From positions 1-64,000 of the forward strand of contig JACCXH010000007.1 in the NCBI GenBank assembly GCA_013697245.1: DNA of 64,000 nt, in the 5' to 3' direction. The translations under genes were made by a program, and so were the position numbers. Source of the stretch: Bacteroidota bacterium. Its GTDB lineage: Bacteria; Bacteroidota; Bacteroidia; B-17B0; Aurantibacillaceae. Shown here piece by piece: positions 1 to 64,000 of this stretch (its first letter is position 1; the number at the start of each line of letters is the position of its first letter). The notes under the pieces were generated by a model. That model was not told where the DNA came from. It did no database searches and saw only the letters and a program-made list of their open reading frames with translations.

Positions 1-183
1 CTTTTACGCAAATCATCTGCAAGCTTTTTTTAAGGTTATCTACAAATGTCTTGCATCTATTTTGTTTTTTTATCCCTAAAGGTCTTTATTTATAAACACT
101 TTGTGAGTTTAAGTGAACCCTAATTAACTCATTTAATGTGTTTATGTGCTAGGCATTTAGCAGCTATTTTCATTTTTTAACTC

Positions 184-216
184 AAAAAAAAATCCCCGAC
201 TTTTGCAAGCCGGGGA
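184..216 (-). terminator. Rho-independent terminator of the 1,723-residue surface protein gene
   Basis: Read on the minus strand, a GC-rich hairpin (arms 193-202 and 207-216, one mismatch, 4-nt loop) is followed by nine consecutive T residues (complement of 184-192). It lies 27 bp past the stop codon of the gene ending at 243. The remaining bases 1-183 show no gene or recognisable site. Confidence 0.85.
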
Positions 217-242
217 CAATTCGTGTATATGTGTTTTACTGA

Positions 243-3200
243 TTATTTCATTAAAGTAACATGTCCGGTTTTATTATGGATCTTACCATCAATATCTTTA
301 AATCTAATTTTATAAACGTAAGTGTCATTTTTTAAAGGCTCATCGCCCCTGTTCTTAACCGTTCCATTCCAACCCACAGTTGCATCTTTAGTTGAAAATA
401 ATTGCTCACCCCAACGGTCAAATACCTCTAAGCTGTATGTTTTAAGATCTAAACCATATGGCGAGAACACAGGGATAAAATAATCGTTCAATCCATCATA
501 GTTTGGTGTGAATGAACTTGGAATATAAATTCCAAAATCATTTTTAACCTGTAGCACTTTGCTGATAACATCTTTACAACCGTTAATAGTAGTTGCAGTT
601 AAAGTAATTTCATAATCACCAGCTTGCGGGAAGATCACTTTTGGATCAACCTCATTTACTTGATACAAATTACCGATCTGCCATTGATAAGTACTGTGTC
701 CTAAAATAGTAGTTAGGTTAGAGAACTGTACTTCAGGGGTAGCAATTGTTACCTCATTAGGGTTATAGCTAAAATCTGCTTTTGGCACTTCGTACACAAC
801 AATTGGGTTTTGTAAAACCGCTTGTGCAGAACAACCAATTTCATCTTGATAATTAAATGTAACAGTATAAGACCCCGGTGTTGCAAATGTATGAGTTACA
901 GATAATCCGGATTGTGGCTCAGATCCATCACCTAAGTTCCAAAGACCGGTTCCGGTATTTGCACTTGGTGTGTTAAAGATGATCTCCATTGGAGCACAAC
1001 CTTTTTCCGTGTTGCTTAGAATAGAAACAACTGGGATATCGTTTACCTGAATCCTTATAGCACTTGTATCAGGACATAAACTTGCAGTTGGCATTGAGTG
1101 CGTTAAATAAGTAATTACATTATTATTGCCGATGTTTGCACTTGCCGGCGTAAATAAACTTCCAATAACACCCGGGCCATTCCATAAACCACCTGGATTT
1201 TGAGCAAGGCTATTTAAGTTAATAGGCGCATCATTTTTACAATATGGCCCTGCATATTTCGCAAAATCAGCAGATACAAATTGTTCGATGGTAATAGTTG
1301 TAGTTGCATAAGCAATACAAGGACCAGATGTAACAGTATAGTTTACTAAATTATCTCCTATAATTGCAGATGATGGACTGAAGCCGCCAGCAGGAGTTGT
1401 TGCGCCATTGTTAACGCCACTAAACACACCACCTAAAGGCGAAACTTGTAATTGTACAGGTGCCGCAGTATTACAAAAAGGCCCTAGCTTACTAATACCC
1501 GGAGCAGCTAAAGAGAATACATTAACCGCTAAGCTTGCTTGCGCAGGGCATAAGCCGCTTGGCGAAGAAGACGTGTTATATGTTATAACGATACTTCCTA
1601 CACCTGAATTAGATGGATTAAATAAAGTTCCGGTAATACCCGAACCACTCCATATACCTAGGTTGTTTGAACTGAGAGGAATTAAATTAATAGGTGAATT
1701 TGTATTACATTGATCTACAATACTACCCGTAATTACTGCAGGTACGTAGGCTTCAATAGAAATTGTTTTTGTGTCCTGAACATTACAAGTATTCGTCCCA
1801 ATCACATACTGAACCGTATTAGCGCCAATTGCAGCAAGTGCGGGACTGAATGTTCCGGCAATATTATTATACGCTGTAGCAGTCCATGTTCCACTATTAG
1901 GAGCAACTCCTAATTGGAAATTAGGCGCGTTATTACATAATGGACCAGCAGGTACAATTGTTGGTTGCGGTGGGTTTAATACCGATACTAATAATTGTCT
2001 CGAATCCGGACATAGTGTTGCATTAGGCGCTGAAGTAGTATTATATCCTAAAGTATAAATACCTGTTGCTAAACCTATCGGATTAAATGAGTAACTTCCT
2101 ACTACACCGCTTCCAGACCAAATACCGTTTACGGTACTTTGTACAATGGCATTTAAATTAGAAGCAGGGCTAGTAACGCATAAGTTACCGATGGTACCCG
2201 TTAAGGCAGCTGTATTAAATTGAGTAACAAGGAATGATCCTGTATTTGTCGCAACGCAAGTGCCAATACCAACCGCATACATAAATGTATTTGTACCAAT
2301 AGCCGCTAACGATGGTGTAATAACACCCGTGTTAAGATTTATTGGTAAAGAAGGGACGCTTGTTGTAAATGTTCCACCGGTAGGAGTAACTGTAATTGTA
2401 ACCGGTGAAGCATTTGTACAAAACTCGTTAATTGGAGTAATTGTAGGTGTTACAGGGTTAACAACTGTTACAGCAAATGTATTTGTTATAGGACAGTTTA
2501 CAAATGTTGGTGTAACAACAACAGAATAGTTTATTGTTGAAACCGTGCCAGGTGCAGTAGTTGGTGTAACAATACTGGTTGTTTGAGTTGTATTTGATAA
2601 GAATGTTGGAGGCGACCAAGCAAATGTAAACATGTTTGCAGTAGTTGTTGGGCAATTACCAAACTTAGTGTTTGGCCTGTTTGGAGAAAAACCTGAAACG
2701 TTTGATAAACCACAAATTGAAGCAAGACTAAATGCATAATCATATGCAGTAGAGTTGTATGAAGTTGGTGTATAGAAAGCTGTTGCGCCAATGAACTGCC
2801 ATGTAGAAGAGTTCTGACAGATGTCAACTAAAATATTTGAAACACCATCCCAGAAATAAGGCGTGCTAAAGTTATGTTGGTTCCAACCAGATACCGGGGT
2901 GTAGTTAGGGCTATTGAATACCTGAGTAAAAGTACCCGGGTTATCCATAATTGTAACAACAGATGCCGCTGTACATTTAATTTTTATCGTGTAGCCAGGA
3001 ATATTTGCAACTCCATTTACACCACTCACATTAAAAGATATACTGCTTAAATAACCTGCCATTGCACCACTAGCAGTTAATTCAGAGGCCCTGTATAAGA
3101 TCTGCGTGTGATGAGCATAATAATATTTTGAATATGGTTGCGGAAATTGCCATTGCTGGCCAACCGTAGCGGAGTTTCCTAATTGAACCATATTTGGATT

Positions 3201-5414
3201 AGAGCAAGCAGGCCCAACACCCGTATTAGAACAAGGTGTACCAACTATTTGGTTAACAAGTGTCACCGATGTGGTTATATTATTACCTTGACATATCGTA
3301 GGTGTAAGCGGCGCTATATTATAGGTGAATGTATACGGTGTTACCGTAAATGTTGTGCTGTATTTACACGATCCGTCAAACGCAACAACGCTATAAGTAC
3401 CTCCGGCTAAACCTGTAGGCACAAAAGTGTTTGATGCTGTTGGTGTTAAATTTACAGAATAAATAGGGCCACTTGTAGAGAATACCTGATAGGAGTTCAA
3501 TCCGGTTGGCGCATTAGCGGCAGGGGTAATTACTACAGCAGCTGTGCCATTAGTTGCAGCAGGGCATATAACCCCAATACTCGGAACAGATACAGCGCCA
3601 GGAGGTGTTGCAGACAACGTAAATTTTGCAGAATCTTTACAACCTTGCGGCGTAACATACGACAGCCAATAAACAGCTCCATTTGTTGGGTTATTTACAG
3701 TATAATTTGCTGCTGTACCAAGCGGACCGGGTATAGGCGTCAAATTATTATACCACTGAAAGTTCGTTCCCCCTGCTGTTGTTAAATAGGCCTGCGTACC
3801 ACAATATGGTTTGGTGTATTGAAATAAATTAGGTGGTGATGTACCAATAACAAATGTTGATGTTGCGGTACCACAACTACCCCCGCCACCCTGAACGGTA
3901 ATAGAGTATGAGCCGGGGGGTAAATTATTTATTACAGACGATGTACTCGCTGTTAAGTTCATTGTAGGATTGGAAATACTTGTATACGTATACGTTATCT
4001 GCGAACTACTACCTGATGCGTAGACCGTGGCCGAACCACTGGCCCCACCCGGACACGTTGAAGCGGTAGCAATACCATTGATGTAAACACTTGAAATTTT
4101 AATTGTATCCTTTGCTGTAAAAGTACAGCCAGAAGCAGATACCATTGTTACTGTAAATACCATACCTGCGCTTACCGGAGTAACTGTAATATTGGGAGCG
4201 TTTGCCAAAGCTGGAGTGTAAGAGATCGCTGGAGGTCCGGCCCATGAATATGATGCATAACCTAAAGGTGCAACTATACTCGCAATGTTAGATCCAAAGC
4301 AGAAACTTACCGGGCCACCAACCGGACCACCGTTTCCACCTAAACCACTTCCAACTTGGTTACCACCGCATCTTGAATCAAAATAGCAGCAACCATGGTG
4401 AGCACCACCATTACAATCTCCACTAGTAACTTTAATTGTTACGCAGCTACCGATATAGGGTGTTAAGTCAATATATTTTACCACCCAATTTGTCCAAGAA
4501 ACTAAAGTAGTTGGATCTACAGTATAACCCGGTACACCAGAAGTACAGCCAGAACCAGAAGGAGTTAAACTGATGGAAGAACATGGAAGTGGAACGCCAG
4601 CGCAGTTATATAAGTCTACTTTAAAGAATGGTTGATCGCAACAAGCATGACCCGAACCGTCCCATGAACCTGCATAAGCAAATTGAAATAAAGTATTAGC
4701 TGAGGTAACAGGAAATGTTTGTTTGATCTGGTTAATTAAAGTGCCGGGATTTGTATCTCCCATTCTGATAACTCTATTTCCACCTAATGGAGAATTTGGA
4801 AGGGATCCAAGATACAATACACTTGCAATTGGTGTTGCTACAACTGAAAATTCAGGGCTACCGTTTGAACCATAGTTAGGTGTTACGCACGCGCCTCCAT
4901 TTGGAAAACCATTACTTCCACTACCAATTGTCCAACCGGCAACTGCTGCTCCGTTGTTTGGGTAACTACCAACCGGTGTTGATTCAAAATCTTCGTTCAC
5001 ACAAGGTGCGCTATTTACAGAGTTACCGCCGCCAATAGGTTTGTTACCAATTTGCGATGAATTTGCCGGATTATAATTTCCTATTTTATATTTTTGATCG
5101 ATATAATCACGTTTTTGTGTATTCATGACGTGCATGAATTCAGCACCATAAAAACCTCTTCCCAAAAGTTGTGCTTTTAATGTGTTCTCATCAAAACCTT
5201 TTAATGAATCGGCATAGAAATGAACATAATTTTTAAATGAAGAAGATGAGTTCAGGTAATCCTGATTCTCAACAAAACCTTTTTTTACATCTGCCACAAC
5301 ATCCCCTTGCGTTTGAGTATTGGCATTATTACCAACACTTTTATTTGTTTGCGCACTAACCGATAAATTAATTGTTAGTGAGATAAACAACGCCGCTTTA
5401 CATATTTTCTTCAT
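243..5414 (-). CDS. Large T9SS type B cargo: Ig/PKD-repeat surface protein with gliding-motility C-terminal domain
   Basis: A 1,723-residue secreted protein beginning with a clear signal peptide (hydrophobic core at residues 5-20, ending SVSAQ). Residues about 140-350 form a Cys-rich jelly-roll-like segment, followed by several Thr/Pro-rich Ig-like repeats. A second globular segment, with the motifs AHHTQILY and YFWDGVSNILVDIC, lies near residues 765-910. Near the C-terminus are PKD-like domains (LGDGSEP, HTFATPGSYTVTF), then the CHU_C-type domain with IPSSFTPNYDGLNDYF and VFDRWGEQLF, ending GHVTLMK. That last domain is the known type B sorting signal for the type IX secretion system, so export to the cell surface or medium is expected. 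Ligand unknown; adhesin or matrix function is inferred. It stands alone, with a terminator behind it. Confidence 0.9.
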   Translation of the reverse strand: MKKICKAALFISLTINLSVSAQTNKSVGNNANTQTQGDVVADVKKGFVENQDYLNSSSSFKNYVHFYADSLKGFDENTLKAQLLGRGFYGAEFMHVMNTQKRDYIDQKYKIGNYNPANSSQIGNKPIGGGNSVNSAPCVNEDFESTPVGSYPNNGAAVAGWTIGSGSNGFPNGGACVTPNYGSNGSPEFSVVATPIASVLYLGSLPNSPLGGNRVIRMGDTNPGTLINQIKQTFPVTSANTLFQFAYAGSWDGSGHACCDQPFFKVDLYNCAGVPLPCSSISLTPSGSGCTSGVPGYTVDPTTLVSWTNWVVKYIDLTPYIGSCVTIKVTSGDCNGGAHHGCCYFDSRCGGNQVGSGLGGNGGPVGGPVSFCFGSNIASIVAPLGYASYSWAGPPAISYTPALANAPNITVTPVSAGMVFTVTMVSASGCTFTAKDTIKISSVYINGIATASTCPGGASGSATVYASGSSSQITYTYTSISNPTMNLTASTSSVINNLPPGSYSITVQGGGGSCGTATSTFVIGTSPPNLFQYTKPYCGTQAYLTTAGGTNFQWYNNLTPIPGPLGTAANYTVNNPTNGAVYWLSYVTPQGCKDSAKFTLSATPPGAVSVPSIGVICPAATNGTAAVVITPAANAPTGLNSYQVFSTSGPIYSVNLTPTASNTFVPTGLAGGTYSVVAFDGSCKYSTTFTVTPYTFTYNIAPLTPTICQGNNITTSVTLVNQIVGTPCSNTGVGPACSNPNMVQLGNSATVGQQWQFPQPYSKYYYAHHTQILYRASELTASGAMAGYLSSISFNVSGVNGVANIPGYTIKIKCTAASVVTIMDNPGTFTQVFNSPNYTPVSGWNQHNFSTPYFWDGVSNILVDICQNSSTWQFIGATAFYTPTSYNSTAYDYAFSLASICGLSNVSGFSPNRPNTKFGNCPTTTANMFTFAWSPPTFLSNTTQTTSIVTPTTAPGTVSTINYSVVVTPTFVNCPITNTFAVTVVNPVTPTITPINEFCTNASPVTITVTPTGGTFTTSVPSLPINLNTGVITPSLAAIGTNTFMYAVGIGTCVATNTGSFLVTQFNTAALTGTIGNLCVTSPASNLNAIVQSTVNGIWSGSGVVGSYSFNPIGLATGIYTLGYNTTSAPNATLCPDSRQLLVSVLNPPQPTIVPAGPLCNNAPNFQLGVAPNSGTWTATAYNNIAGTFSPALAAIGANTVQYVIGTNTCNVQDTKTISIEAYVPAVITGSIVDQCNTNSPINLIPLSSNNLGIWSGSGITGTLFNPSNSGVGSIVITYNTSSSPSGLCPAQASLAVNVFSLAAPGISKLGPFCNTAAPVQLQVSPLGGVFSGVNNGATTPAGGFSPSSAIIGDNLVNYTVTSGPCIAYATTTITIEQFVSADFAKYAGPYCKNDAPINLNSLAQNPGGLWNGPGVIGSLFTPASANIGNNNVITYLTHSMPTASLCPDTSAIRIQVNDIPVVSILSNTEKGCAPMEIIFNTPSANTGTGLWNLGDGSEPQSGLSVTHTFATPGSYTVTFNYQDEIGCSAQAVLQNPIVVYEVPKADFSYNPNEVTIATPEVQFSNLTTILGHSTYQWQIGNLYQVNEVDPKVIFPQAGDYEITLTATTINGCKDVISKVLQVKNDFGIYIPSSFTPNYDGLNDYFIPVFSPYGLDLKTYSLEVFDRWGEQLFSTKDATVGWNGTVKNRGDEPLKNDTYVYKIRFKDIDGKIHNKTGHVTLMK

Positions 5415-5557
5415 AATATATTAATTTGATATGGTAAAACTAACCCATTACCCAAAAAAGGAACTATTTTTCACTCATTTATGTGATTATCTCACTAATT
5501 GAAATGCCCAATTGGCAGATTTTAACATTTAAAAGTCTGTATTTGTTCGATTTAGGT

Positions 5558-5583
5558 AAAAAAAAGACCGACAAACGCCGGTC
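5558..5583 (-). terminator. Rho-independent terminator behind the Bax inhibitor-1 family gene
   Basis: On the minus strand a 7-bp stem (arms 5577-5583 and 5566-5572, one G-T pair, 4-nt loop) is followed by eight T residues (complement of 5558-5565). It lies about 30 bp past the stop of the gene ending at 5615. Confidence 0.8.
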
Positions 5584-5614
5584 CTAAAATGTTAGTTTTA
5601 AAATGCTTTAATTA

Positions 5615-6349
5615 TTATTTCCTTCCTCCAAATAAACGTAACAAGAATAAAAATAAATTAATAAAATCAAGGTACAAAGTTAATGCACCCATTACTGCAT
5701 ACTTGCGGCTCTCTGAAGAATCGCCCGCTTGCTCGCCAATATTTTTGATTTTTTGAACATCATAAGCTGTTAAACCGGTAAATATAATTACACCAATTAT
5801 GCTAATGATATAATCCATTCCGGGACTGCGCATGAATAAGTTTATTAACGAGGCAATTACAATTCCAATTAAACCAATCATTAAAAGGCTTCCTAATTTT
5901 GTAAGGTCTGTTTTAGTAGTGTAACCCGCAATTGCCATTAAAGCAAATAAACCGGCTGTACTTAAAAAAACTTTATATATAGAACCAATATTATATACAA
6001 AGAAAATAAAACTAAAGCTAATGCCATTTATAACAGAATAAGCCACAAAAGTGCCTATTAGAACAGGTAAGGACATTTTATTTATACCGAAGCTCATCGC
6101 TAAAACAAATAGCAATGGCGCAAACATTACTACATAGGCTAATGTTGTTGGATTATATCCTCCAAATTCATTTGGCTCTAAAAGCAATGAGGTTAATTGT
6201 GGTACATAGGCAAATAAAATAGCAGAAAGTGTGGTCAATACCATTGCCATACTCATCCACGCAAATGCTGAACGTAATACAGTATTTTGACTGGTTACAG
6301 TTCCACTTTGCATGTTTTCAATTGGGGTATTTCTAAAATTTGTGCTCAT
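5615..6349 (-). CDS. Bax inhibitor-1/YccA family integral membrane protein
   Basis: A 244-residue protein with about seven hydrophobic segments and the family's C-terminal signature: an Asp in GLTAYDVQKIK near residue 200, then YLDFINLFLFLLRLFGGRK. Length and topology match the bacterial BI-1/YccA (TMBIM) family. Members are pH-sensitive calcium leak channels or partners of the FtsH protease; which applies here cannot be told. A perfect TAnnTTTG box lies 18 nt before the start codon, so it probably has its own promoter, with a terminator behind it. It follows ftsX on the same strand but is likely a separate unit. Confidence 0.92.
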   Translation of the reverse strand: MSTNFRNTPIENMQSGTVTSQNTVLRSAFAWMSMAMVLTTLSAILFAYVPQLTSLLLEPNEFGGYNPTTLAYVVMFAPLLFVLAMSFGINKMSLPVLIGTFVAYSVINGISFSFIFFVYNIGSIYKVFLSTAGLFALMAIAGYTTKTDLTKLGSLLMIGLIGIVIASLINLFMRSPGMDYIISIIGVIIFTGLTAYDVQKIKNIGEQAGDSSESRKYAVMGALTLYLDFINLFLFLLRLFGGRK

Positions 6350-6367
6350 AGTTAAAATTTTGATTTA

Positions 6368-6375
6368 CAAATTTA
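6368..6375 (-). promoter_or_regulatory. Bacteroidota -7 promoter box for the BI-1 family gene
   Basis: Minus-strand TAAATTTG, a perfect match to the Bacteroidota TAnnTTTG element, 18 nt upstream of the ATG at 6349. No clear TTTG -33 box is present at the usual distance, so this is a candidate only. Confidence 0.45.
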
Positions 6376-6409
6376 CTAAAATAAAGTAATACCTTATAGT
6401 TAAGAATAC

Positions 6410-7279
6410 CTAAAAGTAAAGGTCGCTTGTTTTTAGGCGTAAAAACCTTAAAACAGAAAGCATAGCGCTAAAAGCAGAGATGATAACACCTACTAATACA
6501 ATAGCCGAAAATAAAATAAGCAACAAGTTTTCGTCTTGTAATTGTAGTAAGTCCGGAATAAAACGTGTACTTATAGCCAATAAAGCAACTAATAGAACGC
6601 TGGCAATTATTCCGGCAATTATTCCCTGGCGCACACCTTTAAAAATAAAAGGTTTACTTATAAAAGATCTTGTGGCACCAACCAAATACATCGTTCTTAT
6701 TAAAAACCGTTGCGAATAAATTGAAAGGCGAATGGTGTTATTTATAAGCGCAATGGCCACAATTAAAAGTGCCCCGCTAAAAATTAAAATAAAAAAAGCG
6801 ATGGCTTTTGTGTTTTTATTTAAGTTGTTGATCATGTCTTTTTGATAAACAACTTCTTTCACATAGCTTTTTTGCAAAAGCGTTTTTTCAATTATTTGTA
6901 AAGTATCGGTATTGGCATAATTAGCATTTAGCTTCACTTCCATCGAATTAAGCAAAGGGTTGCTTCCTAAAAAAGAAACAAAGTCCTCGCCAAGATCGGC
7001 CTTTAATTTTTCGGCAGCTTGTTCTTTATTAATAAGGTTAACGCTTTTTGCGTATTTAGAATTACTTATTTCCTGCAATAAACCATCTGTTTGCGCCGAG
7101 CTGGCGGTATCTTTTAAATAGATCTGGAAACCAACATTTTCTTTAAAGTGCTTTGATAATTTATTTGCATTTATTACCAAAAGCCCCAAAGCCCCTAACA
7201 TAAACAGAACCAGCGATAAGCTAATAATTACCGTAATGCCGGAAGTACGCAGTCTTTTTTTTGTCAGGTTATCGCTCAA
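6410..7279 (-). CDS. ftsX: Cell division protein FtsX
   Basis: A 289-residue permease-like protein. One transmembrane segment near residues 14-35 follows a cytoplasmic basic N-terminus (KKRLRTSG). An extracytoplasmic domain (about 40-155) comes next, then three more membrane segments; the LVGATRSFISKPF motif before the third is typical of FtsX. With FtsE (not in the window) it forms an ABC-type complex at the division septum that activates peptidoglycan hydrolases. It lies 84 bp downstream of uppP on the same strand. In many Bacteroidota ftsX precedes the DUF3098 gene and uppP, so the order here is a rearranged version of that cluster. Confidence 0.93.
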   Translation of the reverse strand: MSDNLTKKRLRTSGITVIISLSLVLFMLGALGLLVINANKLSKHFKENVGFQIYLKDTASSAQTDGLLQEISNSKYAKSVNLINKEQAAEKLKADLGEDFVSFLGSNPLLNSMEVKLNANYANTDTLQIIEKTLLQKSYVKEVVYQKDMINNLNKNTKAIAFFILIFSGALLIVAIALINNTIRLSIYSQRFLIRTMYLVGATRSFISKPFIFKGVRQGIIAGIIASVLLVALLAISTRFIPDLLQLQDENLLLILFSAIVLVGVIISAFSAMLSVLRFLRLKTSDLYF

Positions 7280-7363
7280 AGTAAATAATTTATAAGCGAA
7301 TTTATTTTTTTATTCAACGCTTACAGCTAAATACAAAAAGATTAATTAACAAGACAGTGTTTG

Positions 7364-8158
7364 TTACACAATGGCAATTTTTATTCCCGCCAGAAATAGC
7401 ACAATAAGCGTGCCACCAACAATAATGCGGTAAACACCAAAATATTTAAAGCCATATTTATTTAACACACCAATAAAAAATTTAATGGCCAAAGCGGCCA
7501 CAACAAATGCAATAATATTGCCAAAGACCAATAATTTAATTTCGTGAGAATTTATAGTAATGCCATCTTTATAAAAATCGAGCATTTTTTTTGCAGTAGC
7601 CGCAAACATGGTTGGCACCGCTAAAAAAAAAGAGAACTCCGCCGCGTTTTGGCGTGTGAGTTTTTGTGTCATACCACCAATAATTGTTGAGGCGCTTCTG
7701 CTAACACCCGGAAATAAAGCCAGGCATTGAAACAACCCAATTTTAAAAGCTGAAGGAAAGGTGATTTCTTCTTCTGTTTTTATTGTTGGATCTTTAAACC
7801 ATTTATCTACAAACAATAAAATAATTCCACCAACAAAAAGTGCTACTGCAACGCCAAAAACATTTTCTAACTGGGCATCTATCCAATCGCCCAAAAGTAC
7901 CCCGGCAATAGCGCTTGGGATAAAGGCAACCACTAGTTTTAAATAAAAATTGACTGATCTAAAAAAGCGTTTAAAATACAATACAACCACGCTTAAAATA
8001 GCGCCTAGTTGAATGGCAATGGTAAATAATTTTACAAAAGGTGTGATTTCCATTCCTAAAATGGCGGTGGTGATCATCATATGACCTGTTGATGAGATGG
8101 GCAGAAACTCAGTTAAACCCTCAACAATGGCAATTATTAAAGCCTGTAGATACGACAT
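7364..8158 (-). CDS. uppP: Undecaprenyl-diphosphate phosphatase (BacA type)
   Basis: A 264-residue polytopic membrane enzyme that dephosphorylates undecaprenyl pyrophosphate to regenerate the lipid carrier for peptidoglycan and surface polysaccharides. Both family signatures are visible: [14 protein letters not shown] near residues 13-26 and [15 protein letters not shown] near 145-160, which together hold the catalytic Glu, Ser, Arg and His residues. The length is normal. The start lies 3 nt after the stop of the small membrane protein gene upstream, so it is translated from the DUF3098-led operon. Confidence 0.96.
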
Positions 8159-8161
8159 AAT

Positions 8162-8575
8162 TTATTTAACTAAAGAAACATGGTCAACAAAATAGTCTGT
8201 TTCACCTTGCCAAAAAAAATTTTTAACTACCTGTCTGTATTTTAAAACTACTTTGTGTCCCTGGTAATTTTCCATCGAATCGTAAATAGGTTTTTTTGTG
8301 GTAGAAAATTTAAAGATCGTCATAGGCATAAAAGTTCCTTCGCCCTGGTTAACGCCACCAATATTCAATTCACCTTCAAAGGTCTTAAAAACATATCCTT
8401 TTTTGCTTACTTTAATTAACACGCCTGAGCGTGTGCCTTCACTATAAGTAATACCACAAATAAAATAATAGATGAACAAGAAAAGAATTACAAATAAAAG
8501 GAAAAACAGTGCGAATCTTTTAAATTTGTTTTTCTTTTTTGGGGCTAAAGAATTAGCGGCCTGCTCCTGGCTCAT
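8162..8575 (-). CDS. Small membrane-anchored protein of a Bacteroidota family, function unknown
   Basis: A 137-residue protein with a basic N-terminus (PKKKNKFKRF), one transmembrane segment at about 22-43 and a C-terminal domain outside the membrane containing TYSEGTRSGVLIKVSKKG and VFKTFEGEL. This YSEGxRSG...KGxxFKTxEGE pattern recurs in small Bacteroidota proteins, some mislabelled as 6-phosphogluconate dehydrogenase in databases (from memory); nothing here resembles that enzyme. Its ATG overlaps the stop of the DUF3098 gene by 4 nt and uppP follows 3 nt later, so the three are translationally coupled. A role linked to the envelope is inferred only from context. Confidence 0.8.
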   Translation of the reverse strand: MSQEQAANSLAPKKKNKFKRFALFFLLFVILFLFIYYFICGITYSEGTRSGVLIKVSKKGYVFKTFEGELNIGGVNQGEGTFMPMTIFKFSTTKKPIYDSMENYQGHKVVLKYRQVVKNFFWQGETDYFVDHVSLVK

Positions 8576-8811
8576 GAATTACTGGGTTCTGCTTCTTGTT
8601 TTGGCCTCCACATAATTGCAACTACAATGGTTACAAAACCAATTAAGCAGCAAATAGGTGCAAGCGTGATACGTTGAAAATCAAAAATAGCAGGGTTAAA
8701 GATATTTGGATCTTCGCTGCCGCCACCTATCATTAACAAATAACCAAGTGCAATAAATACAATTCCTACCAATAAAATGTAGTAGTTCTTTTTTGTGAAA
8801 GTAGTTTTCAT
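8572..8811 (-). CDS. DUF3098 family two-helix membrane protein
   Basis: A 79-residue protein with two transmembrane helices (about 10-28 and 51-68) separated by the loop GGGSEDPNIFNPAIFDFQR, typical of DUF3098 proteins, which in Bacteroidota commonly sit next to ftsX and uppP. First gene of the operon running to uppP. No enzymatic residues are apparent; a helper role in cell-wall lipid carrier metabolism or division is inferred from conserved neighbourhood alone. Confidence 0.85.
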   Translation of the reverse strand: MKTTFTKKNYYILLVGIVFIALGYLLMIGGGSEDPNIFNPAIFDFQRITLAPICCLIGFVTIVVAIMWRPKQEAEPSNS

Positions 8812-8937
8812 TTGTGCGTATCTACGTGTTTATTAAATTGAATAAAATTCAAATATACTTAAAAATTGCCTTATCATTTGCTGGTTTTGGTTGATTTTTA
8901 TACGTTAATTTTTTGTAATATTGTTACTTTATAAATT

Positions 8938-10026
8938 ATGGCAAAAGTAGCACTCATTACAGGGGTAACCGGGCAAGATGGCGCTTATCTTTCAGAATTG
9001 CTTTTAAGTAAGGGATACGAAGTGCATGGCGTTAAACGCCGCAGTTCTTTATTTAATACCGATAGAATCGATCATTTATATCAGGACCAGCACGAAAAAC
9101 ATGTTAACTTTAAATTGCATTACGGCGATCTTACAGATAGTACAAACCTGATTAGAATAGTGCAGGAAGTTAAGCCGGATGAGATCTACAATTTAGCGGC
9201 CATGTCGCATGTAAAAGTAAGTTTTGATACACCCGAATATACCGCTAATGCTGATGGCATAGGCACACTTCGTATTTTAGAGGCCATTCGTATCCTTGGC
9301 CTTGAAAAGAAAACACGTTTTTACCAAGCCTCTACTTCTGAGCTCTATGGTCTTGTTCAGGAGATCCCTCAAAAAGAAACAACCCCATTTTATCCTCGCA
9401 GTCCTTATGGCGTGGCAAAATTATATGCTTTCTGGATCACAAAAAATTACCGCGAAGCTTATGGCATGTTTGCCTGCAATGGTATTTTGTTCAATCACGA
9501 AAGTCCGTTACGAGGCGAAACATTTGTTACCCGTAAAATTACACGCGGTGTTGCAAAAATAAGTTTAGGTCTACAGGAAAAATTATTTATGGGCAATATT
9601 GATTCCGAAAGGGATTGGGGCCATGCAAAAGATTATGTAGAAGGTATGTGGCGCATGCTACAACAAAGCGAAGCCGAGGATTTTGTTTTAGCCACAGGAA
9701 TTAAAATTACCGTGCGCGAATTTATTAATATGGCTTTTGCAGAAGTTGGTATTAAATTAAAATGGGAAGGCAAAGCAGAAAATGAAAAAGGAATTAATAT
9801 TGCTACCGGAAAAACAGTAGTAGAAATTGATCCTAAATATTACCGACCTGCCGAAGTTGATCTTTTAGTTGGCGACGCCACAAAAGCAAAAACTAAAATG
9901 GGTTGGACGCCAACTTACACAGTTGCAGAATTATGTAAAGAAATGGTTTTGGCCGATGTTGAATTATTTAAACGCGATAAATATTTAATTGAAGGCGGCC
10001 ACAAAGTACTTAACTATAAAGAGTAA
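8938..10026 (+). CDS. gmd: GDP-mannose 4,6-dehydratase
   Basis: A 362-residue extended short-chain dehydrogenase that converts GDP-mannose to GDP-4-keto-6-deoxymannose using bound NADP(H). Visible are the nucleotide-binding TGVTGQDG at residues 8-15, the catalytic Thr/Glu segment STSELYG near 132-138, and the Tyr-Lys pair in SPYGVAK (about 157 and 161). The family's [15 protein letters not shown] segment near 186-200 is intact. Length is normal. It is followed 52 bp later by GDP-L-fucose synthase, so the pair makes GDP-L-fucose for surface glycans or glycoproteins. It starts a plus-strand run facing away from the uppP operon. Confidence 0.98.
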
Positions 10027-10078
10027 ATTGTACTTTTAGTAATAGTAAAGTTCATTGTTCAATATTTAAAAATAAAAC

Positions 10079-11020
10079 TTGGAAACTTCTTCAAAAATAT
10101 ACATTGCCGGCCACCGAGGAATGGTGGGTTCTGCCATACTACGCAACTTAGAAAAAAAAGGTTTTTCAAACTTTATTTTAAAGACTTCGGCCGAACTGGA
10201 TTTGCGCGACCAGCTGAAAGTGGCTGCTTTTTTTGAAAAAGAAAAACCCGAGCATGTTTTTTTAGCCGCCGCAAAAGTTGGAGGTATTCAGGCAAATAAC
10301 ACCTACCGCGCCGATTTTTTGTATGATAATTTAATGATCCAGAATAATATTATTCATTCTGCATACGAAAATAAAGTAACTAAACTTTTATTCTTAGGCT
10401 CATCCTGCATCTACCCAAAATTAGCGCCACAACCTTTAAAAGAAGAATATTTATTAAGTGGTTTTTTGGAAGACACGAACGAGCCATACGCTATTGCAAA
10501 AATTGCAGGAATAAAATTATGTGAGAATTATCGAAGGCAATACAATTGTAATTTTATTTCGGTAATGCCAACCAATTTATATGGCCCTAACGATAATTAT
10601 AATTTAAACAACTCGCATGTTCTTCCTGCTTTGATCCGTAAGTTTCATGAAGCAAAACAAAACAACCTTCCTTTTGTAGAAATGTGGGGTACCGGTTCGC
10701 CCAAACGCGAATTTTTGCATGCCGATGATATGGCCGATGCTTGTGTTTATTTAATGAATAACTATAGCGGCTCGCAGCATGTTAATATTGGTTGCGGAAC
10801 TGATATATCTATAAAAGATTTGGCTTTACTGATCCAAAAAATTGTAGACTATACCGGCGAAATAAAACACGATCTTAGCAAGCCTGATGGCACACCACGA
10901 AAATTAATGGATGTTAGCTTTCTTCATAGTCAGGGTTGGAAACATAAAATAGAATTAGAAGCAGGCATTAGGTCTGTTTACGAAGATTTTAAGAAAAAAG
11001 AAAATGTAAAGGTTTGGTAA
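10079..11020 (+). CDS. fcl: GDP-L-fucose synthase
   Basis: A 313-residue enzyme performing the epimerase and NADPH-dependent reductase steps from GDP-4-keto-6-deoxymannose to GDP-L-fucose. The Rossmann motif [11 protein letters not shown] (residues 10-20) is the Fcl/WcaG form, [17 protein letters not shown] carries the catalytic Ser and Cys, and PYAIAKIAG the Tyr-Lys pair (about 137 and 141). The only upstream start that keeps the full nucleotide-binding fold is TTG at 10079; no ATG is available before that motif. Directly downstream of gmd in the same direction. Confidence 0.97.
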
Positions 11021-11061
11021 TTTTGATGCACGACCAAAGGGATTTAAGATGTAAGACAAAA

Positions 11062-12627
11062 ATGCCGGGTATAAAGTTTTCATATAAGTGCAGATCTGTC
11101 TTGTTTCCTGTTGCCTTGCTTCTTATGTCTCTTGATAGTAAATCGCAGTTCTACAACATGCCTAATGATTATCACTTTTCATTATTAACGGAAAGAGCCT
11201 TGGCAGCAAAAGATTCTGCCATTCACACCAATGTAAAACCATACATTCATTTTTTTAATAACAAATATATTCATGTAGCGGATACTCACCGGATCTTTAA
11301 ATATATTACTGATGATCCTGCGCTTGACGCATTTTTTTTTAAACATGTTGTGCGTGTAGAGCCTTCGAAAGAAAATTTTAAACTACGGTTGGATCCTATT
11401 TTAAATTTTGAGGAAGGTAAAGACGTTAGTGATACACTTAAGCGTCGTTTAAATACAAATACCCGCGGTGTTATTGCCAGTGGCTATATAGGTAACAAAT
11501 TTTATTTTGAAACTATGTTTGCCGAAAATCAATCTACATTTCCAACTTATATTTCTAATGTTACAAAAGCAAGTCTTGTTGTGCCGGGCCAGGGACGTTG
11601 GAAAGCTTTTAAAGCATATGGTTATGACTATGCTTTTTCTTCTGGCTTTTTTTCGGTACAACCGCTAAAAAATTTAAATATACAGATCGGCCATGGCAAA
11701 CAAAAGATCGGGAACGGATATCGCTCTTTGCTTTTAAGTGATAATGCATTTAATTATCCTTATGCACGTGTTACTCAGCAATGGTTTAAAGGCAGGCTAA
11801 GTTATACGAACATTTATGCCGCTTTGATGAATTTAGATTATGCGTCATTAATTATTACTCCCAATACCGAAAGGTTATATCAAAAAAAGGCGGCCTCTTT
11901 TCAATATCTTAGTGTTAACCTTACAAAGTCAATTAATTTTGGGTTCTTCCAGGGAATGATCTGGCATGCGGGTGATAAACGAAACAAACAAGATCTTACC
12001 TGGCAATATTTTAATCCGGTCATCTATTCAAATTTAGCGCAATACCAATTAACTAATAAAAACAACATTTTAATTGGTGGCGATATTAAAATTAAATTGA
12101 CCCATAAAATAAATTTATATGGCCAGATAATGGCAGATGACCTAAGCAATACCAAACAATATGGTAATGGCGTTGGCTATCAGATTGGCGCAAATTATTT
12201 TGATGTTTTGGGTGTAAAGAATTTATTCCTGCAAGTAGAATACAATGATGTAAATGAGAACAGTTATGGAAACCCGCTTGGCACAACCACTAATCAATCT
12301 TATTCGCAATACAATCAAAATTTGGCTTATACACCAGGATCGGGAAAAGAGTTTATTGTTATTGGCGATTACAAATGGAAACGTTTTTTTGTGAATTTAA
12401 AATATAACTATCAAAATTTGCTTAAAAGCGGCGAGTATTATTACACTAACCAGCTAATTAATGCGAGAATTGGTTATTTAATTAACCCTGCATATAATTT
12501 TAATGTAAATTTAGGCATGACCTATAGGGCGCAAAATTTTAATAACTTTGCAAACCTCAACAACCAAACTAATTATATATATTTAGGCATTAGAACAAGT
12601 ATCTATAATTTATATTACGATTTTTAA
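11062..12627 (+). CDS. Outer-membrane beta-barrel protein, Wzi (capsule assembly)/RemB-like
   Basis: About 521 residues with an N-terminal signal peptide (basic KFSYKCR, hydrophobic LFPVALLLMSL) and many alternating amphipathic strands ending in an aromatic terminal strand (GIRTSIYNLYYDF), as in outer-membrane barrels. The segment IQIGHGKQKIGNGYRSLLL resembles the conserved core of Wzi-type capsule assembly proteins and of RemB, the Flavobacterium gliding-related outer-membrane protein. I chose the ATG at 11062 because it gives a compact signal peptide; ATG 11026 and TTG 11014 lie upstream in frame. The stop abuts the start of the WecA-like gene, so both are probably cotranslated. Role in holding or exporting a fucose-containing polysaccharide is inferred from neighbours. 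Confidence 0.72.
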   Translation: MPGIKFSYKCRSVLFPVALLLMSLDSKSQFYNMPNDYHFSLLTERALAAKDSAIHTNVKPYIHFFNNKYIHVADTHRIFKYITDDPALDAFFFKHVVRVEPSKENFKLRLDPILNFEEGKDVSDTLKRRLNTNTRGVIASGYIGNKFYFETMFAENQSTFPTYISNVTKASLVVPGQGRWKAFKAYGYDYAFSSGFFSVQPLKNLNIQIGHGKQKIGNGYRSLLLSDNAFNYPYARVTQQWFKGRLSYTNIYAALMNLDYASLIITPNTERLYQKKAASFQYLSVNLTKSINFGFFQGMIWHAGDKRNKQDLTWQYFNPVIYSNLAQYQLTNKNNILIGGDIKIKLTHKINLYGQIMADDLSNTKQYGNGVGYQIGANYFDVLGVKNLFLQVEYNDVNENSYGNPLGTTTNQSYSQYNQNLAYTPGSGKEFIVIGDYKWKRFFVNLKYNYQNLLKSGEYYYTNQLINARIGYLINPAYNFNVNLGMTYRAQNFNNFANLNNQTNYIYLGIRTSIYNLYYDF

Positions 12628-13719
12628 ATGGCAGTATTAATCCTCGTTTTTTTAACAGCATTTATTGTTGTGCTTTATTCAACACCGGCGCTTATTAAAG
12701 TGGCCGTATTAAAGCGCTTGATAGATGTGCCAACCGAAGACCGGAAAATCCATAAAGGTTCGGTTCCTACTATTGGCGGTATTATTATTTATGCCGGCAC
12801 TTTATTTGCATACGCGTTGTGGTATAATATTGACGATATGATTCACTACGAGACCATTTTTGAGTCGGTTAAAGAATTTAAATTAATTGTTGCCACAAGC
12901 CTTATCTTATTTTTTGTTGGTGTAAAGGATGATATTATTGGCACGGCACCTGTAAAAAAATTATTCGCACACATTGTGGTAGCCCTTATTTTGGTTTTAA
13001 TGGGTGATATCCGCATTACTGGCTTGCATGGCATTTTTGGAGTATATGATATTCCTTATTGGGGCAGTGTATTTATTTCGATCTTTACTTATGTGGTGGT
13101 GGTTAATTCTATTAATTTAATTGATGGTGTTGATGGCCTTGCGGCAGGCATTGGACTTATTACCAGCACCAGTTTTGGTATTTGGTTCATTTATGCTAAT
13201 GATTTTCCTTACGCGGCTTTATCATTTGCATTGGCCGGTTCGTTATTGGGCTTTTTGATCTTTAATTTTTCGCCGGCAAAGATCTTCATGGGCGATTCCG
13301 GTTCATTAGTAATCGGTGTGTTTGTATGTATCCTTGCCATTAAAATGATCGAATTCCCGATCCAGAAATTAGATTCGTTTTGGGTAAACGTAAGTAAACC
13401 CGTTTTCGCTATTGCCGCTCTAATTTATCCCTTATTAGATACGTTGCGCGTTTTCATTACAAGAGCTTTAAAAGGACAGTCACCGTTTAACGCAGACAGG
13501 ACTCACTTGCATCATAAATTAATTGATTGCGGATACAGCCATGTTAAAACAGTAGTTATTATTTATTCTTTTAGTATTATTACTATTGGCGCTTCTTTAT
13601 TAACCTACTTCTTTAACCAACCCACTTTTGGTTTAATAACAGTAGTAAGCACCAGCCTGCTGTTCCTTATCTTTGTTATTACCTTAAACACTAAGGCTGT
13701 TAAGAAAAATGCGGAGTAA
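12628..13719 (+). CDS. Polyprenyl-phosphate sugar-1-phosphate transferase, MraY/WecA family
   Basis: A 363-residue enzyme with about eleven membrane segments that loads a sugar phosphate (in WecA, GlcNAc-1-P) on undecaprenyl phosphate, starting polysaccharide synthesis. Visible family motifs are the substrate-binding VPTEDRKIHKGSVPTIGG near residue 35, the Asp pair in GVKDDIIG, the NLIDGVDGLAAG and FMGDSGSL motifs, and RTHLHHKL, the WecA-type basic motif. This last motif and the absence of MraY-specific sequences favour a WecA/TagO-type function. Starts immediately at the stop of the outer-membrane protein gene, placing initiation and assembly of one glycan in the same unit as GDP-fucose synthesis. 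Confidence 0.93.
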   Translation: MAVLILVFLTAFIVVLYSTPALIKVAVLKRLIDVPTEDRKIHKGSVPTIGGIIIYAGTLFAYALWYNIDDMIHYETIFESVKEFKLIVATSLILFFVGVKDDIIGTAPVKKLFAHIVVALILVLMGDIRITGLHGIFGVYDIPYWGSVFISIFTYVVVVNSINLIDGVDGLAAGIGLITSTSFGIWFIYANDFPYAALSFALAGSLLGFLIFNFSPAKIFMGDSGSLVIGVFVCILAIKMIEFPIQKLDSFWVNVSKPVFAIAALIYPLLDTLRVFITRALKGQSPFNADRTHLHHKLIDCGYSHVKTVVIIYSFSIITIGASLLTYFFNQPTFGLITVVSTSLLFLIFVITLNTKAVKKNAE

Positions 13720-13831
13720 TCTCTCCGTTATTTCAGGCATGAAAACCCTATTATTTGCCGTTAGTGTAAGTTTTGATCTTTTAAGTATTTAACCGCGATA
13801 ATTTATTTAATTTTATGCTTTAATACTACCA

Positions 13832-15241
13832 ATGAAAAATTTACTCTTAGTATTTTCTCTTTTTTTTGCGTTGATATCGTCCTCTCAAACAGGTTGGGAC
13901 CTTCAGCAATGTATTGCATATGCAGAAAAGCATAATATCAGCTTAAAACAAGCGGCCATAAATTCAGAGATAACTAAAAATAATTCTATACAAAGCAAGG
14001 CTTCAATATTACCCTCTTTAAATGCCGGCGCGCAACATAATTATAATTTCGGGCAAACTATTGATAGGTTTACAAATACATTTGCGAACACAGAAGTTCT
14101 ATCGCAAAATTTTTATATTGCCAGCAGCGTTGTTTTATGGAGCGGTTTAAGCCAATACAATAACATTAAAGCAAACGAATATAATTATTTAAGCAGTGTT
14201 GAGAATGTAAAGCAACTTCAAAACGATCTTTCTTTAAATGTTGCCAACGCCTACATCTCAGTTATTTTTGCCGAAGAGCTTTTAAAGATCTCCGAAAATC
14301 AAACCAAAGTAACTCAGGAACAATTAGAACGTACGCAAAAATTAGTTATTGCCGGCGCCATTGCAAAAAGTATTGAGTATGATATTAAGGCGCAATTGGC
14401 AAATGAACAGGTAAACTTTATTACCGCCGAAAATAATGTAGCCATATCCATGTTAAACTTAAGACAATTAATGAATTTAGATTCGATAACAAATTTTTCA
14501 ATTGTAAGGCCGGTTTTAGATGTAACAGAAGGCCCTCTTTTAGCTGACAACATTCAGTTCATTTATGAGTCGGGTTTAAAAACACAGCCAAGCATTAAAC
14601 GAGGCGAATATTCTATTTTAAGTGCCGAAAGATCTTTGGCAGCAAGTAAAGGTAGACTTAGTCCAACACTTACTTTTAACGCCAGTATGGGAACAGGTAC
14701 ATCTGGTTTAGCAAAAGATATTTTAGGTGTAACTTACACAGGCTATCAGGTAAGTGGTATTACCAATAAAGGCGATAGCGTTTACACACCGGTCACACAA
14801 CTTATAACCCGTAAAACTTCATTTAACGATCAGTTTAAAAACAATGTCAACAAATCGCTGGGCTTTACTTTAAACATTCCTTTGTTTAATGGTCTGCAAA
14901 ATCATACTGCTATTAAGAATGCCAAACTAAATGCGCTTAACGCACGTTTTACCCTTGATCTTGCAAAACAAAATCTTTATAAAACAGTTTCACAAGCTTA
15001 TGTGAGTGCAAAAGCGGCATTAAATAAATATGTTGCTTCAAAAGCAAGTGTAGAGGCTGCAAATGAATCGTTCAAATATGCGCAACAAAAGTTTGACGCC
15101 GGCGTAATAAGCGCTTTTGATTTTACCGCTTCAAAAAACAGGTTATTTGCCGCAGAAAGTAATTTGCTTCAAGCCAAATACGATTACGTTTTTAAGTTAA
15201 AAGTATTGGATTATTACCAAGGAAAACCTTTGGGTTTTTAA
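13832..15241 (+). CDS. TolC-family outer-membrane channel protein
   Basis: A 469-residue protein with a signal peptide (LLLVFSLFFALISSSQ) followed at once by GWDLQQCIAYAEKHNISLK, the usual start of the TolC/OEP fold. Two long helical coiled regions (about 120-215 and 375-465) and two strand-rich stretches fit the duplicated TolC repeat. Such proteins form the outer-membrane duct of tripartite efflux or type I export systems. The inner-membrane and adaptor partners usually found beside it are absent here, so its partner is unknown. Its stop overlaps the stop of the convergent DedA gene by 4 nt. Confidence 0.93.
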   Translation: MKNLLLVFSLFFALISSSQTGWDLQQCIAYAEKHNISLKQAAINSEITKNNSIQSKASILPSLNAGAQHNYNFGQTIDRFTNTFANTEVLSQNFYIASSVVLWSGLSQYNNIKANEYNYLSSVENVKQLQNDLSLNVANAYISVIFAEELLKISENQTKVTQEQLERTQKLVIAGAIAKSIEYDIKAQLANEQVNFITAENNVAISMLNLRQLMNLDSITNFSIVRPVLDVTEGPLLADNIQFIYESGLKTQPSIKRGEYSILSAERSLAASKGRLSPTLTFNASMGTGTSGLAKDILGVTYTGYQVSGITNKGDSVYTPVTQLITRKTSFNDQFKNNVNKSLGFTLNIPLFNGLQNHTAIKNAKLNALNARFTLDLAKQNLYKTVSQAYVSAKAALNKYVASKASVEAANESFKYAQQKFDAGVISAFDFTASKNRLFAAESNLLQAKYDYVFKLKVLDYYQGKPLGF

Positions 15242-15864
15242 ACTTTTTCTTTTTTTCTAAAAATTATTCTCAGAATAGGAATAGCGGTAATCACAATTAA
15301 GGCAATAAAAATATAGCCCATGTAATTGGTTATTTCCGGAAATAATTGAACAAGAAAAAACCCTATTGAGCTTAATCCAATTATCCAAGCAACCGCACCA
15401 ATAAAATTAAAGAGCATAAACTTTAAAAAATCCACTTTTATAACTCCGGCAATTATTGGTGCAAAGGTTCTTACAATTGGCAAAAAACGTGCAATGATCA
15501 AGGTTACATTGCCGCCATATTTGTTGTAATAGGTTTTTGTTATCTCAATATGTTTTTGTTTAAAGAACCAGTTTTCTTTTCGCGAATATAATTTTTCACC
15601 GGCAGTTCTGCCAAACCAATAGCCAAAAACATTTCCAACAACTGCGGCAGTTACCATTAAAATAACCAATACAAAATAGTTTACATGAATAAGGTCTGGT
15701 CGTGCTTTGCATAAAATGCCTGCTAATAAAATTAAATTATCTCCCGGTAAAAAAAAACCAACAAACAAACCGGTTTCTGCAAAGATTACGAATAGCAATA
15801 ACCATAAGCCCCCGTATTCAATAATGCTGTTAGGGTCGGTTAATTGTTTTAAGAAGTCCCACAT
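15238..15864 (-). CDS. DedA/VTT-domain family membrane protein
   Basis: A 208-residue polytopic protein of the DedA (SNARE-associated, VTT) family; several members are lipid-carrier flippases or scramblases. Typical motifs are FVGFFLPGDNLILLAGIL, GYWFGRTAGEKL and ARFLPIVRTFAPIIAGV, the last holding the conserved Arg-Phe-x-Pro and Arg residues. I use the ATG at 15864 rather than the longer in-frame reading from 15897: it fits the family's MWDFL start and lies 2 nt after the stop of the ABC ATPase gene, suggesting translational coupling. Function in this organism not determined. Confidence 0.93.
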   Translation of the reverse strand: MWDFLKQLTDPNSIIEYGGLWLLLFVIFAETGLFVGFFLPGDNLILLAGILCKARPDLIHVNYFVLVILMVTAAVVGNVFGYWFGRTAGEKLYSRKENWFFKQKHIEITKTYYNKYGGNVTLIIARFLPIVRTFAPIIAGVIKVDFLKFMLFNFIGAVAWIIGLSSIGFFLVQLFPEITNYMGYIFIALIVITAIPILRIIFRKKEKV

Positions 15865-15866
15865 GG

Positions 15867-17705
15867 TTATTCTTTCGTTGAGACATTGCTCATCCAATCA
15901 GAAAAAGGTTGGCTATTTTCTTTACTGGCAATAGCTGCTTTTATATTTTCGATATTTCCTTTTGGTATAGAGTCGATAAGTTTGCGCGTGTATTCACTTT
16001 TCGGGTTCACGTAGATCTCATCAGGATCTCCCATTTCTTCTACCCTGCCCTGTTGCATCACTACCATTCTATCGCTCATAAATTTAACTACGCTCAGATC
16101 GTGGCTAATAAAAATATAAGTGAATTTAAACTCTTCTTTTAATTCGTTCAATAAATTTAAAACCTGTGCCTGCACACTAACGTCCAAAGCACTTACGCTT
16201 TCGTCGCAAATAATAAATTTGGGATTTAATCCCAGCGCGCGTGCAATACAAATACGCTGCCTTTGTCCACCACTAAATTCATGCGGGTAGCGATAATAAT
16301 ATTTTTCATCCAGTCCAACTTTTCTCAAAAGTTCATATACTCTTTCGCGACGTTGTTTGCTGGTAGGTAAAATATTATGAAATTTCATTGGCTCCATTAT
16401 GGCATCGCCAACGGTTATGCGTGGATTTAAAGATGAGTAAGGATCTTGGAAAATAATTTGCATATCCTTTCGGTGATGCCTGAAATCAGATTCTTTCATA
16501 CGCAACAATTCCTGGCGTTTATAAAATATCTGGCCATCCATTGCTTGTGTTAACTTTAAAATAGTACGACCTAATGTTGTTTTCCCACAACCGCTTTCGC
16601 CAACAAGTCCAAGAGTTTCGCCCTCATATACATCAAAGGTGACATCATCTACCGCCTTTGTATAGCTCAACACTTTTCCAAACAAGGTTTTCTCTGATGG
16701 GAACCATGTTTTTACATTCTTCAATTCAAGGATCTTATCGCGTTGATATAATTCGATGTGATTTTTTTTGCGTTCTTCAGTACTAATGGTAACGCTGTTA
16801 ATGGCATCGGTTACTTTTTTATTTAACTCTATGATCTCTCCATCATCGCCACGCATCATAAAATCGCTCACAACAGGTAAACGCTTTAAGCGTCTATCTA
16901 GCGGCGGGCGACAAGCCAATAAACTTTTTGTATACGGGTGTTTTGGATTAGAAAAGATTTCAAGAACAGGGCCCTGCTCAACTACTTTACCTTTGTACAT
17001 TACAACAACAGTATCTGCTAATTCAGCAATAACGCCAAGATCATGGGTAATAAATAATATTCCCATGTTGTGTTGGATTTGAAGTTTTTTCATCAACTCC
17101 AAAATAGTTTTTTGAACCGTTACATCCAGCGCGGTTGTTGGCTCATCGGCAATTAGGATATTGGGGTTGCAGCTCATGGCCATAGCAATCATTACCCTTT
17201 GCTTTTGTCCGCCGGATAATTGATGAGGGTATCTGTCCAGCATCAAAACAGGGCTTGGCAATTGCACCTCTTCAAATAGTTTTATCGTTTTTTCGCGTGC
17301 TTCGCTTTTACTTATTTTTCGGTGAAGTAATAAAACCTCCATCACCTGGTTACCACATGTAATTACAGGGTTTAACGAGGTCATAGGTTCCTGAAAGATC
17401 ATGGCTATCTCATTACCGCGGTAATGGCGCATTTCATCATTCTTGGTCTTAACAAGATCTACTATTTTATTATCCTTTGTGTGATAAATTATTTCTCCTT
17501 GCGTGATCTTACCCGGAGGATTTGGAATAAGCTGCATAATAGAAAGTGAGGTAACAGATTTACCCGAACCGCTCTCGCCAACAATACCAATAGTTTCGCC
17601 TTTATGCAGGGTAAACGAAATATCGTTAACGGCTTTTATAAATTCGTCGTCAGTTTTAAACTGTGTTACCAGATTCTTTACTTCCAACAAGGGCTGCTTT
17701 TCCAT
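15867..17705 (-). CDS. ABC transporter ATPase with two nucleotide-binding domains, peptide/glutathione importer type
   Basis: A 612-residue protein with two full ATPase domains, as in fused DppD-DppF or GsiA. The first has Walker A GESGSGKS (about 43-50), signature LSGGQKQR and Walker B LIADEPTTALD. The second has GESGCGKT (about 370), FSGGQRQR and IICDESVSALD. Each domain is followed by an oligopeptide-transporter C-terminal extension (HPYTKSLLACRPP in the first). Such proteins power import of peptides or related solutes, but no permease or binding-protein gene lies in this window. The neighbours are trmB upstream and a DedA gene 2 nt downstream, so the membrane partner must be elsewhere. 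Confidence 0.95.
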   Translation of the reverse strand: MEKQPLLEVKNLVTQFKTDDEFIKAVNDISFTLHKGETIGIVGESGSGKSVTSLSIMQLIPNPPGKITQGEIIYHTKDNKIVDLVKTKNDEMRHYRGNEIAMIFQEPMTSLNPVITCGNQVMEVLLLHRKISKSEAREKTIKLFEEVQLPSPVLMLDRYPHQLSGGQKQRVMIAMAMSCNPNILIADEPTTALDVTVQKTILELMKKLQIQHNMGILFITHDLGVIAELADTVVVMYKGKVVEQGPVLEIFSNPKHPYTKSLLACRPPLDRRLKRLPVVSDFMMRGDDGEIIELNKKVTDAINSVTISTEERKKNHIELYQRDKILELKNVKTWFPSEKTLFGKVLSYTKAVDDVTFDVYEGETLGLVGESGCGKTTLGRTILKLTQAMDGQIFYKRQELLRMKESDFRHHRKDMQIIFQDPYSSLNPRITVGDAIMEPMKFHNILPTSKQRRERVYELLRKVGLDEKYYYRYPHEFSGGQRQRICIARALGLNPKFIICDESVSALDVSVQAQVLNLLNELKEEFKFTYIFISHDLSVVKFMSDRMVVMQQGRVEEMGDPDEIYVNPKSEYTRKLIDSIPKGNIENIKAAIASKENSQPFSDWMSNVSTKE

Positions 17706-17797
17706 AGATAGCTTTAAGAAGGGTTTAAATTACGGTTTATTTTCAGAAATAAAAAGAAATTTAGATGGGTTTGTCTATTGCGCCGATAAGCATAAAG

Positions 17798-18466
17798 TTA
17801 ACCTAACTTAAAACAAATGTATTTAATGTCTTCTCCTTTAGCCGTGAACAGCGTTTCGTAATGGGTCTTAATATTTATTAGTTCCTGCCTGTCTGCCGGA
17901 CAATTTTTATAAAGATCGTTCGTGTGCCAAATCAAAGGCAAGTTATTTTCTTTAATCACTTCCAGAGTAAATTCATAAAGGCCGGTACTATCTGTTTTTA
18001 AATGTACAATGCTATCTTGCTTTAAGAATTTTTTATAGCGGTCTAAAAATAATGTGTGCGTTAAACGTTGTTTGGCGCGCGGACTTTGCGGTTGCGGATC
18101 GGGAAAAGTGATCCAGATCTCATCTACCTCATTGGCCTCAAAACAATAATCAATAAAATCTATTTTGGTTCTTATAAAAGCAACATTGTTTAAATTATTA
18201 TCGATGGCTTGTTTGGCCCCGGTCCAAATGCGATTGCCTTTTATATCTACACCAATAAAATTCTTTTCAGGATGTTTTTCTGCCAGGCCAATCGTGTATT
18301 CACCTTTGCCACAACCTAGTTCCAACACAATTGGTTTTTGGTTCTTAAAATGTTCTTTATGCCATTTACCTTTTAAGGCAAAACCTTTACTTAGGTTCTC
18401 CCAAAAAAGCGTAACACAATTGTCAAACGATTCGAACTCTGCAAATTTTTCAAGTTTAGTTGGCAT
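17798..18466 (-). CDS. trmB: tRNA (guanine-N7-)-methyltransferase
   Basis: A 222-residue SAM-dependent methyltransferase acting on G46 of the tRNA variable loop. SAM-binding motif ELGCGKGEYTIGLA (about 48-61) and GVDIKGNRIW are followed by the TrmB-specific TFPDPQPQSPRAKQRLTH with the catalytic Asp/substrate-binding region. Normal length. It begins 1 nt after the stop of the ABC exporter gene, so truA, the exporter and trmB form one compact minus-strand operon mixing tRNA modification and export. Confidence 0.97.
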   Translation of the reverse strand: MPTKLEKFAEFESFDNCVTLFWENLSKGFALKGKWHKEHFKNQKPIVLELGCGKGEYTIGLAEKHPEKNFIGVDIKGNRIWTGAKQAIDNNLNNVAFIRTKIDFIDYCFEANEVDEIWITFPDPQPQSPRAKQRLTHTLFLDRYKKFLKQDSIVHLKTDSTGLYEFTLEVIKENNLPLIWHTNDLYKNCPADRQELINIKTHYETLFTAKGEDIKYICFKLG

Positions 18467-18467
18467 C

Positions 18468-20258
18468 TTAGATCTCTACTGTATTATTTAATTCGTATAA
18501 TTTTTTGAATTTAGAATTGGTGCTTAACAACTCTTGTATACTTCCTTCTTCAATGATCTTTCCATGATCGAACACAAAGATCTTATCTACATGTTTTATA
18601 GTTGATAAGCGATGCGCGATAATAATAGAGGTTCTTCCTTCCGAAATTTTTTGTGCGGCTTTTTGTATCAGCTGTTCTGTTTGTGTATCAATAGTTGCAG
18701 TGGCTTCATCTAAAATAAAAATACTGGGTTGGTAAACAAAGGCCCTTATAAAAGCTACTAATTGGCGTTGCCCTGCCGAAAGGCCTTGCCCACGCTCGGT
18801 TACCTGGTATTCAAATCCTCCGGGCAGCGACATCACATAGTCGTATAAGCCTATTTGTTTTGTAGCCGCAACTACATTTTCAAATTTTATTTCGGGATTA
18901 TTTAATGTGATGTTATTTATTAAAGTATCGTTAAACATATAAACATCCTGCAAAACAACACCGGTGTTCTTGCGCAATGTAGTGAGATCTATTTTTTGAA
19001 TATCCAGTCCGTCTATTAAAATCTGGCCTTTATTTAATTCGTAAAAACGACTTAATAAGTTAATGATGGTTGATTTACCGGCGCCGGTAGCACCCACCAG
19101 GGCAACCGTGTGACCTGCTTTTATTGAGAATGAAACATCTTTTAAAACAAAATGTTCGTCTTTATAAGCAAACCAAACATTTTTAAATTCAATGGTTTGT
19201 TTAACGCTTTCAAATTTAATTGTGCCGGCATTATTTATTTTTTCATCGGTATCTAAAACTTTAAATACACGCTCGGCCGATACAACACCCATTTGTAAAG
19301 TGTTTAAACGGTCTGCCAACATGCGAATAGGACGAAAAAGCATGTTTATCATCATGATAAAAAAAGTAATATCGCCTAAACCAAAATTATACGAGTGGCC
19401 TTTTACGCCCACAAACCAAATAATGATGGCAATAGAAACAGAAGACAATATCTCTACAATTGGAAAAAAAACAGAATAATAAAAAATAGATTTTATGTTG
19501 GCCACACGGTGTTGTTTGTTTATTTCTTTGAACTTATCAAATTCCTGTTCTTCGCGGTTAAACAATTGTACCAGGCGCATACCTGTAATATGCTCTTGTG
19601 TAAATGTGTTTAAAGCAGCCACAGCATTACGCACCATGGTAAATGTTTTTTTAACCCCGCGTTTAAATAAAGCAGTGGCCACAAATAGTAATGGAATAGT
19701 ACTAAGCGCTAATAAGGTCAGGATCCAATTCTTAGCAAACATCACACACACAAAAATGATCAACATTACAATATCGCCGGCAATAACTATAAAGCCTTGC
19801 GCAAATACATCACTTAAACTTTCAATATCCGAAATGGCACGTGTTACTAATGTGCCCACCGGTGTGGTATCAAAATAAGAATTCTTTAAATGAATAATAT
19901 GTTTATAAACCTGGTTGCGAAGATCTTTTACAATATTTTGGCCTAATAAATTAGTGATGCGTAAATTAATTATTTGTAAAAACGCTTCTACAAATAAAAG
20001 CGCTAAAATTAAAAGACAAATAAAATTTAAACCATTAAGATCTTTTGTTTCGGTAACATATTGGTTAAGCGCCCTGCTGATTAGCAGCGGACGCACAATT
20101 GCCAGTGATGCTAAGGTCAGGGTAAAAAAAACAGCTCCGTAAAAAAGTTTGTTATAGGGTTTTGTATAACTTAAAATACGTTTAAGTAATCCAACATTCA
20201 ATCCTTTATTTTTTTTATCACTACTCACTAAAAATTTCTTTCGGGTAATTAATACCAA
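18468..20258 (-). CDS. ABC exporter, transmembrane domain fused to ATPase (MsbA/MdlB type)
   Basis: A 596-residue half-transporter: six membrane helices in residues about 35-330 (with RLVQLFNREEQEFDKF of the coupling region), then an ATPase domain with Walker A GATGAGKST, signature LSAGQRQLV and Walker B FILDEATATIDT. The signature has Ala in place of the second Gly, as some MdlB-like exporters do. It probably exports a lipid or hydrophobic compound; substrate unknown. The ATG at 20258 lies inside truA; a GTG at 20228 overlapping the truA stop would give ten fewer residues and is equally plausible. Confidence 0.93.
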   Translation of the reverse strand: MVLITRKKFLVSSDKKNKGLNVGLLKRILSYTKPYNKLFYGAVFFTLTLASLAIVRPLLISRALNQYVTETKDLNGLNFICLLILALLFVEAFLQIINLRITNLLGQNIVKDLRNQVYKHIIHLKNSYFDTTPVGTLVTRAISDIESLSDVFAQGFIVIAGDIVMLIIFVCVMFAKNWILTLLALSTIPLLFVATALFKRGVKKTFTMVRNAVAALNTFTQEHITGMRLVQLFNREEQEFDKFKEINKQHRVANIKSIFYYSVFFPIVEILSSVSIAIIIWFVGVKGHSYNFGLGDITFFIMMINMLFRPIRMLADRLNTLQMGVVSAERVFKVLDTDEKINNAGTIKFESVKQTIEFKNVWFAYKDEHFVLKDVSFSIKAGHTVALVGATGAGKSTIINLLSRFYELNKGQILIDGLDIQKIDLTTLRKNTGVVLQDVYMFNDTLINNITLNNPEIKFENVVAATKQIGLYDYVMSLPGGFEYQVTERGQGLSAGQRQLVAFIRAFVYQPSIFILDEATATIDTQTEQLIQKAAQKISEGRTSIIIAHRLSTIKHVDKIFVFDHGKIIEEGSIQELLSTNSKFKKLYELNNTVEI

Positions 20259-20985
20259 CTAAAAATAAAGCTTTTGCTTCTACATTGGTGCCGGCAGCCT
20301 TGCGGTCTTTTGCTTCGATAATTTTTTTAAAATCGCTAAGAGATATTTTATTTTTGCCAACCAATAATAAAGTGCCTACAATTGCTCTTACCATGCCGCG
20401 TAGAAAGCGATCGGCGCTAATTGTAAATCGCCACTGATCTATATTTGTTTTTTGCCAGATAGCTTTTGTAATAATACAGTTGTTGGTTTTATTTTGTGTG
20501 TGCAATTTACTAAAGCTGGTAAAATCAGAATACTCTAAAAGAAAAGAAGCTGCTTTGTTCATTAATTCAAAATCAAGATCGCCATAAACATACAAACTAA
20601 AATTATCAATAAACGGATTTTTTTTGCGGTGTATAAAATAATAGTATGTCCTTGAGGTAGCGCTATATCTTGCATGCGCGGCAGGTAAAACACTTTGGAT
20701 GTTTTGAACGGAGATCTCGATCGGTAATACCGTATTGAATTTATAGATCCAGTGATCTTTATTCTCGATAAGGTCTTTACAATTACTTTCAAAATGCGCC
20801 ACGTAATTTTTGGCATTTACGCCGGTATCTGTTCTGCCACCGCCTGAAAACTCTACCCTTTCTTTTAAGATCATCGATACTTTTTCTTCTAAAACCTGCT
20901 GTACTGTATTAGGTGTATTATCCTGAATCTGCCAACCATTAAAGTTAGTTCCATTATAAGAAAGCGTTAAAAAGTAACGGGCCAT
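20221..20985 (-). CDS. truA: tRNA pseudouridine synthase A
   Basis: A 254-residue enzyme that makes pseudouridine at positions 38-40 of the tRNA anticodon stem. The catalytic Asp sits in GGRTDTGVNA near residue 56, after the N-terminal strand YFLTLSYNGTNFNGWQ; RFTISADRFLRGMVRAIVGTLL is the conserved C-terminal block. Normal length. First gene of a tightly packed operon with the ABC exporter (overlapping) and trmB. It is divergent from rlmD, and their 113-bp spacer holds two palindromes. Confidence 0.97.
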   Translation of the reverse strand: MARYFLTLSYNGTNFNGWQIQDNTPNTVQQVLEEKVSMILKERVEFSGGGRTDTGVNAKNYVAHFESNCKDLIENKDHWIYKFNTVLPIEISVQNIQSVLPAAHARYSATSRTYYYFIHRKKNPFIDNFSLYVYGDLDFELMNKAASFLLEYSDFTSFSKLHTQNKTNNCIITKAIWQKTNIDQWRFTISADRFLRGMVRAIVGTLLLVGKNKISLSDFKKIIEAKDRKAAGTNVEAKALFLVGINYPKEIFSE

Positions 20986-21008
20986 TTTGCAAAATTACGC
21001 ACTTTTTA

Positions 21009-21061
21009 TGAATAACCCCGCCAGGGTTATTCAGGTAATAACAGCTAACCCCGGCAGGGTT
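21009..21061. repeat. Two adjacent REP-like palindromes between truA and rlmD
   Basis: The first palindrome has perfect 10-bp arms (21009-21018 and 21024-21033) around a 5-nt loop. The second has 5-bp AACCC/GGGTT arms (21047-21051, 21057-21061) around CGGCA. Both share the core AACCCCGSCAGGGTT (S = C or G), which is its own near reverse complement, and they are 28 bp apart. This looks like a short dispersed repeat family rather than a terminator: neither is followed by a T run and both lie between divergent genes. Confidence 0.7.
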
Positions 21062-21089
21062 TGCGGTATACAGAAAATGACTACTTTTA
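21060..21089 (+). promoter_or_regulatory. Candidate rlmD promoter overlapping the second palindrome
   Basis: TTTG at 21060-21063 and TACTTTTA at 21082-21089 (seven of eight positions of TAnnTTTG) are 18 bp apart, close to the usual Bacteroidota spacing. The -33 box starts on the last bases of the palindrome at 21047-21061. The ATG of rlmD is only 9 nt beyond the -7 box. Confidence 0.4.
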
Positions 21090-21098
21090 CAGCCCGTT

Positions 21099-22508
21099 AT
21101 GAGCAAGATCAAAAAGAATTTTATATTAGAAAACCTTGAAGTAATTGATATCAGCACTGAAGGTAAAGCTATTGCGAAACAGGATGGACTGGTTGTTTTT
21201 ATTGAAGGTGCTGTGCCCGGCGATGTGGTGGACGTAATGGTACACCGCAAAAAAAATAATCTTGCCGAAGGTAAAGTAGATAAGATCATAAAACTCTCTG
21301 AGTTAAGGGTAGATCCTAAATGCGAACATTTTGGAACCTGCGGCGGATGCAAATGGCAAAACCTTTCGTACAAAAGTCAATTAGAGTTTAAACAAAAATA
21401 TGTTTACGATGCTTTTACACGCATTGGTAAATTAACTTTTCCGGAGATTATGCCTATTCTGGGAAATGCCAATGAATACTATTACCGCAATAAACTTGAG
21501 TTTGGTTTCTCAAATAAAAAATGGTTGACGAACGAACAAATTGCTTCTAAAGAAGAGGTTGAAAATAAAAATGGCTTAGGTTACCACATTGCCGGTTTGT
21601 TTGATAAGATCTTGGATATTAATAATTGTTATTTACAGGCCGAGCCAAGTAATTCTATTCGTAATGCGGTACGAGAGTATGCTTTAAAAAATGATCTTTC
21701 CTTTTTTGGAATTAGGGATAAAATAGGTTTATTACGCACCTTGCTTATAAGAACAACCAGCATTGGCGAAATTATGGTGGTTGTTTCGGTATTTGAATGG
21801 CAGGAAAAAGAAGTGTTTGGTTTGCTTGATTTCTTAAAAGAAAAATTTCCGCAAATAACATCGTTACAATACACACATAATAATAAAGGCAACGATACTT
21901 TTTTTGGACTTGACATTAAAACCTATTACGGCCGAGATCATATTTTGGAAGAAATGGAGGGCCTTAAATTTAAGATCAGTGCTAAATCTTTTTATCAAAC
22001 CAATTCGCCGCAAGCCTATAACTTGTATAAAATTACACGCGACTTTGCCGGGCTTACGGGAAACGAGATCGTTTATGATCTTTATACCGGAACAGGCACG
22101 ATTGCTAATTTTATAGCCAAAAATGCAAAGCAAGTAGTTGGTATTGAATATGTTGAAGATGCAATAAAAGATGCCTTCGAAAACTCAAAGGCCAATAATA
22201 TAACAAATACCAGCTTTTTTGCAGGGGATATGAAAGACATTTTAAACCATAATTTTATATTAAATAATGGTAAACCCGATGTTATTATTACCGATCCACC
22301 AAGGGCCGGTATGTTTGAAGGTGTTATTAAGACCATAATTAGCGTTTTACCAAATAAAATAGTGTATGTAAGCTGTAACCCAAGCACACAGGCCCGCGAC
22401 CTTGCCTTAATGCAAGACCATTATAGTATTATTAAGGTACAACCTGTAGATATGTTCCCACAAACAGCACATGTAGAAAATGTAGTTTTGCTCGAAAGAA
22501 AATCATAA
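21099..22508 (+). CDS. rlmD: 23S rRNA (uracil-C5)-methyltransferase, RlmD/RumA type
   Basis: A 469-residue enzyme with an N-terminal TRAM RNA-binding domain (residues about 5-65). Its 4Fe-4S cysteine cluster reads CEHFGTCGGCKWQNL (Cys about 75, 81, 84, plus a later Cys), and a SAM-methyltransferase domain contains DLYTGTGTIANFIA, TDPPRAGM and the catalytic VSCNPSTQARDL. Members methylate U1939 (or U747) of 23S rRNA, or U54 of tRNA; the iron-sulfur motif favours the RlmD group, but exact position specificity is not readable here. Divergent from truA. Confidence 0.9.
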   Translation: MSKIKKNFILENLEVIDISTEGKAIAKQDGLVVFIEGAVPGDVVDVMVHRKKNNLAEGKVDKIIKLSELRVDPKCEHFGTCGGCKWQNLSYKSQLEFKQKYVYDAFTRIGKLTFPEIMPILGNANEYYYRNKLEFGFSNKKWLTNEQIASKEEVENKNGLGYHIAGLFDKILDINNCYLQAEPSNSIRNAVREYALKNDLSFFGIRDKIGLLRTLLIRTTSIGEIMVVVSVFEWQEKEVFGLLDFLKEKFPQITSLQYTHNNKGNDTFFGLDIKTYYGRDHILEEMEGLKFKISAKSFYQTNSPQAYNLYKITRDFAGLTGNEIVYDLYTGTGTIANFIAKNAKQVVGIEYVEDAIKDAFENSKANNITNTSFFAGDMKDILNHNFILNNGKPDVIITDPPRAGMFEGVIKTIISVLPNKIVYVSCNPSTQARDLALMQDHYSIIKVQPVDMFPQTAHVENVVLLERKS

Positions 22509-22664
22509 CAGTTGGTTAATTGCTTGTTATTAGGGTAATTACATTAAGTTAAGATTATTAGAACCAAATAAATACCCATTACTTGGTACCCCAATTTATG
22601 ATAAAAAGTTTGTCCATATGGTTAATTATGTGTTATTTCGCATAAACTTTAAAAAAACTCGAAA

Positions 22665-22919
22665 ATGAAAAAAATTACTTTATTAGCAATTGCAGTTGTT
22701 GCAATTAGCTTTGCGTCTTGTAAAAAAGATCGCGACTGTGAGTGTACAACTACGACCGTAAGTTCAAGTGGAACTACTACAACTGGTACTGCTCAAGTTA
22801 CTACTTACAAAGACATTAAAGGTGGCGAAGCAAAATCGATCTGCCAGAAATCTGTAAATACTACTGTTAGCGGATCTGGAGCTACTACAACAAGAACTGA
22901 TGATTGTAAATTAAAATAA
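22665..22919 (+). CDS. Small Thr/Ser-rich lipoprotein (first of a tandem pair)
   Basis: An 84-residue protein with a lipoprotein signal (KKITLLAIAVVAISFASC, lipidated Cys at residue 19) and a low-complexity Thr/Ser-rich body. Four further cysteines form a CxC pair just after the lipobox (DCEC), one in SICQKS and one in DDCKLK at the C-terminus, so two disulfides are plausible in the periplasm. The next gene, 12 bp downstream, has the same signal peptide and Cys pattern. No known domain recognised. The pair ends in a strong terminator. Confidence 0.8.
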   Translation: MKKITLLAIAVVAISFASCKKDRDCECTTTTVSSSGTTTTGTAQVTTYKDIKGGEAKSICQKSVNTTVSGSGATTTRTDDCKLK

Positions 22920-22931
22920 GAAATTAAAAAA

Positions 22932-23219
22932 ATGAAAAAAATTATATTATTAGCAATAGTAGCTGTAGCAGTTACTGGCGCATCTTGCAGAAAAACACGT
23001 ACTTGTGATTGTTCAACAACTTCAACCACAGTTACAACTATTGGTAGTACTTCAAGTACTAGCACAAGCACAAGTTCAGATAAAACAGTTAAAGACAAAC
23101 AAAAGAAGGGTGACTTCAGAAAGATGGAAAATTGTTACGGAACTAAAGGTGTTTACACTACAAACTTTTCTGGTGGTTCTTATGTTACTACTTCAGAAAC
23201 TACTTGTACAATAAAATAA
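22932..23219 (+). CDS. Small Thr/Ser-rich lipoprotein (second of a tandem pair)
   Basis: A 95-residue paralogue of the preceding gene: signal peptide KKIILLAIVAVAVTGASC with the lipidated Cys at 19, CxC pair (TCDC), a Ser/Thr tract (about residues 30-55), then Lys-rich KDKQKKGDFRK, and cysteines in MENCYG and TTCTIK at equivalent positions. The two proteins differ mainly in the length of the Ser/Thr tract and the basic insert, as expected for an old tandem duplication. Function unknown; location in the inner leaflet of the outer membrane or the cell surface is inferred. Confidence 0.8.
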   Translation: MKKIILLAIVAVAVTGASCRKTRTCDCSTTSTTVTTIGSTSSTSTSTSSDKTVKDKQKKGDFRKMENCYGTKGVYTTNFSGGSYVTTSETTCTIK

Positions 23220-23236
23220 TTTAATTGTATTTAAAT

Positions 23237-23268
23237 AAAAAGCCGTTCATTAGTGAACGGCTTTTTTT
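23237..23268 (+). terminator. Rho-independent terminator, probably bidirectional
   Basis: A perfect 9-bp GC-rich stem (23241-23249 with 23254-23262, loop TTAG) flanked by AAAA on the left and a run of T on the right. It ends the lipoprotein pair and, read on the other strand, also lies 25-55 bp past the stop of the convergent MORN/VWA-like gene. Confidence 0.9.
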
Positions 23269-23292
23269 ATTTTCAGTAGTTTTGTTTTTGAA

Positions 23293-24435
23293 TTAGTTGG
23301 CCCTTATACTTCCGTTCTTAATAATATAATCAAAACCATTTATATTAAATTTTTTACCCGAGGTTTGATTGATCAGTTCAGTAATATCCTGCTCAATGGT
23401 ATGTATCGATCCTTTTGTTTTGTATGCAATATTCAGGTAATCGGTATTTATTTCCATACCCTCATAAACGCCGCACAAAATAACCCTTACAGGCACTTTT
23501 ATCCGCGAAAGCAAAAGAATGTCGCGCACCTTGGCCCAATTATCGGCAATTAAAATGACGTTATCCGGCTTTCTTACTTTTTTTAAACCGGTTAAAATTG
23601 CTTCGATCACATTCTCCGGCGGATCGCCGCCCGCTCCTTTTTTAATGGTCAATTTCATGGTATTAACAAGGTCTTCGCAGGTTTTAGCTCTGCAAACATA
23701 CACACCGCCGGTAACTCCTAACTTCTTATCTGCATCGCGCTTATTATCACCATCATTAAAAAAAACAAAGTACTGTTGCGCGGTGTCTTTTAAAAAAAAT
23801 AATTTTAGCCAGGTATTAATTTGTTTAGCATAAGGGTACATGCTGGATGTAAGATCTGTAACAATAATATTTTTTTTCCATTTAGGATTTCTGTTCAGGA
23901 TCTTATAGACACTGTTGTTTGCAGTATCGGCTATATCCGGATCAAAATCTATTGGCCCGGTGGTGGTCCTGCTTTCAAAATCAAATTTTCCGGTTTTTGT
24001 ATATACTTTGTAAACCCCATCTAAGTTTCCTTTCTTAAAATTTCCTTCCGCCTTTAAACGTCCGTTTGTGTGATAGCTGAGTTCAAGGCCTTCTTTTACA
24101 CCATTCTTATAATTTTCAATAAACTCTTTGGCACAATTTTTCGAATAAAAGGTTACAGGGCCATCCAACTGCCCGTTGTTATAATAAGTTTCTTGTTTAA
24201 CGCAACTGCTATGGTTATACCAGCTTATCTCTAAACCATGTTTTTTATTATTACGGTAAATAACTTCGTTACTTAATTTTCCGTTTGGCCAAAAGCTTCG
24301 CCAAACACCTTGCTTAAGGCTGTCTTTATCAACGGCATTAATAGTATCGCCATCGTGTAAAGAATAACTTATTAATTGCGCCTTTGAAAAAAACACATTA
24401 ATACCCAAAAAAGCTATCAACAAAAGAAACCTCAT
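23293..24435 (-). CDS. Secreted protein with MORN-type repeats and a VWA-like domain
   Basis: About 380 residues from the ATG at 24435, which gives a clean signal peptide (RFLLLIAFLGINVFFSKAQ). Residues about 35-165 hold five MORN-2 type repeats of the xGxxxxYxxNGxL kind (for example GVWRSFWPNGKLSNE, GPVTFYSKN, GLELSYHTNGRLKAEG), as in YwqK-like proteins. The C-terminal half (about 185-380) resembles a von Willebrand A fold: IIVTDLTSSMYPY fits a variant metal site (DxTxS instead of DxSxS) and GGDPPENVIEAI is the typical distal VWA motif. Fusion of the two is unusual. It is probably exported and may bind a ligand through the metal site; no partner is evident. Divergent from pheS. Confidence 0.75.
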   Translation of the reverse strand: MRFLLLIAFLGINVFFSKAQLISYSLHDGDTINAVDKDSLKQGVWRSFWPNGKLSNEVIYRNNKKHGLEISWYNHSSCVKQETYYNNGQLDGPVTFYSKNCAKEFIENYKNGVKEGLELSYHTNGRLKAEGNFKKGNLDGVYKVYTKTGKFDFESRTTTGPIDFDPDIADTANNSVYKILNRNPKWKKNIIVTDLTSSMYPYAKQINTWLKLFFLKDTAQQYFVFFNDGDNKRDADKKLGVTGGVYVCRAKTCEDLVNTMKLTIKKGAGGDPPENVIEAILTGLKKVRKPDNVILIADNWAKVRDILLLSRIKVPVRVILCGVYEGMEINTDYLNIAYKTKGSIHTIEQDITELINQTSGKKFNINGFDYIIKNGSIRAN

Positions 24436-24456
24436 CTTATAATCTTTAAAATTGTT

Positions 24457-24464
24457 TATTTTTG
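24457..24464 (+). promoter_or_regulatory. Bacteroidota -7 box for pheS
   Basis: TATTTTTG matches TAnnTTTG exactly and lies 27 nt before the pheS ATG, within the 56-bp space between divergent start codons. No TTTG is seen at the usual -33 distance. Confidence 0.4.
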
Positions 24465-24491
24465 TACAGATTATCAAGTAATTAAGTGAAT

Positions 24492-25517
24492 ATGCTCGAA
24501 AAAATACATAAGTTGTTGGAGGAAGTAGAGTCTTTTGGCGCGCAAAGCAAAGACCAGGTTGAAGAGTACCGCATTAAGTGGCTAAGCAAAAAAGGAGAAG
24601 TTACCGCCTTATTTGATGATTTTAAAAATGTACCTTCTGATCTTAAAAAAGAAGTTGGTCAAAAATTAAATCTCTTAAAAACAAAAGCGCAGGAAAAAAT
24701 AAATTCACTAAAAGAAAAATTCGAATCAGAATCTAACTCTAACGAAAAAAAAGATATTGACCTTACTTTACCCGCCTATCCTACTCTGCAGACCGGTAGC
24801 CGCCACCCGCTTTCGCTTGTAAAAGAACAGATCATTGATATTTTTGCCCGAATTGGTTTTACAGTTAGCGATGGAAAAGAAATTGAGGATGATTGGCATA
24901 ATTTTTCCGCCTTAAACACACCCGAAAATCACCCGGCGCGCGACATGCAGGATACATTTTATGTGAACCTTAACCCTGAAATGGTTTTAAGAACACAAAC
25001 TTCCAGCGTACAAGTTCATATTATGGAGTATCAAAAACCACCCATCCGTACAATTTCTCCAGGCAGGGTGTACCGTAATGAAGCTATTAGTGCCCGCGCC
25101 CATTGCCAGTTTCACCAGGTTGAAGGTTTATATATTGACGAGCACGTTTCGTTTGCAGATCTTAAACAAACGCTTTTATATTTTTCGAAGGAAATGTTTG
25201 GCGCCGAAACAAAAATAAGATTAAGACCAAGTTATTTTCCTTTTACCGAACCAAGTGCCGAAATGGACATTAGTTGTACTATTTGTAAAGGTGCGGGCTG
25301 CAATGTTTGTAAATACACCGGCTGGGTAGAAATACTGGGCTGCGGTATGGTTGACCCGCAAGTGCTTACTAATTGTAGTATTGACCCCAATAAATACAAA
25401 GGTTTTGCTTTTGGAATGGGTATTGAAAGAATATCCATGTTAAAATACCAGGTAAAAGACCTGCGTTTATTTTTTGAGAACGATGTGCGTTTCTTAAAAC
25501 AATTTACCTCTGCTTAG
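24492..25517 (+). CDS. pheS: Phenylalanine--tRNA ligase alpha subunit
   Basis: About 341 residues, the normal length of bacterial PheS, which with PheT charges tRNA-Phe. An N-terminal coiled coil (about 1-90) is followed by the class II catalytic core: HPLSLVKEQIIDIF, motif 2 region RTISPGRVYRNEAISARAHC, FHQVEGLYIDE, and motif 3 GFAFGMGIERISMLKY. A GTG codon six nt upstream (24486) is also in frame; I prefer the ATG. pheT is not in the window, so the two subunits are unlinked here. A small TPR gene follows 12 bp later. Confidence 0.97.
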   Translation: MLEKIHKLLEEVESFGAQSKDQVEEYRIKWLSKKGEVTALFDDFKNVPSDLKKEVGQKLNLLKTKAQEKINSLKEKFESESNSNEKKDIDLTLPAYPTLQTGSRHPLSLVKEQIIDIFARIGFTVSDGKEIEDDWHNFSALNTPENHPARDMQDTFYVNLNPEMVLRTQTSSVQVHIMEYQKPPIRTISPGRVYRNEAISARAHCQFHQVEGLYIDEHVSFADLKQTLLYFSKEMFGAETKIRLRPSYFPFTEPSAEMDISCTICKGAGCNVCKYTGWVEILGCGMVDPQVLTNCSIDPNKYKGFAFGMGIERISMLKYQVKDLRLFFENDVRFLKQFTSA

Positions 25518-25529
25518 CGTTAAGCTTTT

Positions 25530-25850
25530 ATGGATCGTCTAAACCGTATAGACATGTTGTTGGCCATGCTTGAAAAAGAGCGCGACGATATTTTTTTGAA
25601 CTACGCTTTAGGTATTGAATATGTTGGCGAGCTGGATGTGATACAAGCTGAATTTCAATTTAAAAAAGTAATAGGATTAGAGCCCGAATATATTGCCGCT
25701 TATTATCAACTCGGTAAATTATTTGAATCGCAATTAAAAAATACCGAAGCCCTAGAGTTTTTTAAAGCGGGCTTAGAAAAAGCAAAGGCTATGAAAAATA
25801 ATAAAGCTGTTAACGAATTCGGCGAGGCTATTTTTATGCTTGAGGAGTGA
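25530..25850 (+). CDS. Small tetratricopeptide-repeat protein
   Basis: A 106-residue cytoplasmic protein made of about two and a half TPR units: LNYALGIEYVGELDVIQAEF followed by the clearer YIAAYYQLGKLFESQLKNTE and ALEFFKAGLEKAKAM. No signal peptide or membrane segment. It begins 12 nt after pheS and is probably cotranscribed. TPRs act in protein-protein contacts; its partner is unknown. Confidence 0.85.
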   Translation: MDRLNRIDMLLAMLEKERDDIFLNYALGIEYVGELDVIQAEFQFKKVIGLEPEYIAAYYQLGKLFESQLKNTEALEFFKAGLEKAKAMKNNKAVNEFGEAIFMLEE

Positions 25851-25861
25851 GAGAAAGTCTA

Positions 25862-25922
25862 TTTTACCAAAGAGGCACTGAGGACACTGAGAAACACTAA
25901 GAAAATTTTCTTTGTGGTAAAA
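25862..25922. repeat. Intergenic imperfect palindrome of the ACCACAGAGGCAC family
   Basis: The left end (25862-25873) and the right end (25909-25922) are inverted copies of TTTTACCA(C)AAAGA with one missing base. The body at 25866-25886 matches 37573-37593 at 18 of 21 positions, and the ends resemble the palindrome at 45464-45524. It fills the space between the TPR gene and the convergent SWIM protein gene and has no coding content. Confidence 0.6.
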
Positions 25923-25925
25923 AAA

Positions 25926-27482
25926 TTAGGTAATTACCGGGTAAATTTTTGTGATGTATTGTAGCAAATGGCGTTCGTAAAGCATTTTTTCCTTTAACAC
26001 TTCAACTATATCATTTCTTTTTTCAGCGGGCAAAAGATCTAAAAACACTTTGGCTTTATTAAAAACTTCTTCCTGAAAATATGGAAATTTAGCCTCGGTA
26101 ATTGCCTGCACAAAATGCTTTACATAAAGGTCATGAAGATCTGAGTTATACTCTGGCAATTTTTTAATAACAATTTCGTTCAGCAACCTAAACTTATTTT
26201 TCTCTTTTTTTATTTCGATTATCAGCTCATCCAACCTGTTTTGATGTAATAAAATAGCAGCTATTTTCTCAAAAATATAAAAAACAGACTCTTCTTTTAG
26301 TCGCTTAAGAAGCCCGTCAATATTGGTTTTAATTTCTTTGCTCAATTCAATGAAACGTAGCAGATCTTTTTCATTAATCACAAATCCATAAATAAATTTT
26401 TCTGACAAATAATTTAGTTCGACCTCGTTATTCTTTTTTTGTTTAGCGTAAATTAAGATCTCGTCTATAAGATCCAGGTATTTATTCAGGTTTATTTTTT
26501 TTATTTTTTCGCCCGCTTGCTCCAAAAATTTAAATGCTTTTTCGTCTTTCTTTTTACATAATTCTATTTGTGCTAACGCAACAGGCAACTCGATTGCAAA
26601 TTCAAAGCTCTTTAAAGAATATGTTTTACCCTTTAGCTTTGCATCAACAATTGAAAGTTGAAGTTCAGCAATAAGTTTTCTATCAAAAGGATCTAATCTG
26701 TTCTTGTTCTGTTTGCGCTTTTTTAAGGAAGCTTTTATATTTTCAAGATCATTTATGTCGTTTACTAAACATAAAGCTCTTGGAGTTAAAAATGAAAAAG
26801 TACCAGTTCGAAAATTTGCCTGTGACCTTACAGAATAGTGAGTGGCCTCTAAAAACGCAGATCTTTCAGTGCTTACAAGACCTTTCATAAAACAAGCTTC
26901 TATTTCATTGAAAGAATTTTTGATTAATTTGTTTAATTCATTTGCGGCTTCTAGAAAATTAAAATTCGTAAGTTTAGTTAGTTCAGAAATAACTGCGAGG
27001 TGAAAATAAAACTGCTGTTTAAAAGTTGAGGCGCCGCTATGTTCAAAATTTATTTGTTTAATTATTTTTTCGATCTGCATTTCTTTTAATTTTGAGATCG
27101 CTAAATACGGCGCAGTGATCGTCTTTATTGCATTAAGATATTTTTGAAGAAAAGATCTTCGATTTAAATTTTTTGTTCTGTTTTTTCGGAGACTTTTTTT
27201 AGTTTTATGAATATTTAGAATTTCTTGCTGCAAATAAAAATTAACTGCTGCTAAATGCTCGCAATAATTTTTATTTTTACAGTAACAGTTGTAGCTAAGA
27301 ATTTTTCCGCCATTTAAATGAAGTGAGATCTCGCCGGAAATTTTTTCATCGATCAAAAAAACGAAGACATTATTTTCTGTTCTATTGACTAATTCAATTT
27401 TATTATTTACGAAAAGTTTAAGCCCCTTTTCGAGTTTAATTGCCTCAATTTTATGTTCAAATTCTTCCTGATTAAACAGCAT
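25926..27482 (-). CDS. SWIM zinc-finger protein, otherwise unassigned
   Basis: A 518-residue, Lys-rich, mostly helical cytoplasmic protein. Residues 66-76 (CYCKNKNYCEH) fit the SWIM zinc motif CxCxnCxH, preceded by the usual strand-rich segment. SWIM domains bind nucleic acid or protein and in bacteria often occur in or beside SNF2-family helicases. Here no SNF2 domain follows: the remaining 430 residues are helical, reminiscent of a repeat scaffold, and no motif was recognised. A perfect -7 box lies 8 nt before the ATG. Function unknown. Confidence 0.75.
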   Translation of the reverse strand: MLFNQEEFEHKIEAIKLEKGLKLFVNNKIELVNRTENNVFVFLIDEKISGEISLHLNGGKILSYNCYCKNKNYCEHLAAVNFYLQQEILNIHKTKKSLRKNRTKNLNRRSFLQKYLNAIKTITAPYLAISKLKEMQIEKIIKQINFEHSGASTFKQQFYFHLAVISELTKLTNFNFLEAANELNKLIKNSFNEIEACFMKGLVSTERSAFLEATHYSVRSQANFRTGTFSFLTPRALCLVNDINDLENIKASLKKRKQNKNRLDPFDRKLIAELQLSIVDAKLKGKTYSLKSFEFAIELPVALAQIELCKKKDEKAFKFLEQAGEKIKKINLNKYLDLIDEILIYAKQKKNNEVELNYLSEKFIYGFVINEKDLLRFIELSKEIKTNIDGLLKRLKEESVFYIFEKIAAILLHQNRLDELIIEIKKEKNKFRLLNEIVIKKLPEYNSDLHDLYVKHFVQAITEAKFPYFQEEVFNKAKVFLDLLPAEKRNDIVEVLKEKMLYERHLLQYITKIYPVIT

Positions 27483-27490
27483 AATTACGT

Positions 27491-27498
27491 CAAATTTA
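27491..27498 (-). promoter_or_regulatory. Bacteroidota -7 box for the SWIM protein gene
   Basis: Minus-strand TAAATTTG, an exact TAnnTTTG match, ends 8 nt before the ATG at 27482, implying a leader of a few nucleotides at most. Confidence 0.45.
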
Positions 27499-27643
27499 CC
27501 TTCTATTAGGTCAACTTAAAGGCTTTTAAATTTTAAATAACCATTAAACTGGCAAATTAATGAGTTAAACGGCATTTTTACTAAGTAAAAAGGGTCTAAA
27601 ACTAAAATCTAAATACTTATATTAGTTGCATTATGGGAAAACA

Positions 27644-30600
27644 ATGAAAAGGTATCATTTAATATTTTTTTTATCTCTTTGTTTTGTAACGGCTTTCTCT
27701 CAAAAAGGAAAAAACGGTGCCGGGAATATTGTGGGCAGCACCATCGTTAACGCATACACCTCTCTCACAATTGATGCCTTTACGGGTAATACTTCTATAA
27801 ATGTTGCCAGCGCTGCCGGTTATGGTGTTGGAGATCTTATTTACATAATTCAAATGCAGGGTGCCAGCGTAAATTCAGCTACTTCAGCGGCTACCGGTAC
27901 AAGTTCTGCCGGTCCATTCGCGCCAAACCACGGTAGAATTACCAACTATAACAATGCCGGGAATAACGAATATGCAGAACTAGCTTCGGTTGCAGGTAAC
28001 GTTATTACAATTGATTGTCCTTTAATAAATAATTATACTGCCGCAGGTAAAGTACAGATCGTAAAAGTTCCGCGTTATACCACTTTAAATGTTACGGCAA
28101 CGGGCACTATTACTTGCCCTGGCTGGAACGGCACAACGGGGGGCGTTATTGCCCTTGAAGTAGATGGTAATACAACCATTAATCCAACCGGAAGAATTGA
28201 TGCAACAGCTTTAGGTTTTAGGGGTGGCGTTTTAAGTACAGGTGCCTTTTTTGGTGCAGGCGCATGGTCGCACAACAACCCGCAGGAAGGAGCTATAAAG
28301 GGCGAGGGTATTGCAGGCGACGTAAATACTTACCTTGCCGTTTTCCAGGGAAAATATTGTCATGGAGCTATTGCCAATGCTGGGGGTGGTGCAAATAGCA
28401 ATAATTCTGGCGGTGGCGGAGGTGCCAATGCCGGTGATACATCGTTATATACAGGTACGGGTAATCCGGATATTTCCGTGGCAGGATACGTCACGGCTTG
28501 GAACCTAGAGTCGCCTGGCTTTGCAGCTTCCAGCTCGTCGGGTGGCGGTAGAGGTGGTTACACGTTTGCAAATGCAAGTATTAGTCCTTTAACTAACGCC
28601 CCCAACAATGCCGCATGGGGTGGTGATAATCGCCGATCTTATGGAGGCATGGGCGGAAGACCCTTGAATTATAATACCGGAAGATTATTTTGTGGCGGTG
28701 GTGGCGGCGCCGGTGACCAAAATGATGGTTATGGTGGCGCGGGGGCAAACGGTGGCGGAATTATAAATATTATTAGTTATGGAACTGTTTCCGGTGGCGG
28801 ACAGATCATTTCGAATGGTGGCAATGGGTTCAACACCAACACAACGGGTGCTGCCCCTTTTAATAATTGTAACGGGCGCGATGGAGCAGGCGGTGCAGGA
28901 GGTGGCGGCGCTATTGTTATAAATTCAATTGGCCTAATTAATGCTTTAACTGTTTCCGCTAAAGGCGGTGATGGTGGAAATCAGCAAATGAAATCGGGTT
29001 TTCTTGGCACAACTGCCATGGCTTATGGCCCCGGGGGCGGCGGCGGTGGCGGTTATATCGGCACAACTGCTTCAGCCATTACTACTTTTGTAAATGGCGG
29101 TATAAATGGGATTGTTCAATACCTTTCCGGACCTAATAATTGCCAGATCAATACTTTGTTTCCTCCAAACGGTGCTACCATTGGTGGGTCGGGTGTTGTA
29201 ACTTCAACATTATTAGTGGTTCCTACAATAACTGCTTGCCCCGATGTTACAATTTGCGTGAATAATTCAGCGAATTTAACTGCTACTACAACTGCTGCTG
29301 CCGCAACAATTGGCTGGTACACTGCAATTGCAGGTGGCCTTCAATTAGGCACAGGCAGCGCTTTTACAACTTCGGTATTTACAACTCCCGGAACTTATAC
29401 TGTGTTCGCCGGCTTTTGTCCACAAGGTATTTATCGTGACCCGGTTGTTATTACCGTTACGAACGGACCAACACTTACACCGGTTTCTGCTACAGTTTGT
29501 GCCGGACAATCCGGAACTATCTCTGTATCCGGCGCTACAACTTATACCTGGAGTACAGGATCGAACAGTCCAACTATTACGGCTACTCCCTTAGCAACAA
29601 CGGTTTACACGGTTACGGGATCAGTTGGTACTTGTACCACAGCAACCACCGCAACAATTACAGTTAATGCCAGCGCAACCATTAGCGTTAACTCATCAAC
29701 TATTTGTAACGGACAATCAACCACTTTAACCGCCGGTGCTGCATTATCTTATACCTGGAGCACTGGCGCCAATACGTCAACCATTAGTATTAGTCCTGCA
29801 TCAACTACTATTTATACAATAAACGCAACAGTAGCCGGTGGCTGCATTGTCACAAACACGGCTGCTGTAACAGTAAATACAACACCAACATTGAGTACTA
29901 TAAACACAACGGTCTGCGCAGGCTTACCGGGCTTCGTCTCTGTTTCGGGTGCAACAAATTATACCTGGACAACCGGTTCAAATAGCGCAACTATTACCGC
30001 ATCTCCAATTAGTACAACAAGTTATTCTGTTGTTGGCGCTAACGGAACCTGTACTTCATCTGCCAATGCAACCATCACGGTAATTGCTAATCCAATAATT
30101 AATGTGAACAGCGCTACTGTTTGTGCAGGACAAACGGGAACGATCTCTGCATCAGGCGCAACTACTTATACCTGGAATACAGGATCAAATAGTGCTACCA
30201 TTACAGCTACTCCTGCTGTGACAACAACCTTTACCGTAAATGGAACTACTGGAACTTGTACTTCTTCTGCTACTGGAACAATTACAGTGAATGCTGTTGG
30301 CGCAATTGCGGTTAACTCCCCTACTATTTGTAGCGGACAGACCGCTACTTTAACTGCGGGTGCCGCTGCCTCATATACCTGGAGCACAGGTGCAAATACG
30401 TCAACAATTGGTGTGAATCCAACAAGCACAACTTCTTATACGATCAACGCGACACTTGCCGGGGGCTGCGTAGCAACAAATACATCGGTTGTAACTGTTA
30501 ACTCTTCTCCTACTTTAAGTTCTGTTAGCGCAACAATTTGTTCCGGACAAACAGGAACAGTTTCTGCATCCGGTGCTGCAAGTTATACATGGAATACTGC

Positions 30601-33600
30601 ATCCAACAGTCCTACCATTACTTCTGCCCCATTGGTAACAACTGTTTACACTGTTACGGGGGCAAATGGTACATGCACCTCATCGTCAACAGCGACTATT
30701 AATGTAAATGTTACACCAACAATTAATGTTATTAGCACAACCATTTGTGCGGGACAAACCGGAACGATTATTGCATCAGGCGCAAGTTCTTATACCTGGA
30801 ACACAGGATCAAATAGTGCTACCATTACTGCAACACCTGCCACAACAACAAATTATACTGTTAACGGAACTACAGGAACCTGTACTTCTTCTGCTACAGG
30901 AACAATTACGGTAAACCCTGTGGCTCCCATCGCTGTTAACTCTTCTACTATTTGTAGCGGGCAATCGGCTACACTTACAGCCGGACCTGCCCCAACTTAT
31001 ACTTGGAGTACAGGCGCCAATACGCAAAGTGTTAGTGTAAATCCTGCAGTTACAACTATTTATACTATCAATGCCACCATCGGAGGTTGTATATCATCTA
31101 ATACTTCAACTGTTACGGTTAACGCAACGCCAACCTTAGCAATTGTAAATACAACTGTGTGTACGGGTCAAACCGGAACAATTTCCGCATCTGGAGCTAC
31201 AAATTATACCTGGAGTACCGGATCGAACAGTTCAAGTATTTCAGCAACACCGGCAACTACAACAACTTATACTGTAACAGGCGCCAATGGTACATGTACC
31301 TCTTCTGCCACTGCAAGTATTAGTGTTGGCGCTATTGGATCTATCATAGTAAATTCGCCAACAATTTGTATCGGGCAAACTGCCACTTTAATTGCAGGTG
31401 CCGCTGTTTCTTACACATGGAGCACAGGCGCCAATACGCAAAGCGTTAGTGTAAATCCTGCAGTTACAACTGTATATACCGTTATCGCTAATACTGCCGG
31501 TGGTTGTTTTGTGGTTGGCACATCTACTGTAACGGTTAATTCAAATCCTGTTTTAGCGACAACAGATGCAACTATTTGTGTTGGACAAACGGGAACGATC
31601 TCTGTTTCCGGCGCTACAACATACACCTGGAACACAGGCGCAACTACAACAAGCATTACAGCTTCACCAATTGTTAATACCACCTATACTGTTATTGGTG
31701 CAAACGGAACGTGTACTACCTCTGCAACTGTAAGTATCACCATTAATACAAGCGGTACGATTAGTGTTAGCTCTTCAACCATTTGCAGTGGACAAAATGC
31801 CGTATTAACGGCAGGTGCAGCCACTTCGTACACCTGGAGTACAGGTGCAAGTACATCAAGTATCTCTGTTGCTCCGTTAGCTACAACTGTATATACCGTA
31901 AACGCAACGCTTGCCGGAGGTTGTGTTGTTTCAAATACAGCCACTGTAACCGTAAATCCGAATCCAACGGTTACAGCAAGCACCGCTACCATTTGTATCG
32001 GGCAATCGACAACATTAACTGCTGCGGGAGCAATAGCTTATCTATGGAACGACGGTACCGCTACTTCAACCAATGTTCTTTCACCGCTTGTTACAACGGC
32101 TTACACTGTTACGGGCACTTCCGGTGGTTGTTCTTCATCTGTTACAACAACTGTATTTGTTACACCTACACCAACCTTAAGTGCTGCAAGTGTGACCGTA
32201 TGCGCGGGGCAAACCGCAACATTAACTGCAAATGGTGCAACCACCTATACATGGGACCCAACAGGGTTAAATGTTGTTAGCATTTCATTTACAGATTCGC
32301 CGGCTGCTACTACCGTTTATACAGTGCTAGGCGCAACCAATGGATGTACTGCTTCAACAACTGCTTCGATAGTTATTGGTTCTAATCTTTCTATTACCGT
32401 TAATACGCCAACTATTTGTTCAGGACAAACTGCTACACTTTCTGCATTGAGCACGGCCACTAATTATGTTTGGAGCAATGGCGGGAATACGCCAACTATT
32501 TTTGTAAATCCGGTTGTTAATACTTCATATACAGTAACCGGAACCAAAGGTATTTGTACAGGAAGTACTGTTGCAAGTGTAGTTGTAAATACTATACCGG
32601 TTGTAAATGTAAATGCCAATCCAATTTGTGCGGGAGGCACCTCAACTATTACAGCTTCAGGTGCAGCAACTTATTCCTGGTCGAACGGTTCAAATAATAC
32701 TTCATCCATTACAGTAACTCCCTTATCAAATACAAGCTATACGGTTATTGGTGAATTAAACACCTGTACAATTGCAACTGTTTACAATTTAACCATTACA
32801 CCTTCACCAACCGTTACTTCAGTTAATGCAACTATTTGTAATGGAGGAACAGCAACGCTTACAGCAAATGGCGCAGCAAATTATACCTGGTTACCATCCG
32901 GAACACAAAGTAGTTCGGTAACAGTAAATCCATCTGTAAATACAACATACACGGTTATTGGCGATAACGGTTCGTGTAGTTCACAAACAACAGTTACAGT
33001 TACAGTAATTAATGGTTTAATTGCCCCTGTTAGCAATGCTAATATTTGTCAGGGGCAAACCGCTACCATTGGAACTACCCTAAACGGAACTTCTTATTTA
33101 TGGAGCAATGGCGCAACAACACAAAGTATTACTATTTCGCCGGCATCTACTACGAGTTATAGTTTATTGGTAGTAGCCGGTAACTGCAGCTATACCGCCA
33201 ACTCAATGGTAACCGTTGTGCCAACACCAACAATTCAGTTAAGCAATGCTTCTATTTGTTTAGGACAATCGGCCACCTTAACTGCAGCCGGTGCTACAAA
33301 TGGTTATACCTGGAATCCGGGAAATATAAACGGCAATTCCATAGCCGTTAGCCCAACTGTAACCACAAATTATATAGTAACTAGTGCTAATGGAATTTGT
33401 CCTGCTAGTGCAACCACACAAGTAATTGTAAACACCAAACCGGTGCTGGTACTTTCTCAAACTGCCGACCTTGTTTGTCCAAACACACCTGTAATTTTTA
33501 GCGCAAGTGGTGCAAACATTTATGAGTGGTATGTAAATGGTAATTATCATTTTGGCAATCCATTAACCGTTAGTCCTACACAAAATTCAACCATTACTTT

Positions 33601-34177
33601 GGTTGGCTCTAATGGAACATGTTCAACAATAGCAGGCGCTCTGCTTAATGTAAGCGATGTGGTTGCATCCTTTATCCCGGAAAGTAATTATGTAGATTAC
33701 CCCGGCACTTTAACCTTTACCAATACTTCCAGCGGAGCAACCAGTATTGCCTGGGATCTTGGTAATGGGCAAACGTCTACCAATTCAGTCACTACAGCGT
33801 CTTACGAACATCCGGGTAAATACCTTGTGGCATTGGTTGCGCAAAACGGAATGGGTTGTATGGATACAACTTATTATGTGATTGAGGCCGGTTGTGGTAA
33901 AGGAGATTTTTATATGCCAAATACCTTCACGCCAAATGGCGATGGGCTAAATGATGCTTACCAAATATTAGGTGGCTCTTGCGTGACACAATTTGTTGGT
34001 TCTGTTTTTGACCGCTGGGGAACTGAAATATATAAATGGAAAAATATTGGCGATATCTGGGATGGAAATTATGGCGGCAAGCAAGTAGAAATAGGCGTAT
34101 ATAATTATTTAATAACTTACACGCTTTATAATGGCAAGGTATTTAATAAGACCGGCCACATTGCTATTACCCGTTAG
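27644..34177 (+). CDS. Giant T9SS type B repeat protein (putative adhesin)
   Basis: A 2,177-residue exported protein starting at ATG 27644 (signal peptide KRYHLIFFLSLCFVTAFSQ); TTG 27626 is an upstream alternative. Residues about 30-510 form a Gly-rich region with blocks such as GGGGGAGDQNDGYGGAG. Next come about 20 Ig-like repeats of 65-75 residues to about residue 1990. Each has an ICxGQ start, a YTWxTG core and a second Cys near the end (GTCTSS), suggesting one disulfide per repeat. A PKD-like domain (SIAWDLGNGQTSTNS) and the CHU_C type B sorting domain (MPNTFTPNGDGLNDAY, VFDRWGTEIY, ending GHIAITR) complete it. Export by T9SS follows from that domain; adhesion is inferred. The DinB-like gene starts 2 nt after its stop. 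Confidence 0.92.
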   Translation: MKRYHLIFFLSLCFVTAFSQKGKNGAGNIVGSTIVNAYTSLTIDAFTGNTSINVASAAGYGVGDLIYIIQMQGASVNSATSAATGTSSAGPFAPNHGRITNYNNAGNNEYAELASVAGNVITIDCPLINNYTAAGKVQIVKVPRYTTLNVTATGTITCPGWNGTTGGVIALEVDGNTTINPTGRIDATALGFRGGVLSTGAFFGAGAWSHNNPQEGAIKGEGIAGDVNTYLAVFQGKYCHGAIANAGGGANSNNSGGGGGANAGDTSLYTGTGNPDISVAGYVTAWNLESPGFAASSSSGGGRGGYTFANASISPLTNAPNNAAWGGDNRRSYGGMGGRPLNYNTGRLFCGGGGGAGDQNDGYGGAGANGGGIINIISYGTVSGGGQIISNGGNGFNTNTTGAAPFNNCNGRDGAGGAGGGGAIVINSIGLINALTVSAKGGDGGNQQMKSGFLGTTAMAYGPGGGGGGGYIGTTASAITTFVNGGINGIVQYLSGPNNCQINTLFPPNGATIGGSGVVTSTLLVVPTITACPDVTICVNNSANLTATTTAAAATIGWYTAIAGGLQLGTGSAFTTSVFTTPGTYTVFAGFCPQGIYRDPVVITVTNGPTLTPVSATVCAGQSGTISVSGATTYTWSTGSNSPTITATPLATTVYTVTGSVGTCTTATTATITVNASATISVNSSTICNGQSTTLTAGAALSYTWSTGANTSTISISPASTTIYTINATVAGGCIVTNTAAVTVNTTPTLSTINTTVCAGLPGFVSVSGATNYTWTTGSNSATITASPISTTSYSVVGANGTCTSSANATITVIANPIINVNSATVCAGQTGTISASGATTYTWNTGSNSATITATPAVTTTFTVNGTTGTCTSSATGTITVNAVGAIAVNSPTICSGQTATLTAGAAASYTWSTGANTSTIGVNPTSTTSYTINATLAGGCVATNTSVVTVNSSPTLSSVSATICSGQTGTVSASGAASYTWNTASNSPTITSAPLVTTVYTVTGANGTCTSSSTATINVNVTPTINVISTTICAGQTGTIIASGASSYTWNTGSNSATITATPATTTNYTVNGTTGTCTSSATGTITVNPVAPIAVNSSTICSGQSATLTAGPAPTYTWSTGANTQSVSVNPAVTTIYTINATIGGCISSNTSTVTVNATPTLAIVNTTVCTGQTGTISASGATNYTWSTGSNSSSISATPATTTTYTVTGANGTCTSSATASISVGAIGSIIVNSPTICIGQTATLIAGAAVSYTWSTGANTQSVSVNPAVTTVYTVIANTAGGCFVVGTSTVTVNSNPVLATTDATICVGQTGTISVSGATTYTWNTGATTTSITASPIVNTTYTVIGANGTCTTSATVSITINTSGTISVSSSTICSGQNAVLTAGAATSYTWSTGASTSSISVAPLATTVYTVNATLAGGCVVSNTATVTVNPNPTVTASTATICIGQSTTLTAAGAIAYLWNDGTATSTNVLSPLVTTAYTVTGTSGGCSSSVTTTVFVTPTPTLSAASVTVCAGQTATLTANGATTYTWDPTGLNVVSISFTDSPAATTVYTVLGATNGCTASTTASIVIGSNLSITVNTPTICSGQTATLSALSTATNYVWSNGGNTPTIFVNPVVNTSYTVTGTKGICTGSTVASVVVNTIPVVNVNANPICAGGTSTITASGAATYSWSNGSNNTSSITVTPLSNTSYTVIGELNTCTIATVYNLTITPSPTVTSVNATICNGGTATLTANGAANYTWLPSGTQSSSVTVNPSVNTTYTVIGDNGSCSSQTTVTVTVINGLIAPVSNANICQGQTATIGTTLNGTSYLWSNGATTQSITISPASTTSYSLLVVAGNCSYTANSMVTVVPTPTIQLSNASICLGQSATLTAAGATNGYTWNPGNINGNSIAVSPTVTTNYIVTSANGICPASATTQVIVNTKPVLVLSQTADLVCPNTPVIFSASGANIYEWYVNGNYHFGNPLTVSPTQNSTITLVGSNGTCSTIAGALLNVSDVVASFIPESNYVDYPGTLTFTNTSSGATSIAWDLGNGQTSTNSVTTASYEHPGKYLVALVAQNGMGCMDTTYYVIEAGCGKGDFYMPNTFTPNGDGLNDAYQILGGSCVTQFVGSVFDRWGTEIYKWKNIGDIWDGNYGGKQVEIGVYNYLITYTLYNGKVFNKTGHIAITR

Positions 34178-34179
34178 TT

Positions 34180-34710
34180 ATGGAAGAATTAAAATATCCT
34201 GTAGGGCAATATAAAAAGCCGGCAAGCTTTACAAAAGAAATTTTAGAGAATGCCATTTCTGTTATAGAACAATTTCCAAAAAAAATAAAACAAGAGGTTG
34301 AACATTTATCCGACGAACAATTGGATACACCTTATCGCCCCGAAGGTTGGACCATAAGGCAGGTTGTGCACCATTGCGCCGATAGTCATATGAATGCGCA
34401 TATAAGACTTAAACTTGCTTTAACAGAAACCACACCTATTATAAAACCTTATACCGAAGCGCTTTGGGCCGAGCTGGAGGACACTAAAAATTTTCCAATT
34501 CATTCTTCCCTGATAATTATTGAAGGTGTTCATGCGCGTTGGACGGCGGTACTTAAAAATATGTCGGACATTGACTTTAACCGAAATTTTATTCATCCCG
34601 AAAAAGGAAGAACGCTTTCTTTACACGAAAGCACCGATATGTATGCCTGGCATTGTAACCACCATTTAGCGCATATTACAGGGCTCAAAAAAAGAAAAAA
34701 CTGGAAGTAA
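34180..34710 (+). CDS. DinB-fold metal-dependent protein, YfiT/bacillithiol-transferase-like
   Basis: A 176-residue four-helix protein of the DinB superfamily. The start LKYPVGQYKKP is characteristic of the YfiT group, and likely metal-binding histidines are in VVHHCADSHMNAH (about residues 65-77) and WHCNHHLAHI (about 160-169). Some family members transfer bacillithiol, others have unknown substrates; no bacillithiol genes are in view. The start lies only 2 nt after the stop of the giant repeat gene, an odd pairing of a cytoplasmic enzyme with a surface protein. Confidence 0.88.
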   Translation: MEELKYPVGQYKKPASFTKEILENAISVIEQFPKKIKQEVEHLSDEQLDTPYRPEGWTIRQVVHHCADSHMNAHIRLKLALTETTPIIKPYTEALWAELEDTKNFPIHSSLIIIEGVHARWTAVLKNMSDIDFNRNFIHPEKGRTLSLHESTDMYAWHCNHHLAHITGLKKRKNWK

Positions 34711-34729
34711 TATTTCAAAGTTTTCTGAC

Positions 34730-34737
34730 TAAATTTG
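34730..34737 (+). promoter_or_regulatory. Bacteroidota -7 box for the sterol-desaturase family gene
   Basis: TAAATTTG, an exact TAnnTTTG match, ends 7 nt before the ATG at 34745. Since transcription normally begins about 5-8 nt past this box, the mRNA would be leaderless or nearly so. Confidence 0.5.
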
Positions 34738-34744
34738 TAGCCTG

Positions 34745-35638
34745 ATGAACGAGTTTAGAGAATCTTTATTAGTTTTAATTTCCGTGCCAATTTATGCCCT
34801 TGTTATTGGCTTCGAATTCTTTTACTCTTATTTTAAAAATAAAGGCCTTTACACCACAAAAGGTTTATTATCCAATATTTATTTAACTTCATTAAACATG
34901 GGTCTTGATATTTTGATCAGGGGTTTATGTTTATTGATACTTGATTATTTTTTTCAATTTCGTTTTTACAGCTGGAATTCAAATGTAGTTTTATATTGGG
35001 CAGTTTTAGTTGTTGCCGAAGATTTTATGTATTACTGGTTGCACCGTGTGGATCATTATTGTCGCTTTTTTTGGGCCGTACATGTGACGCATCATAGCAG
35101 CGAAGAATTTAATTTTACTGTTGGATTTCGTTCTTCTGTTTTTCAACCGCTTTACCGTTTTATTTATTTTATTCCATTGGCCTTATTTGGTTTTAGAGCT
35201 ATTGATATTATGTTCATTTACAGCGCTACACAAATTTTTGGAATTTTAGCACATACACAAACTATTAATAAATTGGGTTTTTTAGAATACATCATCATTA
35301 CGCCCTCACACCATCGTGTGCATCATGGCAGTAATGTAAAATACCTTGACAAGAACATGGGTATGCTGCTTGTTTTTTGGGATAAATTATTTGGCACCTT
35401 CCAGGCAGAAGACGAAAACGAGCCGGTTAAATATGGTTTAACCGAAAACATAAACACTTATCACCCGATTAAAATGGTTTTTCACGAATGGCGAAATATT
35501 TTTACAGATCTTAAAAAAGGTTCTTCATTTAAAGACAAACTCTTTTATATTTTTGGCCCACCGGGTTGGAGCCATGATGGTTCAAAGAAGACAAGCAGAC
35601 AATTACGTTCCGAACTAAAAAACAAAACTAATTCGTAA
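34745..35638 (+). CDS. Sterol desaturase/fatty acid hydroxylase family membrane enzyme
   Basis: A 297-residue protein with about five membrane segments and the three di-iron histidine clusters of the superfamily: YYWLHRVDH, VTHHSSEEFN and PSHHRVHHG. Members introduce hydroxyl groups or double bonds in lipids (fatty acids, sterols, carotenoids, alkylglycerols) at the membrane using O2. The exact substrate here cannot be read from the sequence. Its stop codon overlaps the start of the helicase gene by 1 nt (TAATG), so both are translated together. Confidence 0.93.
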   Translation: MNEFRESLLVLISVPIYALVIGFEFFYSYFKNKGLYTTKGLLSNIYLTSLNMGLDILIRGLCLLILDYFFQFRFYSWNSNVVLYWAVLVVAEDFMYYWLHRVDHYCRFFWAVHVTHHSSEEFNFTVGFRSSVFQPLYRFIYFIPLALFGFRAIDIMFIYSATQIFGILAHTQTINKLGFLEYIIITPSHHRVHHGSNVKYLDKNMGMLLVFWDKLFGTFQAEDENEPVKYGLTENINTYHPIKMVFHEWRNIFTDLKKGSSFKDKLFYIFGPPGWSHDGSKKTSRQLRSELKNKTNS

Positions 35639-37566
35639 TGGCTACAACCTCAGCCATTGAACGTTTAAAAGGCTTAAAAAAATTATTAACGATAGAGCGC
35701 GAAGAAGATTATCGTTTGTACAAAGAACAATTTCTTCGCGTCACACTCGATCAAAGAAAAAAGAACGGCGTTACCTGGTATCCTATAAAAATTAATAATG
35801 AAGAGTTAGGCTCGGGCGATCTATTACATCTAGAAATAGAACGCACCACTCAAATTGATAAACCTCATCAATTCAGTTCAGGTAAAAATGTAAGTTTATT
35901 CTCTAACCAAAATAATGAGAATTATGAAATTACCGGCACCATAAAATCTGTTTCAAAAAATTCGTTGAAATTAATTATTCACTCGGATGAATTGCCTGAT
36001 TGGTGTTACGATGGAAAATTGGGAATAAACATACAGTTTGATGATAACAGTTATAACGAAATGCAAAATGCCTTAGATGTTGTTATCAATGCAAGAAATA
36101 ACCGCATTGAAGAATTACGCGAAATGATAGAAGGTGCTATACCTCTTACTTTCGAAAAAATAAATGATGATGTTTTAATTCCCCAGTTAAATCTTTCGCA
36201 AAATAAAGCAGTACGTCATATTTTAAGCGTGAATGATATTGGTATAATCCATGGTCCGCCGGGCACAGGAAAAACGACCAGCATTGTGCAGGCTATACGT
36301 TTAACTTTACAAACCGAAAAACAAATTTTAGTTTGCGCTCCCACCAACTCGGCCGTTGATCTTATTACAGAAAAATTATTGGAATTGGGAATTGATGTTT
36401 TGCGAATGGGACACCCTGCAAGGATCTCTGATGAATTACAGAATAGCAGCATTGATGGAAAGATCTCCTCATCACCTTATTACAAAGACATAAAAAATTT
36501 ACGCCGCAACGCAGAAGAATATTTTCGCATGGCGGGAAAATACAAACGCGTGTTTGGAAAAGAAGAAGCACAACAACGCACTGCTTATTATACTGAAGCA
36601 AAAACCTGTATCAAAGAAGCACGCTTACTGGAAGATTTTATTGTTGACGAGTTATTTAAGACCACTGCTGTAATTTGTTGTACACCGGTTACAAGTACCC
36701 ATCGTGGACTGGCAAAAAAACGTTTTGATACGTTGTTCTTTGACGAAGCATCGCAGGCGTTAGAACCAATGGTGTGGATACCATTATTAAAATGCAAGCG
36801 TTTAATCTTAAGTGGTGATCATTTTCAATTACCGCCCGTTGTGAAAAGTTTAGAAGCAAAAAAAGGCGGACTTGACGAAACATTATTAGACCGGTGCATA
36901 AAATTTAAAGAAGCAGTTTCTTTGTTGACAAGACAATACAGAATGAATACGGCTATTATGGGTTTTAGCAATAATTATTTTTATGATAACGAATTAATTG
37001 CAGATGAATCTGTTTCTGCGCAAGTATTACTGAACGACGAAAATTCGATGTTAAGTAAGTCCATAGAATTTATTGATACCGCCGGTTGTAATTTTGACGA
37101 GATACAGAATCCGGAAACATTAAGTCATTTTAACCCGAAAGAAGGCGATGTGTTATTTAAACATTTGCAGCAACTTTTATTAGAGTATACACAATACGAA
37201 CATTTACCGACAATTAGTATTGGTATTATTTCTCCTTATAAAGAACAACGCGAGTGGTTAAAGGATCACGTTACAGAATTTGAGTTTGACAGAACAAAAC
37301 TTATTTCGCTAAGCATAAAAACCATTGATGGTTTTCAGGGTGAAGAGCGCGATGTAATTTATATTTCATTAGTAAGAAGTAACGAACGACAGGAAATAGG
37401 TTTTTTAAATGATCTGCGGCGCATGAATGTGGCAATCACAAGAGCTAAGAAAAAATTAGTAGTGATTGGTGACAGCTCAACAATTGGCGCCAGCAAATTT
37501 TATAATTCGTTCTTAGAATATTGCGAAGTAACCGGAGTTTACAGAACGGCTTGGGAATGGGTGTGA
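35638..37566 (+). CDS. UPF1/IGHMBP2-like superfamily 1B helicase
   Basis: A 642-residue helicase with all SF1 motifs: Walker A HGPPGTGKTT (about 205), Ia CAPTNSAVD, Walker B FFDEASQALEP, III SGDHFQLPP, IV LTRQYRMN, V TIDGFQGEERDVIY and VI MNVAITRAKKKLVVIGD. The N-terminal 190 residues fit the 1B beta-barrel seen in IGHMBP2/UPF1 proteins. Such enzymes unwind DNA or RNA in the 5'-to-3' direction; the cellular role of bacterial members is not well defined. Translationally coupled to the desaturase-family gene. Confidence 0.94.
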   Translation: MATTSAIERLKGLKKLLTIEREEDYRLYKEQFLRVTLDQRKKNGVTWYPIKINNEELGSGDLLHLEIERTTQIDKPHQFSSGKNVSLFSNQNNENYEITGTIKSVSKNSLKLIIHSDELPDWCYDGKLGINIQFDDNSYNEMQNALDVVINARNNRIEELREMIEGAIPLTFEKINDDVLIPQLNLSQNKAVRHILSVNDIGIIHGPPGTGKTTSIVQAIRLTLQTEKQILVCAPTNSAVDLITEKLLELGIDVLRMGHPARISDELQNSSIDGKISSSPYYKDIKNLRRNAEEYFRMAGKYKRVFGKEEAQQRTAYYTEAKTCIKEARLLEDFIVDELFKTTAVICCTPVTSTHRGLAKKRFDTLFFDEASQALEPMVWIPLLKCKRLILSGDHFQLPPVVKSLEAKKGGLDETLLDRCIKFKEAVSLLTRQYRMNTAIMGFSNNYFYDNELIADESVSAQVLLNDENSMLSKSIEFIDTAGCNFDEIQNPETLSHFNPKEGDVLFKHLQQLLLEYTQYEHLPTISIGIISPYKEQREWLKDHVTEFEFDRTKLISLSIKTIDGFQGEERDVIYISLVRSNERQEIGFLNDLRRMNVAITRAKKKLVVIGDSSTIGASKFYNSFLEYCEVTGVYRTAWEWV

Positions 37567-37570
37567 CCTT

Positions 37571-37800
37571 TTACCACAGAGGCACGGAAGACAAAAAGTT
37601 TTTTATTTAAAAAGCCGCGAATTTCACAAATTATTAAACTAAACAGTAATTTTTTATTTGTGTAATTTATCTTCTTGCGATAAATCGCAAGAAAAATTAT
37701 TTCACTAATCAAATCTTAACAAGCACAAATTTCTTATTGGCATTTGTGAAATTAGTGGCTAAATATTTTCTCCGTTCACTCTGGTTCTCTGTCCTAAAAA
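37571..37800. repeat. Composite palindromic intergenic element
   Basis: The stretch between the helicase and POT transporter genes holds nested inverted repeats. Outer arms at 37613-37631 and 37742-37760 match as inverted copies at 17 of 19 positions (AGCCGCGAATTTCACAAAT and its counterpart). A perfect 10-bp hairpin sits inside (37672-37681 with 37684-37693). At the left edge, 37573-37593 repeats the 25866-25886 sequence. No open frame or T-run terminator was seen. It resembles a non-autonomous dispersed repeat. Confidence 0.65.
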
Positions 37801-37811
37801 TGATCCGAGAT

Positions 37812-39482
37812 CTAATTCTCTTTTCCTTCTTTAAAAACTAAGTTCAATCGTTTTAATAAAAGCATCATGATAATAAAGGCAAACATTAAAAGCGCAAAGT
37901 TTAGCCAGAAATAATTTGCTTTATTATCAAACTTATCCCAGTTCTTAGCTAATACACCGCTTAATTTATTTCCTATAGAAGTTGCCAATTGCCAGCCGCC
38001 CATCATTAAAGCGGCTAACCGTAATGGCGCTAATTTTGACACCATGGATAAGCCCATAGGACTTAGCAACAACTCGCCAACAGTTATAACACCATAACTA
38101 CCAATTAACCACCAGGCGCTTGCTTTGTGCATTCCGTTTTTGGTGGCGTAAACAGCGCCAACCATTACTAATGTTGAAAGGGCACTGATCAATAAACCGT
38201 ATGCGATCTTTGTTGCAGTAGTTGGCTCTTTCTTTCGCTTACGCATAAATGCAAAAAAGGCAATGATCAAAGGTGTAAGTGCAACAACAAAAAACGGGTT
38301 AATAGATTGAAAAATTTCCGTGTTCACTAAATTAACCGATTGTCCTTGCGCCGGCATTTTTTTTGCATCAATATTTTTAAAGTACAATGGGTAATCCAAA
38401 CACTTAATTGGTTTACCACCTGCATCTTTTATTTTCCTGAACTGTTCATCAACCTGGTTCACTTCTTTATTTTCGGCAACCAATCGTTCAGAAAAGCCCA
38501 TGCTTTCTGTTACAGCAGTTATTGTTTGTGGTGCCTCCCTATCTGTATAATATTGGGCGTAAGTTGTTAAAGCAGTGCCGTTTTGTTTAAAAATGGCCCA
38601 GAATAAAATAACAATAATAAAAATAGTGAACATAGTGCCTAACGGTTTTCGCTCTTCCGCATTTGCTTTTTTAAAGATGGACGCATAAAAATAGACTACC
38701 GGAATACAGAACATAAAGAACGCATCTGTACTTTGGCTCCCCATAATTGTAAATATTTCGTTCTCTTTTCCTGCAATAGCGTTTGGTAAGATCCAACCTG
38801 CAACAGCAAATGCCAAACCTGTTACAAGTACTTTTACAAATTGCATAATAAAGGGTTTGTCTTCCGGCTTAGGCTCTTTACGCACATCCACATGTTTGTA
38901 GTGTTTCATGCCTGACCAAAAAGTAATTACGCCTAAGAACATACCAATACCAGCTGTTATAAATGCACCATGCCAGCCAATTTTATTACGCATAATAGCG
39001 GCAACGAAATTACAAATGAGCGCGCCAACGTTTATACCCATGTAAAAAATATTATAACCTGTATCTTTGTTAGCGCGGTAACGCGGGTCGTTATAAAGAT
39101 TTCCTAAAAGCGTTGCAATGTTTGGTTTAAAAAATCCATTACCAACTACCATCACCCCAAGCGCTGTAAAAAAAGCCCATTTTTCGGGAATAGCCAGCAT
39201 ACAATAACCAATGCCCATTAAAATACCACCTAATGTAATTGAAAAACGGTAACCTAATTTAAGATCGGCTAAAAGGCCGCCCATAAAAGGGGTTAAGTAA
39301 GCAAGTGCAATAAAGGTTCCAAAAATATCTGAAGCTGTTGCGTTCTCCCAACCCATGCCGCCTTCTTTTCCATCGGTGGTCATGTATAGGAAAAATATTC
39401 CTATCATTAAATAATACCCAAAGCGTTCCCAAAATTCGGTGAAAACTAAAAAAAATAATCCCTTAGGATATTTTGACTCCAT
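37812..39482 (-). CDS. Proton-dependent oligopeptide transporter (POT/PTR family)
   Basis: A 556-residue major-facilitator protein with about 14 membrane helices. POT signatures are visible: EFWERFGYYLMIGIF near the N-terminus (the ExxERFxYY proton/peptide motif), then GGLLADLKLGYR and NIFYMGINVGAL. It imports di- and tripeptides with protons in characterised relatives. A non-membrane insert near 310-375 is longer than in E. coli DtpA. It is the last of a tight cluster of four genes, starting 6 nt after the preceding one. Confidence 0.95.
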   Translation of the reverse strand: MESKYPKGLFFLVFTEFWERFGYYLMIGIFFLYMTTDGKEGGMGWENATASDIFGTFIALAYLTPFMGGLLADLKLGYRFSITLGGILMGIGYCMLAIPEKWAFFTALGVMVVGNGFFKPNIATLLGNLYNDPRYRANKDTGYNIFYMGINVGALICNFVAAIMRNKIGWHGAFITAGIGMFLGVITFWSGMKHYKHVDVRKEPKPEDKPFIMQFVKVLVTGLAFAVAGWILPNAIAGKENEIFTIMGSQSTDAFFMFCIPVVYFYASIFKKANAEERKPLGTMFTIFIIVILFWAIFKQNGTALTTYAQYYTDREAPQTITAVTESMGFSERLVAENKEVNQVDEQFRKIKDAGGKPIKCLDYPLYFKNIDAKKMPAQGQSVNLVNTEIFQSINPFFVVALTPLIIAFFAFMRKRKKEPTTATKIAYGLLISALSTLVMVGAVYATKNGMHKASAWWLIGSYGVITVGELLLSPMGLSMVSKLAPLRLAALMMGGWQLATSIGNKLSGVLAKNWDKFDNKANYFWLNFALLMFAFIIMMLLLKRLNLVFKEGKEN

Positions 39483-39488
39483 AAATTT

Positions 39489-40025
39489 TTAATCGAACTG
39501 GCTTGGCGGAACCATGTATTTTAAATTTACAGCGTAGAGCACTATAAATACCGCATCAAAAACTATCATCATTATTATTGCTACGGCTATAATGGTAGAA
39601 CCCAGTCCTCCGGCCAAAGCTCCGATTGCAGCCATAGCATCGGTGCCCCCAATAAATAAACCAATGTAAGGCAGCACTTCCCCAATAAGGTAAAAGTAAA
39701 AACCGGTTTGTTTTAAATTCCACATTTGTACTGCACCAAAAGCGCATAAGGCAATAGCCAGGATGTTGAGTAGTGTAGTTAGTATTTTTTTTGCGCCACC
39801 GTCATTTGCGAGTGCGGCTTCCAGCTTATCTGCCGCTTCGGGACTGATGGTTCGCATCTGTTCAATCTGCTGCTGCTGTTTTTCGGGAGATTGGGTTATT
39901 AGTCCGGATAAAGATGAGATTAATAATAGTGCGCAACATGCCCAGGTTAACACACATGTAACTGACAAAAGTTGTGGGCGGCCAATTGGCTTAATGTCAT
40001 TGGTGAATTCAATATTATTTTCCAT
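39489..40025 (-). CDS. Small membrane protein, paralogue of the gene at 41012-41497
   Basis: A 178-residue protein with four hydrophobic segments. It shares a layout with the 161-residue protein nearby: an N-terminal (R/K)PQ(L/F)L followed by the first helix, a soluble loop containing (S/T)PE.AD, a central (F/W)GxxxMxxLxxxGFxxY block, and a terminal YxxNLKxM. Function unknown. Between the DUF2752 gene (4 nt upstream) and the POT transporter gene (6 nt downstream), so it is probably cotranscribed with peptide uptake. Confidence 0.75.
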   Translation of the reverse strand: MENNIEFTNDIKPIGRPQLLSVTCVLTWACCALLLISSLSGLITQSPEKQQQQIEQMRTISPEAADKLEAALANDGGAKKILTTLLNILAIALCAFGAVQMWNLKQTGFYFYLIGEVLPYIGLFIGGTDAMAAIGALAGGLGSTIIAVAIIMMIVFDAVFIVLYAVNLKYMVPPSQFD

Positions 40026-40029
40026 TGTT

Positions 40030-40425
40030 TCAAGTTTTAATGGTTAATAGTATAGGTAAAGTTGCAAATAAAAAAAGTAAAATACTAACCAGTACTTCTG
40101 TTTTAACATAGCGGGGACGAATAAGTTGCGGTTTTATGAAATAAATTAAGATTATGGCCCCTCTTAAAAAAAACTGGAAAAGAAAAAATAAAAAAAAGTG
40201 CCAGGAAAGAGTGTTAAATTTTTTGCCCTCGCTAAATTGTAAATGGGTGTAATTACCAAATGCCCTCGAAAAACCACAAGAGGGACAATCTTTACCGGTT
40301 ACTGCTTTTATAGCACAATCAACCGGGTGCCGGTTGGGATAAAAAAAATAGGAGTAAGTAAAGCCTACTCCTATTAATATAAAGAACACCAAACTTATTG
40401 TTACATAGGGTGGTGCCTTAGACAT
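40030..40425 (-). CDS. DUF2752 family membrane protein
   Basis: A 131-residue protein with three hydrophobic segments and the DUF2752 signature CAIKAVTGKDCPSCGFSRAF (about residues 37-56): a Cys, then CPxCGxxRA, which may bind metal or form a disulfide at the membrane surface. Function unknown. It starts directly after the stop of the DUF4190-like gene with no gap. Confidence 0.85.
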   Translation of the reverse strand: MSKAPPYVTISLVFFILIGVGFTYSYFFYPNRHPVDCAIKAVTGKDCPSCGFSRAFGNYTHLQFSEGKKFNTLSWHFFLFFLFQFFLRGAIILIYFIKPQLIRPRYVKTEVLVSILLFLFATLPILLTIKT

Positions 40426-40821
40426 TTATTGATGAGGAACATTTAAAGTATCGGTTAATTGTTTTAGCTGATCCATTGCTTTTGTTAAAGAATCCATTCC
40501 CCCTGAATGTTCAAACTGGTTAAAACCTTCTTGTAAAGCATCACCAGCTGTTTTTAAAACGTAGAACTGGTATCCACCAAGGCAACAAGCAATTATCGAG
40601 CAGATAAGACCGGCAATAGCCATACCTTTAGGACCCGAACCTGCTTGTTTCATTGATATAGCAGAAAGAATTAAACCTATTACTCCAGGTAAAATTGCCC
40701 ATACACCTAAACAAGGCACAAAAGAAATAATAGCTGCAAGAATTCCTAATACTAAACCGGCAATTCCTAAGCCTTTTCCGCCACTCGTAGGTGCTGGTGT
40801 TGTTGTGTTGTTTTGTTCCAT
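40426..40821 (-). CDS. DUF4190-like two-repeat membrane protein
   Basis: A 131-residue protein with two similar hydrophobic halves: GLGIAGLVLGILAAIISF and GMAIAGLICSIIACCLGG, each an (x)GIAGLxxxI helix, as in DUF4190/CCC-type proteins. It has a Thr/Pro-rich N-terminus and an amphipathic C-terminal tail. First gene of the four-gene cluster that ends with the POT transporter. Function unknown. Confidence 0.75.
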   Translation of the reverse strand: MEQNNTTTPAPTSGGKGLGIAGLVLGILAAIISFVPCLGVWAILPGVIGLILSAISMKQAGSGPKGMAIAGLICSIIACCLGGYQFYVLKTAGDALQEGFNQFEHSGGMDSLTKAMDQLKQLTDTLNVPHQ

Positions 40822-40960
40822 TTTTTTAGTTTTTTTAGTTTTTTAGTCAAAGGCTTCCCTTTGGCATAATTAATAAGCGTGAAAGTAGCCTCTTTTTATT
40901 TAATATGATATGATGCTTTTGTAAAGTTTTTAACAAATATTTAATCGAGTATCCATAAAT

Positions 40961-40994
40961 AAAAAATCCCTCTTTAAATATAAAGAGGGATTTT
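40961..40994 (-). terminator. Rho-independent terminator of the 161-residue membrane protein gene
   Basis: A perfect 14-bp stem (40963-40976 with 40981-40994, loop AATA) followed on the minus strand by T residues. It lies 18 bp after the stop at 41012 and separates that gene from the DUF4190-like operon. Confidence 0.9.
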
Positions 40995-41011
40995 AGTAAG
41001 ATCGGAAAATA

Positions 41012-41497
41012 TTATTTCATGTGTTTTAAATTAAGGCCATACATTACAATAAAAGCAATACCAATTATTGCCCCCACAAATCCACCTCCTAATAATCCTA
41101 AAACGGCAAATATTCCATTAACAATGGCATATATCCAAAAACCACCTTTTTGAAGTTTCCCCATTTTCATTACTCCCCATAAAGAAAGAGCTGCAAATAC
41201 AAGTGAAATAACAAAAATTATTGTAATATAAGAGGAAAGCATGCCCATCATACCACCACCTGCTGATGCCATTTTTTCCATCGCATCGGCCTGTTCAGGT
41301 GTCATCGAAGAAGTATCAACATGAGAAGCGCCTCCCATAAACATACCCATAATCATACCTGAGGCGAAAATTCCAATAAGTGAAATTAAAGCCCATAGGC
41401 CACTACCTATATAGCTAAGAATACATAGTACTTTCAAAAATTGAGGTTTTTGGGGAGCCTCAACTGCTGATGTCGTTGTTTGTGTTGTTTGTTCCAT
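41012..41497 (-). CDS. Small membrane protein, paralogue of the gene at 39489-40025
   Basis: A 161-residue protein with four hydrophobic segments and a Met/Gly-rich loop (MIMGMFMGGASHV, then MTPEQADAMEKM). The order of features and the terminal YGLNLKHMK match the 178-residue protein (YAVNLKYM), so the two are divergent duplicates separated by two genes. Ends in its own strong terminator. Function unknown. Confidence 0.75.
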   Translation of the reverse strand: MEQTTQTTTSAVEAPQKPQFLKVLCILSYIGSGLWALISLIGIFASGMIMGMFMGGASHVDTSSMTPEQADAMEKMASAGGGMMGMLSSYITIIFVISLVFAALSLWGVMKMGKLQKGGFWIYAIVNGIFAVLGLLGGGFVGAIIGIAFIVMYGLNLKHMK

Positions 41498-41607
41498 CGT
41501 TTTAGTTTTTTTAGTTAATATTAAATTAGATTGAAATTAATTTTTTCTTTTAACCCGCAAAGAGCTATTTAGAAAAAGTTTTTAACATTTTTTTGATTTT
41601 GTCTGTT

Positions 41608-43335
41608 TTATAAGGCTTTCCATGCCATAAAATTAACATTATATCGTTCATTTACTGGTTCCTTTACTTTTAAAAGGGGGGTAAAAAAGTAAGTATTCCC
41701 CTTTTTATCTTTTTGTAAAACAATGGTTTTTAATTGATCGGCTGAGTTTACAGTAAACGTAACTTCATCTTTATCATTAAAATAATGCAACCAATGGCTA
41801 AAATTATCTTTTAAGATAATGTTGTTTACTGCCAAAATATCATCGCCGGCAAATAAACCAGATTTCCAGGCGGGCGAATATGGCGCTACTAAAGTTACCT
41901 TACTATGCACCCCTGCCTCCATTATTTTAAAACCAAATTTGTGTTCGCAATCATGATGGTTATTTTCTTTTAACATCTCTAACCCTATATAATCAAAGCA
42001 AGCTTTTAATTCTGTTTCAAAATCCTGAGGCGAATACACATAACTTTTAATAAATGTGCTAAGGTCTTTACCGCTTACTTCGTTCACCAATTCAATGATA
42101 TTTTCTTCAGAATAACCAATTCCCATTTTTCCAAAACGCTCATATAATAATACACATACATCTCGCAGGGCCTTTTTATTTTGCGTGGCCTGTAAAATTT
42201 TTACATCCAGCATAAAAGCAATTAAGCTTCCCTCGTCGTAGATACTTGTTTTGCGATAAGGGGCGCCGGGTACATAACCATCCAGCCAATTTTCCCAACT
42301 GCTATCGGCTACACTTAAATTGTAACGGCCATAATTATGAAAATGTTTTGTTAAGCGTTCCTGCAAGGTCTCAAAGTATTGTTGCTGTGTAAAAACATCG
42401 CTGCTCAACAATAATTTATCGCCGTAATAAGTTGTAAAGCCTTCGTAAACATAGCCTGTTTTGGCATAATTTTCTTTGGTATAATCATAGGGCAACATCT
42501 CTATTGGGCGAATGGTCTTAATATTCCAGGAGTGAAATAATTCGTGACAGCTTACACCCAAAACATCGTTGTATGTTTTACCGGAGTTAATGCCATAACC
42601 CGGACCGATAGCAATAACGGTATTCTTCACATGCTCTACTCCATGATAAAATTTAAATGGCAGCACCTGAAAAATAAAATGATATTCATCCGTTGTAAAA
42701 TCTTTCCAGAATTCTATTTGCTTTTTGGTGAAGGCTGAGAAATGTTCTTTTATTTGTTTGAAGTCGGGTTTGCATTCGCCGATAAAATGTATGTTGAATT
42801 TTATATTATTTATTTCGTAAAAGTCGCTTTTAATTTTTTCAGAAGCCACAAAGGGCGAATCTACCAGCTCATCAAAATTTTTGGCAATGAGCGTGTTCTT
42901 CTCTTTTTTTAAAGAACAAACCAATTTGTAATTCTCGGGAATGGTCAATTCAATCCTGTGCTCTTCGTTCATTCTGCCAACCACGTACATACAGCAATGC
43001 ACAGGGTTCATATAAATTTGCGTGGTATCGGCAAAACAGGCGCCGGCATTTAACTCGGCGGCATAATAACTGTATGTGATCTTTATGCTTGATTGCCCTT
43101 TTGTATCAACTTCCCAAAGATCTTTATTTAATTTATGGTAGCTTAAAACTTCGTTCTTCTCATTAAAAACATCTACCTTTTTTATGTTCTTTGCAAAATT
43201 GCCCAATTCGTAACGGCCGGGGCGCCATGCAGGCAACTGAAGCTGAACAGAATCCTGTGCGATCGCATCTACGAACATATCCACATACACATAATGCGAT
43301 GCCGGATTTTTCTGGTACATTAAGTATTTTATCAT
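41608..43335 (-). CDS. M61 family metallopeptidase with PDZ domain
   Basis: A 575-residue zinc peptidase of the glycyl-aminopeptidase (M61) family. An N-terminal beta domain comes first, followed by the active site: zinc-binding HELFHSWN (about residue 267, HExxH) and the downstream Glu in VYEGFTTYYGD. A C-terminal PDZ segment contains VAPYSPAWKSGLFAGDDIL. Characterised members cleave N-terminal residues, with a preference for Gly or Ala; substrate here is unknown. No signal peptide is evident, so it is predicted to be cytoplasmic. Confidence 0.93.
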   Translation of the reverse strand: MIKYLMYQKNPASHYVYVDMFVDAIAQDSVQLQLPAWRPGRYELGNFAKNIKKVDVFNEKNEVLSYHKLNKDLWEVDTKGQSSIKITYSYYAAELNAGACFADTTQIYMNPVHCCMYVVGRMNEEHRIELTIPENYKLVCSLKKEKNTLIAKNFDELVDSPFVASEKIKSDFYEINNIKFNIHFIGECKPDFKQIKEHFSAFTKKQIEFWKDFTTDEYHFIFQVLPFKFYHGVEHVKNTVIAIGPGYGINSGKTYNDVLGVSCHELFHSWNIKTIRPIEMLPYDYTKENYAKTGYVYEGFTTYYGDKLLLSSDVFTQQQYFETLQERLTKHFHNYGRYNLSVADSSWENWLDGYVPGAPYRKTSIYDEGSLIAFMLDVKILQATQNKKALRDVCVLLYERFGKMGIGYSEENIIELVNEVSGKDLSTFIKSYVYSPQDFETELKACFDYIGLEMLKENNHHDCEHKFGFKIMEAGVHSKVTLVAPYSPAWKSGLFAGDDILAVNNIILKDNFSHWLHYFNDKDEVTFTVNSADQLKTIVLQKDKKGNTYFFTPLLKVKEPVNERYNVNFMAWKAL

Positions 43336-43368
43336 GATAGGGCTGTTTAAATTTTATTTATAAATGTA

Positions 43369-43376
43369 TATATTTG
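43369..43376 (+). promoter_or_regulatory. Bacteroidota -7 box for the TPR/SUI1 operon
   Basis: TATATTTG, an exact TAnnTTTG match, ends 7 nt before the GTG start at 43384, again implying a leaderless or near-leaderless transcript. Confidence 0.45.
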
Positions 43377-43383
43377 AATTATT

Positions 43384-44475
43384 GTGAAGCGCATATTTTT
43401 TATTTTTTTTATAATCAACTTATTAAACGTAAGCGGACAGGATCTTGATTCGCTGAAAGCCGTTGCGGCAAAATTACCCAACGATACAAGCCGCGTGAAT
43501 TTATTTTATAACGAAGGTTTTTTGCACCGTGCCATAGATGCGCAGTATAGTTACGATTGCGCCAAAGAGGCGGAAAATTACGCCCAAAAAGCCGGTTTGC
43601 CTTTTTATGCGGCAAAAGCAAGTAATTTATTAGGCATTTTATTTTACCGGAAAGGCGATCTTAATTCTGCGCTGCGTTACCATAAGACTGCTTTAAAATT
43701 AAGAACACTTATTAATGATAAAAAGGGATTGGCCCTTAGTGAAACCAATCTCGGAAATATCTATTCAGATCTTGGCCGCTACAAATTGGCCGAAGAAGCT
43801 TATTTAAAAGCTTTAGAAATTAATAACGAATTACATTTAGCCAAACAGATAGATAATTGTCTTTTAAATTTAGGCGTGTTAAGTACAGAATTACAAATGA
43901 TAAACGTAGCCGAAAATTATTTTAACCGCGCTTTAAAAAATTCTGAAAAAAGATTCGATTATGAAATAGAAGCTTCTTGCTTAAATAATTTAGCGGTAAT
44001 AAATACGATTAAACGGGATTTTGATGCTGCCATTGCCAATAGTTTAAATTCCATTAAAATAAAAGGCCTGATGGAGAACGAAATGGAAATGGCCGATAGT
44101 TATTTGAACATTGCCGTTGCTTACATTAAGAAAAAAGAAGCCGTTCCTGCTTTAGAAAATCTGTTAATCGCCGATAGTATTATTTTAAAATTTAATTACC
44201 TCGGCGCCAAAGTACAGTCATTAAAAGCTTGGTCGGAGTATTATGAATTAGAACATAATTACGAAAAGGGTTTTGAACAATTACAAAAATGCAACAGTTT
44301 AAAAGACAGCCTTGCCAAAGCAACGAAACAAATTGGTGAAGCCGATTTTGTAGAAAGTCCTGTTAATTTATCTCTGGTTGAAAATGAACCAAACACTTTT
44401 CCGTTTTTGTATTTTAATTTTTTAATTATAATTTTAATTGCCTGTGCCGTATTTATTTTTAGACATAAACGATGA
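43384..44475 (+). CDS. Exported TPR protein with C-terminal membrane anchor
   Basis: A 363-residue protein with a signal peptide (KRIFFIFFIINLLNVSGQ), six or so tetratricopeptide repeats (about 35-290; for example GLALSETNLGNIYSDLGRYK) and a single C-terminal helix (LYFNFLIIILIACAVFIF) ending in RHKR. This is the layout of the sensor half of Bacteroidota TPR-type histidine kinases, but the protein stops right after the membrane helix and has no kinase or DNA-binding output. GTG start. Its stop overlaps the start of the next gene by 4 nt (ATGA). Confidence 0.85.
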   Translation: MKRIFFIFFIINLLNVSGQDLDSLKAVAAKLPNDTSRVNLFYNEGFLHRAIDAQYSYDCAKEAENYAQKAGLPFYAAKASNLLGILFYRKGDLNSALRYHKTALKLRTLINDKKGLALSETNLGNIYSDLGRYKLAEEAYLKALEINNELHLAKQIDNCLLNLGVLSTELQMINVAENYFNRALKNSEKRFDYEIEASCLNNLAVINTIKRDFDAAIANSLNSIKIKGLMENEMEMADSYLNIAVAYIKKKEAVPALENLLIADSIILKFNYLGAKVQSLKAWSEYYELEHNYEKGFEQLQKCNSLKDSLAKATKQIGEADFVESPVNLSLVENEPNTFPFLYFNFLIIILIACAVFIFRHKR

Positions 44476-44813
44476 GCAAAAAAGATAAGAACAAAGGCGG
44501 TCTTGTTTATTCGACCAACCCAAATTTTACACCCGATAATTTTGAAGAAGAAGAAGAAATAAATTTTAAAGCGGGACAACCGCCTTTAAAGGTTTATTTA
44601 GACCGGCTTGGCGGTGGTAAATCGGTTAGTCGCATTAATGGCTTTACAGGTAAAACAGGCGATATAGAAACTCTTGGAAAATTATTAAAACAAAAATGTG
44701 GTGTTGGCGGCACGGTAAAAGATCGCGAAATATTAATTCAGGGTGATCATCGCGATAAAATTATTTTATTGCTTTTAAAAGAAGGTTATAAATCGAAAAA
44801 AGCAGGGGGCTAA
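44472..44813 (+). CDS. eIF1/SUI1-like translation factor (YciH family)
   Basis: A 113-residue protein whose C-terminal two thirds form the SUI1 fold: VYLDRLGGGKSVSRINGF, then LGKLLKQKCGVGGTVKD and IQGDHRDKIILLLLKEGY, all conserved in bacterial YciH and eukaryotic eIF1. The N-terminal 35 residues are acidic and probably disordered. Bacterial members are thought to affect start-site selection or stress translation, but the role is not settled. Overlaps the TPR gene by 4 nt. Confidence 0.95.
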   Translation: MSKKDKNKGGLVYSTNPNFTPDNFEEEEEINFKAGQPPLKVYLDRLGGGKSVSRINGFTGKTGDIETLGKLLKQKCGVGGTVKDREILIQGDHRDKIILLLLKEGYKSKKAGG

Positions 44814-44861
44814 CATATGTCATATTGCCGTGAACTAAATGTGTTATCCTGCTGGAACTAA

Positions 44862-45246
44862 ATACGTCACCCTTGAGCGGAGTCGAAGGGTGTATCAATA
44901 ATTCAGATGGAAGAACTAAGTGTGTATATTCTAAGTTGTTCAGATAACTCTTATTATGTAGGAGTAACTAATAATGTTTCTATCAGATTTGAGCAACATA
45001 ATGAAGGGTTAGATCCTTCTTGTTACAGGTATAAAAGAAGACCCATTGAGTTATTATGGCGTAATAAATTTCAATCGACACTTGAAGCTATAAAGTGGGA
45101 AAAGAAAATTAAAGGATGGACAAGAAAGAAAAAGGAAGCATTAATAGAAGGGAAATTTGAAGTTTTAGCTCAATTAGCCGAATGTAAAAATGAAACGCAT
45201 TTTAAAAATAAAGTAAAAGGCTTCGACTCCACTCAGCCTGACGTAT
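44862..45246 (+). mobile_element. GIY-YIG gene bounded by inverted REP-like hairpins (candidate compact mobile unit)
   Basis: The outer ends are a perfect 8-bp inverted pair, ATACGTCA (44862-44869) and TGACGTAT (45239-45246). Next to each lies a hairpin whose loop is conserved in inverted orientation: GAGCGGAGTCG in the left copy (7-bp arms CACCCTT/AAGGGTG, 44868-44892), and TCGACTCCACTC in the right copy (5-bp arms AGGCT/AGCCT, 45218-45239). The arm sequences differ but pairing is kept. Only the GIY-YIG gene lies between. Two 23-bp steps sharing GAACTAAAT precede it (44821-44866), perhaps older decayed copies. Mobility is inference; no target duplication is evident. Confidence 0.5.
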
Positions 45247-45248
45247 AA
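44907..45248 (+). CDS. Stand-alone GIY-YIG nuclease family protein
   Basis: A 113-residue protein consisting only of the GIY-YIG domain. The first Tyr is in VYILSCSDNS and the second motif is YYVGVTNNV. The catalytic Arg is in VSIRFEQHNEG (about residue 27), and the metal-binding Glu in AIKWEKKIKGW (about residue 68). All key positions appear intact. The last nine residues (GFDSTQPDV) are encoded by the downstream palindrome itself, and the TAA lies in the terminal inverted repeat. Characterised GIY-YIG enzymes cut DNA; the target of this family is unknown. It is probably an accessory gene. Confidence 0.92.
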   Translation: MEELSVYILSCSDNSYYVGVTNNVSIRFEQHNEGLDPSCYRYKRRPIELLWRNKFQSTLEAIKWEKKIKGWTRKKKEALIEGKFEVLAQLAECKNETHFKNKVKGFDSTQPDV

Positions 45249-45254
45249 AAAAAC

Positions 45255-45443
45255 GTTCGTGCCTAAAACCGCGTAAGCAAACATTGTGAATCGGCCTCAA
45301 AGAAATTCCGTAAGATTTTTTGGTTACAAACACACCGTCTCGCTCAATGCTTCGCATTGCCGTCATCAAGGAAAAAGTGACGATAAGAAATTTATTAAAA
45401 AAATAAAAGGTCCGCGCCTAAAACCATTCATTCGCGGACCTTT
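45255..45443 (-). repeat. Duplicated terminator-like sequence and small hairpins
   Basis: A hairpin with perfect 11-bp arms (45406-45416 and 45433-45443, 16-nt loop) is followed on the minus strand by a T-rich tract, so it could terminate the decayed gene at 45531-45701. Part of it, 45410-45425, recurs at 45255-45270 with 14 of 16 identical bases. Between them is a small 6-bp hairpin (45345-45359, CAATGC/GCATTG). No open frame of note lies in 45249-45530, so this long non-coding stretch seems made of repeats. Confidence 0.55.
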
Positions 45444-45463
45444 CCTAAACACAAAGTAAATTT

Positions 45464-45524
45464 CACAAAGGCCACTAGGAAAATAAACAATTGAGTGCTT
45501 TGTGCTTTCTTAGTGACCTTTGTG
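45464..45524. repeat. Imperfect palindrome of the CACAAAGGNCACTA family
   Basis: Arms 45464-45482 and 45506-45524 are inverted copies at 17 of 19 positions, with a 23-nt centre. The arms resemble the ends of the element at 25862-25922 (ACCACAAAG...CACTAAGAAA). It lies just past the stop of the pseudogene at 45531. Confidence 0.65.
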
Positions 45525-45530
45525 GTTAAG

Positions 45531-45701
45531 TTAATCTAAAACAACCTTCTTCACTTGTGCATGCTTACCTTGTTCTATTCTCACAAAATAAACTCCTTTT
45601 GGGTTTTTGCTGATATCAATTTCTTTATCGTAAGCGCCTATAAAGTTTGTTAACTTTTCGCTGTACACTTTTTTGCCTTCAATATTTAAAGTTTTTAAAT
45701 C
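45531..45701 (-). pseudogene. Remnant of a T9SS type A cargo gene (C-terminal sorting domain only)
   Basis: On the minus strand, 56 codons read through to a TAA and encode LNIEGKKVYSEKL, then IDISKNPKGVYFVRI and QVKKVVLD, the classic end of a type A sorting domain (GKxVxxxxL ... L/IxxGVYxVRI ... KKVVL). An in-frame TGA at 45702-45704 precedes it, and there is no start codon or upstream domain. The rest of the secreted protein is gone or moved away. The reading is clearly coding in character, so decay rather than chance is likely. Confidence 0.75.
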
Positions 45702-45858
45702 TCACAAAAAAGATAAAAAACGGCATTGGCCAATTCAAAAATAGCCGTAAGCATTTTCACGATCATCCTACATATGTAAGATTTTGTTCATTTTCAGGGG
45801 TTAAATGAGTTCTAACTGCAATACTTTTACCTAAGAAAATTGTCCAAAAATAAAACCT

Positions 45859-47928
45859 ATGAAAACTATACGACGCGCTTTTAACCAAGAGATAAAAAAA
45901 ATAAGCCTATGTTTAACAGTATTCATTAGCTTTATTGCACTTGGGCAAAATGCTTATGTGTTCAGCAATGCAGGCGCCTTAGGCAGATTTGGCCCAACAC
46001 AAGCACAAATTAATACCGCTTATTCTACTTCTAATTTAAACGGGATGGTATTATCTAATAATGGGATTCAAACATGGACCGTTCCCGCTACAGGACTTTA
46101 TAAAATATCTGCCCATGGCGCGCAAGGTGGTGGTAATGGCGGTCTTGGCGCAAAAATAGACGGAGAGTTTAACTTAGTAGGAGGTCAAGTATTATCTATT
46201 GTGGTTGGCCAACAAGGAGTTTCAGGAACCGGTGGAACTATCACCAACAATGGCGGCGGCGGCGGCGGCGGTTCTTTCATTGTTATAGGAACAAATTCAT
46301 TACTAATTGCTGCAGGTGGGGGTGGTGGCGGTCTTATTGGCGCAATAGGGGGTAACGGTTTAATCAGTATATCAGGCGGCGCAACTTATTATGGTGGAAA
46401 TGGCGATAACGGAAGTGGTGGATATAGCGGCATCACAAATGGCGATGCTGCTGGTGGTGGCGGATTTTTGGCTGATGGCCAAAATTCTTCTAACCCAGCA
46501 CAAAGTCCTTGCGAAGGTGGAAAATCCTATCTTAATGGAACAAATGGTGGCAATAGTGGAATAAATGGGATTTATTATGGAGGTGCTGGAGGATTTGGCG
46601 GTGGTGGTTCTGGGTGGCACAACTCAATTAACAGGTGCGGTGGTGGCGGCGGTTATTCCGGTGGCCAAGGCGGCACATTAAATACTTTTCCATCTGGGCC
46701 GGGCGGCGGCGGCGGATCTTTTAATGGCGGTAACAATCAACAAAATTTTTCCGGTAGCAACTCGGGGAATGGTTTGGTCACTATCACATCGTTAATATAC
46801 AGTTTAAACATTACGCAAACATCTATTATTTCGTGCCATGGTTTTTCTACCGCAGCTTTAACAGCAAATGTAAATGGTGGTTCCGCTCCATATACATATA
46901 CCTGGCTGCCAAGCGGTGGAAATTTTTCTACGGCCGCTGGACTAGCGGCAGGAATTTATACTTTAATTGCAAAGGATAATAATAATATATCAATATCAAC
47001 AACATATACGATAACACAACCTGTATCATTGATTGTAACAGCTAGTGCCAGTAACACAACTATTTGTAGTGGCGATGCTATTATTTTAAATGGTGGAGGT
47101 GCGGATATATATAGTTGGACGCAAGGAGTTACAAATGGAATACCTTTTACGCCTTCAGTTACTGCCAACTATTCTGTAACAGGCGTTAATGCACTTACTG
47201 GATGCAGTTCAACTGCTACAATAAACGTTTTAGTAAATTATCCTCCAAGTATAAAAGTAAATCATGGTGCTATTTGTGAAGGAAATTCATTTACCCTCAT
47301 TCCATTTGGCGCTTTAACATATACTTTCTCTGGAAACTCAAACATTGTTAGTCCGAGTATTACCACATCCTATACTGTAATTGGTACCTCGTCGCTAGGT
47401 TGTATAAGCAATATAGCTGTGACTACAATAACCGTAAATAGTTTACCGTTAGTTACACTTTCGGCGTCAGCAAATACAGCTTGTAAAAATGAATCTCCCA
47501 TTGTTTTGTCGGGCCTTCCATCAGGTGGAAATTATAGTGGTACAAATATAGCAGGCTCTGCCTTTACTCCGATTACCACTGGCAATTTTACAGCTGTCTA
47601 TAATTATACTGATGCAAGTACGGGTTGCAACAATTCTGCAACTGTTGCAATTGTAGTAGATAATTGTACTGGTAATTCTGCTTTTGAAAAGTATTCAACT
47701 GAAGTTAAATTATATCCAAACCCAAATATTGGCATTTTTAATGTTGAAACAAACAATTCTGAAATTAAACAAATAACTATTTTAGATATGACGGGAAGAA
47801 TAATTTTGAATGAAACTACAACAAAAGAAACTATAACTCTAGCTATTTCAAATTTAGCTTCCGGAGTTTATTATGTAAACATAAAATCCTTTAACAAAAA
47901 CAAAACAATAAAAATGGTAAAAGAATAA
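45859..47928 (+). CDS. T9SS type A cargo with ALK-like glycine-rich domain
   Basis: A 689-residue protein with a signal peptide ending ISFIALGQ. Residues about 70-315 form a glycine-rich domain: TWTVPATGLYKISAHGAQGG, then VLSIVVGQQG, GGGGGGGSFIVIG, LLIAAGGGGG and a closing GNGLVTI. This matches the order of strands and poly-Gly blocks in the Gly_rich domain family of ALK/LTK receptors. Ig-like segments follow (SYTVIGTSSLGC, CKNESPIVLSGLPSGG), then a type A sorting domain (VKLYPNPNIGIFNVE ... GVYYVNI). Surface or secreted location is expected. Its 3' end faces the next gene across 22 bp. Confidence 0.88.
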   Translation: MKTIRRAFNQEIKKISLCLTVFISFIALGQNAYVFSNAGALGRFGPTQAQINTAYSTSNLNGMVLSNNGIQTWTVPATGLYKISAHGAQGGGNGGLGAKIDGEFNLVGGQVLSIVVGQQGVSGTGGTITNNGGGGGGGSFIVIGTNSLLIAAGGGGGGLIGAIGGNGLISISGGATYYGGNGDNGSGGYSGITNGDAAGGGGFLADGQNSSNPAQSPCEGGKSYLNGTNGGNSGINGIYYGGAGGFGGGGSGWHNSINRCGGGGGYSGGQGGTLNTFPSGPGGGGGSFNGGNNQQNFSGSNSGNGLVTITSLIYSLNITQTSIISCHGFSTAALTANVNGGSAPYTYTWLPSGGNFSTAAGLAAGIYTLIAKDNNNISISTTYTITQPVSLIVTASASNTTICSGDAIILNGGGADIYSWTQGVTNGIPFTPSVTANYSVTGVNALTGCSSTATINVLVNYPPSIKVNHGAICEGNSFTLIPFGALTYTFSGNSNIVSPSITTSYTVIGTSSLGCISNIAVTTITVNSLPLVTLSASANTACKNESPIVLSGLPSGGNYSGTNIAGSAFTPITTGNFTAVYNYTDASTGCNNSATVAIVVDNCTGNSAFEKYSTEVKLYPNPNIGIFNVETNNSEIKQITILDMTGRIILNETTTKETITLAISNLASGVYYVNIKSFNKNKTIKMVKE

Positions 47929-47950
47929 TATAATAACCTGTATGTTTTAA

Positions 47951-50900
47951 TTAATTATTTACGGGTAATTTTATTACAGTATATTTTTCGTTTAAATTAA
48001 TATTTAAAAAATAAACGCCAGATTTAAATCTATTAAGATCAAGTTCGATACTTACACGTGTTACTTGAGTTTTGTTTTCGCTTAAAACTATTTTTCCAGA
48101 AGCATCTGCAATATAATAATTTAACACACTTAATCCAGTTAGATTTTTTTCGATCAGAAATTTATTGTTTCCGAAATTTTTAACTACAAAATCCCCGTCT
48201 CCCGTTTGATTGTTTTTTATTCCTAAATATAATGATGAAACAACAATGGTTTTAAATGCAGTATCTGCGCAACCGCTATTACTATTTGCAATTAAACTAA
48301 CCGTATAAACACCCGCCGATGTGTACTGATAGTTTGGAGATGTTGAGTTAGAAAAGCCACTGTTATCACCAAAATCCCAATATTGAGAAGCAGCATTAGA
48401 AGTAGTGTTGTTAAATTGCACAACTGGGTTTTGAGCAAGATAACAAGTATCAATACAAGAAAAATTTGCCGTTAGCGGATCTTGCTGAATAATTGTATAA
48501 GAAGATTGATTATTATCACACATACCAACTGTGTTAATATCAAGATTGAATGAGCCGTTAAATAATCCCGAAAGTGTATCAGATGTGTTTTTATTTAAAC
48601 TTGTTTTTACAATATTACTATTAACGTCTTTCCAATAATAATTCCATGGCCCTGCACTTAAACCTGTTGCAGTTATTTGGCCTCCACCAAGATTTTGGCA
48701 TGTAGGCTGCGTTACGTTAGTAATAATTTGTAAAGGATTTAATGTAATGCTTAATATAAAACGTGCAACAGTCGTTGTATCAGCCAAATTAAAAATATAA
48801 TTAGATGTATTAAGATCTGTTGAAGTAGCTGTATATTTATCATACAAATTAAAACAACTGCCAATAGGAAACGTTGTTAGTTCTGAAGCACTGATAGTAT
48901 AGCTTCCCGAATAGCCGGTTAATGTTTTTAAAGAAGTAGTAAATGTTCCTGAAATAGGCGAAATACCATTTACCTGAAATTGGGTATTTGCTTCTTCCAA
49001 CGCAACTATTGGTGCATAAGGGTCCTGGCCAGCCATTTTAATTGCATCATAACTTCCATCAAAATTATTAGTAGCTCCTGGTTGTATGTAAAGAACACTT
49101 TCGTCAATAAAACCAAAAGGCCCTTTCATTTTTAACCGAACAAGACTGTTAGTATTTTGCGCAGAAGAACTTTTTAAGAACGCCTGATTACCGCTAACTT
49201 TTGCTGCCTCAGTTCCATTTAATGCTGTTGCCCCAGTTGAATGCACATAAAAAGTCTGGCACATTGGTATTACATCGCCAATGCCGCCGGCTGCAATTGC
49301 CGGACTACTGATGCCGTTTATATAAGTAGCGTGGGCTCCAGCGCCTCCATTAAGATCGGCATTATATGCATATACTGCGTTATCTAAATTTGATGTTGCG
49401 CCTTTCAGTACTGTCCAACTTATTGGAGAAGGATAAGGATTATGAATTAAATTCCAACCATCATCTAATGGCGAACCAAAATTGGTATAGTTTAGTGGAA
49501 TACTTTGATTGAATTTTCTAACTTGACCAATCACATCAATTGTTATGTCATTGGTTGTATATTGTCCATCACCTAAATAAACCCAATACCCTTTGTTTGG
49601 TGTAATTGGGTCGTTAATTGTATTAATAGGGATATAGGCAGCGGCATTTGAATAAGACCCCGAAGCGGTTTCGTCATAGCTGTAAATAGAATAAAAATTT
49701 GCAGCAAACCCGTCTGGGCAAGTTGGACATGAGATTGCAATATTATCATCCCAATCGCTAAAACTCAAACCAGTTGCGATAGGGGTTCCTATAAGTGCCC
49801 AACCAGTTGTTCCACCAGGCGCAAATCTTTGCACTGTAACAAAGCCATTAATATCTCCACTGCCAGTAATTTGCGCAATACGCGCTGTAGTTAAGGAGTT
49901 TGAAAGTAAAGTAAAACTATTAAAGTTAGTACTAAAAATTCCGTTATTTAAACTTAAGGATCCTCTTATGCTTTGAGCACTAGATAAACCAGCACCAGTA
50001 GAATTATTTAATGTAAGATCAAAAAAGTTTGTTAAGCTACTTCCACCAATAGTTTGCGCTGCCGTGCCATTTAAAAGCACTAATCCATTATTTGTATTGA
50101 ATGTTCCGTTGTTAATTAGGTTGCCTCTAAGTGTGAGTTGATAATTTGATGTGCTCACATCAATAGTAGATCCGGCGTTAAGGGTTAAATTTCCATTAGC
50201 AGTTATAGCAGAAGAAAATGTTTTTACACCGGCTCCAGAAAAAACAAGGTGATTAAATGTTTCTCCCCCTGATTTAAAAATACTTTGAGAGGCTCCGGAA
50301 TTAAAAATTACTGTGCTTGTGCTTGGTGTAAAAACACCACCATTATTTTTCCAATTACCACCAAGAGTTACTTGTAAGGCATTTGGAGCAAAACTACCCG
50401 AATTTATAACAACATCATTTACTATATTTAAGTTGTTTGTGATAATATTAGCAATTAAGTTTGGGCTATTTACTACCAAATTACCAATAGAAGTATTTGT
50501 ATTAATATTTATTATTTGATTTGCAGGGCTGGTTGAATTACCAATTTGTAATGTTCCGCTAGTTATTACACCCGAACTTGAGCCTGTATTAGTGAAGCCA
50601 AGGTTTTGCGGACCGGCCCCGCCTTCTGAGCGAACTATAATCATACCTCCTGTCATATTAAAAGAAGAGCCTAATCCGGCGATTTGAAATGGCGCATCAA
50701 TAGTACTGGCCGAACCAAAAGTTGGAAGAGTTAATGTTCCGCCGCTAATACTAAAATTACTGATATTATTTAATCCCGTTGAATAATATTTACCAGCAAT
50801 ATTTAATGCTCCGTTACTTATATTTAAAGCACCACCGCTCGATAAAACATCTTCGCTTGTTTGATTGCCGATGTTTAAAGTGCCGTTGGAAACGGTGAGC

Positions 50901-52588
50901 TTACCCGATAAGACTATGCCCGAACTGGTTGTTACCACTGCTGTTGCCGAATTAATCCACAATCCAGCATACTGCGATATAGTTGTACTTACTAAAAAGG
51001 GAACGACATTAATGGCGTTTACTGTAGAAAATTTTACAGTACCCGAATTTAAAGTTAAGAAACCATTTGATGCGGAAAAATTGCTTGAATTAATATCCAG
51101 CACATTACCAGAAGCACCTCCCATATTTACGTCTATTAGCCTAAAGGTATTGGTTATTCCTGTACCACTTATGGAAGCGTTTCCGATTTTAGATAAAAAT
51201 AAATTACACTGCCCGCCAGAAGAAAAATCGATTTTACCGTTATTTGTAATACTTCCCACTGCAAGCAAAACGTGTATAGCGCTTGAGGCGGGATCTACGC
51301 TAAAAGAAGAGTTTGCGTTTACAAGAATATCTTTACTAACTGTTAAAGTGCATGTTGTATTGGTAGAATATCTTAAGCTTGCTGTCCCACCTGTGCCCAC
51401 CGTTAAATTATTACACTGCCCGGTTACATTGATGGATACAGTTGTACCATCTGAGATTGTTACATTGTCTCCAGATGTTGGCACGCCAGTAGGAGTCCAA
51501 ATAGCAGAATTAGACCATAAACCACTTTGATTAGAAATTTTATTTATTCCAGCTATTGTTGCTTGTGTTCCGTTTAAAGAATTACTTAAATAACCTTCAG
51601 TTACCGCGTGTAGTTTCCAAAAATAATTTGTGCTTGATGTTAATCCTGTAACATTTGCTGATGTAGCGTTAGCTAATGTTTGAGTTACAAAATTGTAATT
51701 TACTCCATCGGTTGAATTATAAATCACATAGCCAACTTCATTACTTGCCCAGTCGCTCCAATTTAGCGTCATAGCGCTTTGAGTAATACCACTAAAGGCA
51801 ATTGCCCCAACAGGATTTGAAGGTACGGGAGGAGTGAAAATATATTGCGAGTTTGCTGCCGGCATAGCAGAAAGATTATTTTGCACAGTATTATTTAAAA
51901 CATTTGTGTTAACTGTTTGTAGCATTTTTAATTGCGCGGCAGTTGGTATTGCACTCATAGTGTTTGCATTTAATCCCATAGAGTATGAAAATACTTTTGT
52001 ACCCGTAGCCATGGTGCCATAATTTATTAAAACCAGTCCGCTTGTTTCAATTAACATTACCTGAAAGTTTAAACTTGGCGTTGTGTTTTGATAAACGGCC
52101 ATATTTATCCACTCAATAGTTAAGGTTCTGATTGGAGCAACACCACTTAAATAATATTTAATACTACCGCCTAAAGGATCAACGCCACCTTGCGCAGTAA
52201 GATCATCATAAAAGGGGGCAATGGCCGGACGGGTAGCGTTTGCCGCGTTAACAGTTGTAAAAGCTGCGTTAGAATAGCCAAAGTCGTCAGCTATTGGACC
52301 ACCATCATCAGTAGAGTTAGAAAAATCAATAAAACCATTTGTTGATACACTAAACTGAGTGTATCTTATACCATTGTACCAAAAATCAAATCCAATGTCC
52401 GTAAAATCAGAACGGTTATCATCTTGTGTAAAACTTACCGTATTGCGCCAATTAGCAAAAGCGCTGCCATTTGTAATTATAGATGAATAAGCAACCCCGG
52501 TATTTCTGGCACTTGCATAATTTGCTATTGTTTGCGATTGAGAATTGATAAAACAAATCAATAATAGTACAAAAAGAACTTTTTTCAT
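47951..52588 (-). CDS. Large T9SS type A cargo, multi-domain surface protein
   Basis: A 1,545-residue protein with signal peptide KKVLFVLLLICFINSQSQ. Residues about 25-250 resemble a nidogen-like beta domain (FDFWYNGIRYTQFSVSTNGF, APFYDDL). Residues about 255-345 are a fibronectin type III domain (SAMTLNWSDWASNEVGYVIY). From about 350 to 960 lie G8-like or beta-helix repeats (GLWSNSAIWTPTGVPTSGD; NNGTF.TNNG). A wall-associated segment with GWNLIHNPYPSP follows, then a PKD domain (YWDFGDNSGFSNST) and a type A sorting domain (IADASGKIVLSEN ... FKSGVYFLNI). Function unknown; polymer or cell attachment is inferred from the domains. Confidence 0.88.
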   Translation of the reverse strand: MKKVLFVLLLICFINSQSQTIANYASARNTGVAYSSIITNGSAFANWRNTVSFTQDDNRSDFTDIGFDFWYNGIRYTQFSVSTNGFIDFSNSTDDGGPIADDFGYSNAAFTTVNAANATRPAIAPFYDDLTAQGGVDPLGGSIKYYLSGVAPIRTLTIEWINMAVYQNTTPSLNFQVMLIETSGLVLINYGTMATGTKVFSYSMGLNANTMSAIPTAAQLKMLQTVNTNVLNNTVQNNLSAMPAANSQYIFTPPVPSNPVGAIAFSGITQSAMTLNWSDWASNEVGYVIYNSTDGVNYNFVTQTLANATSANVTGLTSSTNYFWKLHAVTEGYLSNSLNGTQATIAGINKISNQSGLWSNSAIWTPTGVPTSGDNVTISDGTTVSINVTGQCNNLTVGTGGTASLRYSTNTTCTLTVSKDILVNANSSFSVDPASSAIHVLLAVGSITNNGKIDFSSGGQCNLFLSKIGNASISGTGITNTFRLIDVNMGGASGNVLDINSSNFSASNGFLTLNSGTVKFSTVNAINVVPFLVSTTISQYAGLWINSATAVVTTSSGIVLSGKLTVSNGTLNIGNQTSEDVLSSGGALNISNGALNIAGKYYSTGLNNISNFSISGGTLTLPTFGSASTIDAPFQIAGLGSSFNMTGGMIIVRSEGGAGPQNLGFTNTGSSSGVITSGTLQIGNSTSPANQIININTNTSIGNLVVNSPNLIANIITNNLNIVNDVVINSGSFAPNALQVTLGGNWKNNGGVFTPSTSTVIFNSGASQSIFKSGGETFNHLVFSGAGVKTFSSAITANGNLTLNAGSTIDVSTSNYQLTLRGNLINNGTFNTNNGLVLLNGTAAQTIGGSSLTNFFDLTLNNSTGAGLSSAQSIRGSLSLNNGIFSTNFNSFTLLSNSLTTARIAQITGSGDINGFVTVQRFAPGGTTGWALIGTPIATGLSFSDWDDNIAISCPTCPDGFAANFYSIYSYDETASGSYSNAAAYIPINTINDPITPNKGYWVYLGDGQYTTNDITIDVIGQVRKFNQSIPLNYTNFGSPLDDGWNLIHNPYPSPISWTVLKGATSNLDNAVYAYNADLNGGAGAHATYINGISSPAIAAGGIGDVIPMCQTFYVHSTGATALNGTEAAKVSGNQAFLKSSSAQNTNSLVRLKMKGPFGFIDESVLYIQPGATNNFDGSYDAIKMAGQDPYAPIVALEEANTQFQVNGISPISGTFTTSLKTLTGYSGSYTISASELTTFPIGSCFNLYDKYTATSTDLNTSNYIFNLADTTTVARFILSITLNPLQIITNVTQPTCQNLGGGQITATGLSAGPWNYYWKDVNSNIVKTSLNKNTSDTLSGLFNGSFNLDINTVGMCDNNQSSYTIIQQDPLTANFSCIDTCYLAQNPVVQFNNTTSNAASQYWDFGDNSGFSNSTSPNYQYTSAGVYTVSLIANSNSGCADTAFKTIVVSSLYLGIKNNQTGDGDFVVKNFGNNKFLIEKNLTGLSVLNYYIADASGKIVLSENKTQVTRVSIELDLNRFKSGVYFLNINLNEKYTVIKLPVNN

Positions 52589-53019
52589 TTAATTAAAATT
52601 TTATTATTAATAGTCTGTTGTAATGTATACTTATACTCAGTAAAACCTAAAAGGTTTTAAATTTTAGCCTATAATAATTAAATATATATAAATTTTGAAT
52701 TTCTTTCAATGAAAAAAGATGAATACATATATTTTGTCGATATAAAATCTAATTATTTCTATGTATAGAAGTTAACTGAGGAACGACTTTCGCTTTTCTT
52801 TTTATTCGCCAACTTTTATATTCGTTATTTTATAATAATTTCGGCATTGTGCCCTTAATTGAATCTACTCTTAATGTTTTTTCAATCAATTGTTCTTATG
52901 TGCCGAAAGATGAATATTTTAATGACTTCTTATTAACAGCTTGCTATAAGCACTGCAAGTAATAGATAATTTGATTTTATATTTCAAAATTTAGCCTAAA
53001 TTTGTTTTACAATTTAATT
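52589..53019. other. Gene-free spacer with two inverted repeats
   Basis: This 431-bp AT-rich spacer separates divergent genes. It holds an 8-bp perfect hairpin at 52641-52659 (AT-rich, in the probable leader of the 1,545-residue protein) and a larger nested structure. In the latter, TTTCGGCA at 52839-52846 pairs with TGCCGAAA at 52901-52908, with AATTGA/TCAATT arms inside. No open frame, tRNA or terminator was recognised. The right end carries the -7 box of the YjdF-like gene. Confidence 0.4.
52997..53004 (+). promoter_or_regulatory. Bacteroidota -7 box for the YjdF-like gene
   Basis: TAAATTTG, an exact TAnnTTTG match, 15 nt before the ATG at 53020. A TTTG is present at 52970-52973, 23 bp upstream, slightly wider than usual spacing. 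The TTG at 53002 lies within the box, which argues against it as a start. Confidence 0.5.
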
Positions 53020-53658
53020 ATGGTATTTACAACAGTGAGCAGCCCTAAGCGCAGGCACTTTAGGCGCAATTTATTTTTAAAGATCTGTTTGGGTGTATTT
53101 TTATTTTTATGGGCACTTACACTTATTAATACTACCAACCTGGGCAACTGGTTTATGGAGAACACCCTGGTAATTATTTTTTTGGCAGGTTTAATTGTCA
53201 GCTACAAAAAATTCCAGTTCAGTAATTTAAGTTATTTGTTAATTACCGTTTACCTCTGCCTGCATATTTATGGGGCCATGCACACCTACGCCCTTAACCC
53301 TTTTGGTTTTTGGCTGCAGGATACCTTTCATTTAGCACGCAACCATTATGATCGCATTGTGCATTTTAGTTTCGGTTTTATGCTGGCCTACCCCATGCGC
53401 GATTATTTTAAAAACTGGTTTGGCTGGCCCAATTGGGTATGCTGGGTGCTGCCCTGCGAGATAACTCTTTCTTTTGGCGCCATGTACGAGCTGGTAGAAT
53501 GGGCCGTTGCCGATATCTTTTTTCCAAGTATGGGTGGCGACTACCTTGGCTCGCAAGGCGATATATGGGATGCGCAAAAAGACATGGGTTTAGCATTTTT
53601 AGGGGCCATTTTAATAATGATCATTGCATCTGCGCTTAAGAAAATGCTTGGTAAATAA
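53020..53658 (+). CDS. YjdF/DUF2238 family membrane protein
   Basis: A 212-residue protein with about six membrane segments and the family motifs HIYGAMHTYALNPFG, NHYDRIVHFSFGFML and FGAMYELVEW, plus the C-terminal GSQGDIWDAQKDMGLAFLG. Function of this family is unknown. I use the ATG at 53020; the in-frame TTG at 53002 lies inside the promoter box. Monocistronic by appearance. Confidence 0.9.
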   Translation: MVFTTVSSPKRRHFRRNLFLKICLGVFLFLWALTLINTTNLGNWFMENTLVIIFLAGLIVSYKKFQFSNLSYLLITVYLCLHIYGAMHTYALNPFGFWLQDTFHLARNHYDRIVHFSFGFMLAYPMRDYFKNWFGWPNWVCWVLPCEITLSFGAMYELVEWAVADIFFPSMGGDYLGSQGDIWDAQKDMGLAFLGAILIMIIASALKKMLGK

Positions 53659-53792
53659 GCCCTGCAGCCGCTCTAAACAAAAACTTTAAAAATCTTACAT
53701 CTGTATCTTTTCAAAAGAACATAGCTTTTAAACTGGTTGGTATATGCTGAACTTTGTGTTGTATTAATATAATAACGCATAAAATTTATACC

Positions 53793-54314
53793 ATGAAAAA
53801 CATTACAAAAAAAATACTGCTTACTGTGTTTAGCACAGTGCTGGTAATAAACAATTTTTTTGCAACTACCAGAACAACCGACACTGCCGCTTGCCTGCGA
53901 TTAAGCGGCAAGGTATTAAAACTTAAAACCACGAGCAGCAACTCGTATACAGTTGCTTTAATGCGCGACCATAAAATAATAGAGACCAAAATAATTAAAG
54001 GCAACCGCGAATTTAAATTTAACCTTAAAAAAAATAAATTTTACACTATACAAATTTTAAAAGATGGTTATATAACCCGTACCATAAGCGTAGATACAAA
54101 ATTGGCCGAAGAACACGATGGACTTTAAGCCTTCGAATTTGATACTGAATTAATAGCGGAGGCAGAAGCCCAAAAACTAAATAAAGCTGCTCTTGAACTG
54201 CCCATTGCGTGCATTTCTTTTGACCCTAAAAAGAGATTTTTTGTCCATAACGAAGAATACACCAAACAAGTAAAGAAAAATATTTACAGTAGCTATGCTC
54301 AACTAAATAAATAA
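53793..54314 (+). pseudogene. Small secreted-protein gene interrupted by an in-frame stop
   Basis: From ATG 53793 the frame gives a signal peptide (KKILLTVFSTVLVINNFFA) and a carboxypeptidase-regulatory-like beta segment (LSGKVLKLKTTSS, IQILKDGYITRTISV), then stops at TAA 54126-54128. The same frame continues without interruption for 61 more codons (AFEFDTELIAEAEAQKLNK, KKRFFVHNEEYTKQVKK) to TAA 54312-54314. The downstream part has coding character and plausible continuity: FEFDTEL follows the point where TAA may replace a sense codon such as TAT. Truncated protein: 111 residues. A sequencing error would look the same. Function unknown. Confidence 0.75.
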
Positions 54315-54332
54315 TTGATCTTAGCAGAATAA

Positions 54333-55151
54333 TTAAGCCAGGTCAGCAAAGTAAGCCTCTGTTTTTTTGAAATATATCAGGCCAATTATAAAAACACCGA
54401 TAGAGGAAGTGATGCTTACCAGATCGCTTTCCCAATTAATAACACCATTCGTGATGCCGGCCCTAAAGATATCCAGCGGCGCCGTCATAGGATTTAATGC
54501 CAACAGGCCTTTTAAATAAATATTTTGTGTAATGTTGGTAGGATAAATTACCGGTGTAATAAATAAAAGGAATTGCACTAAAAAAGGAATGATATACCGC
54601 ACATCGCGGTACTTTACATTTAAGGCCGCTAAGAACGAGCCAGCGCCAAAGGCTGCCACGCAGGTTAAAATTACAGCCAACGGAAAATAAATTAAACCGC
54701 TCCACGAAAAAGGAACCTCTTTAACTAAACAGTATACAATAAAAACTGAAAAGGCCATAAAAAAATCAAACACACCAACCAACACCGCCGATATAGGAAT
54801 TATTAAACGTGGGAAATATATTTTTTTAATGATGTTGGAATTTGATACCATGCTATTGCCGGCATTATTTATTCCTGAAGAAAAAATACCCCAAAGCACC
54901 AAACCGCTTAAAGCAAACATTTCGTAAGGCAAAGGTAATTGTGTATAGTTACTAATGGCCTTTCCTAAAAAGAAAGAAAATAATAAGGCCATAATTAAAG
55001 GTTGCAGTACAGCCCACAAAAAACCCAAAACGGTTTGTTTGTATTTTACTTTAATATCGCGTAGGGTAAAAAAATAAAACAGCTCACGGTATTCCCACAG
55101 TTCCGCTAAACCAAGACTTAATCTTTTTTGAGGTTTTATTTCAAATTCCAT
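54333..55151 (-). CDS. ABC-2 type permease for polysaccharide export (Wzm/TagG-like)
   Basis: A 272-residue permease with about six membrane helices. The N-terminus is typical of the Wzm/KpsM/TagG group: LWEYRELFYFFTLRDIKVKYKQTVLG, with the LGxLWAxLQPL first helix. ALNPMTAPLDIFR near residue 220 is the conserved exit motif. It would move an undecaprenyl-linked glycan across the inner membrane with an ATPase partner, Wzt/TagH, which is not adjacent. This fits the GDP-fucose and WecA-like genes 40 kb away, but a link is only inferred. Confidence 0.93.
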   Translation of the reverse strand: MEFEIKPQKRLSLGLAELWEYRELFYFFTLRDIKVKYKQTVLGFLWAVLQPLIMALLFSFFLGKAISNYTQLPLPYEMFALSGLVLWGIFSSGINNAGNSMVSNSNIIKKIYFPRLIIPISAVLVGVFDFFMAFSVFIVYCLVKEVPFSWSGLIYFPLAVILTCVAAFGAGSFLAALNVKYRDVRYIIPFLVQFLLFITPVIYPTNITQNIYLKGLLALNPMTAPLDIFRAGITNGVINWESDLVSITSSIGVFIIGLIYFKKTEAYFADLA

Positions 55152-55181
55152 TTACGTAAAAATAGTGATTTGCTTCGAATC

Positions 55182-55342
55182 TTTGCTCTAGAGGAGCAAA
55201 ATACTTCTAGGAAACAATATATAAATTGCTGCTAGCGAACCAGAGGTACGCAATATTTTTTCAACCTCGATTTATTGTTTCGCGCCGCTGGTGCGAGGCG
55301 CTTGTTTATCATCTTCTTAAAAGGTTTGGCTCCTCCGGAGCC
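55182..55342. repeat. Cluster of three short hairpins upstream of the permease gene
   Basis: Three inverted repeats lie in the 247-bp spacer: TTTGCTC/GAGCAAA (55182-55188, 55194-55200, 5-nt loop), GCGCC/GGCGC (55282-55286, 55297-55301) and GGCTCC/GGAGCC (55328-55333, 55337-55342, 3-nt loop). The first and third share the GCTC...GAGC core. No coding frame is visible. They look like decayed copies of a dispersed repeat rather than terminators. Confidence 0.5.
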
Positions 55343-55398
55343 TATAATTCGGAGTCAATAATTAAAAAATTGAACGTCAGATTTAATTGCAAAATAAT

Positions 55399-58098
55399 TT
55401 AAGAAACAGCCGCTAAACGTTCTTTTCCAAAATCGAGGATCTTGTCAATGAATTCATATGGCTTGTAATTATTAATGGCCGCCTGGTGAAAGATGCAGGT
55501 AGCAGGCGTCATGCCCGGTAATGAATTAACTTCAATAAAAATTATTTCGGCACTACAGTCATCAAACACCCTTACAAAAGCATCAATTCTGCAATAACCG
55601 GTAACGCCCAAAGCTTTTGCAGCGCCACCTAAAGCAGCTTTTACCTGTTCGCTTACTTTTTGCCTGTCTTTAGGATCTTTAGCGTAACGCGCCGGTGTAA
55701 TATTTTGTCCTTGTCCTGCCAAAAATTTTTCTTCAAGGCTTAAGATCTCTCCATCGGCTAAAGCTTCAGAGGCTTCAAATACTTCGTATTCTATTTCGCC
55801 TTTTTTATTTAGCTTGGTTAACATGCCACCTGTCACTTCTAAAAAGTGTGTTGCATTTTTTTTGCTGATCAGTTCTTCAACCAAAACAACTTGTTTTTGC
55901 GGGAACTCTTCTTTTGGCTTAATGTGTAACGTTTCTGCTGCCTGCGCATCAAACTCTTCTGTTGTACGAAAAATCAATTTACAAAAGGCATCAAACTCTG
56001 CCGGCGTTTTTATTTTCTTCACAGCGCTACTACAACCATCATCCACCGGTTTGGCAATAAAAGGATACTTAATTCGATCTTGTAAAATTTCTGAGAATTT
56101 ATTTTTGTCCTTTGCCCAATCTTCCTTAGAAATTAAAATATGATCGGCAATCAGGAAACCGTTGTTCTTTAAAATTTCGTTGGTACGGTATTTATCAATG
56201 GTAATTGAAGAGCTTTCTTTGTTGGAACCATTATATGGCAAATTTATTTTATCCAGTTGCTCCTGTATAGCGCCATCTTCTCCCGGGCGACCATGCAAGG
56301 CAATAAATACTTCGTCGGCTTTTTGTTTTAAAGTTGCGTAAGTTAATTTTTCGGGTTCTGCAGTATGATTTGCCGAAGCATACTTATGTGTAATAGCCTC
56401 ACATTCCTGCATAATTTTTTTGATGACAGCATGCACTTTAAAATTTTCAACTTTTTCTTTTATATCATCAGCATTATCCTTCAATAATAAATTAATAGGT
56501 ACATGGTACATTTGATGTTCCTGAGCGTTACCCGTTAAAAAAACCGGGAAGGGTGCATATTTTTCGGATGACGCGAGTTTTTCGAAAACATTTCTTCCAC
56601 TTTCAACAGAGATGTGACGCTCTGATGAATAACCACCCAACACAACAGCTACACGCATTTTATTGCTCGCTGCACTTTTTTCTTTTTGAATTTGTTCGTC
56701 GAGTGTAGTTAAAAGGTTTCTGTATTTGACATTTCCTTTTGACTGAATTAAACGTTTTGAAAGTGAAGTACGAATAATGAAGGTTAAGAATTGCGACGGG
56801 TTCAATCCAATTTCTGCTGCCTGGTGAAAAAAGAAAGAAGACGGCATCATACCACTTGTAGTATTTGGATCGTTCAAAAAGATCTTTCCATCCTTACTTA
56901 AAAACCCATCAATACGCGCGTAAACATCAAAATGCAATTCGTAAAATAATTTTTCACAATCTTTTCTTATCGCTTCTATTTGCGCATCTGGGAGATCAAT
57001 AGGCGTTATCTTTCTTGATAGGCCCGGTAAATACTTACTGCGATAATCAAATAGTTCTTTTCCTTTTTTAATTTCAGTTGGCGGTAATGCAATTGCTTTT
57101 CCTTCTTCATCTTCCAATACAATACAACTAAATTCTTTTCCTTCAATAAAGCCTTCAACCAAAACAGTACTTTCTCCATCAATACTTTCTACAACAAAAC
57201 CATCCGTTTTTAAATTTGCATTTAAAAATTCTATTAGTTTATTTGGATCGTAAATTACAGGTGCATTTAATTCTTTAGGATAACTAATAACAACAGGCAT
57301 TCCCATGCCTTCACGAATATCGGCTAACACTTTTACATAGCTAAATTTTTCTTCATCGCTATAGCCTTGCCATTCTTTTGCATCTACCCAACGCGTGAAC
57401 AATGCTTTTTCTATGGCGCTCATAAATTCAAATTCACTATCCGAATTTAAAATACTTACACCAATACTCGATCCCTGATTAGCAGGTTTTACAACACATG
57501 GAAATCCAATTTTTTCTTTTACCGTTTTAAGCGCCCCTTTTGCTTTTCCGTCTATCCAATCCTGTCTGTTAATGGTAATGTATTGCGGACTATTAAATCC
57601 TTTGCTTACCATCATTTCTTTTTGCACCGCTTTATCAATACCAATAGCAGACGCTAAAATGCCCGAACCGCTATATGGAATTTGATAATATTCAAATAAG
57701 CCTTGTATGCGCCCGTCTTCGCCATAAGGGCCGTGAAGGCATAAAAAAGCAAAGTCAATTTTAGTTTTAAGATCTGTTGGAGATAATTTTTTGCCGATCT
57801 TTTGTATCAACGCGTTTTGTTGTTCGGTATTAAGATCGCCTAAATTCTCGGCGTATAATTGAAAACGCGAATTATTTGGTAAAAATTCTACCGGTGGATA
57901 AAAATCGCGAATGGTGCCTTTGTAAATGTACTCCCATTTAAGTTCAATAAAATTTCCGAAACTGTCAACAAAAACAGGCACGGCTTCAAATAAAAATTTA
58001 TTTAAGTTATCGTAAACGGTTCTTCCACCTGCAAAAGATATTTCGCGCTCTTTGCTTTGCCCGCCAAAAATGATACCAATTTTTATTTTGTTTGCCAT
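55399..58098 (-). CDS. Tandem double D-alanine--D-alanine ligase-like protein
   Basis: An 899-residue protein composed of two complete Ddl-type ATP-grasp units, residues 1-about 460 and 481-899. Unit 1 has FGGQSKEREIS (Glu17), CLHGPYGEDGRIQG, YSGSGILASAIGIDK, VKPANQGSSIGVS and NDPNTTSGMMPSS. Unit 2 has LGGYSSERHIS, LHGRPGEDGAIQE, YNGSNKESSSITIDK, KPVDDGCSSAV and EVNSLPGMTPATC. In unit 1 the metal-binding Glu of the usual ExN motif is Asp; in unit 2 the GSG-x-AS loop and the final Ser are altered. Ligation of D-Ala or a related dipeptide is the family reaction. Whether one or both units are active is open. Confidence 0.88.
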   Translation of the reverse strand: MANKIKIGIIFGGQSKEREISFAGGRTVYDNLNKFLFEAVPVFVDSFGNFIELKWEYIYKGTIRDFYPPVEFLPNNSRFQLYAENLGDLNTEQQNALIQKIGKKLSPTDLKTKIDFAFLCLHGPYGEDGRIQGLFEYYQIPYSGSGILASAIGIDKAVQKEMMVSKGFNSPQYITINRQDWIDGKAKGALKTVKEKIGFPCVVKPANQGSSIGVSILNSDSEFEFMSAIEKALFTRWVDAKEWQGYSDEEKFSYVKVLADIREGMGMPVVISYPKELNAPVIYDPNKLIEFLNANLKTDGFVVESIDGESTVLVEGFIEGKEFSCIVLEDEEGKAIALPPTEIKKGKELFDYRSKYLPGLSRKITPIDLPDAQIEAIRKDCEKLFYELHFDVYARIDGFLSKDGKIFLNDPNTTSGMMPSSFFFHQAAEIGLNPSQFLTFIIRTSLSKRLIQSKGNVKYRNLLTTLDEQIQKEKSAASNKMRVAVVLGGYSSERHISVESGRNVFEKLASSEKYAPFPVFLTGNAQEHQMYHVPINLLLKDNADDIKEKVENFKVHAVIKKIMQECEAITHKYASANHTAEPEKLTYATLKQKADEVFIALHGRPGEDGAIQEQLDKINLPYNGSNKESSSITIDKYRTNEILKNNGFLIADHILISKEDWAKDKNKFSEILQDRIKYPFIAKPVDDGCSSAVKKIKTPAEFDAFCKLIFRTTEEFDAQAAETLHIKPKEEFPQKQVVLVEELISKKNATHFLEVTGGMLTKLNKKGEIEYEVFEASEALADGEILSLEEKFLAGQGQNITPARYAKDPKDRQKVSEQVKAALGGAAKALGVTGYCRIDAFVRVFDDCSAEIIFIEVNSLPGMTPATCIFHQAAINNYKPYEFIDKILDFGKERLAAVS

Positions 58099-58173
58099 AA
58101 TAAATTACCTACAAAGGTCAATATTATTCAAAAGTATAAGAAAGCTTCAGGTTTCAAACAGCTGAATTTGGAT

Positions 58174-58290
58174 TTAATTAACATTCGTATGTAAATACAG
58201 CTTCTTCGCAGAATACCACTCATCCCTTCTTAAAACATCTACTTTAATCGACGGGTCGGTTTCCCACTAAAAATAGTCGGTAAAGCCTCG
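58174..58290 (-). pseudogene. Possible short remnant of a decayed gene
   Basis: On the minus strand a frame ending at TAA 58174-58176 encodes WETDPSIKVDVLRRDEW and YSAKKLYLHTNVN, with normal protein-like composition. Going upstream it is broken by TAG at 58267-58269 and TAA at 58291-58293. There is no start codon. It might be the tail of a lost gene between the Ddl-like and phosphoesterase genes. Evidence is compositional only; a chance reading frame cannot be excluded. Confidence 0.3.
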
Positions 58291-58367
58291 TTATTCATCG
58301 GTCAGTTAAGAACTGTTTTTTGCTCTGCCTTTCAAATAAATAAAAAACTTTTATGAAGCATTATGCT

Positions 58368-58375
58368 TAATTTTA
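58368..58375 (+). promoter_or_regulatory. Candidate -7 box for the metallophosphoesterase gene
   Basis: TAATTTTA matches TAnnTTTG at seven of eight positions and ends 5 nt before the ATG at 58381. The ATG at 58363 lies upstream of the box, which favours 58381 as the start. Confidence 0.3.
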
Positions 58376-58380
58376 CCGTC

Positions 58381-59625
58381 ATGTTTGTACGTATCTTAAT
58401 TTTTTCGACCCTTATCATTCTTATTGAATTGTATTTTTTACAAGCAGTAAAAACCTTTACGCAGGATTTTTCTCAAGGCAAAAGAAGCGCTATACTTTAT
58501 ATCACTTATACGATTGCTTGCATTAGTATTTTAATGGCAATAGTTGCAATTGTTTATCCGCCGCCAAATTGGAATAGCTTTTTGCGTTTCCTGTCTTCAA
58601 TTCTTATCATAATTGTTTTATGTAAGTTAATTGGGTGCAGCTTTTTATTAATAGATGATATTATTCGCTTGTTCAGGTGGATCTTTTCTTTTTTAAAGAG
58701 TAAGCCGGAAGTTATTGCTGAAACAACAACCGGCATTAGTCGTTTAAAATTTTTAAGCCAGGTCGCCATCACATTTACTGTGGTTCCGGCTGTAGGCTTT
58801 ATATATGGTATGGTGCGGGGGGCTTATAAATACAGGGTTCATAATGTAAAGATCCCATCTTCAAAGATCCCAAAAGAATTTAACGGCTTTAAGATCGTGC
58901 AGCTTTCAGATATTCATACCGGCTCTTTCTTAAACGAAGATGGATTAAAAAAAGCGTTTGAAATTGTTGCGGCACAAAAGCCGGACCTCATTTTATTTAC
59001 TGGCGATCTTGTAAATAATGAAGCTAAAGAAGTAGAGGGATATGAGCATTTATTTTCAAGCTTAAAGGCCCCGCATGGCGTATTTTCTGTTTTAGGAAAT
59101 CACGATTATGGCGATTATGTGCAATGGAACGGTCCTGAAGAAAAACGCGAGAACCTGCAAAAACTAAAGGCAAAACAAAAAGATTTTGGCTGGCGAATTT
59201 TAATGAACGAACATGTACCTATTGAAAAAGATGGCGCACAAATTGGCTTGATCGGTATTGAGAATTGGGGCGGTAATATGCGCTTTCCACGTTATGGCAA
59301 AATGAAAGAGGCTTATGAAGGCGCTGACAAATACCCTTTTAAAATATTAATGAGTCACGATCCTAGTCATTGGGACATGCAGGTAGTGTTAGAATACCCC
59401 GAAGTTGACCTTACTTTAAGCGGCCATACTCACGGTATGCAATTAGGCATTGAAATTCCGGGATTTAAATGGAGCCCGATAAAATATTTATATAAGAACT
59501 GGGCCGGCCTTTACAAACAAGATAAACAAATGCTGTATGTTAACCGTGGCCTTGGCTTTTTGGGTTATCCTGGTAGGCTGGGCATTTGGCCAGAGATAAC
59601 GGTAATTGAACTGCAATCGGTTTAG
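58381..59625 (+). CDS. Membrane-anchored metallophosphoesterase (YkuE-like)
   Basis: About 414 residues: four N-terminal membrane segments in residues 1-150, then a calcineurin-like phosphoesterase domain with the full metal motif set. These are VQLSDIHTGS (DxH), LFTGDLVNNEA (GD), LGNHDYGD (GNHD), MSHDPSHWD and LSGHTHGMQ (GHxH). The fold catalyses phosphomonoester or diester cleavage; YkuE-type relatives face the outside of the membrane and may act on lipids such as UDP-sugar lipids, but the substrate is unknown. Its stop overlaps the stop of the convergent T9SS gene by 4 nt. Confidence 0.93.
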   Translation: MFVRILIFSTLIILIELYFLQAVKTFTQDFSQGKRSAILYITYTIACISILMAIVAIVYPPPNWNSFLRFLSSILIIIVLCKLIGCSFLLIDDIIRLFRWIFSFLKSKPEVIAETTTGISRLKFLSQVAITFTVVPAVGFIYGMVRGAYKYRVHNVKIPSSKIPKEFNGFKIVQLSDIHTGSFLNEDGLKKAFEIVAAQKPDLILFTGDLVNNEAKEVEGYEHLFSSLKAPHGVFSVLGNHDYGDYVQWNGPEEKRENLQKLKAKQKDFGWRILMNEHVPIEKDGAQIGLIGIENWGGNMRFPRYGKMKEAYEGADKYPFKILMSHDPSHWDMQVVLEYPEVDLTLSGHTHGMQLGIEIPGFKWSPIKYLYKNWAGLYKQDKQMLYVNRGLGFLGYPGRLGIWPEITVIELQSV

Positions 59626-61271
59626 TGCTTGATAATAAATTTTTTTACAATAGTTTCACCATTTGTTAGAAAGATTGAAAGAATATACATTCCTTCTTTA
59701 AATTCTTTTGTGTTTACAGTAAGGGAAGTATTTTGCCTTATCTCCGTTTCAAAAACTGAAATTCCAAAAACATTTGTAATTCTTACTTTCGAAGTAAAAA
59801 ACAAAAATCTGTTTTCGTATTCATTATTAATTAACATAACCGATTCGTTTGCCGGATTTGGAAATAGAATAAGTGAATTTTTAATTTCATTTTCTTCAAA
59901 GCCCAAATCAATTGGGTCATAGGGGCCAAACGGACCCGAACTACATATGTATTCTATATTGTTGCTTATAGGTACATAAATGTTTAAAATAATTGTGCTG
60001 CTTGCAAGGGAACCATTTAAAAAAGAATAATTATTAAAAGTAAAGTTTTGCGATGTATTAGCATTAATATACGATATAGGAGTGAATCCGCAAAACCCAT
60101 TTGATAAGGTGTCAGTTATTCCATAACACCCATTCATCCCCGGTGTAATAGTATCAGTGTAACCTATACCATGAAAAAGAATATTGCCATCATTGAGTAA
60201 GAAAAATTTACTCGGCAAATGGTTCACTGAATCACTTGTAAAGAGTATATTCTTTCTTACGTTACCAATCGAATCAATAAAAGTTAGGCCCATTCGTTTT
60301 AGATCCGCCGAAGTATTTCCATATGATTCGGGTTCATTTAGTAATACCAAACTATTGTTATTAAATGCGGTGATATCAAAAAACTCTGAATAAGAATTTG
60401 CTGTTATTAAATTTTTATACCATAAAATATTCAAAGAGTTATCTAGACGTAAGAGATGACCGGTAAATAGATTTGAAACCCCTTGACCAACACCGCAAAT
60501 AAAATATCCATTATTAAAGAAGCTAATAGAACTATAAAATATTTTAGCAAGGGAGTTAGGATTAGTCATATTTAGATTTTTTTTATTATTTCCCAATGAG
60601 TCAAGAAGAATGGCAAAAGCTTTTCCATCAAATCCATAAAAAAGCAAATCTTTATTCATTCCTTCAGTTATTTTCCCAAAATATAATTGATTATTAAAAT
60701 TTGATGCTTGTCTTTTGCACCATTTAACATTGCCATTCACATCCAATAAACAAAGCTTCATTTTTTTGCTACTATCTGTTGCAAAAATAGCGATGTCTCC
60801 ATCTTTGAGAGGTCGGATTGATAATATTTCTTGCTTTGGATAAAATCGCGCCCATCTTACAATTCCATTAGAATCAGATTTAAATAAAAATCCATCAGGA
60901 ATCAATGCTGTGAGGGTTGAAGAAGATCCGCAAATTAAAACGTCATTATTCTTATCTGTTTTAATATCGTTAAAACTTAAACTTCCGGAATGAAAATGGT
61001 ATTTTTTAAACCATTTGGTTAAGCCACTAATTTCACTTTTTAATAAATAGCTGTCATTTGCAAGGGTATCAGAGCTTGCAGTATTTCTATTCGAGGCCCC
61101 ACCAAAAAGAAATGAATTCCGGCTCAACGTGTCTAAACAAGAAGAAGTTCCATAAATTGTATCAGTTGTTCTTGAATAATGCCCTTTAAAAAATAAACTG
61201 GATTGAGCGTCACCAATATAAGGCAGCAAAATTAAATTTAGTAAAAGAAAAATATAATATATAAACTTCAT
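59622..61271 (-). CDS. T9SS type A cargo, PQQ/delta-60-like repeat protein
   Basis: About 549 residues, signal peptide KFIYYIFLLLNLILLPYIGDAQ; ATG 61271 is preferred over 61289 because it gives a compact signal. The body has repeated strands of the type GNVKWCKRQ, GIVRWARFYP and SLNILWYKNL with GDILxxG-like turns, as in secreted beta-propeller-like proteins whose repeats describe events in sequence. The C-terminus is a type A sorting domain: LILFPNPANESVML, VRITNVFGISVFETE, FKEGMYILSIF and VKKFIIKH. Surface or secreted location expected; function unknown. Confidence 0.85.
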   Translation of the reverse strand: MKFIYYIFLLLNLILLPYIGDAQSSLFFKGHYSRTTDTIYGTSSCLDTLSRNSFLFGGASNRNTASSDTLANDSYLLKSEISGLTKWFKKYHFHSGSLSFNDIKTDKNNDVLICGSSSTLTALIPDGFLFKSDSNGIVRWARFYPKQEILSIRPLKDGDIAIFATDSSKKMKLCLLDVNGNVKWCKRQASNFNNQLYFGKITEGMNKDLLFYGFDGKAFAILLDSLGNNKKNLNMTNPNSLAKIFYSSISFFNNGYFICGVGQGVSNLFTGHLLRLDNSLNILWYKNLITANSYSEFFDITAFNNNSLVLLNEPESYGNTSADLKRMGLTFIDSIGNVRKNILFTSDSVNHLPSKFFLLNDGNILFHGIGYTDTITPGMNGCYGITDTLSNGFCGFTPISYINANTSQNFTFNNYSFLNGSLASSTIILNIYVPISNNIEYICSSGPFGPYDPIDLGFEENEIKNSLILFPNPANESVMLINNEYENRFLFFTSKVRITNVFGISVFETEIRQNTSLTVNTKEFKEGMYILSIFLTNGETIVKKFIIKH

Positions 61272-61306
61272 TATATTATAAATATACATATTTCATTTCT
61301 ATTTTC

Positions 61307-61314
61307 TAAATTTG
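61307..61314 (+). promoter_or_regulatory. Bacteroidota -7 box for the YdeI-like gene
   Basis: TAAATTTG, an exact TAnnTTTG match. The upstream TTG start candidate (61312) is inside this box, so translation must begin further on; the GTG at 61318 starts 3 nt past the box, near the expected transcription start. Confidence 0.5.
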
Positions 61315-61317
61315 AAC

Positions 61318-61824
61318 GTGCTTTCTTTTAAATCCATCATTCAAAAATTTTCGAGCAAAGGCGAAAAAACCGGCTGGACCTATGTTGATCTTCCGCAGGA
61401 TATTTTATTGAAATTAAAACGTAAGGATAAAAAAGAATTCAGGATCAAAGGCATTATTGACGATGTGAAATTTGATCGCATGGCCACCTACCCTATTGGT
61501 GAAGGCAATTATATTATTGCCATTAATGCCGAGCTCCGAAAAAAAATAGGAAAAAAAGAAGGTGCAATGGTATCGTTAAAAATAGAATTGGATACAAGTG
61601 CTGCATTACAATCGCAGGAATTAATTGATTGTTTGGATGAAGATAAGATCGCCAAAAAACAATTTGATTCAATGCTACTGTCACACCGCAATTATTTTCA
61701 CCGTTACATATACACCGCTAAAGGCGCCGATACCAAAGCCGGACGAATAGTAAACGTGATTAACGCCATGTATAAAAAACAAGATTTTGGTGAAATGATA
61801 AGAAGCCTGAAAAAAGATAAATAA
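61318..61824 (+). CDS. DUF1905/YdeI-like protein
   Basis: A 168-residue cytoplasmic protein with two parts. The first is a DUF1905 beta-barrel (about residues 14-85: TGWTYVDLPQDILLKL, IDDVKFDRMATYPIG, YIIAINAELRKKIGKKEGA). The second is a short C-terminal YdeI/OmpD-associated-like helical tail (LIDCLDEDKIAKKQFDSM, HRNYFHRYI, GRIVNVINAMY). Family members are linked to resistance against cationic peptides or bacteriocins, with unknown mechanism. I use the GTG at 61318 as start because the TTG at 61312 lies in the promoter. Confidence 0.85.
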   Translation: MLSFKSIIQKFSSKGEKTGWTYVDLPQDILLKLKRKDKKEFRIKGIIDDVKFDRMATYPIGEGNYIIAINAELRKKIGKKEGAMVSLKIELDTSAALQSQELIDCLDEDKIAKKQFDSMLLSHRNYFHRYIYTAKGADTKAGRIVNVINAMYKKQDFGEMIRSLKKDK

Positions 61825-61842
61825 TGACTTTAGCAAATTAAT

Positions 61843-62349
61843 TTATTTTTTATTTACATCTAATGTAAATTTCCATTCTTTTGCAAATTTCATTTGCGCT
61901 GCCTGAATTTTATTGTAGGCAAGATCATAGTCAGCATCAAATTTTGTAGCTATCTCCGTTATCTTGTCCAGGTCTTGTTGTGTGATCTGCAGGCTGTCTT
62001 TCGACATGAGCTCAACCATTTTTGTTCCTTCTACAGTTGCAATTGAATACAGGGTTGTAAAATAATCAGTAGCAACATCTATAAATTCCTTTTTATCACC
62101 AAAAGGGCCAATTTTTTTACAATCATCCAAACTCTTGGTTGCTTTATCTGCAAATAATTTGTGGCTTAACTTTAATGAGTCAATATTATGACCATCTATT
62201 TGGTTTAAAAATAAATTGTGCTCAATAGTTAGTCCGTCAATAATGGCTGTAATATTATCGTTATAAGTAATGGCTTCGTTTTGCGTTGGCCCGCAAGATG
62301 TTATTATAGCAAACAAAATAGCGCTTGCTAAGAGTGTTATTTTTTTCAT
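61843..62349 (-). CDS. Lipoprotein of unknown function
   Basis: A 168-residue protein with a lipoprotein signal (KKITLLASAILFAIITSC, lipidated Cys at 19; ATG at 62349) followed by a mainly helical, acidic body containing five conserved-looking helices and no cysteines. It resembles the small helical LIC11966-like surface proteins in Bacteroidota, but I recognise no definite motif. It lies downstream of ahcY, separated by a terminator. Confidence 0.8.
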   Translation of the reverse strand: MKKITLLASAILFAIITSCGPTQNEAITYNDNITAIIDGLTIEHNLFLNQIDGHNIDSLKLSHKLFADKATKSLDDCKKIGPFGDKKEFIDVATDYFTTLYSIATVEGTKMVELMSKDSLQITQQDLDKITEIATKFDADYDLAYNKIQAAQMKFAKEWKFTLDVNKK

Positions 62350-62363
62350 GTTGTCTTTATTAC

Positions 62364-62397
62364 TAAAAAAATGATCCGCACTAAGGCGGATCATTTT
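62364..62397 (-). terminator. Rho-independent terminator of ahcY
   Basis: Perfect 12-bp stem (62368-62379 with 62386-62397, 6-nt loop) followed by T residues on the minus strand. It lies 23 bp past the ahcY stop and before the lipoprotein start. Confidence 0.9.
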
Positions 62398-62419
62398 AAA
62401 TTATTTATTTTTTTTAATT

Positions 62420-63736
62420 TTAGTATCTGTAAGCGTCAGATTTAAATGGACCTTCCACTTTCACACCAATATAATCGGCTTGGTCTGTGCTTAAAGTATC
62501 TAACTCAACACCAATTTTACCTAAGTGTAAACGAGCAACCTTTTCATCTAAAATTTTTGGTAACACGTACACTTTCTTTTCGTAAGCAGCAGTGTTTGTC
62601 CATAATTCCAATTGCGCTAAAGTTTGGTTTGTAAATGAATTACTCATTACAAAACTTGGATGACCTGTAGCACAACCTAAGTTAACTAAACGGCCTTCGG
62701 CTAAAACAATAATGTCTTTTCCTTTAATGGTATATTTATCAACCTGTGGTTTAATGGTATCTTTAGTAGAACCATAAGTTTTATTTAACCAGGCCATATC
62801 AATCTCAGTATCAAAGTGACCAATGTTACAAACAATAGCACCATGTTTCATAGATTCGAAATGACGGCCAACAACGATGTCTTTATTACCAGTTGTGGTA
62901 ACAATGATATCTGCATTTTTAACTGCAGTATCCATTTTTTGAACAGCGTAACCATCCATTGCAGCTTGTAAAGCACAAATAGGATCGATCTCTGTTACAA
63001 TTACACGAACACCTTGAGAAGATAAAGATAAAGCAGAACCTTTTCCAACATCACCATAACCTGCAACCACGGCAACTTTACCAGCCATCATGACATCAGT
63101 AGCTCTGCGAATAGCGTCTACCAATGATTCGCGACAACCGTATTTATTATCAAATTTAGATTTGGTAACCGAATCGTTAACGTTAATAGCCGGTAACAAT
63201 AAAGTACCTTTTGCCATACGTTCATATAAACGGTGCACACCTGTTGTTGTTTCTTCAGATAAACCTTTAATGCCGGCAGCTAATTCAGGATATTGATCAA
63301 ATACCATATTGGTAAGATCGCCACCATCATCTAAGATCATATTTAAAGGCTTGCGGTCTTCGCCAAACCATAAAGTTTGTTCAATACACCAGTCAAACTC
63401 CTCTGCTGTCATGCCTTTCCAGGCATATACTTGAATTCCTGCCGCTGCAATTGCTGCCGCTGCATGATCTTGTGTTGAGAAGATGTTACAAGAGCTCCAG
63501 GTAACCTCAGCACCCAAAGCCGTTAACGTTTCAATTAGAACTGCTGTTTGAATGGTCATGTGTAAACAACCTGCAATGCGGGCGCCCTTTAATGGTTGCG
63601 AAGCACCGTATTCTTTACGAAGTGACATTAAGCCCGGCATTTCTTCTTCGGCTAATTTAATTTCTTTACGACCCCACTCGGCTAAAGACATATCTTTAAC
63701 TTTGCTTTTTACGAACTTTGTTGCTGTAACTGGCAT
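62420..63736 (-). CDS. ahcY: Adenosylhomocysteinase
   Basis: A 438-residue NAD-dependent enzyme that hydrolyses S-adenosylhomocysteine to adenosine and homocysteine, recycling the product of SAM-dependent methylation. Visible are [35 protein letters not shown] (with the Lys/Asp active-site residues), the NAD motif [13 protein letters not shown] (about residues 215-227), [11 protein letters not shown] and the C-terminal [20 protein letters not shown], ending KSDAYRY. Normal length. Its own promoter (box at 63775-63782) and terminator make it a single-gene unit. It would serve the trmB and rlmD methyltransferases, among others. Confidence 0.98.
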
Positions 63737-63774
63737 ATTATTTGTGTTTTTAATTATTAATTTTTTATGGAATA

Positions 63775-63782
63775 CAAAGATA
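63775..63782 (-). promoter_or_regulatory. Promoter box for ahcY
   Basis: Minus-strand TATCTTTG, an exact TAnnTTTG match, 38 nt before the ahcY ATG. A GTTG that is close to the TTTG -33 consensus lies about 20 nt further upstream. This is the best complete promoter candidate in the window. Confidence 0.5.
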
Positions 63783-63815
63783 AGTCATAAGTTTGTAATT
63801 CTCAACTAATTATTT

Positions 63816-64000
63816 GTGATTAAGCTCAAAAAAATAAACGCTTTTATTGCCATTGGCATCTTGGATCTTCATGCTTTTGCCAAGAACCGTTTGGATATGC
63901 CAAAACGTGAGCTGGAGAAGGCTGGCAGCCAATTTTTACTAAAACAAATGTTAAAAACAGAAATTTTTGAGATCAATTATACAGCCGAAAATAAACCCTT
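63816..64000 (+). CDS. N-terminal part of a probable 4'-phosphopantetheinyl transferase (runs off the window)
   Basis: From GTG 63816 about 61 codons remain open to the window end. The text KINAFIAIGILDLHAF, then the KRELEKAGSQFLLKQML segment and EINYTAENKPF, resembles the start of Bacteroidota Sfp-type transferases, where R.E....xxLLxxL precedes an IxYxxxGKPxL strand. The catalytic Asp/Glu motifs would lie beyond the window, so assignment is tentative. It is divergent from ahcY. These enzymes activate acyl or peptidyl carrier proteins. Confidence 0.5.
   Translation, partial: MIKLKKINAFIAIGILDLHAFAKNRLDMPKRELEKAGSQFLLKQMLKTEIFEINYTAENKP

What the first reader, a model, noticed from the sequence alone, without database searches (positions are those of the whole stretch)
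44862..45246. GIY-YIG nuclease gene framed by inverted REP-like hairpins with compensatory stem changes
Seen: an 8-bp perfect inverted repeat ends the unit; each side has a hairpin with an almost identical loop (GAGCGGAGTCG / TCGACTCCACTC) in inverted orientation, but different stem bases that still pair. The last codons of the nuclease (GFDSTQPDV) lie in the right hairpin. This recalls REP/RAYT partnerships, where a small nuclease is bound to and spreads its own palindromes, but here the enzyme is a GIY-YIG protein rather than a Y1 transposase. The CTTCGACTCC-type hairpin is, from memory, frequent in Bacteroidota genomes. Inference: the protein recognises the hairpin and the unit is a minimal mobile or domesticated element.
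Basis: partly seen in the sequence, partly recalled or inferred. Interest (0 to 1): 0.72.

Follow-up and report, generated by a model that had tools for sequence, protein, structure and literature searches.

The report
Nuclease gene paired with own hairpin repeats
A small DNA-cutting enzyme gene sits between two inverted DNA hairpins, and across many bacteria close relatives of the enzyme are flanked by their own matching version of such hairpins, which points to the long-missing enzyme partner of a widespread class of bacterial repeats.

Summary
Window 44862-45246 is one unit: ATACGTCA, hairpin, GIY-YIG nuclease gene (113 aa), inverted hairpin, TGACGTAT. The hairpin loop occurs exactly twice in the 4.44-Mb genome, at these two places. 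The pattern is general. In 90 homologues from genomes of the window's order, the two flanks match each other as inverted repeats far better than they match the flanks of a paralogue in the same genome (p = 2e-21). Two deep protein clades carry two different hairpin superclasses (112:0 versus 1:26), also where both clades share a genome. In alpha-proteobacteria and Neisseria the flanking hairpins are textbook CGTC-tagged REPs (dRS3 in Neisseria), published in 2013 as lacking a dedicated enzyme. Catalytic residues are conserved, dN/dS is 0.01-0.16, and units are present in some relatives and absent at the same site in others. Best reading: a REP/RAYT-like partnership in which a structure-specific GIY-YIG nuclease replaces the Y1 transposase. 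Recognition, cut site and transfer reaction are inferred, not shown. The window's own hairpins share the CGTC tag and head-to-head layout, but not the published stem and loop lengths. No paper in the open-access library joins the two; other literature was not searchable.

The parts
44862..45246 (+). Whole unit: CGTC-tagged hairpin, GIY-YIG gene, inverted CGTC-tagged hairpin
   Evidence: Homology to the unit in sister genome G012 (C10:119331-119730, a different genomic place) covers window 44856-45247, that is, it ends at the hairpins
44862..44869 (+). Left terminal inverted repeat ATACGTCA; CGTC tag at 44865-44868
   Evidence: CGTC tag as in Di Nocera 2013
44868..44892 (+). Left hairpin, CACCCTT / GAGCGGAGTCG / AAGGGTG
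   Evidence: (z -2.73); loop unique to the unit in the genome
44907..45248 (+). GIY-YIG nuclease, 113 aa (UPF0213 type); Y7, Y17, R27, E65 conserved
   Evidence: Pfam PF01541 E=2.4e-17; PDB 1zg2 by sequence, UPF0213 then Slx1 by fold; conservation
45218..45239 (-). Right hairpin (inverted), AGGCT / loop / AGCCT, overlapping the 3' end of the ORF
   Evidence: alignment with the left hairpin
45239..45246 (-). Right terminal inverted repeat TGACGTAT; CGTC tag (as GACG) at 45240-45243

Best explanation
The unit is a minimal selfish or recently selfish element made of a structure-specific GIY-YIG nuclease and the two CGTC-tagged hairpins that the nuclease recognises: a REPtron-like arrangement in which the nuclease takes the place of the RAYT transposase. 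Shown: inverted tagged hairpins flank the gene; the hairpin flavour changes with the protein lineage and not with the genome; the enzyme is conserved in its catalytic residues and under purifying selection; units and hairpin-only copies are gained or lost at individual sites. Inferred: the enzyme binds its own hairpin when it is extruded or single-stranded (for example on the lagging strand), cuts at the tag or in the loop, and host repair and recombination then copy the unit, or gene-less hairpin pairs, into other sites. GIY-YIG chemistry is hydrolytic (established knowledge), so joining must be left to host enzymes. The window copy looks like a single resident unit, intact but with no gene-less relatives of its flavour in the genome.
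For: Loop flavour unique to the unit. In 82 homologous loci, 41 have an exact inverted match of 12 nt or more between the two flanks, versus 3 of 296 shifted control windows and 46 of 400 mismatched locus pairs. Unbiased flank score: own median 15.7, paralogue in the same genome 9.8 (MWU p=2e-21; own higher than the best cross score in 58 of 71 loci). Tree of 175 proteins: superclass needs 2 changes; ten classes 43 changes versus 108.6 shuffled (0 of 200); clade by superclass 112:0 versus 1:26. CGTC REPs head-to-head around the gene in Rhizobium, Sinorhizobium, Shinella, Neorhizobium, Novosphingobium, Sphingobium and Aeromonas, and as whole dimers on both sides in Azospirillum; dRS3 arrays around it in Neisseria. 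Insertion polymorphism. Catalytic residues, dN/dS 0.01-0.16. UPF0213 controls from Bacillota and Fusobacteriota have no such hairpins. After UPF0213 the nearest solved fold is Slx1, a branched-DNA nuclease. Hairpin copies are more numerous in genomes with a close homologue (median 28 versus 7, p=6e-4).
Against: No biochemical evidence and no observed movement; no target-site duplication could be read. About a quarter of the 90 loci have flanks at background score, and 39 of 178 have no recognised hairpin class. Two genomes (G024, G026) hold about 50 hairpins with no enzyme found. At least eight copies in one genome were spread inside an unrelated MITE. GIY-YIG nucleases are not known to transpose DNA by themselves. 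The class patterns for one search were written after looking at the flanks, so one search is the cleaner test.
Confidence: 0.64

Rival explanations
1. The nuclease is a housekeeping or domesticated enzyme that resolves or trims the cruciforms formed by the repeats, and co-evolves with them without spreading them.
For: Nearest folds are UPF0213 and Slx1, a repair nuclease for branched DNA; strong purifying selection; single-copy state in this genome.
Against: The hairpins lie directly around the gene in inverted orientation, and the unit comes and goes between relatives. Up to 8 homologues per genome, several with stops, look like mobile-element turnover. UPF0213 genes in a fixed housekeeping place have no hairpins.
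Confidence: 0.17
2. A free-standing homing nuclease whose target is an existing repeat: it cuts hairpin loci and is copied into them by recombination, so the repeats are its landing site and not its ends.
For: The gene lies within repeat arrays in G023, G019 and Neisseria and between two whole hairpin dimers in Azospirillum. Hairpins nested in the loops of other hairpins, always in one orientation (11 versus 0 shuffled), and many half-hairpins broken just after TGAGC, suggest breaks in the loop.
Against: In the window and in G012 the unit ends at the hairpins with no further hairpin of the kind next to it; Azospirillum relatives without the unit have no such repeat at the site.
Confidence: 0.15
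3. The hairpins spread by another route (a MITE, RAYT, replication slippage) and the GIY-YIG gene is cargo that landed in repeat-rich intergenic places.
For: MITE-borne hairpin dimers in G019; hairpin-rich genomes without a detected homologue, G024 and G026.
Against: Cargo would meet whatever hairpins its genome holds; instead paralogues in one genome tend to have their own flavour, and in the window's genome this flavour exists only beside the gene.
Confidence: 0.09
4. The hairpins are transcription terminators or regulatory hairpins of the gene, with no link to mobility.
For: One hairpin lies at the end of the ORF; a few remote homologues do have terminator-like hairpins (L225, L231).
Against: No T-run follows, hairpins of the family occur by the dozen elsewhere in related genomes, the upstream copy is inverted, and the loop flavour follows the protein lineage.
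Confidence: 0.02

Closest known systems
CGTC-tagged REPs (Di Nocera et al. 2013, PMC3733652), including Neisseria dRS3
   Same: Terminal CGTC (or TGTC) tag outside a hairpin, head-to-head pairs, dispersed in intergenic DNA. Relatives of this nuclease in alpha-proteobacteria, Aeromonas and Neisseria are flanked by typical members.
   Different: The window's hairpins have 5-6-bp stems after the tag and 11-12-nt loops, versus 8-9-bp stems and 4-5-nt loops, and no CCA tail. The 2013 paper found no dedicated enzyme for the class.
REP/RAYT (TnpA-REP) partnership, REPtrons and REPINs
   Same: Small enzyme gene flanked by inverted tagged hairpins; each enzyme lineage has its own hairpin flavour; gene-less hairpin pairs elsewhere in the genome.
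   Different: The enzyme is a GIY-YIG hydrolytic nuclease, with no Y1 transposase domain; the tag is CGTC, not GTAG.
UPF0213 / YazA-type GIY-YIG proteins
   Same: Same family by sequence and fold (1zg2, 1ywl).
   Different: The Bacillota yazA genes examined sit in the fixed yabA-trmN-yazA-rsmI neighbourhood and have no flanking hairpins.
Slx1 structure-specific nuclease
   Same: GIY-YIG fold; next-best structural match after UPF0213.
   Different: Slx1 is a eukaryotic repair enzyme working with Slx4; it is not tied to repeats of its own.
GIY-YIG homing endonucleases and Penelope-like elements
   Same: GIY-YIG nucleases serving selfish DNA.
   Different: No intron, no separate DNA-binding domain, no reverse transcriptase; hairpin ends are the hallmark here.

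Membership tests
GIY-YIG nuclease superfamily (PF01541) | Profile match and conserved Tyr, Tyr, Arg, Glu | tested here: met
   E=2.4e-17; Y7, Y17, R27 and E65 at 97-100% in both clades
CGTC-tagged REP (window hairpins) | CGTC or TGTC tag at the outer end | tested here: met
   CGTC at 44865-44868 and inverted at 45240-45243
CGTC-tagged REP (window hairpins) | Head-to-head pair, tag outside | tested here: met
CGTC-tagged REP (window hairpins) | Stem 8-9 bp starting AT, loop 4-5 nt, CCA tail | tested here: not met
   5-6-bp stem after the tag, starting AC or AG, loop 11-12 nt, no CCA. So a CGTC-like relative, not a member by the published definition
CGTC-tagged REP (hairpins at clade-B homologues) | Tag, 8-9-bp stem from AT, short loop, CCA tail | tested here: met
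   L165 CGTC-ATCCTCGGG-CTTGA-CCCGAGGAT-CCA; L166 CGTC-ATCCCCGC-GAAG-GCGGGGAT-CCA
RAYT / TnpA-REP | HUH motif and catalytic Tyr of a Y1 transposase | tested here: not met
   The only Pfam match is GIY-YIG
RAYT / TnpA-REP | Enzyme flanked by its own inverted REPs, flavour co-diverging with the enzyme | tested here: met
RAYT / TnpA-REP | Enzyme binds and cleaves its cognate REP | not testable with these tools
   needs purified protein
Homing endonuclease | Element copied into a cognate empty allele | tested here: inconclusive
   Sites without the unit exist but are too diverged to read the junction

The most novel reading that the evidence does not exclude
Stand-alone GIY-YIG nucleases are the dedicated mobility enzymes of the CGTC-tagged REP superfamily across bacterial phyla (Bacteroidota, Chlorobi, alpha-proteobacteria, Neisseria and others): a second REP/enzyme system that arose independently of REP/RAYT and moves hairpins by hydrolytic cutting plus host repair.
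Probability: 0.5. Interest if true: 0.92.

Novelty: new variant of a known kind. Interest (0 to 1): 0.82.

Why it matters
CGTC-tagged REPs are widespread short repeats in bacteria (dRS3 in Neisseria, RPE-4 and RPE-6 in Rickettsia, many alpha-proteobacterial families), and the 2013 survey left open which enzyme made them. This finding names a concrete candidate, with cognate enzyme/hairpin pairs that can be tested at the bench. If right, it shows that the REP/enzyme arrangement arose twice with unrelated chemistry, and it gives a role to many small 'GIY-YIG nuclease family proteins' that are sometimes annotated as excinuclease ABC subunit C.

Tried and rejected
A tag-first hairpin detector (GTC + stem of 6 bp or more) was too strict for the short Bacteroidota stems and near background there, though it worked in alpha-proteobacteria. 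Dispersed dimers of identical spacing in G019 looked like REPIN spread but are carried by a MITE with other terminal repeats, so they are not counted as evidence. Precise target-site duplications were not readable, because the relatives are too diverged (near searches). Defence-system and phage-family libraries gave nothing for the window protein. Two alignment calls failed on stop-containing loci. Literature: GIY-YIG together with REP, palindromic repeats or elements, dRS3 or RAYT, and CGTC with RAYT and REP, gave no paper linking this nuclease to REPs (the 2006 superfamily survey PMC1564403 does not mention palindromes or inverted repeats); the library holds open-access papers only.

Full report
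Observation. Window 44862-45246 is a compact unit: ATACGTCA, a hairpin with loop GAGCGGAGTCG, a 113-aa GIY-YIG nuclease gene (44907-45248; Pfam E=2.4e-17), the same hairpin inverted with other stem bases, and TGACGTAT. In the whole 4.44-Mb genome the loop pattern occurs only at these two places. The left hairpin folds better than shuffles and the right one does not, so the argument below rests on comparison.

Generality. Eighty homologues fetched from genome contigs are mostly flanked by hairpins of the form stem-GAG-N-TCGA-stem'. The nearest one is on the + strand upstream (51 versus 10) and on the - strand downstream (44 versus 22), against a background of 0.1 per kb. Without assuming any motif, 41 of 82 loci have an exact inverted match of 12 nt or more between the two flanks, versus 3 of 296 shifted windows and 46 of 400 mismatched pairs of loci.

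Cognate pairing. In 65 genomes of the window's order, homologues are common, often several per genome and some with stops. For 90 of them the inverted match between a gene's own flanks (median score 15.7) far exceeds the match to the flanks of a paralogue in the same genome (9.8; p=2e-21; 58 wins, 13 losses). This controls for each genome's repeat content. On a tree of 175 proteins, hairpin classes change 43 times versus 108.6 in shuffles (0 of 200), and the two superclasses change twice. By clade the count is 112:0 versus 1:26, the exception being L228, a long-branch remote homologue. In the 14 genomes that hold both clades, every gene with a recognised class has the class of its own clade. 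The class patterns were written after inspection; the score was not fitted to any motif. The tree has few columns (98), so only the deep split and the shuffle comparison should be leaned on.

CGTC REPs. In alpha-proteobacteria and Aeromonas the homologous genes are flanked by inverted hairpins such as CGTC-ATCCTCGGG-CTTGA-CCCGAGGAT-CCA and CGTC-ATCCCCGC-GAAG-GCGGGGAT-CCA; in Azospirillum a whole head-to-head dimer lies on each side. In Neisseria the gene lies within dRS3 arrays. These fit the published definition of CGTC-tagged REPs, for which Di Nocera et al. found no dedicated transposase (PMC3733652). A few loci of this set (L090, L168, L171) showed no such pair. The window's own hairpins share the tag and layout but have shorter stems and longer loops, so they are filed as relatives, not members.

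Mobility. The unit is missing at the matching intergenic place in sister species (G003, G031). The same unit lies elsewhere in G012, with homology ending at the hairpins. Beside the conserved gene at that G012 site, G023 and G032 have no hairpin, G009 has hairpins without the gene, and G012 has the gene. Azospirillum lipoferum has the unit between sufB and sufC, and three relatives at about 94% identity do not. Shinella hits suggest a similar presence/absence at lower identity. No duplication of the target could be read.

Enzyme state. The two Tyr, the Arg and the Glu of the GIY-YIG site are at 97-100% in both clades, and dN/dS is 0.01-0.16. The predicted fold (mean pLDDT 79) is closest to UPF0213 proteins and then to Slx1, a branched-DNA nuclease. 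UPF0213 controls from Bacillota and Fusobacteriota, including yazA in its fixed operon, have no hairpins.

Mechanism. I infer that the enzyme recognises the tagged hairpin as a structure, cuts it, and leaves joining to host repair. Two hints favour breaks in the loop: hairpins nested in the loops of others, always in one orientation (11 versus 0 in shuffles), and 66 of 261 left halves broken right after TGAGC. Against simplicity: MITE-borne dimers in G019, and hairpin-rich genomes without a detected enzyme. Hairpin numbers are only moderately higher where a close homologue is present (median 28 versus 7).

Novelty. No paper in the open-access library joins GIY-YIG nucleases and REPs; subscription journals and preprints were not searchable. 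I rate it a new variant of a known kind (REP/enzyme partnership), with a fair chance that it is a second, independent kind.

Noticed in passing
L250-L257 (genome G019): At least eight copies of a roughly 125-bp MITE with ATACCATTTATAA-type ends carry a hairpin dimer inside, so an unrelated element also spreads the hairpins.
   Followed up: partly
L004 and ten other cases in fetched loci: Hairpins nested inside the loop of another hairpin, always in the same orientation; 11 distinct versus 0 in shuffles.
   Followed up: partly
window 45270-45392: Two other dispersed repeat families (about 45270-45319 and 45314-45392) with copies at roughly 80-94% identity across the genus.
   Followed up: no
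window 45528-45690: Conserved fragment (87% identity) that continues further in G003 and G031; in the window it looks cut short.
   Followed up: no
L004 (G000:C56:59616-59879): Second GIY-YIG gene of the same genome, 53% identical, with a different hairpin flavour (GAGCYTGTCGA).
   Followed up: yes
G024 and G026: About 50 hairpin copies each but no homologue found: enzyme lost, or hairpins moved by another enzyme.
   Followed up: no
L260 (G019:C78) and L261 (G023:C34): Tandem arrays of hairpin pairs with near-constant linkers; in G019 the GIY-YIG gene sits inside the array.
   Followed up: partly
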